From positions 1 through 36,706 of the forward strand of contig JAAYCX010000030.1 of NCBI GenBank assembly GCA_012729555.1: a stretch of DNA of 36,706 bases. Reading direction: 5' to 3'. The notes below the pieces were generated by a model. That model did no database searches and was not told where the DNA came from. It saw only the letters and a list, made by a program, of their open reading frames with translations. Below are positions 1 through 36,706 of this stretch, in pieces. The translations under genes and the position numbers were made by a program. The DNA is from Acidobacteriota bacterium. Lineage in GTDB: Bacteria; Acidobacteriota; UBA6911. Each line of letters begins with the position of its first letter. The first letter of the stretch is position 1.

Positions 1-40
1 AAACAAAAAGGGCCGTCATCCCGGTTCGGATGACGGCCCT
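1..40 (-). terminator. Rho-independent terminator (minus strand)
   Basis: A perfect 13-bp inverted repeat (9-21 with 28-40) encloses a 6-base loop. Read on the minus strand, it is followed by TTTTTGTTT, the usual U tract of an intrinsic terminator. Read on the plus strand there is no T run after the stem, so it serves minus-strand transcription. It lies just downstream of the small minus-strand ORF at 62-199. Its first arm also takes part in a competing hairpin with 59-73. Confidence 0.8.
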
Positions 41-73
41 GGAAGCCCAGTTTGGGTGCCATCATCCGAACCG
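22..73 (-). promoter_or_regulatory. Candidate antiterminator hairpin competing with the terminator
   Basis: Bases 59-73 are complementary to 22-36 over 15 positions in the minus-strand RNA, with one G-U pair (61 with 34). Forming this stem would use up most of the 5' arm of the terminator hairpin (28-40), so the two structures exclude each other. The loop between the arms is 37-58. The stop codon of the small ORF (62-64) lies inside the upstream arm. A ribosome finishing that ORF would block the antiterminator, and a ribosome stalled earlier would permit it. The pairing is read directly from sequence; the regulatory role is inference. Confidence 0.5.
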
Positions 74-199
74 TAAGACTCCGGTAAGGACGTTGCCGAT
101 AATGGGTACGATTCCTACAATGACGGGCAGAGAAGTATTTTGCGAAGTATCAAAGCTGAGACTGCTCGGATGGCTATAATTCCGGCCGGATGCTCCCAT
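62..199 (-). CDS. Candidate 45-residue leader peptide or small membrane peptide
   Basis: This minus-strand ORF runs from ATG at 199 to TGA at 62-64 and encodes 45 residues. The N-terminal half is polar (Ser/Asn rich). Residues 24-45 are strongly hydrophobic, with 12 of 22 being Ile, Val or Leu (for example PVIVGIVPIIGNVL). The Shine-Dalgarno sequence is only a G run about 9 bases upstream. A minus-strand promoter lies at 249-278 and a terminator follows directly at 1-40, with an alternative hairpin around the stop codon. Two readings are possible: a regulatory leader peptide sensing branched-chain amino acids for a gene beyond the left edge, or a small membrane peptide with its own terminator. 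I do not recognise a family. Confidence 0.35.
   Translation of the reverse strand: MGASGRNYSHPSSLSFDTSQNTSLPVIVGIVPIIGNVLTGVLRFG
175..180 (+). promoter_or_regulatory. Possible -10 box for the radical SAM gene
   Basis: A perfect TATAAT lies at 175-180, but no convincing -35 is found 16-18 bp upstream. A transcript from here would start near 187 and reach the radical SAM gene at 374. A second, weaker -10-like TATCAT sits near 321-326. Either could drive the downstream gene. Confidence 0.25.
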
Positions 200-248
200 G
201 TCTGACCCCGTCGACCGCTCCCCCCGACATCGGGGAAAGCCGTCTGAT

Positions 249-278
249 AGCGTATCAAGGCGGATTCTTTTGTGTCAA
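249..278 (-). promoter_or_regulatory. Promoter for the leader RNA (minus strand)
   Basis: A perfect TTGACA (278-273) is followed after 18 bp by TACGCT (254-249). The -35 is excellent and the -10 is weak. The start site would be near 242, giving a leader RNA of about 240 nt that carries the small ORF, the alternative hairpins and the terminator. A short hairpin (222-235, CCCCGA arms) lies in the 5' part. Confidence 0.4.
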
Positions 279-373
279 CGGGGAAATCGCGGGAAATCAC
301 GGGTCGGCCGGGCCGCGTGGTATCATGCAGGGTACGGGTGGGTGATCGCGGCCCGGGGGACGAGGCGGGATTT

Positions 374-1249
374 ATGGCGCATTCAGAAACAACCTCCCGA
401 AGATTGGCGGAGGCGCACCGGAGCCACGAGCGGCGCTGGCGGGACAACCGGTATGTCTACGGTGTCGTCTCCCGGAGAAGCCGCGGCCTCTCGATCGGGA
501 TCAACCTCAACCCCGGCCGGGAGTGCGACTTCGATTGCGTGTATTGCCAGGTGGACCGCCGGGGCTCCCGCCCGCCCGGGGTCGATTTCGCGCTGCTCGA
601 GCGGGAGCTGGACGGCATCCTGCGGGCGGAGCGGGACGGGTCGCTCTACGCCGATCCCCCCTTCTCCCTCCTCGACGCGGCCGAACGGGGGGTTCGGGAC
701 CTGGCCTTTTCGGGGGACGGGGAGCCGACCCTGCACCCCCGGCTCGCGGAGGCGGTGCGCATCGCGGCCGCCGCGCGCACGCGCTTCGGGCTCGACGCCG
801 CCCGGCTCGTGCTGCTGACCAACGCCGGGCGGCTCGACCGGCCGGACGTCGGCGCGGCGCTCGCCGCACTCTACGCCCATGGCGGCGAGGTATGGGCCAA
901 GCTCGATGCGGGTTTCGAAGCCTGGTTCCGGCGGGTGAACCGGGCGCGCGCGCCGCTGGGGCGCGTTCTCGAAAACATCCTCGGCGCCGCCCGGGACCGG
1001 CCGCTCGTGATCCAGTCGCTCTGGATGCGGCTGGGGAGCGCCGGGCCCCCTCCCGGGGAGATCGAGGCCTGGTGCGGGCGGATCGGGGACATCGTCGCGG
1101 GAGGGGGGCGGATCCGCGCCGTCCACCTCTATACCGTCGCCCGGAGCCCGGCGGACAGGGCCGTCTCCCCGCTCGGTCCGCGCGATCTCGAAGCGATCGC
1201 GGCCGTGCTCCGGGCCTCGGTTCCCGTCACCGTGGAAATCTTCCCCTGA
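374..1249 (+). CDS. Radical SAM protein, TYW1/COG0731-like
   Basis: A 291-residue radical SAM enzyme with the cluster motif CX3CX2C (C51, C55, C58) in the context GINLNPGRECDFDCVYC, followed by FSGDGEPTLHP. This combination is typical of the bacterial COG0731 group, named after the tRNA wyosine-type enzyme TYW1. The substrate of the bacterial members is unclear, so I do not assign a reaction. The ATG at 374 is preferred over the longer in-frame start at 272, because the extra 34 residues are arginine-rich and lack family features. A purine-rich AGGCGGG precedes the chosen start. The gene ends 3 bp before the convergent lipoprotein gene. Confidence 0.8.
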   Translation: MAHSETTSRRLAEAHRSHERRWRDNRYVYGVVSRRSRGLSIGINLNPGRECDFDCVYCQVDRRGSRPPGVDFALLERELDGILRAERDGSLYADPPFSLLDAAERGVRDLAFSGDGEPTLHPRLAEAVRIAAAARTRFGLDAARLVLLTNAGRLDRPDVGAALAALYAHGGEVWAKLDAGFEAWFRRVNRARAPLGRVLENILGAARDRPLVIQSLWMRLGSAGPPPGEIEAWCGRIGDIVAGGGRIRAVHLYTVARSPADRAVSPLGPRDLEAIAAVLRASVPVTVEIFP

Positions 1250-1252
1250 GGG

Positions 1253-1876
1253 TCAGGGGGCCGTTTCGAACGAATCCAGAAAGGCCTCGAAGCTCGGCTG
1301 CCACTTCGCGACCGTCCCGGCGGGACCGGTCAGTTTGACGAACCAGAGGCCGTCGTCCGTTTCGGCGATGGCCCCCAGCAGACGGAACCCGGGTTTGGGG
1401 CCGTCCGAGCCCTGCATGGCCATCATGGAGCCGGTGTAGGATCCGCTGACGTCCACCACCGTGACGCTGATGCCGTTGATGGTGCGGTTCGCGATCTTCG
1501 CCGTGTCCTCCGCCGGGGAGCCGTCCGGTTTCCGGAACTGACCGATCCAGCGCTGCACGTTCGCCCCGGGCGTGCCCCCTCCCCCCTCGAAGTGATAGAC
1601 CACGGCTTCGGCGTCCTCGGGGTCGCCGGGGACCCGCGCCAGGGAATACTGGGCCTGGCGATTCGGCGAGGAGGGGGCCTCGGCCTCCCACCCCTCCGGG
1701 GCCGAAAACCGCAGCGTGCGGCCGGCGCCCGGGGGCTGCGCGACATCGGACGGGTGGGCCGATTCGATCCTCAACTCCCCCGGGGACGCCTGCCCGGGCG
1801 CCGGCGGTTTCTCGGCGCATCCTGCAACCATAAGGGCGACCGCCAGCGGTACGATCATCGGATAGCGCAAGTGCAT
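1253..1876 (-). CDS. Putative lipoprotein downstream of leuS
   Basis: A 207-residue protein with a short basic N-terminus, a hydrophobic stretch and a lipobox (VAGC, C20), so a lipid-anchored envelope protein is expected. The mature part contains GWEAEAPSS, a central YHFEGGGG segment, and ends with FEAFLDSFETAP. This pattern resembles small PsbP/Mog1-fold lipoproteins, but that is a fold-level guess. It follows leuS by 16 bp with a strong GGAGGG Shine-Dalgarno and is almost certainly cotranscribed with it. In gamma-proteobacteria this slot holds lptE, but I see no LptE signature here. Function unknown. Confidence 0.75.
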   Translation of the reverse strand: MHLRYPMIVPLAVALMVAGCAEKPPAPGQASPGELRIESAHPSDVAQPPGAGRTLRFSAPEGWEAEAPSSPNRQAQYSLARVPGDPEDAEAVVYHFEGGGGTPGANVQRWIGQFRKPDGSPAEDTAKIANRTINGISVTVVDVSGSYTGSMMAMQGSDGPKPGFRLLGAIAETDDGLWFVKLTGPAGTVAKWQPSFEAFLDSFETAP

Positions 1877-1892
1877 ACAGGTCCCTCCGCCT

Positions 1893-4724
1893 TCAGCCGG
1901 CCACGATGTTGACGAGTTTTCCGGGGATGGCGATCACCTTGCGGACCGTCGCCCCCTCGAGGTGTTTCCGGATCCTGGGATCGGCGAGCGCGGCCTCCTG
2001 CACCTGCTCGCGGCTCGCCCCGGCGTCGACCGAAATCCTCCCGCGGACCTTCCCGTTGATCTGCACGGGCATGTCCAGGACGCTCTCCTCGGTATACTTC
2101 GGATCGAAGGAGGGCCAGGGGGCGCAGGCCAGCGAGTCCTCGTGTCCCAGCGCCCGCCACAGTTCCTCGGCGACGTGGGGGGCCATGGGTGCGAGCATGA
2201 GCACGTAGCTTTCCATGCACTCCAGCGGCCGGGTTTTCTGGCCCGTGAAAAAGTTGACGAACTCCATCAGCCGGCTGATGGCGGTGTTGAAGCTGAGGCT
2301 TTCCATGTCCTGCGTCACGGCCCGGATCGTCTTGTGCAGCATGCGCAGCTGCTCTTCGGCCGGTGCGGCGCCGGGGCGCACGCTTTCGTTCGGCCGCACC
2401 GCCTCGGCGTCCTCGTCGATCATCATGCGCCAGGAGCGGTTGAGAAAGCGGCTGATCCCCTCCACCCCCTGCATGCTCCAGGGCTTGGTCGATTCGAGCG
2501 GTCCCATGAACATCTCGTAAAGGCGGGTGGTGTCGCTCCCGTACTTCCCGATCGGCACGTCCACGGGGATGACGTTGCCGCGCGACTTGGACATCTTCTC
2601 GGTCTCTCCGGCGAGTGCCTCCCCGGTCTCGGCGTGGAACGCCTTCCCCTCCTCGAACCGGATCTGGCGGTAGGGCACGATCCTCCCCGCGGAGTTGCGG
2701 TAGGTCACCGAAAGGATCATGCCCTGGTTGACCAGCCTCCGGAACGGCTCCATGGTGGAGACATGCCCGCGGTCGAACAGCACCTTGTGCCAGAAGCGCG
2801 AATAGAGCAGGTGCAGGACGGCGTGTTCCGCCCCCCCCACGTACAGGTCCACCGGCATCCAGTAGCGCTCGCGTTCGGGGTCCCAGGCCCGTTCGCTGTT
2901 TTTGGGATCGCAGAAGCGGAGGTAGTACCAGCAGGAGCCGGCCCATTGCGGCATGGTGTTGGTCTCGCGCAGGTACTCCCTGCCGTCGCGCGTCACCCGC
3001 ATCCACCCGACCGCCTTCTCCAGGGGGCCTCCGGGCTTGCCGGTGGGTTTGAAGTCCTCCATTTCGGGGAGCAGGACCGGGAGTTCACCGGGCGCGACCG
3101 CCCGGGTGAGGCCGTTGGGCCTCCCATCGGCGTCCAGTTCGTGGAGGACGGGGATCGGTTCCCCCCAGTAGCGCTGCCGGCTGAAGAGCCAGTCGCGCAG
3201 CCGGGTCTTCACCGCGGCGCGCCCGAGGCCCCCCCGCGTCAGCCAGGCGGTGATGGCCGGCTTCGCCTTGGCCGTGGGAACCCCGTCGAGCGAGATTTCG
3301 GCGTTGGCCGACTGCATGCCGGGGCCGTCGCCCGCGTAGGCCTCGGGCAGATCCCCCACCCTTTCCCGGTAGGTTCCGCCGTTCAGGGCGCCGGTCTCCC
3401 CCCTGGCCTCCATGAGCTTCAGCCACTCCGCCGGGGGCGCCACCACGGCGCGGACGGGGAGCGCGAACTTCCGGGCGAATTCGAGATCGCGCTGGTCGTG
3501 GGCCGGCACCGCCATGATGGCTCCGGTCCCGTAGCTGGAGAGGACGTAATCGGCGATCCACACCGGGATGCGCTCACGGTTGACGGGGTTGGTGGCGTAG
3601 CCGCCGGTGAAGACGCCGGTTTTCTCGCCGCGTCCCGCAACGCGGTCCTCCTCGCTGGTCGCCGCCGTCCTGGCGCGGTACTCCTCTATCTCCCCGCGCC
3701 GCCCGTCGACCGTCACCCGGTCGACCAGCGGGTGTTCCGGGGCCAGGACCATGTAGGTGGCCCCGAAGAGGGTGTCGGGCCGCGTCGTGTAGACGCGGAT
3801 GGTGTCCGGCTCCGGTTCCCCCGGAAATCCCGACTGGGCCCGGGCCTCCCGCCAGCGGTCGAAATCCTCCTCCGCGCCGAGGTGGAAGTCGACCTCCGCC
3901 CCTTCGCTGCGCCCCACCCAGTTCTTCTGCATCTCCTTGATGGCGGCGGGCCATTCGAGCGTCTCCAGGTCCTCCACCAGCCGGTCCGCGTACGCGGTGA
4001 TGCGCAGCATCCACTGGCGCAGCAGCACGCGCTCCACGGGATGGTTCCCCCGTTCGGACCTCCCGTTGATGACCTCCTCGTCCGCGAGCACCGTGCCGAG
4101 CGCGGCGCACCAGTTCACGGGGGATTCGGCCTGGTAAGCCAGCCGGAAGGAGTCCCGGTACCGGCGAACCGCCTCTTCCCCCTGCGCCGCCACCGGTTCC
4201 GGGATCGGCAGCTCCTCGATGGGGCGCCCCCGGCCGCGCCGGCGGCGGCCGGCGGGGTCGGTCCACTCCCGATCGGGATCGAACCAGGTATCGAAGAGCA
4301 GGAGGAAGATCCACTGGGTCCAGCGCACGTATCCGGGGTCGGTCGTACTCAGTTCACGGTCCCAGTCGTAGCTGAAGCCGAGCTGCTTGATCTGCCGGCG
4401 GATATTGGCGATGTTCTTGTCGGTGGTGACTGCCGGATGCGTCCCCGTCTCGATGGCGTACTGCTCGGCGGGGAGGCCGAAGGCGTCGTATCCCATCGGG
4501 TGCAGCACGTTGTAGCCCCGCATGCGCTTGTAGCGGCAATACATGTCGGTGGCGCTGTAGCCCTCGGGGTGCCCCACGTGGAGCCCTTCCCCGGAAGGGT
4601 AGGGGAACATGTCGAGCACGTACAGCTTCGGCCTGGAGCCGTCGTCGGCCGCCCGGAAGGTCCTGTTTTCCTCCCAGTACCGCTGCCATCGGGCCTCTAT
4701 CTCATGAGGTTCGTAAACCGGCAT
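1893..4724 (-). CDS. leuS: Leucyl-tRNA synthetase
   Basis: A class I aminoacyl-tRNA synthetase of 943 residues that charges tRNA-Leu with leucine in the cytoplasm. The HIGH motif is HVGH (49-52) and the KMSKS loop is intact at about 710-714. The editing domain is recognisable by [19 protein letters not shown]. The protein is longer than E. coli LeuS (860 residues). Part of the excess is an Arg/Pro/Glu-rich insertion at about 155-190, before [11 protein letters not shown], reminiscent of the long LeuS forms of Bacteroidetes-type lineages. The start has a GGAGGTG Shine-Dalgarno. It forms an operon with the lipoprotein gene downstream. The leader is only about 20 nt, so no T-box can be present. 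Confidence 0.97.
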
Positions 4725-4750
4725 TTGGATTCACCTCCGTCAAACGAAAG

Positions 4751-4779
4751 AGGATATCCGCCTTTGGCCCGTATTTCAA
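4751..4779 (-). promoter_or_regulatory. Promoter of leuS
   Basis: TTGAAA (4779-4774) and TATCCT (4756-4751) are separated by 17 bp. The predicted start is near 4744, giving a leader of about 20 nt that contains the GGAGGTG ribosome binding site. This would let leuS be expressed independently of the upstream sigma/anti-sigma pair. Confidence 0.45.
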
Positions 4780-4814
4780 AGAGAGAATGGACCGGAGGCT
4801 GCGTCCCGGGAACG

Positions 4815-5699
4815 TCAGCGGAAGGTTCCCGTGGCGCAGAAGGGGCCCTCGGGCGAGACCGACCCCGGGGCCGGTTCCAGGGTGACGACGGCCGACAGGG
4901 CGCGCTCGAGCCCTTCAGGAGTCGAGAGCCGGGCGAAGATGCGCCCCTCGGCGTCCGCCTCGAGCACGTCGACCGGGACCCTGGCCTCGGGGGTCGAAAA
5001 CCAGAGCTGGTAGACCTGTCCCCGGGGAGCGGGGAGGAAGGAGGCGACGACGAGGCACCGGCGGCGCCCGGCGTCCCAGAGAAGCATGCCCGAATTGGCC
5101 GGGGTCGCGGGCTGGCCCACCAGGCGCGCGCTCTGCACCCCCTGCCTGCGCGCCATCCCGAGGATGGTTTCGAGGTCGGCCGACTTCGACTGCAGGGCGC
5201 GGAGCTCATCGCCCGTCCGGCCCGCTCCCTCCCTGGCCGCCGCGAGCTCCGCCCGCAGCCGGCCGGCATCCGTGCGGGCCGATTTCCAGGCGAAGGCCCC
5301 GCCGAGCGCCAGGGCGGCGCACACGGCCGCAAGCAGCCAGGGGAGGAAGCGGCCGCTGTGACGGGGGGCGGGATCGGCCGACGGGATCTCGAGGATCCTC
5401 CCGGATTCCTCCCCCGGTCCCGGCGATTGCGGCGCTCCGGGGCCGGGCGCCTGGGGTTCCCGTTCGATGCGCTCGAGGAGAATGTCCCGGAGGTATTCCG
5501 GGGCGCGACGTTCCTCGGACGCCAGCCCCAGGGTGGCCGCGGCCCGCGCGAACCTGCGCTGCTGCGCCCTGCAGACGCCGCACCCTTCCGCAAGATGGAT
5601 TTCGAACCCGCGGGCCTCCTGCTGGGTCAGGGCGCCGAGGGCATGGAGCGCCGCCAGTTCGCGTATCTCTTCAGTCGCGCGATCGTGCTTCAACCTCAT
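4815..5699 (-). CDS. RskA-like anti-sigma factor, membrane bound
   Basis: A 294-residue single-pass membrane protein. The N-terminal domain carries an anti-sigma zinc-binding pattern (H35, C40, C43, in HLAEGCGVC) in a helical region. A proline-rich linker leads to a transmembrane helix at about 118-138, then a short predicted coiled coil, then a C-terminal domain like that of RskA (VYQLWF, VTLEPAPGSVSPEGP). The family holds a SigK-type ECF sigma at the membrane and releases it on regulated proteolysis. The start codon lies 29 bp inside the upstream sigma gene, so the two are translationally coupled. The His-to-Cys spacing is one residue longer than the classical HX3CX2C. Confidence 0.85.
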   Translation of the reverse strand: MRLKHDRATEEIRELAALHALGALTQQEARGFEIHLAEGCGVCRAQQRRFARAAATLGLASEERRAPEYLRDILLERIEREPQAPGPGAPQSPGPGEESGRILEIPSADPAPRHSGRFLPWLLAAVCAALALGGAFAWKSARTDAGRLRAELAAAREGAGRTGDELRALQSKSADLETILGMARRQGVQSARLVGQPATPANSGMLLWDAGRRRCLVVASFLPAPRGQVYQLWFSTPEARVPVDVLEADAEGRIFARLSTPEGLERALSAVVTLEPAPGSVSPEGPFCATGTFR

Positions 5700-6273
5700 C
5701 CTCCTCGGCGGCTTCGGCCAGCCGGTTCATGCCGAGCCGGACAAGGGTTTTGACCGCCCCCGCCGGTTTGCCGGTCCGGGCGGCGATTTCGTCGCAACTC
5801 GGCGTCCCGCCGTAGGCCCGGACCAGGATTTCGCGCTGGGCATCGGGGAGGTCCGCCACGGCGGCGCGGGCGCGTTCCTGCTCCCCGGGAGCCGCCGTCG
5901 CACCCGTTTCCCCCCCCGGTTCCCGCCGCGGCGCGCCCGGCCGAAGCCAGGAAGCGCCCGCGGACGGTTTCGCGCGGCGCCGCCCGAGGAGCGCCCGGTC
6001 GCGCGCCGTCGCGACCAGCCAGTCGAGGGGGGGCACGGCGGGATCGCAGGCCGCGGCGTTTTTCCAGACGTGGGTGTAGGTGTCGAGCAAGGCTTCCTCG
6101 GCCCGGGCCCGGTCCCCCGTTATTCCCAAGGCAAGCCCGAAAACGAGGGGGCTGGTCCGGTCGTAGAGTTCCGCCATCGCCCCCCGGTCTCCCTGCCGGA
6201 CTTTCCCGAGAAGGTCCAGGAGCGCCTGGCCTTCCGACGGGCCCTTTCCGCCGGAACCGACTGTATGCTGCAC
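5671..6273 (-). CDS. ECF RNA polymerase sigma factor (SigK-like)
   Basis: A 200-residue group 4 sigma factor. Region 2 is seen at about 35-95 (AEEALLDTYTHVWKNA) and region 4 near the C-terminus (LPDAQREILVRAYGGTPSCDEIAARTGKPAGAVKTLV). It starts with GTG at 6273, preceded by a GGGGGG ribosome binding run. It overlaps the RskA-like anti-sigma gene downstream, the usual arrangement for a sigma sequestered by its neighbour. The linker between regions 2 and 4 is rich in Ala, Pro and Gly. A weak promoter-like pair (TTGGTT, 16 bp, TAATAT at 6313-6318) lies upstream on the minus strand. The stimulus is unknown. Confidence 0.85.
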   Translation of the reverse strand: MQHTVGSGGKGPSEGQALLDLLGKVRQGDRGAMAELYDRTSPLVFGLALGITGDRARAEEALLDTYTHVWKNAAACDPAVPPLDWLVATARDRALLGRRRAKPSAGASWLRPGAPRREPGGETGATAAPGEQERARAAVADLPDAQREILVRAYGGTPSCDEIAARTGKPAGAVKTLVRLGMNRLAEAAEEDEVEARSRD

Positions 6274-6358
6274 GCTGCCCCCCGATCCGCCGGATGCGCC
6301 GGTCGCGCTCCCATATTACACCAGGAGCAAATGCAACCAAGCCTTGAAACCGATTTTT

Positions 6359-6367
6359 TGGTACACT
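6359..6367 (+). promoter_or_regulatory. Possible extended -10 promoter of the EF-hand gene
   Basis: TGGTACACT (6359-6367) fits the TGn extended -10 form and would start transcription near 6374, 60 nt before the gene at 6434. No good -35 is found at the right distance. It lies in the divergent region shared with the ECF sigma gene. Confidence 0.3.
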
Positions 6368-6433
6368 GAACGGGCGTGGGACGCGCCCCGGCGCACCCCT
6401 GGAAAATGGAATCCTGTTCGGAGGCAAAAGGCC

Positions 6434-6904
6434 ATGACATACCGCGGTTTCGGAGGTTTGGGGTTCGCCCTGCTGGCGGTGATGTTCCTGTTTCAGGGAT
6501 CGGAACTGTATTCCGGGGATGAGGCCCGGGAGACGCTTGCCGCGGACGGGACCGCAGCGGACGGGGGCGGGGACGGGCCGGGCGCGGAAGAACCGGCCGC
6601 GGCACGCGAGGAAGCCTTCGACCGGCTCGACGGGAACCGGAGCGGCACGCTGGAGCGCATGGAGTGGCCCGGCCGGAACCAGAGTTTTCACTACCTGGAT
6701 ACCGACCGTGACGGGGTCCTGAGCCGGCGGGAATTCCTGTCCCGGAAAGCCTTCTGGTGGAACCGCGTGTTCGAGGACCTCGACTTCAACGCCAACCGCC
6801 TGATCGACCGGTCGGAGTGGCTGGACGCGGGGGAAGCCTTTGAACGCCTCGACCGGAACCGGGACGGGCAGATCGAAAGCTGGGAATTCTACCATCTCCG
6901 CTAG
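6434..6904 (+). CDS. Secreted or membrane-anchored EF-hand calcium-binding protein
   Basis: A 156-residue protein with an N-terminal hydrophobic segment (residues 6-20) that acts as a signal peptide or anchor, a Gly/Ala/Asp-rich linker, and four EF-hand loops: 66-77, 89-100, 117-128 and 140-151. Each has Asp at position 1, an Asp/Asn/Ser pattern at 3 and 5, and Glu at position 12. Loop 3 has Arg where Gly is usual at position 6, so it may bind calcium poorly. GGAGG at 6420-6424 decides the ATG at 6434 over the upstream TTG. It is divergent from the ECF sigma gene. A role in extracytoplasmic calcium binding is inferred from the motifs only. Confidence 0.85.
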   Translation: MTYRGFGGLGFALLAVMFLFQGSELYSGDEARETLAADGTAADGGGDGPGAEEPAAAREEAFDRLDGNRSGTLERMEWPGRNQSFHYLDTDRDGVLSRREFLSRKAFWWNRVFEDLDFNANRLIDRSEWLDAGEAFERLDRNRDGQIESWEFYHLR

Positions 6905-6982
6905 GGCCCGTCCGGGGAGGTCGCGGGAGCGCCATCCCGCATGTTCCATGACCGGGAGGAGTGAGACCGCCGGCGGGAGTGT

Positions 6983-8128
6983 ATGAAACCTGTTCGCTTT
7001 ATCCACACGTCCGACATCCATCTGGATACCAGTTTTTCAGGCTCCGAAATCCCTTCGCGCCTGGGGGACCGGAAACGGGAGGCTATCCGCGCGGCCCTCC
7101 GGCGGATCCTCGAGGACGCGACTCTCGGCGAAGCCGGACTCGTCCTCATCGCCGGCGACCTGTTCGAATCGGACCGGGTCACGCCGGACACCTGCGAATT
7201 CCTGAAACAGCAGTTCGAAAAGGCAGCGGGCGTCCGCATCTTCATCGCCCCCGGCAACCACGACCCTTTCGCGAAGGGCTCCCCCTACCGGGAGGACTCC
7301 TGGCCCGGAAACGTCCATATCTTCGACGAGGAGGAATGGCGGTCGGTGGACCTGCCGGAGCTGGGGGTGAGGGTGACGGGGTTCGGGTTCCGGCACAACT
7401 ACCTGGAGACGCGCCCCTTCCTGAAACTCCCCTCCCTGCCGGGGGACCGCGTCAACATCGTGATGGCGCACGCATCGGACCTGGGGGGCGTCCCGGCGGG
7501 CAAATCGAAACACGCTCCCTTCACCGCCGCGGAGATCGCCGGCAAGAACGTTCAGTATTGCGCCCTGGGGCACTACCACGAGCAGCGCCGCGTGGAGAAC
7601 CCGGGGGACGGTGCCCTGATCTGGTACTCGGGGATCCCCGAGGGGCGGGGGTGGGACGAGGCGGGTCCCCGCGGCTACCTGTTCGGTGAGATCGATGGCG
7701 GCGGCGTCCGGGTCGAGGGCCGCGTCTCGAGCCGGTTCGACTGGAACACCCTTGAAATCGCCTGCGATGAGTTCTCCACCAGGGAGCAGGTCCTGGATGC
7801 CGTCACGCGGCACCGCGGCGCGGGGTACGGTGCCGAGAGCCTGCTCCGGGTCCGGCTCGTGGGCGCCCTCGATCCCAGGCTGGACCTGTCCCTGCAGGAA
7901 CTCGGGGAGAGGCTAGCGGGGGAATGCCTCCTCGTGCAGTGGGACGATGCCACGCACCCGGCCATCGATTTCGACCAGGTCGCCGGGGAAAAGACCCTGC
8001 GCGGCCGCTTCGTGCGCCTGATGAACGAGCGCATCGCCTCCGCCGGCGCGGGGGAGAGGGAGGCGCTCGAACGCGCCCGCCTCTACGGAGTCGAAGCCCT
8101 CGGCGGACGGGAGGTGAGGCTCCGGTGA
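6983..8128 (+). CDS. Metallophosphoesterase, YhaO/SbcD-like DNA nuclease
   Basis: A 381-residue calcineurin-like phosphoesterase of the SbcD/Mre11 superfamily. Metal-binding motifs are in order: SDIH (D11, H13), GDLFES (D59), GNHD (N92, H93), AH (H163) and GHYH (H197, H199). The C-terminal third is the capping region expected for YhaO. The next gene encodes the matching SMC-like ATPase and overlaps it by 4 bp, so the pair should form a nuclease-ATPase complex for DNA end processing or repair. The B. subtilis yhaO-yhaN pair is the closest named model; I use it as likeness, not as proof of orthology. Confidence 0.88.
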   Translation: MKPVRFIHTSDIHLDTSFSGSEIPSRLGDRKREAIRAALRRILEDATLGEAGLVLIAGDLFESDRVTPDTCEFLKQQFEKAAGVRIFIAPGNHDPFAKGSPYREDSWPGNVHIFDEEEWRSVDLPELGVRVTGFGFRHNYLETRPFLKLPSLPGDRVNIVMAHASDLGGVPAGKSKHAPFTAAEIAGKNVQYCALGHYHEQRRVENPGDGALIWYSGIPEGRGWDEAGPRGYLFGEIDGGGVRVEGRVSSRFDWNTLEIACDEFSTREQVLDAVTRHRGAGYGAESLLRVRLVGALDPRLDLSLQELGERLAGECLLVQWDDATHPAIDFDQVAGEKTLRGRFVRLMNERIASAGAGEREALERARLYGVEALGGREVRLR

Positions 8129-10950
8129 TCCTCCTGCGCTGCCACATTCTCGGATTCGGGAAGTTTACCGACCGCCGCTTCACCTTTGACGGCGGGCTCA
8201 ATATCGTTGTCGCACCCAACGAGGGGGGCAAATCCACCCTGCAGCGCTTTCTCGTCGGGCTCCTGTACGGGCAGCTGCGGGCCGACCTGAGGGTTCAGCG
8301 CCGGCTCGATCCGTGGGTCGACGCGTACCGGCCCTGGCGGGGGGCCGAATACGGCGGGAGGCTCTGGGTACGGCTCGGGGAGGGCGGGGAGGTGGAGATC
8401 CGCCGCGCCTTCGGGAGGGAGGAGACCCGGATCGAAATCCGCGCCGGGAGCGGGGAGGAGATCACCCGGCGGTACGACCAGCAGCGCAACGGGGAGGTGC
8501 TGTTCGCCCAGACACACCTGGGCATCCCCAAGGGGCTGTTCGAATCGGTGGCCGTCATCCGGGAAAACCAGGTCTCGGGGATCGGCGGCTGCGAGGCCAT
8601 CCGCGACCGGATCGCGAACCTGGCCCAGTCGGGGGACGAAGACCTCTCCATCCGCGGAAGCCTCGCCCGGATCCAGGACGCTCTCGATCTCCTCGGGTCG
8701 GAAAGGGCGCCGACGAAGCCGTATCGGCAGGCGCTGGACCTCGTCGCCGCGCTCGAGGCCGAGAAGCGGGGGGCGCTGGAGCGCCGGACCCAATTCGAGG
8801 GCTGGCTCGAGGAGCGGAACCGGGTTTCGGGGGAGATCCGGGACCTCGAGCGGGAACTCGCCCGGGCTTCGGCCGCGGTCCTTTCCGCCCGGAGGAGAGA
8901 AACGGTCGTCAGGGTCCGCTCGCTCGAGGAGATCGACCGGGACCTCCGGGAGGTCCGGTCGGAGCTGGAGGGGCTCGGGGCGCGGGCCGATTTCCCGGCG
9001 GAGCGGCTGGAGGAGCTCGACCGGCTGACGGGGGCGGGGGAAAGGGGCGCCCGACACCTCGACGAGGCGCGCGCGGCTAAAGCCGCGGCGGAGGCGGCCC
9101 TCGCCCGCGCCGAGTCGGCGCGGGGCGAGCTGCTCCCCTACGCCGCGCTGGCCGCAGGCAACGAGGCGGACCGGATCACGGAATGGTTCGTCTCCTACCT
9201 CGGCCTTTCGCTTCAAAAGGACGGGGCGGAGAAGACCCGATCGCGCCTCGAGGGGGAGGCCCAGGCGATGAGAGAGCGCCTGGCCGGGCGGAGCCCGGCG
9301 GTGGCGGACGGGACCGACTGGCAGCGCCTGGCGCGCGAGGCGGCCGAGGAGGAGCAGACGGCCGCGCGGGAGGGGGCTCTGCTGGCCGGAACGATTTCGG
9401 AGGAGAAGGCGCGGCGCGCTGAAACGGGGCGCCTGGCCCGGCGGAGGGGAATCCTGGCCGCGGCGACGCTGGTGCTGGCGCTTGCGCCGTCGGTCTGGGG
9501 GCTGGTGTACGGGTTCGGGCGGATCCCCCTCCCGTACGCCGCCGGAATCGGGGCCGTGCTGGCCGCCGTCTCGGCCGCGCTTTTCATCCTCGCGCGCAGG
9601 GGGGGCGGCGCCGCGCGCGGGCTCGAGCGGTCGATCCGAGGGCTGGAGGCCGAGCTGGAGTCCCTCAGGGACAAGGGGAGCGACAAGCGGAGGGCGCTGG
9701 ACGCCGCCACGGCGGAGTCCGGTTTCCGGAAACTCGAGGATTTTCTCGCCGTGGTCCGGCAGTGCGAGCTGGACCGGGAGCGGCTCTCCGACCTCGAGGC
9801 GCGGCGGGTCGAGGCGGAAGCCCAGGCGGAGCGCCTGGGGTCGGAGTCGGGGGAGCGCTATCGTCTGTTGAAGGAAAGCCTGGCCAGGGTGGGGCTCCCC
9901 TGCTCCCCCGGAAGCCTGAAATTCCAGGTGGACGCCGCGCGCTCCAACCTCCGCCGGTTCCGCGAACTGGACGCTCACTGCAGCGCCTGCGCCGGGAGGG
10001 TGCGCGACCTGACGGTGGAACAGGAAAGCCTGGAGCGGGAGCACGCTGAAACCTGCGCCCGCGTCGACCTCCTCCTCTCCGAAGCGGGGGTGGCCTCGGC
10101 GGAGGAGTTCCGCCGGGAGTGCGCCGGGTGGAGGAGGCTCGGGGAACTCACCGACCGGCAGGCCTCCCGGACCCGGGAATTCCAGCGGCTGGCGGAAGGC
10201 CTCAGCCTGGAGGAGTGGAAGGAGAAGCTCGCGGCGCTTCCCGAAAGCCCCGGGCCGGAGGAGGCCGCCAGGGCGGCGGGAAACGCGCCGGCCCCCTACC
10301 TGCCCTGCCTCCCCTCGATGGCGGAGGCGGCGGCGCAGGAGGCGGAGACGGCCGCGCGGCTCGCCGCCGCGAGGGAGGAACTCGCCGCCGCCGTGGAGCG
10401 CGTCCGGCACGCCTTTCACGGCATCCGGCCCGCTTCCGACATCGACGAGGACCTGGCCCTCGCGCTCCGGAGGCTGCGCGAGCTGGAGACGAACCGGAGC
10501 GCGCTCGCGATCGCCCACGAGACGATCGAGGCCCTTTCGCGGCAGCAGCAGGAAGTCCTGGCGCCGCAGCTGAACGCGGCCGTGGAGCAGCGTTTCCTGC
10601 GCCTCTCCCGGGGCCGCTACGAAGAGGTCAAGGTGGACCCCGATTTCCAGATCTGGGTGCGGGAGTCGGACACGGGAGAACTGCGCCTGGCGGAGCATCT
10701 GAGCCGCGGGACCCAGGACCAGATATACTTCGCGACGCGGTTCGGGGTGCTGGACATGATCTCGGCGGAAAAGGAGCGCTGCCCGGGGCTCCTGGACGAA
10801 CCGTTCGCCGCCTACGACCGGCCGAGGCTGGGGGAGGCGTTCGAGGTCCTGGCCGAGGAGGCCGAACGGCGCCAGTTGATTGTGTTCACGTGCAGGGAGG
10901 ACCTGCCGGAGCTGGCGCTCGGGCGGGGGGCGAAGGTGATTCGGCTTTGA
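8125..10950 (+). CDS. SMC-like AAA ATPase, YhaN-like, with an internal membrane hairpin
   Basis: A 941-residue RecN/SbcC-type ATPase. The Walker A region (APNEGGKST, about 28-36) is near the N-terminus. The ABC signature (LSRGTQDQ, from about 859) and Walker B (GLLDEPF, about 888-894) are at the C-terminus. Long coiled-coil arms rich in Glu, Arg, Ala and Leu lie between. The arms are interrupted near 442-492 by two hydrophobic helices (LAAATLVLALAPSVWGLVYGF and a second after PLPYAAG), a membrane hairpin of the sort known in YhaN-type proteins. It starts with GTG in a GTGA overlap with the nuclease gene, so translation is coupled. The longer frame upstream is a shadow of the nuclease gene. 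Confidence 0.88.
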   Translation: MILLRCHILGFGKFTDRRFTFDGGLNIVVAPNEGGKSTLQRFLVGLLYGQLRADLRVQRRLDPWVDAYRPWRGAEYGGRLWVRLGEGGEVEIRRAFGREETRIEIRAGSGEEITRRYDQQRNGEVLFAQTHLGIPKGLFESVAVIRENQVSGIGGCEAIRDRIANLAQSGDEDLSIRGSLARIQDALDLLGSERAPTKPYRQALDLVAALEAEKRGALERRTQFEGWLEERNRVSGEIRDLERELARASAAVLSARRRETVVRVRSLEEIDRDLREVRSELEGLGARADFPAERLEELDRLTGAGERGARHLDEARAAKAAAEAALARAESARGELLPYAALAAGNEADRITEWFVSYLGLSLQKDGAEKTRSRLEGEAQAMRERLAGRSPAVADGTDWQRLAREAAEEEQTAAREGALLAGTISEEKARRAETGRLARRRGILAAATLVLALAPSVWGLVYGFGRIPLPYAAGIGAVLAAVSAALFILARRGGGAARGLERSIRGLEAELESLRDKGSDKRRALDAATAESGFRKLEDFLAVVRQCELDRERLSDLEARRVEAEAQAERLGSESGERYRLLKESLARVGLPCSPGSLKFQVDAARSNLRRFRELDAHCSACAGRVRDLTVEQESLEREHAETCARVDLLLSEAGVASAEEFRRECAGWRRLGELTDRQASRTREFQRLAEGLSLEEWKEKLAALPESPGPEEAARAAGNAPAPYLPCLPSMAEAAAQEAETAARLAAAREELAAAVERVRHAFHGIRPASDIDEDLALALRRLRELETNRSALAIAHETIEALSRQQQEVLAPQLNAAVEQRFLRLSRGRYEEVKVDPDFQIWVRESDTGELRLAEHLSRGTQDQIYFATRFGVLDMISAEKERCPGLLDEPFAAYDRPRLGEAFEVLAEEAERRQLIVFTCREDLPELALGRGAKVIRL

Positions 10951-10976
10951 CCCGGATGGCGCCTGAATCATCCGGG
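10951..10976 (+). other. Stem-loop between the ATPase gene and smsC
   Basis: An 8-bp perfect inverted repeat (CCCGGATG with CATCCGGG) surrounds a 10-base loop in the 41-bp gap. No T run follows, so it is not a standard intrinsic terminator. It could stabilise or separate the two transcript halves. Confidence 0.4.
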
Positions 10977-10991
10977 TGAACGGAGGTCGGG

Positions 10992-11726
10992 ATGTTGCGG
11001 CTTGAGAACGTCTCGCTGGAACTCGGCGGGAAGAGAATCCTTCACGATCTGAATTTCGAAACCCGCCCGGGCGAGATCCACAGCATCCTGGGCGCCAACG
11101 GCACGGGAAAATCGACCCTGGCGTCGGTGATCCTGGGGCTCGGCGGCTACCGGGATATCGGGGGGCGGATCCTTTTTCACGGGGAGGACATCACGGCGCT
11201 GGGGGTTTCCGAGCGCGCGCAGCGCGGCATCACCATGGCGTGGCAGGAGCCGGCGCGCTTCGAGGGGTTGAGCGTCGGGGAATACCTCGCCATCGGGCGG
11301 CGCGGCACCCGGGGCGACGCCCCGGACCCCGCCGAGTGCCTGCTGAAGGTGGGGCTCGCCCCCGCCGGCTACCTGGCGCGCGCCGTCGACGGTACCCTGA
11401 GCGGCGGGGAGCGCAAGAGGATCGAGCTGGCCTCGCTCCTGACCATGGCCCCGAAACTGGCCATTCTCGACGAGCCCGATTCCGGGATCGACGCCCTTTC
11501 CATCGACTGCGTCGTGGAGGTGATCCGGACCTTTTCCCGCAACGGGACGACGGTGTTGCTGATCACGCACCATGAAGAGGTCGCCGAGATCGCCGACCGG
11601 GCCTCCTCCCTGTGCGGGGGGACCGTGCTGAAGACGGGGGACCCGGTCGCGGTCGCGCGCTTCTTCCGCAACAACTGCCAGGAATGCCTGCATGTCAACG
11701 CGCCGCAACTGGGAGGATTGGAATGA
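10992..11726 (+). CDS. smsC: SufC-type ATPase of a minimal SUF-like (SMS) system
   Basis: A 244-residue ABC ATPase that energises Fe-S cluster assembly on its SufBD partner. Walker A is GANGTGKS (34-41), the Q-loop Gln is at about 85, the signature LSGGE is at 136-140, Walker B is LAILDEP with D160 and E161, and the switch His is in ITHH. The sequence around WQEPARFEGLSVGEYL is typical of SufC. It overlaps the next gene by ATGA. No sufS, sufE, sufU or second sufB/D is nearby. This matches the two-gene SMS arrangement described in anaerobes and archaea; the symbol reflects that arrangement. A C-terminal CX2C (NNCQEC) is unusual and may deserve attention. Confidence 0.85.
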   Translation: MLRLENVSLELGGKRILHDLNFETRPGEIHSILGANGTGKSTLASVILGLGGYRDIGGRILFHGEDITALGVSERAQRGITMAWQEPARFEGLSVGEYLAIGRRGTRGDAPDPAECLLKVGLAPAGYLARAVDGTLSGGERKRIELASLLTMAPKLAILDEPDSGIDALSIDCVVEVIRTFSRNGTTVLLITHHEEVAEIADRASSLCGGTVLKTGDPVAVARFFRNNCQECLHVNAPQLGGLE

Positions 11727-12676
11727 CGACGGGACTGCCTGAACAACTGGAGGCGCTCGCCGCCGCCTACGAGGCGAGCGGGGGGCATGCGGCATCGCTC
11801 TTCGACGGGAGCTCCGCGAGCCTGTCGGTCAGCGGCAACGCCGTTATCGGCAGCAACGAAATCCCGGGGGTTCACATCGAGGGGACCGCCCTTCCGAACG
11901 GCGTCCGGGCCGTAATCACCGTGGACCCGGGGGCCGTCGTGGCACGCCCCGTGCACCTCTGCTTCGGCGTCGTCCCTGAGGAGGGGGTCCAGGAGATCGT
12001 CTCGGAGTATCGCATCGGCGACGGCGCCCGGGCGGCGTTCGTGGCCCACTGCACCTTTCCGAATGCGCTGCGGGTCAGGCATGTCATGAACGCCCGCATG
12101 CAGATAGGGAAGGGGGCCGAGATGACCTACTCGGAGACGCACTTCCACGGTGACCGGGGCGGGGCGGAGGTGCTCCCGGCGTTGAAGGTGTTCCTGGAGG
12201 AAGGGGGTGTCTTGAAGAACGAGTTCCGGCTGACCCGGGGTACGGTCGGCCGCCTCAAGGCGGAGTACGAGGCGGAACTCGGCCGCGACGCCGTGTGCGA
12301 GTTCTACGCCAAGGCGTACGGGAAGATGGACGACCGCATCGTTGTCAGGGAATCGATTTACCTCAACGGGGAGAACGCGCGCGGGCTGGCCAAGAGCCGC
12401 ATCGTGTCCTCCGGCCGCTGCCAGAGCGAGGTCATCGGGGAGGTGGTCGGCAACGCCCCCTTTTCCCGGGGCCACATCGATTGCGTGGAGATCCTCAAGG
12501 GCGCCCATGCCCGCGCCAGCGCCGTCCCGCGCCTGGTGGTCGTCGACGACCGCGCGAAGCTGACGCACGAGGCCGCCATCGGCAGCGTCGACAAGAAGCA
12601 GGTGGAGACCCTGATGGCCCGGGGCCTGGGCGAGGACGAGGCCGTGGACGTCGTCGTGCGGGGGATGCTGCGCTGA
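11723..12676 (+). CDS. smsB: SufBD-type scaffold protein of a minimal SUF-like (SMS) system
   Basis: A 317-residue short SufB/SufD homologue that should form the scaffold on which a Fe-S cluster is built, in complex with the SufC-type ATPase. The C-terminus has the hallmark KLTHEAAIGSVDKKQ followed by a RGLGEDEA motif, and a conserved-looking Cys in GHIDC upstream. The length is close to the short archaeal forms and well below E. coli SufB (495 residues). The ATG overlaps the smsC stop codon. The long frame upstream of 11723 is a shadow of smsC. Cysteine source and carrier proteins must be encoded elsewhere. Confidence 0.85.
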   Translation: MTTGLPEQLEALAAAYEASGGHAASLFDGSSASLSVSGNAVIGSNEIPGVHIEGTALPNGVRAVITVDPGAVVARPVHLCFGVVPEEGVQEIVSEYRIGDGARAAFVAHCTFPNALRVRHVMNARMQIGKGAEMTYSETHFHGDRGGAEVLPALKVFLEEGGVLKNEFRLTRGTVGRLKAEYEAELGRDAVCEFYAKAYGKMDDRIVVRESIYLNGENARGLAKSRIVSSGRCQSEVIGEVVGNAPFSRGHIDCVEILKGAHARASAVPRLVVVDDRAKLTHEAAIGSVDKKQVETLMARGLGEDEAVDVVVRGMLR

Positions 12677-12678
12677 CC

Positions 12679-14544
12679 ATGAATATCCGCCGGGCGACGA
12701 TCCCGCTTCTCCTGCTGACCGCTCTTCTCGGCCTGTCCGCGGCGTGGACCCCGGGCGGGGTCGCCCCGGGCTACGACAAGCGCGAGGTGCGGATCCCGAT
12801 GCGGGACGGGCGCAGGCTGTTCACGGCCGTCTACGCCCCCCGGGACGCCTCCCGCCCCTACCCCATCCTGCTCCAGCGCACGCCTTACGGCGTGGCCCCC
12901 TACGGGGCCGACGCCTACCCGCAAAGCCTGGGTCCTTCGGACGAACTGGCCCGGGACGGCTTCATCTTCGCCTACCAGGACGTGCGGGGGAGCATGATGT
13001 CCGAAGGGGACTTCGTCCACATGCGCCCGCTCGGGACGGCGAGGCGGGGGAACGGCACCGACGAGTCCACCGACGCCTGGGACACGATCGACTGGCTCGT
13101 CCGCAACATCCCGAACAACAACGGCCGGGTGGGGGTGTGGGGGATTTCCTACCCGGGGTTCTACGCGGCCGCCGCGATGATCGACGCGCACCCCGCCCTC
13201 AGGGCCGTCTCCCCCCAGGCGCCGATAGCGGACTGGTTCGTGGGGGACGACTTCCACCACAACGGGGCCTTCTTCCTGGCCCACTCCTTCGGTTTTCTCG
13301 CGGGCTACGGGTATCCCCGCCGGGCTCCCACCACGGAGCTGCCGAAGCCCTACTCCTGGCCGGTCCCCGACAGCTACGACTTCTTCCTCGAAATGGGGCC
13401 GCTGCGGGAAGCGAACCGGAAGGTCTTCAAGGGCCGGGTCCCCTTCTGGAACGAGCTGATGCGCCACGGGGATTACGATGATTTCTGGAAGGCGCGCGCC
13501 CTCCGCCCGCACCTCGAAAACATCCGGCCGGCCGTCATGACCGTGGGAGGGTGGTTCGACGCGGAGGACCTTTTCGGGACGCTCGCCGTCTACCAGGCCG
13601 TGGAAGCCTCGAGCCCCGCGGCGCACAACATCCTGGTCATGGGGCCCTGGGACCACGGGGGGTGGGCGCAGTCGGACGGGGCTGCGCTCGGGGCGGTTCG
13701 TTTCGGCGCGGAGACCGCCGTCCACTATCGCCGCGAGATCGAGCTTCCCTTTTTCCGGCATTTCCTGAAGGGGTCGGGCGGGCTCGATCTCCCGGAGGCC
13801 TCCCTTTTCCTGACGGGCGCGAACGAGTGGAGGTCGCACTCCCACTGGCCGCCACGTTCGGGCCGGCCGACCAGCTTCTACCTGAGGGAGGGGGGGAGTC
13901 TCGCGCGGGAACCGGACCGGGGAGACGCGGCCGGCGCCTTCGACCAGTACACGAGCGACCCGCGCCGCCCGGTTCCCTACATCGACCGGAAGGCCGCCGG
14001 GATGGCGCGGGACTACATGGTCGGGGACCAGCGTTTCGCCGCCGCGCGCGCGGATGTGCTGACCTACGCCACCGGCCCCCTCGAGGAGGACCTCACGGTC
14101 GCCGGGCCGGTGATCGTGAGCCTCAAGGTCTCCACCACCGGGACCGATTCCGATTTCGTCGTCAAGCTGATCGACGCCTACCCGGAGGAGGGGCCGGCCG
14201 CCCGGGCCGGGGCGCGGGACGGGTCGATGGGGGGGTACCAGCAGCTGCTGCGGGGGGAGCCCTTCCGCGGGAAATACCGGAACAGCTTTTCCCGCCCGGA
14301 GCCCTTCGTGCCGGGAAGGATCACCCCGGTCGAGTTTTCGATGCCCGACGTCTATCATACCTTCCGCCGGGGCCACCGCGTCATGGTCCAGGTGCAGAGC
14401 AGCTGGTTCCCGCTCGTCGACGTCAACCCGCAGCGCTTCGTCGATATCTACGGCGCCGGCGAGAGCGATTTTCAGGAGGCGGTCCAGCGGATCCACCGCT
14501 CCCGGAGCGCGGCCTCCTCGATCACCCTGATCCGGCTTCCTTAG
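12679..14544 (+). CDS. Secreted CocE/NonD family alpha/beta hydrolase
   Basis: A 621-residue protein with a signal peptide (hydrophobic core at about 8-22) and the X-Pro dipeptidyl-peptidase/CocE fold. The nucleophile is S157 in GISYPG, the likely acid is the Asp of GGWFDAEDLF and the likely base is the His of GPWDHGGW. The C-terminal jelly-roll domain follows (DLTVAGPVIVSLKVSTT to the FADIYG-like end). Relatives act as cocaine esterase, glutaryl-7-ACA acylase or X-Pro peptidase, so the family does not fix the substrate. It begins 2 bp after smsB, suggesting cotranscription, although no functional link to Fe-S assembly is evident. Confidence 0.87.
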   Translation: MNIRRATIPLLLLTALLGLSAAWTPGGVAPGYDKREVRIPMRDGRRLFTAVYAPRDASRPYPILLQRTPYGVAPYGADAYPQSLGPSDELARDGFIFAYQDVRGSMMSEGDFVHMRPLGTARRGNGTDESTDAWDTIDWLVRNIPNNNGRVGVWGISYPGFYAAAAMIDAHPALRAVSPQAPIADWFVGDDFHHNGAFFLAHSFGFLAGYGYPRRAPTTELPKPYSWPVPDSYDFFLEMGPLREANRKVFKGRVPFWNELMRHGDYDDFWKARALRPHLENIRPAVMTVGGWFDAEDLFGTLAVYQAVEASSPAAHNILVMGPWDHGGWAQSDGAALGAVRFGAETAVHYRREIELPFFRHFLKGSGGLDLPEASLFLTGANEWRSHSHWPPRSGRPTSFYLREGGSLAREPDRGDAAGAFDQYTSDPRRPVPYIDRKAAGMARDYMVGDQRFAAARADVLTYATGPLEEDLTVAGPVIVSLKVSTTGTDSDFVVKLIDAYPEEGPAARAGARDGSMGGYQQLLRGEPFRGKYRNSFSRPEPFVPGRITPVEFSMPDVYHTFRRGHRVMVQVQSSWFPLVDVNPQRFVDIYGAGESDFQEAVQRIHRSRSAASSITLIRLP

Positions 14545-14564
14545 CCTCAGCCGCGCCCGGCCGC

Positions 14565-15572
14565 TCAGCGCCGCATCGCGCGGATCGTGCGGAGCATCCC
14601 CGACGGGGAGCCAAAGGTGTCGTTGACGGCGCTGGCTTCGAACCCGCTGTGGACCATGCAGTTGCGGCACTTCGGGTTGCCCGACCGCGGACCGTATTTT
14701 TCCCAGTCGGTGCTCTCGAGCAGCTGCGCGAAGGTTCTGCAGTAGCCGTCCTCGAGCAGATAGCAGGGCTTCTGCCAGCCGAACAGGCTGTAGCCGGGCA
14801 TTCCCCAGGGGGTACAGTCGTAGTCTCTCGCCCCGGCCAGGAATTCGAGAAAGAGCGGGCTCTGGTTGAACTTCCAGCTCTTTCGGCGCCGGCGCAGCAC
14901 CCCGGCGAACAGGCGCCGGGTCTCTTCCTTCCCGAGAAAGTGCTGCTGGTCGGCCGCCTTTTCATAGCTGTAGCCGGGCGACAGCGTCATCCCCTCGACG
15001 CCGAGGGCCATCGTCTCGTCGAAGAACGCGCGCACGCTCTCCGGGTCGGCGTCGTTGAAAAGGGTGGTGTTGGTGGTGACGCGGAACCCCCTTCTCACGG
15101 CCTCCCTGATCGCCTCCACGGCGATGCGGTGCACCCCCGCGCGCCCCACCGACCGGTCGTGGAACCCTTCCAGCCCGTCGAGGTGGACGTTGATGGTGAA
15201 GCGTCTGTCGGGGCGGAAGTCGGCCAGTTTTTCCTTCAGGATGAGGGCGTTCGTGCAGAGGTAGACGAATTTCCCGCGGGCGATCAGCCCCTCCACGATC
15301 TCGGCGATCTGCGGATGCAGCAGCGGCTCCCCCCCGGGGATGCTGACCATGGGGGCGCCGCACTCCTCGGCCGCCTCGAAGCACTGCCCCGGGGAGAGCT
15401 GCCGCCGCAGGATGTCGGGCGGATACTGGATCTTTCCGCACCCGGAGCAGGCGAGGTTGCAGCGGAAGAGGGGTTCCAGCATGAGGACCAGCGGATAGCG
15501 CGCGTCGCCGGAGATCTTGCGCCCGACGATGTACTTGGCGACGGCCAGCATTTGAGATATGGGGACTCCCAT
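14565..15572 (-). CDS. hpnH: Adenosyl-hopene synthase, radical SAM
   Basis: A 335-residue radical SAM enzyme with CX3CX2C (C38, C42, C45) in the context LMLEPLFRCNLACSGCGK, diagnostic of HpnH. The family joins the 5'-deoxyadenosyl group to hopene, the first step in making extended (C35) hopanoids for the membrane. The C-terminal part has several Cys (CTPWG, CYLLEDGYC, CRNC) as expected. The start at 15572 gives the typical MxVPxxQ beginning and has a GGGAG ribosome binding site; the longer frame upstream runs into the divergent gene. No other hopanoid gene (shc, hpnG, hpnN) is in the window, so this is an isolated member. Confidence 0.9.
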   Translation of the reverse strand: MGVPISQMLAVAKYIVGRKISGDARYPLVLMLEPLFRCNLACSGCGKIQYPPDILRRQLSPGQCFEAAEECGAPMVSIPGGEPLLHPQIAEIVEGLIARGKFVYLCTNALILKEKLADFRPDRRFTINVHLDGLEGFHDRSVGRAGVHRIAVEAIREAVRRGFRVTTNTTLFNDADPESVRAFFDETMALGVEGMTLSPGYSYEKAADQQHFLGKEETRRLFAGVLRRRRKSWKFNQSPLFLEFLAGARDYDCTPWGMPGYSLFGWQKPCYLLEDGYCRTFAQLLESTDWEKYGPRSGNPKCRNCMVHSGFEASAVNDTFGSPSGMLRTIRAMRR

Positions 15573-15592
15573 GGTCACACTCCCGACGTGTG

Positions 15593-15621
15593 ATCGTAAC
15601 CTATCGGCGGGCGGGCCGCAA
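15593..15621 (-). promoter_or_regulatory. Promoter of hpnH
   Basis: TTGCGG (15621-15616), a 17-bp spacer and TACGAT (15598-15593) are arranged on the minus strand. The predicted start is near 15586, leaving a leader of about 14 nt that still contains the GGGAG site. Confidence 0.45.
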
Positions 15622-15702
15622 TCCCCCCTGCCCGCGCGGCGCGCGCCCCCCGGCAGGCGGCAGTGGACGCCCGGGTCCCTTCCGTGATAGCCTTTCCGGA
15701 TT

Positions 15703-18060
15703 ATGAAAGCTCCCGTATTCGGCTCCGGCGCACTCGATCTCATAGGCAACACTCCGCTTGTCCGGCTCCGGCGCCTCAGCCCCAACCCGGAGGTCGAAAT
15801 CTGGGCCAAGCTCGAAAACGCCAACCCGGGGGGCTCCATCAAGGACCGGATCGCCCGGTCGATGATCGAGGCGGCGGAAGCTTCGGGCGAACTGGGCCGC
15901 GACAAGACCATCCTGGAAGCCACCAGCGGAAACACGGGGATCGGGCTCGCCCTGGTGGGCGGGGTGAAGGGGTACAAGGTTCTCCTCGCGATGAGCGAGG
16001 GGGTCAGCCAGGAGCGCTGCCAGATCCTCTCGGCCCTGGGAGCCGAATTCCTCAAGACCCCGGCCCGGCTCGGCACCGACGGCGCCATCGAGGCCGTCTA
16101 TCGCCTGAACCGCCGGGAGCCGGGCAGGTACTTCATTCCCGACCAGTACAACAACCCGGCCAACCCGCTGGCGCACTATAACGGCACGGCGGTGGAGGTC
16201 TGGGAGCAGACCGGGGGGACCATCACCCACCTGGTCGCCTCCATCGGGACCTCGGGCACCCTCATGGGAATGGGCCGGCGGCTCAGGGAGTACAACCCCG
16301 CGGTCCGCATCATCGGCGTGGAGCCCTACCTGGGACACAAGATCCAGGGCCTCAAGAACATGAAGGAGGCCTACCGGCCGGGGATCTTCGACCGGAAGCT
16401 GCTCGACGCCAAGGTCAACATCAAGGACGACGACGCCTTCGCGGCCGCCCGGCGGCTGGCGCGGGAGGAGGGCCTGTTCGTGGGGATGAGCGCGGGGGCC
16501 GCCTGCCACGTGGCCCTCGAAACGGCCAGGGAACTCCAGCGCGGGGTCATCGTCGTCATCCTCCCGGACGGGGGAGACCGCTATCTCAGCACCTCCCTCT
16601 TCCACTCCTCCGTCCCCGTCGCGCGCCGGGAGCCCAAGCTGGAGCTGTACGACACGCTCTCGCGCGCCCAGCGCCAGTTCCAGCCGCTCGAACCGGGGAA
16701 GGTGTCGATCTATTCCTGCGGGCCCACGGTGAACGCCGCGCCCACCCTTGGGGTGTTGCGCCGCGTGATGGTGGCCGACCTGCTGCGGCGGGTCCTGGAG
16801 TATTGCGGCTTCGAGGTCCGGCACGTGATGAACATCACCGACCTCGACGACAACACGATCCGGGAATCGATCAGGCAGGGGATTGGCCTCCGCGAGCTGA
16901 CCGACCGCCACACGGCGGAATTCATGGAGTGCCTGGACCGGCTGGGGGTCAGGCACGCGTGGAAATACCCCCGGACCACCGAGCACGTCGACGACATGGT
17001 CGGACTGGCGCGGGAGCTGGTCGCCGCGGGGTACGCCTACGAGCGGCTCCGCAGCGTCTATTTCGACATCAGCCGGTTTCCGAAATACGGCGCGCTGAGC
17101 GGGCTCGATTTTTCCAAGATCAGGGTCGGCGCCACCGTGGACCTGGACGAATACGACAAGGAGAATCCCAGGGATTTCACCCTGTTCAAGCGGGCCACCC
17201 TGGCCGAGATGGCGCACGACATCTTCTACGAGACCGACTGGGGCAACGTCCGCCCCAGCTGGCACGTCCAGTGCGCGGCCATGAGCCGGCGCTACCTGGG
17301 CGAGGAGTTCGATATCCACACCAGCGGCAGCGACATCCTCTTCCCCCACAACGAGAACGAGATCGCCCAGTGCGAGGCGCTCCACGGCAGGGGCCCGGCG
17401 CGTTACTGGGTGCACTCGGGCCTGGTGCTGGCCGGGGGAAAGAAGATGTCCCGGTCGGCCGGCAACGCGGTGACGCTCGAGGACCTCATGCGCTCGGGGT
17501 ATTCCGCGCGGGAGGTCCGCTACCTTCTCCTGTCGGCCCACTACCGCCAGCCGCTCGCCTATTCCGAGGGGGGCCTCGAGGCCGCCCGCGCGGCGCTCGG
17601 GCGGATCGACACCTTCGTCGCCCGGCTCAGGATCTGTTCCGGCAAAGGGTCGGGTGATTCCATCCGGGGCGCCGTCGATGAGATGACGGCCTCGTTCGAG
17701 GCTGCCATGGAAGCCGATCTCAACGTCCCCAGGGCCCTGGGGGCCCTGTTCCTCCTTATCCGGCGGGCGAACCCTCTCCTGGCGGACCGGAGCCTGTCGC
17801 GCAGGGATGCCGACCTGGCGCTCGCGGCGCTGGAGAAAATCAACTCGGTGCTGGGATTCGTGGACCTGAACCCTGCGGAAGCCGAAGCGGCGGATCCCGA
17901 GGTGGAGGCCCTGATCTCCCTGCGCGAGGAGGCGAGGGAAAGAAAGGATTACGCGGAAGCGGACCGCATCCGCGAGGAGCTGAAAGGGCGCAGCATCGTC
18001 CTGGAGGACACGCCCTACGGAACGATTCACTGGACGGACCCCCGCCCGGCCAGGGGCTGA
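15703..18060 (+). CDS. Cysteine synthase fused to a cysteinyl-tRNA synthetase-like domain
   Basis: A 785-residue two-domain protein. Residues 1-305 are a PLP-dependent cysteine synthase: NPGGSIKDR with PLP lysine K47, SGNTG (75-79) and a phosphate-binding GTSGT (182-186). Residues about 318-785 are a CysRS: zinc ligands C339, C524, H549 and E553, the NITDLDD block, KMSRS (581-585) and the C-terminal helical domain. Where CysRS has HIGH, nine residues after the first zinc Cys, this protein has TLGV (348-351), so both histidines are missing. Chemically one chain could make cysteine and pass it to its tRNA, but loss of HIGH questions adenylation. No clear Shine-Dalgarno precedes the ATG. Both domains look otherwise intact. 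Confidence 0.9.
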   Translation: MKAPVFGSGALDLIGNTPLVRLRRLSPNPEVEIWAKLENANPGGSIKDRIARSMIEAAEASGELGRDKTILEATSGNTGIGLALVGGVKGYKVLLAMSEGVSQERCQILSALGAEFLKTPARLGTDGAIEAVYRLNRREPGRYFIPDQYNNPANPLAHYNGTAVEVWEQTGGTITHLVASIGTSGTLMGMGRRLREYNPAVRIIGVEPYLGHKIQGLKNMKEAYRPGIFDRKLLDAKVNIKDDDAFAAARRLAREEGLFVGMSAGAACHVALETARELQRGVIVVILPDGGDRYLSTSLFHSSVPVARREPKLELYDTLSRAQRQFQPLEPGKVSIYSCGPTVNAAPTLGVLRRVMVADLLRRVLEYCGFEVRHVMNITDLDDNTIRESIRQGIGLRELTDRHTAEFMECLDRLGVRHAWKYPRTTEHVDDMVGLARELVAAGYAYERLRSVYFDISRFPKYGALSGLDFSKIRVGATVDLDEYDKENPRDFTLFKRATLAEMAHDIFYETDWGNVRPSWHVQCAAMSRRYLGEEFDIHTSGSDILFPHNENEIAQCEALHGRGPARYWVHSGLVLAGGKKMSRSAGNAVTLEDLMRSGYSAREVRYLLLSAHYRQPLAYSEGGLEAARAALGRIDTFVARLRICSGKGSGDSIRGAVDEMTASFEAAMEADLNVPRALGALFLLIRRANPLLADRSLSRRDADLALAALEKINSVLGFVDLNPAEAEAADPEVEALISLREEARERKDYAEADRIREELKGRSIVLEDTPYGTIHWTDPRPARG

Positions 18061-18117
18061 ACACGGAGGTTCCGCTCAGGATACCGGGCTCACGGCCCGG
18101 GGCTAATTGCCGATGCT

Positions 18118-18303
18118 TCAACCCCCGCTCGGGGCGCAATTCGGGGCGCCGCCGGCCGAAACCGAGGCAAAGCTCGAAACCCGGTCTTCCAGCCTGCCGC
18201 TCCCGCATCGGGGGCATCGGATCTCTTCCTCCTCCCCGGCCTTGAGCACCAGTTTCTCGAATTCCGCCCCGCAGTCGAGGCACGCATATTCATAGAGCGG
18301 CAT
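18118..18303 (-). CDS. FmdB-type zinc ribbon protein
   Basis: A 61-residue protein starting MPLYEYACLDCG, with a second CX2C (CPRCG), the signature of the FmdB/CxxC_CxxC_SSSS zinc ribbon family. The Ser/Gly/Ala-rich tail (SSFASVSAGG) is typical. Function is poorly known; regulatory roles have been proposed from the founding FmdB protein. The ATG at 18303 has a GGAGG site; the longer frame to 18363 does not. It is convergent with the cysteine fusion gene. Confidence 0.85.
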   Translation of the reverse strand: MPLYEYACLDCGAEFEKLVLKAGEEEEIRCPRCGSGRLEDRVSSFASVSAGGAPNCAPSGG

Positions 18304-18321
18304 GACATATCCTCCGCCCCT

Positions 18322-18350
18322 TTCATAAGACTCCCCCCGGACCGGGGCAA
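18322..18350 (-). promoter_or_regulatory. Promoter of the FmdB-type gene with a palindrome in the spacer
   Basis: TTGCCC (18350-18345), a 17-bp spacer and TATGAA (18327-18322) are found on the minus strand. A perfect inverted repeat CCCCGG-A-CCGGGG (18335-18347) overlaps the -35 and spacer and could be an operator. Confidence 0.4.
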
Positions 18351-18382
18351 CCCCCCCCTGCATTTTCCTGAACCGCCGTTGC

Positions 18383-18411
18383 TGGATGTCGGGCCGGTCC
18401 GGGAGTATGAT
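18383..18411 (+). promoter_or_regulatory. Promoter of the Cache sensor gene
   Basis: TGGATG (18383-18388), a 17-bp spacer and TATGAT (18406-18411, five of six consensus) are found. Start near 18418 gives a leader of about 120 nt before 18538. Confidence 0.45.
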
Positions 18412-18537
18412 ATAGGCAAAGGCTTCGCATTCTCAGGGGCGCTGCAGGCAGGCGCATCCGCCTTTTCCGGCACCTCCTATCGGCGGCACCCTCGTTGGCT
18501 CATGGATGTTTAAGATTTTCTTCGGGAGGAGGAATCT

Positions 18538-19638
18538 ATGCGACCCACCATGACCGATTGGAAGTTCAACCTTGATTTCCGCATGCTGTCGATCCTGCTG
18601 CTGATCGCCATCATCACCTTTCTGCTGGGGACGTGGTGGCTCGTCAGCGGTTACCGCACGTCTTCGATCGAAGCTCACGGCCGCCATCTGGCGGAGGAGG
18701 CCGATGTGGCCTTCGAATACCTGGAAAACTTCCTGGGGAACCAGATCGTCGAGATCGCCGCTGTTACCGAAACCCCGGTGCTGCGCAGCGCGGTGGAGCA
18801 GAGCAACCGCGAGCTCCAGTCCGACGTCAACGGGGCCGTCAGAAGAACCTCCGCCATAGAGGCGCGCTGGAAGGACCTGGACTACCAGGCTCCGGAGTTG
18901 AAAGCGGTTCTCGACAACCCTGCGGCCGATTTCCTGCGGCGCTACATGAATGTCCGCACGGCGTACCGGGAAATCATCGTCACCGACCTGGCGGGGAGGA
19001 CCGTCGCCGCCTCGGGGAAGACGACCAATTACGGGCAGAGCGGAGACCCCTGGTGGAAGGGGGCCTACGCCGACGGCCAGAAGGGGGGGGTGTATATCGG
19101 GGACATGCACTTTGACGAAAGCGCGGGCGTCTGGTGCCTCGATATCGCGGAGCCCTTCACCGATTCCAAGGGGGGGGTCTCGGGCGTCATCAAGGTGGTC
19201 CTGGCCGCCGACGAGATTCATTCGATCGTGGCCTCGGTGCAGGCGGGCTTCGGGGGCGCCGCCGCCCTCCTGAGGCTGGACGGGAGCGTCATCTCGTCCC
19301 CGGGCTACAGTTACGATGACCGCCGCCCCTACCCGGACATGGCCGACATCGCCAAGGCGAGGGAATTCGGGCAGAGGTTCGTAATCACCCGGGAGAAGCC
19401 GCGCTCCGTCATAGGGATGAACGCGCGCAGCTTCATGGAGCTTTCCCCGAACCTGCGCTGGGTGCTGGCCATTTCGAGCCCGGTGGAGGGCATCGTCGCG
19501 CCCTTCACGCGGCTCCTGCGCAATGTGGTGATCCTCATGCTCGGCATCGTTCTCCTGGCGGTGCTGGTCACGTTGCTGATGTCGCGGTCGGAAACGCGGA
19601 AGGTCCTGCCGGACGATCCGCATTTCGAAAACCTGTGA
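18538..19638 (+). CDS. Membrane protein with periplasmic Cache sensor domain and no output domain
   Basis: A 366-residue protein with one transmembrane helix at about 16-38, a large periplasmic part and a second helix at about 326-347, then only about 19 cytoplasmic residues. The periplasmic part has the dCache pattern of chemoreceptors and sensor kinases: YREIIVTDLAGRTVAASGKT, DPWWKGAY, then GVYIGDMHFDESAGVWCLDIAEP and GVIKVVL. No HAMP, kinase, GGDEF or methyl-accepting domain follows, and the frame ends in an ordinary stop. The signal may pass to a separate protein; the next gene is an ECF sigma. GGAGG lies 8 bp before the ATG. Confidence 0.82.
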   Translation: MRPTMTDWKFNLDFRMLSILLLIAIITFLLGTWWLVSGYRTSSIEAHGRHLAEEADVAFEYLENFLGNQIVEIAAVTETPVLRSAVEQSNRELQSDVNGAVRRTSAIEARWKDLDYQAPELKAVLDNPAADFLRRYMNVRTAYREIIVTDLAGRTVAASGKTTNYGQSGDPWWKGAYADGQKGGVYIGDMHFDESAGVWCLDIAEPFTDSKGGVSGVIKVVLAADEIHSIVASVQAGFGGAAALLRLDGSVISSPGYSYDDRRPYPDMADIAKAREFGQRFVITREKPRSVIGMNARSFMELSPNLRWVLAISSPVEGIVAPFTRLLRNVVILMLGIVLLAVLVTLLMSRSETRKVLPDDPHFENL

Positions 19639-19854
19639 GGAGACGTTCTCCCCGCGGGGCTCTTTTCCCGCCCGGGCCGGCCCGGTACCCCCCCCACCGT
19701 GCCGGCGTCCCGGTTCGTGGATGATTTGCCCTTCCCGGGCCGGCGAATCCTGCCAAGTTCTCTGCCGTCACCTTCGGCGCGCCCCGTTGCGCCATGATCC
19801 GGGAGATTTTTTGAATAAAGGGTTCCGCCGGCGGTAATAGGGGATAAAAAGGAG

Positions 19855-20415
19855 ATGGCAGGATTGGACGACACCCAGTTGATGATGGCGGTCAAGCTCG
19901 GGGATGCGGCGGCCTTCAAGGACCTCGTCGAGCGGAACAGGCGCAGGGCGTATTTTGCGGCCCTCAGGCTCGTGGGGAATCGCGATGACGCCTACGACCT
20001 GTCCCAGGAAGCCTTTATCCGCGTCTATCGGGCCCGGCAGCGCTACGACGCGAATTCCCCGTTTCATGCATGGTTTCATGCCATCATCCGCAACCTCGCC
20101 CGGAACCACATCCGGAAGCGCTCCGTCCGCCGGCAGCATGCGGCGGAAACCCGGCACTCATACGCGTCCCGAACCGTGGCACTCGATTCGCCCGAAGGCG
20201 CCATGGTCCTGGGCGAGGCGAAGGAGGCGATCTGGGCCGCCATCGAAAGGCTGTCGGCCGACCACCGGGAGATCATCGTCCTCCGCCATTTCGAGGACAA
20301 GACCTACGAGGAGATCGCCGGAATCCTCGGGATCGCCGTGGGCAGCGTGATGTCGCGCCTGTACTACGCGCGCAAGAGGCTCCGGGATCTTCTGGGGGGA
20401 GAGCATGAGGGATGA
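19855..20415 (+). CDS. ECF RNA polymerase sigma factor (RpoE-like)
   Basis: A 186-residue group 4 sigma factor. Region 2 reads DDAYDLSQEAFIRVYRARQRYD and region 4 reads LSADHREIIVLRHFEDKTYEEIAGILGIAVGSVMSRLYYARKRLR. It overlaps the next gene (a two-helix membrane protein) by 11 bp, the normal setting for a sigma and its partner. The start is uncertain: AAGGAG abuts the ATG at 19855 with no spacing, so the in-frame TTG at 19864, about 9 bp after the site, may be the true start. The 216-bp gap upstream holds only weak promoter-like matches. Confidence 0.88.
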   Translation: MAGLDDTQLMMAVKLGDAAAFKDLVERNRRRAYFAALRLVGNRDDAYDLSQEAFIRVYRARQRYDANSPFHAWFHAIIRNLARNHIRKRSVRRQHAAETRHSYASRTVALDSPEGAMVLGEAKEAIWAAIERLSADHREIIVLRHFEDKTYEEIAGILGIAVGSVMSRLYYARKRLRDLLGGEHEG

Positions 20416-20854
20416 AGAAATCCAGCGGTTGATGATGAAGATGGTCGACGGGATCGCCTCCCCGGAGGAGGAGAGGGCGATGGCCGAAGCGATCCGGGGG
20501 GACGAGCGGTGGGGGGCCGAGTTGCGCGCCTTCCGGAAGATCCGCGAAGTGACGGAGACGATGCGGCTGGAGGACCTGCCGGACAGCCGCTGGGACCGCT
20601 ACTGGGAGGATATCTACCGCCGGACGGAACGGGCGCTCGGGTGGGTCCTGCTTTCGGTCGGGCTCATGGCCGTGCTCGGTTACGCGGCCTGGGAGGCGCT
20701 TTCGGGCTTCTTCGCGGATCCCGGCGTGAGCGGAATCCTGAAAATCGGGATCTCGCTGGCGCTGTCCGGCGGGATCATCCTGCTGGTCTCGATTGTGCGC
20801 GAGCGGCTGTTTGCGAGAAAACACGAGAGATACGAGAGAGAGGTGGAGCGATGA
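20405..20854 (+). CDS. Putative anti-sigma factor, two-helix membrane protein
   Basis: A 149-residue protein with an acidic, helical N-terminal 75 residues and two transmembrane helices (about 78-98 and 112-131), ending in a basic cytoplasmic tail. The N-terminal region resembles the compact sigma-binding helices of small anti-sigma factors, but it has no Cys and so no zinc-binding motif. The assignment rests on its position: it overlaps the ECF sigma gene by 11 bp and the YbjQ gene by 4 bp. It could instead be an unrelated membrane protein. Confidence 0.6.
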   Translation: MRDEEIQRLMMKMVDGIASPEEERAMAEAIRGDERWGAELRAFRKIREVTETMRLEDLPDSRWDRYWEDIYRRTERALGWVLLSVGLMAVLGYAAWEALSGFFADPGVSGILKIGISLALSGGIILLVSIVRERLFARKHERYEREVER

Positions 20855-21165
20855 TCATGGTCAGCTGCGACGAGATTCCCGGAAAGCGCATCATCATGAC
20901 CCTGGGGCTGGTTCGGGGAAATACGATCCGGGCGCGCCACATCGGGCGGGATCTCATGGCGGGGTTGCGCGGCATCGTGGGCGGCGAGATCACCGACTAC
21001 ACCAAGATGATCGCCGAGGCGCGCGAACAGGCCCTGGACCGTATGGCGGCGGAGGCGGAAAAACTGGGCGCCAACGGCATCGTGGCCGTCCGCTTCGGGA
21101 CCGCCGAGATGATGGCGTCGGCTGCGGAGATCCTGGCCTACGGAACGGCCGTCGTTTACGAATAG
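20851..21165 (+). CDS. YbjQ/UPF0145 family protein
   Basis: A 104-residue protein with the features of the YbjQ family: GKRIIMTLGLVRGNTIRAR near the N-terminus, an ITDYTKMIAEAREQAL helix, and a C-terminal LGANGIVAVRFGTAEM with AYGTAVV. The length is typical (103-107). The family forms ring-like pentamers and has no settled function, although metal-related roles have been suggested. The ATG overlaps the stop of the putative anti-sigma gene, so the three genes form one operon. Confidence 0.87.
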   Translation: MIMVSCDEIPGKRIIMTLGLVRGNTIRARHIGRDLMAGLRGIVGGEITDYTKMIAEAREQALDRMAAEAEKLGANGIVAVRFGTAEMMASAAEILAYGTAVVYE

Positions 21166-21348
21166 CGAGACCCGCTTCGCGTCTGGGGAATTTTCCCGGA
21201 CACCTCACCCCACGGAATCCCGATCAGGCGGAAACGGCGCTGCGCGGCCCGCGGGGCCCGCGGAAAGGGGATTTTGTGCCCGGCCCGCGATACCAGGAGA
21301 TGCCGGGCAATGCGTCCCGCCCGCGGACCCGAATTCAGGAAAGGATAC

Positions 21349-21996
21349 ATGATGACGCAGGAATGGACCGAGTCTCTTCCGGAGCGCTCCCGGCCGCCGG
21401 AGGTGGCAAACCCGGGCGCGTGCGGAGGGGAAGGAGTTTCGGACGAGCAGCTGGTGAGACGGAGCCTCGAGGGGGAAGAGGACGCGTTCCGGAGCCTGTA
21501 TGAAAGATACCGCCGCCCGGTTTACGGCGCCGTGCGGAGGATTCTGGGAGATCCCGAGGACTCGCGGGATGCGACGCAGGAGATCTTTCTTGCCGTGTAC
21601 CGTTCCCTGGCGCAGTGGAACCCGGAAAAGGCCCGGTTCGGGTGCTGGATCCGCAGGGTCGCGACCAACCGGGCCATCGATCACTGGCGCTGCCGCCGAC
21701 GCGGGATCGACCTGCTGTTCGGGGAAACGCCCGGCCCGGCAGGGAACGTCGCCCGACCCTGCCCGGCCGGGATGCGTCCGGCCGAAAAGATGGTGGAATT
21801 CAGGGAGCGCGCCCTGGAGGTGCGGCGCTTTCTCGAGCGTTTGCCGCAACCGCAGGGAAGGTTTGTCGTATTACGATATTGCGAAGGGTTGAAGCTGCGC
21901 GAAATCGCCGAAAGGGAAGGGTGCAGGCTGGGGACCGTGAAAAGCACCCTTCACCGGGTGACGCGGGAGATGCGGCGCAAACTGAAGCGCGCCTAG
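21349..21996 (+). CDS. ECF RNA polymerase sigma factor
   Basis: A 215-residue group 4 sigma factor. Region 2 is clear (DEQLVRRSLEGEEDAFRSLY, DSRDATQEIFLAVYRSL, FGCWIRRVATNRAIDHWR). Region 4 is LPQPQGRFVVLRYCEGLKLREIAEREGCRLGTVKSTLHRV. The ATG at 21349 (or the adjacent 21352) follows an AGGAAAGGA stretch; the 25-residue extension upstream is rejected. No anti-sigma is encoded alongside; instead a region-4-only fragment follows after 29 bp. The N-terminal 30 residues are an unusual Pro/Glu-rich lead. Confidence 0.87.
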   Translation: MMTQEWTESLPERSRPPEVANPGACGGEGVSDEQLVRRSLEGEEDAFRSLYERYRRPVYGAVRRILGDPEDSRDATQEIFLAVYRSLAQWNPEKARFGCWIRRVATNRAIDHWRCRRRGIDLLFGETPGPAGNVARPCPAGMRPAEKMVEFRERALEVRRFLERLPQPQGRFVVLRYCEGLKLREIAEREGCRLGTVKSTLHRVTREMRRKLKRA

Positions 21997-22025
21997 CGGG
22001 CGGCACGAGCGCGGAAGGAGGGGGG

Positions 22026-22253
22026 ATGCGGGAAGCCGTTTCGAAATCGGATCGCGAGGACCTGCTCCGGGGGATCCGCGACGAGTTCGGGCGGTGGCCC
22101 GAACTCGAACGGAGGATCTTTTTCAGTGCCCGCTACCGGGGGCAGTCGCCGGAGGCCATCTCCCGCGCCCTGAAAATGGCTCCGGCCGAAGTCTCGGCGG
22201 CGCTCCGGGCATGCGACCGCCGGCTTCACCGGTCGCTGCGGCGCCGTCCCTAG
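22026..22253 (+). CDS. Region-4-only sigma-like protein
   Basis: A 75-residue protein that aligns by eye with sigma region 4: [23 protein letters not shown], then [25 protein letters not shown], a helix-turn-helix followed by a basic helix. There is no region 2, so it cannot act as a complete sigma. AAGGAGGGGGG precedes the ATG. It sits 29 bp after an ECF sigma gene and is probably cotranscribed with it. Its TAG overlaps the stop of the convergent rho gene by 2 bp in CTAG. It could be a decayed duplicate or a small DNA-binding regulator. Confidence 0.65.
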
Positions 22254-23587
22254 CCCTTGTTCAGGGAGGTGAGGAACTCCGCGTTGCTGTCGGACTTGCG
22301 GAGCTTGTCGAGCAGCAGGTCCATCGCTTCGTCGATGGAGAGGGGGTTGAGCACCTTCCGCAGGATCCAGATCTTGTTGAGGTCGGTGCCTTCCACCAGC
22401 AGCTCCTCCTTCCGGGTGCCGGACCGGTTGATGTCGATCGCCGGGAAGATGCGCTTGTCCACGAGCTTGCGGTCCAGGATGATCTCCATGTTGCCGGTGC
22501 CCTTGAACTCCTCGAAGATGACGTCGTCCATGCGGCTCCCGGTGTCGATCAGGGCCGTGGCCATGATCGTGAGGCTTCCCCCCTCCTCGATCTTCCGGGC
22601 GGCCCCGAAAAAGCGCTTCGGCTTCTCCAGGGCGTTCGCGTCGACGCCGCCGGAGAGCACCTTGCCGCTCGACGGGATGACGGTGTTGTAGGCGCGGGCC
22701 AGGCGCGTGATGCTGTCGAGCAGGATAACGACGTCCTTCTTGTGCTCCACCAGGCGCTTCGCCTTTTCCATGACGATTTCCGCGACCTGGACGTGGCGCG
22801 AGGCGGGTTCGTCGAAGGTGGAGCTGATCACCTCCCCCTTGACGGAGCGCTCCATGTCGGTGACCTCCTCCGGGCGTTCGTCGATCAGCAGGACGATGAG
22901 GTAGACCTCCGGGTGGTTGGTGCTGATCGAGTTGGCGATGTTCTGCAGCAGCATGGTCTTGCCCGTCCGGGGGGGCGACACGATCAGCCCGCGCTGTCCC
23001 TTGCCGATCGGGGTGAAGATGTCCATCACACGGGCGGAGAGGTTCTCGCGCACCGTTTCCAGCCGGATCCGTTCCTGCGGGTAGAGGGGGGTCAGGTTGT
23101 CGTAGAAGATCCGGTGGCGCGCTTCCTCGGGCGGCTCGAAATTCACCGCGTCCACCTTCACCAGGGCGAGGTAGCGCTCCCCTTCGTTCGGCATGCGGAT
23201 CTGCCCGGAGACGATGTCGCCGGTGCGGAGATCGAATTTCCGGATCTGGGAGGGGGAGATGTAGATGTCGTCGGGGCCCGGCAGATAACTGTAATCGGGG
23301 GAGCGGAGAAACCCGTACCCTTCGGGAAGCACCTCGAGCACCCCTTCGGAGAAGATGAGCCCGTGGTGTTCCGCCTGGGCCTGCAGGACGGCGAAGATGA
23401 GGTCCTGCTTGCTCAGCTTGCCCGCCTCGGCGATCTTGTATTTTTTGGCGATCTTCGCCAGGTCCTTGATGTTCAGGGCCTGCAGCTCGCTGATATGCAG
23501 CTGCTCCCCTTCTTTGTCCAGCGCCTCCTGGATCGGGAGCTTCTTGTCGTCGGCGACGTCCTTGGAACGGGTGTCCTTTTCTGCCAT
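22250..23587 (-). CDS. rho: Transcription termination factor Rho
   Basis: A 445-residue hexameric RNA helicase that ends transcription at Rho-dependent sites. The N-terminal helical domain is followed by the RNA-binding cold-shock-like domain ([21 protein letters not shown] and [14 protein letters not shown]). The ATPase core has a P-loop at about 204-211 (SPPRTGKT), Walker B ([17 protein letters not shown]) and the Q/R-loop region ([15 protein letters not shown]). Length is close to the usual 420. A short hairpin (GGCCTC arms, 23638-23657) lies in its upstream region. The single-copy gene follows the TPR gene on the same strand after 195 bp. Confidence 0.97.
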
Positions 23588-23637
23588 GTTACCCCTGTTT
23601 TATCGATGATATCTTTGCTGGTGCAAGTATCTGTGTG

Positions 23638-23657
23638 GGCCTCGGATGACTGAGGCC
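23638..23657 (-). other. Stem-loop upstream of rho
   Basis: A 6-bp stem (GGCCTC with GAGGCC) with an 8-base loop lies about 50-70 bp before the rho start. Rho genes are often autoregulated through their leaders, so this may be part of such a leader. I found no strong promoter in the gap; TAAACT at 23662-23667 is only a weak -10. Confidence 0.25.
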
Positions 23658-23735
23658 TTCAAGTTTAGAACCGTTTTCTTGAAATTTCCAGAGAATTCCG
23701 GGCGGATGGGGTCATCGTCGGCGGCCGCCCCCCGG

Positions 23736-23755
23736 CGCCGCCGCCCACGGCGGCG
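23736..23755 (-). other. GC-rich stem-loop after the TPR gene
   Basis: An 8-bp perfect stem (CGCCGCCG, loop CCCA, CGGCGGCG) lies just downstream of the TPR gene stop on the minus strand. No T run follows, so it may halt RNA decay or pause polymerase rather than terminate by itself. Confidence 0.35.
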
Positions 23756-23782
23756 GTCCGGAGGAACGGCCTTGCGTTCGGA

Positions 23783-24850
23783 TCAGATGCCGAGATCGGC
23801 CCTGGCCTTGGTCAGGACCTCTTCAATCCCTTCGAGCGAGCCCGAGTGGCTCCCCTGGTAGATCTGCTCGAGGTACTGCTTGGCCCTGGGGGCCATGGTC
23901 TTTTCGAGCACCACGCATTTCGCGAACGGCTCCACGGCCGCATCCTGCCCCTCGGTCTGCCATTTGCTCATCCCGATGTAATACCAGGCGTCGTCCCGCT
24001 TGGGATCGAACCGGACCACCTTCTGGTAGAGTCCGAGTGCCCCGGGATAGTCCTTCTTCTGGTAGGCGTCCGCCGCCATCAGGCCGAAGGCGATGGCGCG
24101 GGTGGCGTTCCACTGGTTTTCCGCCATGTTGGGCGGGACCTTGTCGCCGTACACCTCCATGATTTTCGTGAACATCGCAGTCGCGGCCGGGACGTCCTGT
24201 TTGCGGAGGTGGATATCGGCCATCTGCAGCGCCGTCGTATAACCCAGCGGCTGATCCATGGGCGCCTGGGCCAGAATCTTCTGGCCGTACTCCAGGTACT
24301 TGTCGAAGTTCTGCATGCCGAGGTAGATGGCGGCCAGCGTCTGGAGCATGGTGGCGTCCGGGGCGGCGGCGTAGATCTTCTCCGCCAGTTCCGCCGCCTT
24401 GGGCATATTCCCCGCCCCGTACTGGGCGGCCAGCATCGTCCGCTCGAGCATCAGGACCGACGGGGCCAGCTGGTCCTTGAGGAACTCCTCCGATCCCACG
24501 GGGATCTCCTCCGCCTTGACCTTTTCCTCGGTCGGGAGGATCGACAGGAGCGCCTCGGTCATGGAGATCGCCTTGGGCCAGTCCTTCTTTTCCAGGTAGG
24601 GGTTGACGGCCGCCTGGTAATCGGTGATCACGTAGAGCAGGATCCTGGAAATCGGGCGCTCCTTGACGAAGCCCAGCAGCAGGTCGGCCCGCTTCTGGAC
24701 GTCCGCTTCCTTCTTGATCTCCTCGTACTGGGCGTAGTCCTTCTTGTACTGGTAGTCGGAAAGAGGCGAGATTTTTTCCTGCAGGGCGAAGCCGCTGGCT
24801 CCACACAGCAGAAGAAGGGCCATCATTGAGCCGACAAGTCTTCGGGTCAT
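23783..24850 (-). CDS. Exported TPR-repeat protein
   Basis: A 355-residue protein with a signal peptide (basic RR, then LVGSMMALLLLCGASGFA) and a solenoid of TPR-like helix pairs, most clearly AAELAEKIYAAAPDATMLQTLAAIYLGMQNF... and ALGLYQKVVRFDPKRDDAWYYIGMSKW. It should be periplasmic and serve as a protein-protein scaffold; no enzyme motif is visible. The ATG at 24850 is chosen because AGGAG (24859-24863) is 8 bp away; two earlier in-frame starts sit on top of that site. It has its own promoter with a palindrome in the spacer. Confidence 0.8.
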   Translation of the reverse strand: MTRRLVGSMMALLLLCGASGFALQEKISPLSDYQYKKDYAQYEEIKKEADVQKRADLLLGFVKERPISRILLYVITDYQAAVNPYLEKKDWPKAISMTEALLSILPTEEKVKAEEIPVGSEEFLKDQLAPSVLMLERTMLAAQYGAGNMPKAAELAEKIYAAAPDATMLQTLAAIYLGMQNFDKYLEYGQKILAQAPMDQPLGYTTALQMADIHLRKQDVPAATAMFTKIMEVYGDKVPPNMAENQWNATRAIAFGLMAADAYQKKDYPGALGLYQKVVRFDPKRDDAWYYIGMSKWQTEGQDAAVEPFAKCVVLEKTMAPRAKQYLEQIYQGSHSGSLEGIEEVLTKARADLGI

Positions 24851-24966
24851 AATCATCACTCCTGAAAAAATCGTTCCATTGACGAAAGTCCGTGATCAAT
24901 AAGGACGCAGGGGATCCCGGGACCTGAGTTTCGGGTTCTTGCCTTCCCCTTTCCCGATAAGTTTAG

Positions 24967-24994
24967 GTTCTAATGGACGGGCCCGTCCTGTCAA
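24967..24994 (-). promoter_or_regulatory. Promoter of the TPR gene with an operator-like palindrome
   Basis: A perfect TTGACA (24994-24989) and TAGAAC (24972-24967) are separated by 16 bp on the minus strand. A perfect 14-bp palindrome, GGACGGGCCCGTCC (24975-24988), fills nearly the whole spacer, the classic position for a repressor or MerR-type activator site. The leader would be about 110 nt. Confidence 0.5.
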
Positions 24995-25045
24995 GGCAAA
25001 ATGCGCCCGGCGCCCGCGGCCGCACGCGGCGGGCGAGGCGTGCCT

Positions 25046-25480
25046 TCAGGGATCTATCCTGCTGAGTATCCATCGATTTCCGGGGTACCAGCGCATCCGC
25101 CGCAGCCGATATGTCCCGGTCAGTTTCAGCCCCGCAAAATGCACTCTCAGGTCCGCGGGCGTTTCGGGCCGGATCTCCATCTCCCCCTCGTCCCAGATGA
25201 AGACGCGCCCGCGGCCGAAGGCCTCCTCCTCGAAGACGGGACTCGAGACGGCCTCGACCGGGAAGCTTTCCCTCTCGACGGCCAGCCGTTTCTCCCCCCC
25301 CTGCCGGGGCGGTTGCCTCAGCATGGACCACGAGCGCAGCCTGCCGTCCTGGAGGATCCTGAGGTCGTAGTGGGGCCTCGCGGTTTTATGGTGGTGGATG
25401 ACGAATCGCGTAATCACCGGTTCGATCAGACGCTTGCTCCAGGCGCTCAAATATGACACTATTTTTGCCTGAACACCCAT
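25046..25480 (-). CDS. Stand-alone LigD-type 3'-phosphoesterase domain protein
   Basis: A 144-residue protein matching the phosphoesterase (PE) domain of the NHEJ ligase LigD: FVIHHHKTARPHYDLRI with H31, H37, D39 and R41, then GEKRLAVE, RVFIWDEGEMEI and LKLTGTYRLRRM. The PE domain removes ribonucleotides or 3'-phosphates at DNA ends. No ligase, polymerase or Ku is adjacent. The usual EDHP motif reads ESFP (71-74), so the metal-binding His is Phe73. The start is uncertain: the ATG at 25480 forms CCATGG with the start of the divergent STAS gene, and a GTG at 25459 is the alternative. No strong ribosome binding site is seen for either. Confidence 0.75.
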   Translation of the reverse strand: MGVQAKIVSYLSAWSKRLIEPVITRFVIHHHKTARPHYDLRILQDGRLRSWSMLRQPPRQGGEKRLAVERESFPVEAVSSPVFEEEAFGRGRVFIWDEGEMEIRPETPADLRVHFAGLKLTGTYRLRRMRWYPGNRWILSRIDP

Positions 25481-25808
25481 GGATATCCAAGTCGAAACTA
25501 TCGGGGACCGCAGAATCATTCGTGTCGAGGGCAGGATCACCTTCGAGCACTGCCCGGCGCTCGAGCGCCGCATCGACGAGGTGCTGGCAGGGGGCCCGCG
25601 CGAGATCCTGCTCGATCTCGAAGGGGTCCCTTTCATGGACAGTTCGGGCGTGGGAGAGATCTTGAGGCTTTTCAAGCGGATGCGGGAAGCGGGGGGGAGC
25701 CTCATCCTCCTCCGCCCGAACCGGAAACTGCGCGGCCTCTTCACGATGTACCGCTTCGATCAGTTCCTGACCATCCGGGATGACGGGGAGCCGGACGCCG
25801 ATGGTTAG
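25479..25808 (+). CDS. STAS-domain anti-anti-sigma factor-like protein
   Basis: A 109-residue protein that is entirely a STAS domain of the SpoIIAA/RsbV kind. The phosphorylation loop MDSSGVGEI (D54, S55, S56, G57) is intact. Such proteins bind an anti-sigma kinase in a phosphorylation-controlled way. No RsbW/SpoIIAB-like kinase is nearby. Its ATG overlaps the start of the divergent phosphoesterase gene. No Shine-Dalgarno is visible. It overlaps the next gene by 8 bp. Confidence 0.85.
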   Translation: MDIQVETIGDRRIIRVEGRITFEHCPALERRIDEVLAGGPREILLDLEGVPFMDSSGVGEILRLFKRMREAGGSLILLRPNRKLRGLFTMYRFDQFLTIRDDGEPDADG

Positions 25809-26292
25809 GCGCCGCCCCGCCCCCTTTGGCGCTCTCGTTTTCTCCCTGGCCCTGTCCCAGGCGCCGGCGACGGGCCCCGAGGCCCGGGCGCAAACCCGGC
25901 AGCCGAACGCGCCCCTTTCCTCGCCGGCGAGGAAATCCGCGCTGCTCGAGATCCGGGTGGCCGACGGGAGGGTGACGGCCGATATCGCCGACTGCCCGCT
26001 GCATGAAGCGCTGGCGGGCCTGGCCGAACGGACCGGCATCATCTTCGAGGTCCGGAGCGAACCCAACCCTTACATCTCCGTCCACCTCCGCGACGTCCCG
26101 ATGGAGGAGGCGATCGGCCGCATCGTCCCGGACGGCAACATCCTGTTTCTTTACGACGGGGCCGACCCGGCCCGTATCGTGCTGGTCCGCATCCTCTCGA
26201 GCGGCGGCACGGCGGTGCAGCCCGGCCTCCTCTATTTCGGAACCGGCAGGGTCCCCGGGGCCGGCCGGCCGGCCGGGACCGCGGTCCCGTAA
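25801..26292 (+). CDS. Exported protein with an STN-like (secretin/TonB N-terminal) domain
   Basis: A 163-residue protein with a basic start (MVRRRP) and a signal sequence (FGALVFSLALSQAPATG). The body (ADIADCPLHEALAGLAERTG, then ISVHLRDVPMEEAIGRIV) has the beta-alpha-beta pattern of the short domain found at the N-terminus of secretins and TonB-dependent transducers. No secretin channel follows, so it is an isolated domain. The ATG lies within the end of the STAS gene. Role unknown; it may bind an envelope partner. Confidence 0.6.
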   Translation: MVRRRPAPFGALVFSLALSQAPATGPEARAQTRQPNAPLSSPARKSALLEIRVADGRVTADIADCPLHEALAGLAERTGIIFEVRSEPNPYISVHLRDVPMEEAIGRIVPDGNILFLYDGADPARIVLVRILSSGGTAVQPGLLYFGTGRVPGAGRPAGTAVP

Positions 26293-26308
26293 TGTTCAGG
26301 AATGCCCT

Positions 26309-26998
26309 ATGTTTTCTCTTGTGAAGCTTCTGTTATCGAGCGTTTTCATCCTCGCCGGTCTCACCGGCGCCCTCTTCGGCCAGAATGCCCGGGAAGGGTT
26401 CCGCGCGGAGGTCGACGCGGTGGTCACGGAGGCGTACCATGCGGCCGCCGCCGATTTCCCCTGCAAAACCAAGACGCGGGGGAAGGGGAAGATCATCCGC
26501 TGGCAGGACGTGGAAAAGTGCGTGAACTACGCCCACGACCGGGTCGACTGGGAGGCGCTGTCGGCGCGGATCCAGGACGCCGGGGAGAGGGCGGGGCTCG
26601 GCCCGGCCGATATCGAGGCCGTGGTCGAAGCCTCCCTGGCCGCGCACTCGATCCCCTTCAATGAGATCTACAGGGTAAAGGACCGGAAGGCGCTCGTGCC
26701 GCTGTCCAACTCGCTCCTCAAATTCCTCCCTCCCGGATCGCTTCTGGACCTCCCCGTATACAACCAGGAGGGGGAGCTGCTGGGGAGTTTTTCGGGGGTG
26801 TACGTGTTCGAGCGGAGCGGGGGACTGTCGACGGCCACCAGCTACCGCATGCCCAACTTCCAGTACAAGGACCTTCACGGGGAAATGCAGGCGCCGTCGG
26901 AGACATTCCTGATCGACCGGTACGGGGTTTCCTGGAAGGAGGCCGAATCCCAGCCCGGATTCCGCCTGCCGGCCGACAGGTTGATTCCGAAGCACTGA
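26309..26998 (+). CDS. Exported protein of unknown function
   Basis: A 229-residue protein with a signal peptide (LVKLLLSSVFILAGLTGALFG) and no family that I recognise. It contains a CysX(n)Cys pair in the N-terminal half (FPCKTKTRGKGK and VEKCVNYAH) and ends in a positively charged tail. It lies 16 bp after the STN-like gene and probably shares its transcript. CAGGAA upstream of ATG 26309 is a weak ribosome binding site. The frame extending back to 26003 is a shadow of the preceding gene. Confidence 0.7.
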   Translation: MFSLVKLLLSSVFILAGLTGALFGQNAREGFRAEVDAVVTEAYHAAAADFPCKTKTRGKGKIIRWQDVEKCVNYAHDRVDWEALSARIQDAGERAGLGPADIEAVVEASLAAHSIPFNEIYRVKDRKALVPLSNSLLKFLPPGSLLDLPVYNQEGELLGSFSGVYVFERSGGLSTATSYRMPNFQYKDLHGEMQAPSETFLIDRYGVSWKEAESQPGFRLPADRLIPKH

Positions 26999-27014
26999 TC
27001 CCGGGCGATCCGCG

Positions 27015-27746
27015 TCAGTCCCGGCCGGGGCCCTGGGCCCTGGCGTACCAGGAGACCTGGCGCGCGATCCCTCTCAGGACCCCGACGTCGGCCGATTCCA
27101 GGCCCGCCCTGCCGAAGATCCTGCGCAGCGCGAACATCATGTGGCGCGCGTTCTGCTCGTGCAGGAACCCGATCTCCAGCAGCGCCTTCTCCAGCTGCGC
27201 GTACATGGCCTCCGTCTGCAGAAGCGGCGCCGCCCGCAGCGTCCGCGCCGGGGTGTGCCCGAGGCTGCCGAGGAAGAGTTCGTAGCCGACGACCATGACC
27301 GCCTGGGCGAGGTTGATGCTGCCTGCCCGGCGGTGGGTCGGGATGCGCACGAGGAGCTGGCAGAGGCGGAGATCATCGTCGACGAGCCCCGTGTCCTCGG
27401 GGCCGAAGAGGATGCCCACCCTCTGCCGGGCGGCGTGGTCGAGGATCTGCGGGACGAGGGCGCGGGGCGGGGCGGCCGGGGAGCGGTAGCCCCCGCTTTT
27501 CCCCGTGGTCCCGACCAGCAGGCGGATCCCCCGGAGGGCGCTCGTGAGGGAGCGGCAGACCTTCGCCGATTCCAGGACCGGCCCGCCGGCCTTGGCCAGC
27601 CGGTACGATTCCTCGTTGATCCGGCACCGGGGAGCCGCGAGCACCAGCCGCCCCAGGCCCATGTTGGCCATGGCACGCGCCGCCGACCCGATGTTGCCCG
27701 GGTGTTTGGTGCCCGCGAGGATGACGACCACATTTTCCAGTGACAT
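27015..27746 (-). CDS. TrmH-family (SPOUT) RNA methyltransferase, TrmJ-like
   Basis: A 243-residue SPOUT-fold methyltransferase that uses SAM to methylate the 2'-O of a tRNA or rRNA nucleotide. The N-terminal motif TKHPGNIGSAARAM, the knot motif LFGPEDTGL and SINLAQAVMVVGYEL are all present, in the order of TrmJ (tRNA Cm32/Um32). The length matches E. coli TrmJ (246). The ATG at 27746 places MSLENVVVIL as in TrmJ; an upstream ATG at 27764 with a G-rich site is possible. It is convergent with the exported-protein gene. Confidence 0.85.
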   Translation of the reverse strand: MSLENVVVILAGTKHPGNIGSAARAMANMGLGRLVLAAPRCRINEESYRLAKAGGPVLESAKVCRSLTSALRGIRLLVGTTGKSGGYRSPAAPPRALVPQILDHAARQRVGILFGPEDTGLVDDDLRLCQLLVRIPTHRRAGSINLAQAVMVVGYELFLGSLGHTPARTLRAAPLLQTEAMYAQLEKALLEIGFLHEQNARHMMFALRRIFGRAGLESADVGVLRGIARQVSWYARAQGPGRD

Positions 27747-27857
27747 GGCGACCCACTCTACCATTTTTTGCCCCCCCCGGCCCTCATTCTCCGGTTTTTT
27801 TCCGGCCGGATGTGAGAAAATCGTTTGCAGGTGCAGTCCAGAAACAGGGAGGGAACG

Positions 27858-28625
27858 ATGCGGTCTGCCGTGATGGCCATGTTTGCCGTGCTGACGTTTT
27901 CGGGATGGGCGTATTCTCCGGAGGCCGCGGCCCAGACCTCCGGGAGCCTCTCTCCCGAGGAGATCATCGAGAGGTTCGCCGCGAAGGAGACGGAGTCCTA
28001 CGAGGCGTGGATGCAGTATACCTATACCCAGGTGGCGGTGATCAGGGTGGTCTCGCTCAACGGCGCGCCGCGCAACGAGTCGATGACGATCGAATCGGAG
28101 ATCGTCTTCAACGACGACGGGACGCGGGAGGTCCGGCCGCTGCGCCGGAGCGGCCGCCTCCGTTCGGTCAGGCTTACGCCCGAGGACGAGGACGTGATGC
28201 TCAACATCAATCCCTTTGCGCTGACCGAGAAGGAGCTTCCCCTGTACAACCTCAAGTACGAAGGGAAGGAGAAGGTCGACGAACTGGTGTGCTACGTCTT
28301 CTCCGTGCGGCCCAGAAACACCCGGGGGGACCGCTTCTACTTCGAGGGGAAGATCTACGTGGACGACCAGGACCTGCAGATCGTCCGGACGGTCGGCCGC
28401 CCGGTGCCCGAGCGGAGGGGGAACCTCTTTCCCGAATTCGAAACGCTGCGGCAGGTCATCGACGGCCGATACTGGTTCCCGGTCTGGACCCACGCGGACG
28501 AGAAGCTCCGCTTCACCGAGGATACCGTGGGGATCGAGCAGACCCTGACCTACGAGAACTACAAGAAGTTCGGTTCGAAGGCGACCATCCGGTTCGGCGG
28601 CCCGGAGCCTGAAGCGGGGGAGTAG
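27858..28625 (+). CDS. Exported protein, LolA/outer-membrane-lipoprotein-sorting-like
   Basis: A 255-residue protein with a signal peptide (AVMAMFAVLTFSGWAYS) and a beta-rich body. The segments FEGKIYVDDQDLQIVRTVGRPV and IDGRYWFPVWTHADEKL are typical of LolA-like half-barrel proteins that handle lipids or lipoproteins in the periplasm, but no definite family can be read off. GGAGGGAACG fixes the ATG at 27858. It stands alone between trmJ-like and the RpoH-type sigma gene. Confidence 0.7.
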   Translation: MRSAVMAMFAVLTFSGWAYSPEAAAQTSGSLSPEEIIERFAAKETESYEAWMQYTYTQVAVIRVVSLNGAPRNESMTIESEIVFNDDGTREVRPLRRSGRLRSVRLTPEDEDVMLNINPFALTEKELPLYNLKYEGKEKVDELVCYVFSVRPRNTRGDRFYFEGKIYVDDQDLQIVRTVGRPVPERRGNLFPEFETLRQVIDGRYWFPVWTHADEKLRFTEDTVGIEQTLTYENYKKFGSKATIRFGGPEPEAGE

Positions 28626-28628
28626 GCG

Positions 28629-29627
28629 CTACCCGGCCAGGTGGAACTCGATTTCGCGCACGTCGCCGAAGGAATCGATCATGTACTGCTTCAGCTTGGC
28701 GATCAGCTTCTTTTCCGCCACGCGGATCGCTTCGCGCGAGATGCCGTAGCGGTCGGCGATCTGCTGCAGCGTCTCCGGGTCCTCGGCGATCAGCCTCCGT
28801 GAGAGGATCTCCCGCTCGCGTTCGGAGAGGGTCTCGGAGAAATCGGCGAACTTTTTTTCCAGCAGTTCGCGGAATTCCCCCTGGGCGATCTTCTCGTCCA
28901 CGCTCTGCTCCATCATGCGGAGCGTGTCGATGTAGCGGGCGTCCCCGTCCGAGTCGCCCAGGGGTGCGTCGAGCGACAGGTCGCCCCCGGTCATCCCCTG
29001 CTGCACCTCCCGCAGCTCCCGTTCATCCACGCCGAGGTTTTCGGCGAGCAGGCGGGAGGTGGGGACGATGCCCCGCGCTTCCAGCTCCCGCTTCTCCCGG
29101 TTGAGGTTCATCAGGATCTTGCGCCGCGCGTTGGTCGTCCCGATCTTGACCATTCGCGTGTTGTCGAGCAGGAACTTGAGGATATAGGCCTTGATCCACC
29201 ATGCCGCGTAAGTCGGGAGCCGGGTCCCGCGGTCGGGGTCGAACCGCTGCACGGCCTGGAGCAGGCCGAGGTTCCCCTCCTGGATGAGGTCCAGGATGTT
29301 GCGGTAGACCTTGTGGTAGATCATGGCGATCTTGACCACGAGCTTGAGATTGGACGTCACCAGCCGGTAGGCGGTTTCCCGGTCCCCGGTCTCGTGGTAC
29401 CGCCGGGCGAGAGCGTGCTCCTCCTCCCTGCTGAGCGGGGTGAATCTCCCGATCTCGGCCAGGTAGGCGCGCAGGGGGTCGTAGCGTGCGATCCCCCGGG
29501 GCGCCGCCCGGTCCATCTCAAGATCTTCCCCGGGATCGCCGGGGGCAGGGGAGACGGCCGTATCTTCCCCGCCTTCCCCCGGCTCCGTGAACTCTTCGCT
29601 CCCTGGGGTTCTGTCGAATTCGGTCAT
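28629..29627 (-). CDS. rpoH: RpoH-type sigma-70 family factor
   Basis: A 332-residue group 3 sigma factor. Region 1.2 ([21 protein letters not shown]), region 2 ([51 protein letters not shown]), an RpoH-box-like [15 protein letters not shown] and region 4 ([42 protein letters not shown]) are in order. It is probably the heat-shock sigma. The first 50 residues are acidic and low complexity. The ATG at 29627 is chosen because a TATAAT at 29640-29635 would start transcription there; the in-frame TTG at 29666 and ATG at 29636 lie in or before the promoter. No Shine-Dalgarno precedes it. Confidence 0.85.
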
Positions 29628-29634
29628 GGGATCC

Positions 29635-29663
29635 ATTATAGGCAACGGGGCGTGCGAGGTCCA
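29635..29663 (-). promoter_or_regulatory. Promoter of the RpoH-type gene, leaderless
   Basis: A perfect TATAAT (29640-29635) lies 17 bp after TGGACC (29663-29658) on the minus strand. The expected start is at 29628 or 29627, that is at the A of the start codon, so the mRNA would be leaderless. Confidence 0.55.
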
Positions 29664-29681
29664 CAACCGCGGAGGGGGGCG

Positions 29682-30182
29682 TCAGCGTCCCCTGCTGGAC
29701 ATCAGTTCGATATCCTCCCGCAGGCTCTCGAGGTCCTCCTCGTGCTCGACCTCCTGCTCCAGGATGGTCAGCGCGATGTTGTAGGTGACCATGTCCTTGT
29801 CCTTGGTGATATCCATGAGGTTCTTGTAGGCCGAGATGGCGCACTGTTCCCCGGCGATGTTCTGTTCGAGCAGCACGGTGACGTAGGGATCGGCCGGGGC
29901 GTCGTAGGCACAGGGGCTCAGCGGGAACCACTCCTTCGGGTCGAGGACGGGGGTCCCCCCCAGCTGGACGATCCGGTCCGCCAGCAGGGTGGCGTGATTC
30001 AGCTCCTCGGTCGCATGGAGGGTGAGCTCGGCGGCGACCGCATCCTTCATGGGGCCCTTGATGACCTTGGCCCCCAGCCAGTACTGGTAATAGGCGAGCC
30101 ACTCGCTGGCGAACGCCCCGTTGAGAAGTCCGAGCAGTTCGTCGACGTCCATGCCGACGATTTCGCGTCCTCGGGTGCCCAT
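29682..30182 (-). CDS. Ferritin-like protein (bacterioferritin/Dps-like family)
   Basis: A 166-residue four-helix protein with ferritin-type metal ligands in order: E27 (ASEW), EELNH (E60, H63), EQNIAGEQ (E112) and EVEH (E144, H147). The insert CAYDAPADPY lies in the long loop between helices 2 and 3. It should bind a di-iron centre and store iron or detoxify peroxide; I cannot separate bacterioferritin from the Dps-like clade by eye. GGAGGAG precedes the ATG. It has its own extended -10 promoter. Confidence 0.85.
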   Translation of the reverse strand: MGTRGREIVGMDVDELLGLLNGAFASEWLAYYQYWLGAKVIKGPMKDAVAAELTLHATEELNHATLLADRIVQLGGTPVLDPKEWFPLSPCAYDAPADPYVTVLLEQNIAGEQCAISAYKNLMDITKDKDMVTYNIALTILEQEVEHEEDLESLREDIELMSSRGR

Positions 30183-30267
30183 TCATCTCCTCCTTTCGAT
30201 TCCGTGTTTCCATGGGGCCGGATCCTTCCCGCCCCGGTTCCGGCCGCCCCGGCGGCCGCTGCCGTAA

Positions 30268-30276
30268 AATATAGCA
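30268..30276 (-). promoter_or_regulatory. Extended -10 promoter of the ferritin-like gene
   Basis: TGCTATATT on the minus strand (30276-30268) is an extended -10; no -35 match is present. The start is near 30261, and the 79-nt leader includes a GC-rich hairpin (GGCCGCC arms, 30242-30257). Confidence 0.5.
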
Positions 30277-30309
30277 TCAAACGGCGGGGGGGACGGAGCG
30301 ATTCTGCGC

Positions 30310-30338
30310 TTGTGCTCCCCGGGGGATTGCCCTATAAG
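30310..30338 (+). promoter_or_regulatory. Promoter of dapF
   Basis: TTGTGC (30310-30315), a 17-bp spacer and TATAAG (30333-30338) are followed by a leader of about 45 nt. The spacer includes the palindrome CCCCGGGG (30317-30324). The same TTGTGC with a 17-bp spacer is found before hom and before the small gene at 35000. Confidence 0.55.
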
Positions 30339-30389
30339 TAAATTCCGGGCGCGGGATAAGGGGCCGATCACGAAGGGAGCGTTTCATCC

Positions 30390-31268
<879 letters not shown>

Positions 31269-31712
31269 CTAGCCCAGGTGGGGGGCCAGGCGCTCCCTCA
31301 GGGCGTTCTTCGACAGGGCGCCGATCACGGTCTCGACCGGGTGCCCGTCCCTGAACAGGATCAGCGTCGGGATGCTCTGCACGTGAAACTGCCCCGCCGT
31401 CGCCGGGTTCCGGTCCACGTTCATCCGGACCAGCTTGAGCCGGCCCGCCAGCTCGCCGGCGTATTCCTCCAGGGCCGGCGCCGTCATGCGGCACGGGGCG
31501 CACCATTCGGCCCAGAAATCGACCAGGACCGGCACCGGGACCTCCAGCTCGCGGCGGAAACCGATGTCGGTGCCGTCGACGATCCAGGGGAGGGGGGAGC
31601 GGCATTTGCCGCAGGCGGGAGCCCGTCCGCCGGCGGGGGCCCGTTCCCCGGCATCGGATTTGAGCCGGTTCCTGGCGCCGCACCGGGGGCAGCTGACAAC
31701 CGTGTCCTGCAT
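31269..31712 (-). CDS. trxC: Thioredoxin 2 with N-terminal zinc domain
   Basis: A 147-residue thioredoxin with the active site WCAPC (C71, C74), the cis-Pro motif QSIPT and an N-terminal zinc-binding module with two CX2C pairs (C8/C11, C34/C37), as in TrxC. It reduces protein disulfides in the cytoplasm. GGAGGT overlaps the stop codon of the proline dehydrogenase gene upstream, so the two are translated from one message (8 bp apart). The linker between the zinc pairs is a Pro/Gly/Ala insert longer than in E. coli. Confidence 0.93.
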   Translation of the reverse strand: MQDTVVSCPRCGARNRLKSDAGERAPAGGRAPACGKCRSPLPWIVDGTDIGFRRELEVPVPVLVDFWAEWCAPCRMTAPALEEYAGELAGRLKLVRMNVDRNPATAGQFHVQSIPTLILFRDGHPVETVIGALSKNALRERLAPHLG

Positions 31713-31720
31713 GAGACCTC

Positions 31721-32629
31721 CTAGCCCTTGAACAGGTTACGCATGATGAATCCCACGTTTGCGGGGCGTTCGGCCAGCCGCCGCATGAAATAGGGGTACC
31801 ACTGCCTCCCGTAAGGGATGTAGATCCGGACGCGGTAGCCCTCCCGGGCAAGCCAGGCCTGCAGGTCGCGCCGGATGCCGTAGAGCATCTGGAACTCGAA
31901 GCGGTCGGGCGCGATCCCCCGGGAGCGGGCGAAAGTCAGGGTGGCGTCGATGAGGGCCTCGTCGTGAGTGGCGATGGCGTTCGGCCCCCCTCCATCGAGC
32001 AGCAGGCGCATCAGCTCGAGGTAATTGGCGTCGGTCTGGCGTTTGCGCGCGAACGCCACGCTTTCGGGCTCGAGGTAGGCCCCCTTGACCAGCCGCACGG
32101 GAATCCCCTGCCGCACCAGGGCGCGCACGTCCTCCCCGCTGCGGTAGAGGCAGGCCTGGATCGCCACCCCCACGTTTTGCGACTCCGTGTGAACCCGGGA
32201 GACGATCTCCAGGGTGCTCCGGGTGTAGGCGCTCTCCTCCATGTCCACCCAGACGAAGTTGTCCAGCTCCCGGGCCTTTCCGGCCAGCGTCGTGAGATTC
32301 GCCAGGGCCAGGGCGGGGTCGATGGCCAGGCCGAGCTGCGTCAGCTTGACCGATACCTGCGATTGCACCCTCCATTCCCGGATGGCGTCCAGGGCGGCCG
32401 CTATCCCCCCGGCGGCGCGGGCGGCGTCCCCGGGGGTGCCGGTGTGTTCGCCGAGCAGGTCGAGGATTCCCAGCAGGTTCCGCCCGTTCGCCCGGCGCAC
32501 GGCCTCGAGGGCGTCCGCGAGCGTCTCCCCCGCGACGAAGCGCGAGGCGGTCCGGCGGAAGATGCCGAACTTCAGGGCGAAATTCTTGAAGCCTTCCCTT
32601 CCCGCCAGAAAAAGGAGGAGTCTGCGCAC
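31721..32629 (-). CDS. Proline dehydrogenase, monofunctional
   Basis: A 302-residue FAD-dependent TIM-barrel enzyme that oxidises proline to pyrroline-5-carboxylate. Characteristic strings are VSVKLTQLG, FVWVDMEESAYT, VRLVKGAY, ATHDEALI, FEFQMLYGIR and a C-terminal RIYIPYGRQWYPYFMRRLAERP. It lacks the P5C dehydrogenase half found in PutA fusions. It starts with GTG, with AGAGGA about 6 bp upstream. The operon with trxC is unusual but plausible for redox balance. Confidence 0.92.
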   Translation of the reverse strand: MRRLLLFLAGREGFKNFALKFGIFRRTASRFVAGETLADALEAVRRANGRNLLGILDLLGEHTGTPGDAARAAGGIAAALDAIREWRVQSQVSVKLTQLGLAIDPALALANLTTLAGKARELDNFVWVDMEESAYTRSTLEIVSRVHTESQNVGVAIQACLYRSGEDVRALVRQGIPVRLVKGAYLEPESVAFARKRQTDANYLELMRLLLDGGGPNAIATHDEALIDATLTFARSRGIAPDRFEFQMLYGIRRDLQAWLAREGYRVRIYIPYGRQWYPYFMRRLAERPANVGFIMRNLFKG

Positions 32630-32662
32630 TTTAATCCTCTCCCGAACAGCCGGCCCGCCGTC

Positions 32663-32671
32663 ATTTTACCA
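32663..32671 (-). promoter_or_regulatory. Extended -10 promoter of the proline dehydrogenase-trxC operon
   Basis: TGGTAAAAT (32671-32663, minus strand) is a good extended -10. The predicted start near 32656 gives a leader of about 27 nt. A 10-bp palindrome GCCCGCGGGC (32681-32690) lies between this and the divergent promoter. Confidence 0.5.
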
Positions 32672-32704
32672 CCGGGGGGCGCCCGCGGGCCACCGATCTA
32701 TCTG

Positions 32705-32733
32705 TTGACTGCGGTGGCCCGGCTGACTATGAT
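32705..32733 (+). promoter_or_regulatory. Promoter of the LON-domain gene, leaderless
   Basis: TTGACT (five of six), a 17-bp spacer and TATGAT (five of six) form the best sigma-70 promoter in the window. The start falls at 32740-32743, so the mRNA begins 0-3 nt before the ATG. Confidence 0.7.
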
Positions 32734-32742
32734 CGTGGCGAA

Positions 32743-33399
32743 ATGATCGCGCCCCTCTTCCCCCTGCCCAATATCGTGCTGTTTCCCAAAACCCCGGTGC
32801 CGCTCTATATCTTCGAGGAAAGGTACCGGATCATGATCCGGGAGGCGATCGAGGGGAGCAGGGAGATCGTCATCGCGCTCGTGAGGCCGGGGGGGGAGAC
32901 GGGCCCCGGGGGGGTGCCCGGGGTGCACGAGATCGCCTGCCTGGGCCGGATCGAGAGTTACGAGGAGCTCGAGGACGGCAAGTACAACATCGTGGTGGTG
33001 GGGGTCGACCGGGTGCGCATCCTCCGGGAGGTCCGGCATTCCCCCTACCAGAGGGTCGAGGTGGAGCGGATGGAGCCCCCCCTGCCGGGCGGGACGGCGG
33101 AGGAGATCGCGGGGCGCCAGAACCGGATCGGGGGGCTGTTCGCCCGGTTCACCGAGCTCGCGACCGGGACGCGCCAGCAGGCGACCGAACTGATGCCCCA
33201 GCTCGATTTCGACGCCCTGGTCAACATGGTCGCCATGACCCTGAACCTCGCCATCGATCAAAAACAGGCCCTGCTGGAGCTCGACGACGCGTCGGAACGC
33301 TGCGACGCCCTCATCCCGGTGCTCGAGCAGCAGCTGGAAACGCTCGTGCTGGTTCGCAGGTTCGAGCATATCAAGCCCGAGAACCCGCACCTCAACTAG
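32743..33399 (+). CDS. LON substrate-binding domain protein
   Basis: A 218-residue protein consisting of the N-terminal (substrate-binding) domain of Lon without ATPase or protease parts. PLFPLPNIVLFPKTPVPLYIFEERYR opens it and GVDRVRILREV follows in the middle; a helical C-terminal half ends in LVLVRRFEHIKPEN. Such proteins are common, and a role in protein quality control is assumed but not shown. A strong promoter abuts its ATG and no Shine-Dalgarno is present. The SDR gene follows after 30 bp. Confidence 0.87.
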   Translation: MIAPLFPLPNIVLFPKTPVPLYIFEERYRIMIREAIEGSREIVIALVRPGGETGPGGVPGVHEIACLGRIESYEELEDGKYNIVVVGVDRVRILREVRHSPYQRVEVERMEPPLPGGTAEEIAGRQNRIGGLFARFTELATGTRQQATELMPQLDFDALVNMVAMTLNLAIDQKQALLELDDASERCDALIPVLEQQLETLVLVRRFEHIKPENPHLN

Positions 33400-33429
33400 G
33401 GGCGCGGGGAGGGGCGGCAGGGGGGCGCC

Positions 33430-34179
33430 GTGGAAGATCGATCCGGGAATACGCGCGTGGCCCTCATCGCGGGGGGGGCGCGCGGCATCGGCCGCGCGCT
33501 GGCGCTCTCCCTGGCCGGGGATGGGTGGGCCGTCGCCGTCTGCTACCGCCGAAGCGAGGGCGACGCGGCCACCCTGCGGGCCGCGCTCGACGCCCTGGGT
33601 CCCGGGCACCTCTGCGAGCGCGTCGACGTCGCCGACCCCGGGGCGGCCGCGGACCTCGTCCTGCGGGTCGAAAAGGCCCATGGACGCCTCGACGCGCTGA
33701 TCAACTGCGTCGGCGCCTACCACCGGGTGCCGCTCCTCGAGGAGAGCGTCGAGGGGTGGCACGCCATGTTCGACGCCAACCTCCACCCGGTCTTCTACCT
33801 CGCGCGCGCCGCCGCGCCGGGGATGATGCGGCGCCGGCGGGGCCGCATCGTCAACTTCAGCATGGTGAACGCCGACCAGCAGGTGGGGCAGCCCTTCGTC
33901 ACGGCCCACTACATCGCCAAGCTGGGGGTGCTGGTGCTGACCCGTTCGCTGGCCCGGATGCTCGCCCCGCACGGCATCACGGCCAACACCGTCTCCCCCG
34001 GCTTCATCGATACCGGGGGGGTGCCGGACGAGGAGCTGGCTCACTCTTTCTCGACCATCCCCGCGGGCTACCTGGGAACCCCCGGCGACGCCGTCGCCGC
34101 CGTCCGCTACCTCCTCTCGGACGAGGCGCGCTACGTCAACGGGACCAACATCCACGTGAGCGGCGGCTGGGGGATCTGA
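33430..34179 (+). CDS. Short-chain dehydrogenase/reductase
   Basis: A 249-residue NAD(P)-dependent Rossmann enzyme with AGGARGIG near the N-terminus, NCVG (the NAG-type motif), the catalytic Ser of NFSMVN, and YIAK (YX3K). The C-terminus SGGWGI is typical of FabG-like members. Arg in CYRRSEGDA at the end of beta-2 suggests NADPH preference. It starts with GTG after a G-rich ribosome binding stretch. The substrate cannot be read from sequence. It shares a transcript with the LON-domain gene. Confidence 0.88.
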   Translation: MEDRSGNTRVALIAGGARGIGRALALSLAGDGWAVAVCYRRSEGDAATLRAALDALGPGHLCERVDVADPGAAADLVLRVEKAHGRLDALINCVGAYHRVPLLEESVEGWHAMFDANLHPVFYLARAAAPGMMRRRRGRIVNFSMVNADQQVGQPFVTAHYIAKLGVLVLTRSLARMLAPHGITANTVSPGFIDTGGVPDEELAHSFSTIPAGYLGTPGDAVAAVRYLLSDEARYVNGTNIHVSGGWGI

Positions 34180-34206
34180 CCGGCTGCGGTTCCCGTCCCG
34201 CTCGCC

Positions 34207-34755
34207 TCATGACGGACTGTTGACCGAGGCGATGAGCTGTTCCAGTGGCGCACCGAGCCTTTTGGGACAGATCTTTCGGAGCAACTCCAGGTCCAGCCGT
34301 TCTTTCTGTGCCGAGAGGATGCTTTTGCCGTCCTCCAGGTCCAGTGCCGATCCTCCCAGGAGCTTCAGGATGATCATGTCCTCGGGGGACGCTACGGGGA
34401 CGGAAAGATCATCGATGACCACGGCGCGTATCCGGTCGAAAAGGCCTGCAGGCGCATTCCGGATACCGATCAGGACATCGATCTCAAACGGCTCCGTGCC
34501 AGAGGCCTGTTCGATCCGGATGACTTCCGAAATGGGATCGTCCCAATCTCCTGTCCGATGCTCGAAATCCAGGGAGGCTTCCCTCAGGGCGGCCGCCAGG
34601 CGCCGGGAATCCCCGGAGGCGCAAAAGAGATCGACATCGCGCGTCGCGCGCGCCTTCCCCCAGGCCGCCACGGCGTAGCCGCCGATCAGCGCATATCGAA
34701 TGCCGTGTTTTTTGAAAAGCAGATCCAACGGCCGGAGAAGATCCGCGAGACTCAT
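34207..34755 (-). CDS. Nucleotidyltransferase of the MNT/AbiEii-like superfamily
   Basis: A 182-residue protein of the polymerase-beta nucleotidyltransferase fold: GG (25-26) in LIGGYAVAAWG, DVD (D40, D42) and a third Asp (D93) in EIDVLIG, all three metal ligands present. The helical C-terminal part is rich in Leu and Lys. Its ATG overlaps the stop of the small upstream gene by 4 bp. Members of this superfamily act as toxins or antitoxins in two-gene modules. Local G+C is lower than its neighbours (32 of 60 bases at 34261-34320 against 43 of 60 at 33961-34020), suggesting transfer. Confidence 0.82.
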   Translation of the reverse strand: MSLADLLRPLDLLFKKHGIRYALIGGYAVAAWGKARATRDVDLFCASGDSRRLAAALREASLDFEHRTGDWDDPISEVIRIEQASGTEPFEIDVLIGIRNAPAGLFDRIRAVVIDDLSVPVASPEDMIILKLLGGSALDLEDGKSILSAQKERLDLELLRKICPKRLGAPLEQLIASVNSPS

Positions 34756-35000
34756 CTCTTTTCCGCCTTGAGGATGGAGAGGATTTCAGGGTCCGAGAAG
34801 CCCTGGGCGCGCAGGGCGGATACGCGCAGTTTTCGCGCTTCGACGCTCAGCGTGAAGGCGTACGCGATCTTCACGCCGGGATTCATCCCGGCCGTCCGGC
34901 GGAGTCGTCGCGCTTCGATTTCCAAAAGCGATCCGGACGTTTCGGACCGCTGTGTCGGATCCTCGAGCGACGGCGGGTTCGGAATGTGCGCGCTGCTCAT
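34752..35000 (-). CDS. Small partner protein of the nucleotidyltransferase module
   Basis: An 82-residue protein I do not recognise. The N-terminal 25 residues are polar and Pro/Ser rich; the rest is predicted helical with a basic ARRLRRTAG and a C-terminal LRAQGFSDPEILSILKAEKR. Overlap with the next gene by ATGA shows they are a unit. The ATG at 35000 is preferred to the longer frame (to 35036) because a TATACT box sits immediately upstream. A DNA-binding or toxin-neutralising role would fit, but nothing proves it. Confidence 0.6.
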   Translation of the reverse strand: MSSAHIPNPPSLEDPTQRSETSGSLLEIEARRLRRTAGMNPGVKIAYAFTLSVEARKLRVSALRAQGFSDPEILSILKAEKR

Positions 35001-35007
35001 GCCTTCC

Positions 35008-35036
35008 AGTATAGGATGATCTCCCGGGAAGCACAA
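35008..35036 (-). promoter_or_regulatory. Promoter of the nucleotidyltransferase module, leaderless
   Basis: TTGTGC (35036-35031), a 17-bp spacer and TATACT (35013-35008) are on the minus strand. The expected start is 35001 or 35000, the first base of the start codon. A GGAAGG between box and ATG would then not be transcribed. If the start is further upstream, it could serve as a Shine-Dalgarno. Confidence 0.55.
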
Positions 35037-35070
35037 ACATCGGTTTTATCGCGCGCCGCGCGAGCGGCGG

Positions 35071-36105
35071 CTAGCGCAGCAGGGAAATGAGGTCGGCGAA
35101 GAGGGCGTAGGCCGTCTGGTCCACCGACGGGTTGTTTTCCACGATCGCCAGTTCGCGCATGGTGTCGGTGTTGACGACGAGGATGTTGCTCAGGCCCCGG
35201 ATGGCGGCCAGCGGATCGAAGACCTCGAGTTCCTGCAGTTCCACCTTGCCGATGACCTTCCCCCCCTGGCGGTATGCCCGGGCCACCAGGCGGAGGCGCC
35301 GGTCGCGGCGCAGGGCGGCGCGCACGGCCCGCCCGATATCGCTCGAGATGGGACTGCGTTCGATCTCCTCCGGCTTCACGCGCCCGCCCATGACGGCCTG
35401 GATCAATACCGACAGCTTGATGGCGGAATCCCACCCGTCGAGGTCGTGGCTGGGGTCGGCCTCGGACACGCCGGCGGTTTTCGCGTATTCGAGCGCGGCT
35501 TCGAACGTGGTCCCCTGTTCCATCTGGGAGAGGATGTAGTTCGTGGTGCTGTTGAAGATCCCCCGCAGGGAGAGGATGCGGGTCCCCGGCAGGGAATTGC
35601 GGAGCAGGTTGAACACCGGCGCCCCGTCCATGACCGTCCCCTCGTAGAGGAACCGGACGTCGCGCAGCCTGGCCAGGCGCGTCAGCTGCGCGTAATGCGT
35701 CGCCACCGGGCCCTTGTTCGAGGTGATCACGTTCAATCCCGCTCCCAGGGCCTCCCGGATGTGGGTCGCGGCGGGTTCGCCGCTGAGGTCGAGCACGCTC
35801 ATCTCGAAGAGGACGTCGGCGCCGCACTGCCGGATGAAATCGAGATGCGAAGCGCACTCCGGCCCGTTGTGGAAACGGGCCAGGGAGGAACCACGCCCGC
35901 GGGAGCCGAGGATCTTCCGGATGGGGAGCCCGTCGTGGTCGATCGCCATCCCGTGGTCCTTCGTCGCGATCCCCGTGATCTTCCACTCGATGGCGTGCGT
36001 TTTGAGCAGCCATTTTTTCCGCTCGAGCAGCAGGCGGGCGAAAGCCCGGCCGACCCGGCCGAATCCGATGAAGGCGAAATTGATCTGTCGAGTTTCCTGA
36101 TCCAT
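35071..36105 (-). CDS. hom: Homoserine dehydrogenase, without ACT domain
   Basis: A 344-residue NAD(P)-dependent enzyme that reduces aspartate semialdehyde to homoserine, the entry to threonine and methionine. Rossmann motif GFGRVGRAFARLL is at the N-terminus; NVITSNKGPVA, EGTVMDGAPVFNLL, GIFNSTTNYILSQME and EADPSHDLDGWDSAIKL are the family signatures. It ends where ACT-containing forms (about 430 residues) would continue, so classical threonine feedback through an ACT domain is absent. GGGGGTG precedes the ATG. The nucleotidyltransferase module lies 70 bp downstream. Confidence 0.93.
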   Translation of the reverse strand: MDQETRQINFAFIGFGRVGRAFARLLLERKKWLLKTHAIEWKITGIATKDHGMAIDHDGLPIRKILGSRGRGSSLARFHNGPECASHLDFIRQCGADVLFEMSVLDLSGEPAATHIREALGAGLNVITSNKGPVATHYAQLTRLARLRDVRFLYEGTVMDGAPVFNLLRNSLPGTRILSLRGIFNSTTNYILSQMEQGTTFEAALEYAKTAGVSEADPSHDLDGWDSAIKLSVLIQAVMGGRVKPEEIERSPISSDIGRAVRAALRRDRRLRLVARAYRQGGKVIGKVELQELEVFDPLAAIRGLSNILVVNTDTMRELAIVENNPSVDQTAYALFADLISLLR

Positions 36106-36166
36106 GGGGCACCCCCGCCGGGCCGATCCGCCTTGCGATGATGTTCAAAACCAAACCGTCCTGCCG

Positions 36167-36195
36167 ATATTACTCCGGGATATGTCCGTGCACAA
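36167..36195 (-). promoter_or_regulatory. Promoter of hom
   Basis: TTGTGC (36195-36190), a 17-bp spacer and TAATAT (36172-36167) are on the minus strand; the leader is about 55 nt. The -35 and spacing are the same as for dapF. Confidence 0.45.
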
Positions 36196-36236
36196 GAAAG
36201 GGGCGTAACGCCGGTTCCCGGGGCACGGTTTCCCGC

Positions 36237-36265
36237 TTGATTTTCACCTAATCTTCACCTATTTT
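36237..36265 (+). promoter_or_regulatory. Promoter of the DUF72 gene, with direct repeats
   Basis: TTGATT (36237-36242), a 17-bp spacer and TATTTT (36260-36265) place the start at 36272, the A of ATG. TTCACCTA occurs twice (36243-36250 and 36254-36261), 11 bp apart, about one helical turn, inside the spacer and -10. This is a candidate regulator site. Confidence 0.5.
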
Positions 36266-36271
36266 GTAGTC

Positions 36272-36706
36272 ATGATCCTGGTGGGGACGAGTGGATTCCG
36301 ATATCGCGACTGGACCCCGGTTTTCTATCCCGAGGGTCTCGATCCGGGGGAGTGGTTGCGCTACTACAGCCGGCGGTTCGGCTGCTGCGAGCTTGGGTTC
36401 ACCTGCTATCGGATCCCGGAAGATCAAGAAATTCAAGAGATTATTGAAGAAACGCGCGGAGCCCTGCCGCTGGTGTTCCGGGCCCCGCTGCGTCTGGACA
36501 ACCCCGGCCTGGCGCGCCGGTTTGCGGGGGCCCTGTGGCCTTTGAAAGAGACCGGCCAGCTGGCCGGGGTCCTGGTCCGCTTCCCCCCGGAGTTCGTGTT
36601 CCTGCGGGACAATTTCTCGGGTCTCCTCAGGCTGCGCGACTCCCTCGAGGGGATCCGGCTGATCGCCGAGTTCGGTTCGGCCGGGTGGCATTCGGCGCAG
36701 GCGGCC
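36272..36706 (+). CDS. DUF72 family protein (cut by window end)
   Basis: The first 145 codons of a COG1801/DUF72 protein, open to the last base. The N-terminus ILVGTSGFRYRDW, then FYPEGLDPGEWLRYYSRRF and FRAPLR, fits this TIM-barrel-like family. Full members are about 240-280 residues, so roughly half is missing. The biochemical role is not established. No ribosome binding site precedes the ATG and the promoter abuts it. Confidence 0.85.
   Translation, partial: MILVGTSGFRYRDWTPVFYPEGLDPGEWLRYYSRRFGCCELGFTCYRIPEDQEIQEIIEETRGALPLVFRAPLRLDNPGLARRFAGALWPLKETGQLAGVLVRFPPEFVFLRDNFSGLLRLRDSLEGIRLIAEFGSAGWHSAQAA

Follow-up and report, generated by a model that had tools for sequence, protein, structure and literature searches.

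A probable branched-chain leader-peptide attenuator in front of ilvNB in Acidobacteriota

The window—the whole stretch of 36,706 nucleotides of an Acidobacteriota genome that was analysed—starts at the very edge of its contig, and the question raised by this locus is what the RNA elements crowded on the minus strand of positions 1–278 would control to the left of that edge. The first-pass annotation, made from the letters of the stretch, had proposed a leader-peptide attenuator obeying the logic of branched-chain amino-acid control. The results given below indicate that the locus is very probably a classical ribosome-mediated (leader-peptide) transcription attenuator controlling an ilvNB operon, an assignment based on sequence and comparison, i.e. 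on the open reading frame (ORF), three helices, their mutual exclusion, the U tract, conservation and the genes downstream.

Leader architecture

The elements of the leader, listed in the order of the minus strand, are as follows:

273–278, minus strand: −35 element TTGACA, read from the sequence
249–254, minus strand: −10-like element TACGCT, read from the sequence, with a spacer of 18 nt
62–199, minus strand: leader-peptide ORF MGASGRNYSHPSSLSFDTSQNTSLPVIVGIVPIIGNVLTGVLRFG, 45 codons plus TGA (ATG at 199, TGA at 64–62)
86–127, minus strand: putative leader control region PVIVGIVPIIGNVL, rich in Ile/Val/Leu codons
82–92, minus strand: segment 1 (protector), 92–88 pairing with 67–63 and 85–82 with 73–70, from the fold
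59–73, minus strand: segment 2 CGGTTCGGATGATGG, containing the Arg-Phe-Gly codons followed by the TGA stop; its partner is segment 1 or segment 3
22–40, minus strand: segment 3, with 36–22 pairing with segment 2 (antiterminator) and 40–28 with segment 4 (terminator)
9–21, minus strand: segment 4, the 3′ arm of the intrinsic terminator, pairing with 40–28
1–9, minus strand: U tract TTTTTGTTT, read from the sequence, with TTTTT at 9–5 after the terminator arms

All the helices of a classical attenuator—1:2, 2:3 and 3:4—are present. The antiterminator (2:3) pairs 73–59 with 36–22 at 15 of 15 positions, including one G-U, and is mutually exclusive with the terminator (3:4), and the protector hairpin (1:2) overlaps the end of the ORF. 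Ile, Val and Leu account for 12 of the final 22 codons of that ORF, the Shine-Dalgarno sequence of which is weak in the window's genome. Transcription probably starts near 242 on the minus strand, and the stretch 86–127 would, by its position, supply the control codons.

Most of this anatomy had been anticipated in the first-pass annotation: the TTGACA promoter, the 45-codon ORF with its 12 branched-chain codons, both pairings, the U tract and the placement of the stop codon inside the first arm were all recovered. Its scheme of two hairpins stands as regards both hairpins, their mutual exclusion and the direction of control, but it had missed the protector hairpin (92–82/73–63).

Downstream genes and conservation in relatives

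Concerning the gene to the left of position 1, an overlap with a second contig of the same genome leads to ilvN and then ilvB, both in the right orientation, an outcome that the earlier reading had named as support. The relevant features are:

1–127, no strand assigned: identical, as the reverse complement, to the beginning of contig C70, by sequence match
L003:164–730, outside the window, orientation as the leader: ilvN, with its ATG 37 nt beyond window position 1
L003:746–2584, outside the window, orientation as the leader: ilvB, directly after ilvN in gene order
374–1249, plus strand: divergent radical-SAM gene (PF04055), the leader sitting between it and ilvN

Window positions 1–127 match C70:1–127 (genome G000) and no other place in the genome, and C70 continues leftwards, in the minus-strand sense, into ilvN, ilvB and then a thiol peroxidase gene. 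An exact overlap of 127 bases between C70 and the window's contig (C30) is what is expected of neighbours in an assembly graph. Both genes were also subjected to a Pfam search; ilvN scored 180 bits against TIGR00119 (cut-off 56.9) and ilvB 654 bits against TIGR00118 (cut-off 538). The two genes encode the subunits of acetolactate synthase, a key enzyme of branched-chain amino-acid synthesis; the amino acids of the leader fit the pathway of the downstream operon, and the intrinsic terminator precedes its first structural gene, ilvN. It should be noted that the link to these genes in the window's own genome is a contig overlap, not a single contig; in the relatives L031–L039 the arrangement lies on one unbroken contig. 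In L031, the sequence runs without a contig break from the divergent radical-SAM gene, starting at the matching place 5′ of the leader, through the leader to ilvN, which supports the C30–C70 join. The window also carries leuS, encoding leucyl-tRNA synthetase (1896–4724, minus strand), on the leader's strand about 1.7 kb upstream; it is cut off from the attenuator by the divergent radical-SAM gene and lies outside the operon.

The comparison covered ten distinct genomes, all of them metagenome-assembled genomes of Acidobacteriota, namely that of the window and L031–L039 (loci L005–L013 being duplicates of the latter, not extra genomes). The leader stands directly 5′ of ilvN in the window's genome and in the nine relatives, which all keep the promoter, the Ile/Val/Leu-rich leader ORF, the terminator and the U tract, the last as a T-rich tract after the terminator. 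In most relatives the promoter consists of TTGACA and a TAxGCT-like −10 element (TACGCT, TAGGCT or TAAGCT) at a matching position. The orthologous leader ORFs of the nine relatives comprise 30–42 codons, versus 45 in the window's genome, with lengths varying by whole codons, and 8–13 of the last 22 residues are Ile, Val or Leu across the ten leaders. All ten peptides end in Arg-Phe-Gly-stop, CGGTTCGGATGA in segment 2 is invariant in the ten sequences, and the Val (91–89) and Leu (88–86) codons, which coincide with the first part of segment 1, are Ile/Val-Leu in each of them. The outcomes that would have spoken against the earlier reading—a convergent or unrelated gene on the left, or loss of the paired segments and of the Ile/Val/Leu codons—were thus not seen, and branched-chain attenuation is the reading to which the ilvNB genes and the nine relatives point.

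Among the five leaders of equal length, comparisons at Ile/Val/Leu positions gave the same residue in 106 cases, a swap within the trio in 42 and another residue in 24. Substitutions over the first, second and third codon positions of these leaders (89, 83 and 102) are nearly even, so the protein sequence of the leader appears only weakly constrained, and what seems to be kept is the branched-chain codon content rather than the exact protein. This bears on the possibility that the ORF encodes a functional small hydrophobic (membrane) protein, with the terminator merely limiting its operon. The stretch of some 20 residues, most of them hydrophobic, would suit such a protein, but besides the initiating Met, a single Val and a single Leu, invariance is limited to Arg-Phe-Gly, i.e. 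to the codons of segment 2; together with the even spread of substitutions and the range of 30–45 codons, this makes a membrane protein very unlikely.

The pairing of the three helices, counted per cell on the ten-sequence alignment, amounts to 97.8% for 1:2, 92.7% for 2:3 and 93.8% for 3:4, versus 14–63% for the slid versions of the helices used as a control. Helix 2:3 has one mismatch, at the position of A65, in seven of the ten genomes. Two pairs of helix 3:4 are altered on both sides, with a covariation score matched by 3 of 500 shuffles; no both-side changes of pairs were found in helices 1:2 and 2:3 among the ten genomes. Segments 1 and 2 hardly vary within this set, which keeps the covariation modest.

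These results leave hardly any room for an ordinary, non-regulatory intrinsic terminator or REP-like palindrome that happens to lie beside a chance ORF. It is true that a strong hairpin with a U tract is common by itself and that the hairpin half matches the leader model on the opposite strand, too; however, the gene just upstream is the divergent radical-SAM gene, so that no minus-strand gene ends there, and the three helices with the in-frame, Ile/Val/Leu-rich ORF are found immediately 5′ of ilvN in ten genomes. Moreover, shuffling did not reproduce the combination seen in the real window, namely an Ile/Val/Leu-rich ORF together with a terminator, one arm of which is complementary to a segment that contains a stop codon: there was no case among 150 dinucleotide-shuffled copies of the window, read on both strands and containing 147 terminator-like sites, and none among 3000 leader shuffles.

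T-boxes and riboswitches control branched-chain genes in other phyla, and a tRNA-sensing T-box or a metabolite riboswitch could, on that general ground, drive the terminator with the ORF being incidental. Such an element is nonetheless scarcely credible here: no Rfam family, T-box included, matched the window or four relatives at gathering or relaxed thresholds (cmscan, run at the gathering threshold and again with E values of up to 10 allowed, produced chance matches below the cut-offs only), and conservation is centred on the end of the ORF, the three helices and the Ile/Val/Leu codons, in leaders whose lengths change codon by codon.

Proposed mode of action

From the anatomy described above and from established knowledge of attenuation, we infer the transcription start, the translation of the leader, the stalling and the direction of control. 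RNA polymerase would start near 242 on the minus strand and be followed by a ribosome translating the 45-codon leader. With ample charged Ile, Val and Leu tRNAs, the ribosome would reach the UGA at 64–62 and cover segment 2, in which case segments 3 and 4 would form the terminator and the transcript would end after about 240 nt. With these tRNAs scarce, it would stall among the Ile/Val/Leu codons, with the greatest effect near 103–86, masking segment 1 and leaving segment 2 free for segment 3; the 2:3 helix thus formed would permit read-through into ilvN and ilvB. A ribosome extends about 12–14 nt past its A site, so that one stalled at the Val-Leu codons (91–86) would stop just short of segment 2 (73–59). 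In the case of no translation, pairing 1:2 together with the terminator 3:4 would bring transcription to an end.

Related leaders and known systems

A covariance model (R1) built from the leader was searched against 38 genomes of the class. The ilvNB leader turned up in nine members of the window's genus, counting the window's own genome, and in one other genus of the family. The weaker matches within the genus belong mostly to a second attenuator type, positioned 5′ of the citramalate synthase gene (cimA; 657–685 bits against TIGR00977 in the two checked):

L134/L152, G000:C15 about 73403–73518: Ile-rich leader and terminator 5′ of cimA in the window's genome
L124, L125, L126, L127, L137, L146–L151 and L153: Ile-rich leader and terminator 5′ of cimA in related genomes

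These leaders, exemplified by MAQRTITHIGIAIIIITGVSPGG and, on contig C15 of the window's genome, by ...MNHPDRTAVTGIAIISITGGTPGG, end in Pro/Ala-Gly-Gly-stop, and their Ile codons fit, since citramalate synthase serves the synthesis of Ile. The upstream regions of leuA and ilvC in the same genomes, taken as negative controls, contained no Ile/Val/Leu leader with a terminator. Two further R1 matches (L128 and L130), in each of which a terminator appears to follow a tRNA-like sequence, were rejected as regulatory elements.

Leaders of other kinds were also observed in other families of the class and of the phylum. In another family of the class, leaders rich in Phe, Tyr and Trp (MSLARNFYFFYWWHKKKNCPPV) with a terminator (L121:1476–1631 and L122, match 1501–1616 on the minus strand) precede chorismate mutase and DAHP synthase genes and represent a likely aromatic attenuator. 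Leu/Ile/Val-rich leaders (MNSLLLLNINLLLVLIVLIIGLRG...) with a terminator precede ilvD-ilvB, likewise in another family of the class (L214:1200–1360 and L217:979–1140, in operon orientation), Val-rich ones lie 5′ of a prephenate-dehydratase-like gene (L221, L225 and L229), and a branched-chain-rich one lies 5′ of ilvB (L230), the gene names in these loci coming from sequence inspection only. In L221, ilvB follows the prephenate-dehydratase-like gene, an unusual grouping of aromatic and branched-chain genes. A short Cys-rich frame of uncertain start (..ICPICSCCCTTMMPGTSG; L227:1370–1605), found 5′ of a terminator and of siroheme-synthase-like genes named, again, by inspection only, is a possible cysteine attenuator. 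Four other matches in the phylum (L222, L223, L224 and L228) lack a matching leader and were taken as chance matches to the terminator half. A scan combining regular expressions with folding detected Ile/Val/Leu leaders in five of 25 ilvB loci of the phylum, one of them a known relative of the present leader (L255), and gave no match in 246 kb of control sequence.

With regard to known systems, the enteric ilvGMEDA and ilvBN attenuators share with the present leader an Ile/Val/Leu-rich peptide, the protector, antiterminator and terminator helices and a branched-chain operon downstream. The Acidobacteriota leader differs from them in its own peptide and RNA sequence, in the order ilvN-ilvB, in its host and in a segment 2 that bears the invariant Arg-Phe-Gly-stop codons. 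Leader-peptide attenuators of proteobacteria were reportedly the subject of a comparative survey by Vitreschak in 2004, as cited in PMC1262725.

Leader peptides with terminators are also known upstream of actinobacterial ilvB (PMC1262725), and the Corynebacterium ilvB-II and the ilvB-OMG motifs have been read as likely uORF attenuators (PMC10272879). The actinobacterial leaders and the ilvB-II motif resemble the present one in that a uORF rich in branched-chain codons overlaps or precedes a terminator before acetolactate synthase genes, the sequence relation of the actinobacterial leaders having been compared through Rfam only. The ilvB-OMG motif, occurring in various phyla (PMC10272879), likewise sits before ilvB; no Rfam family matched the leader here. 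The mechanism in Actinobacteria is less clear, since altering codons of the ilvB leader had no effect in Streptomyces coelicolor (PMC1262725).

According to a survey from 2010, a function had been assigned to almost none of the predicted attenuators of Acidobacteria; leader-peptide systems were then known from Proteobacteria and Actinobacteria only, and that survey added one in Firmicutes (PMC2965389). Our literature search found no description of a branched-chain leader from Acidobacteriota, an earlier prediction being possible in the 2010 comparative survey of Lopatovskaya et al.

Leader-peptide attenuation may be general for amino-acid synthesis in Acidobacteriota, with leaders matched in amino acid to the genes behind them: ilvNB and cimA (the latter Ile only), but also prephenate-dehydratase/ilv genes, aromatic genes and those for cysteine/siroheme. 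Within this clade, the attenuators of ilvNB and cimA may even share one ancestor retuned from Ile/Val/Leu to Ile—a proposal made tentatively, and one against which we lean slightly. As to the locus itself, it shows that a downstream gene missing beyond the end of a contig can be identified in advance by reading the raw sequence. One attenuator of Acidobacteriota has now been given a likely function, and the model of its leader leads to more; the mechanism would be the textbook one, in the setting of a poorly studied phylum.
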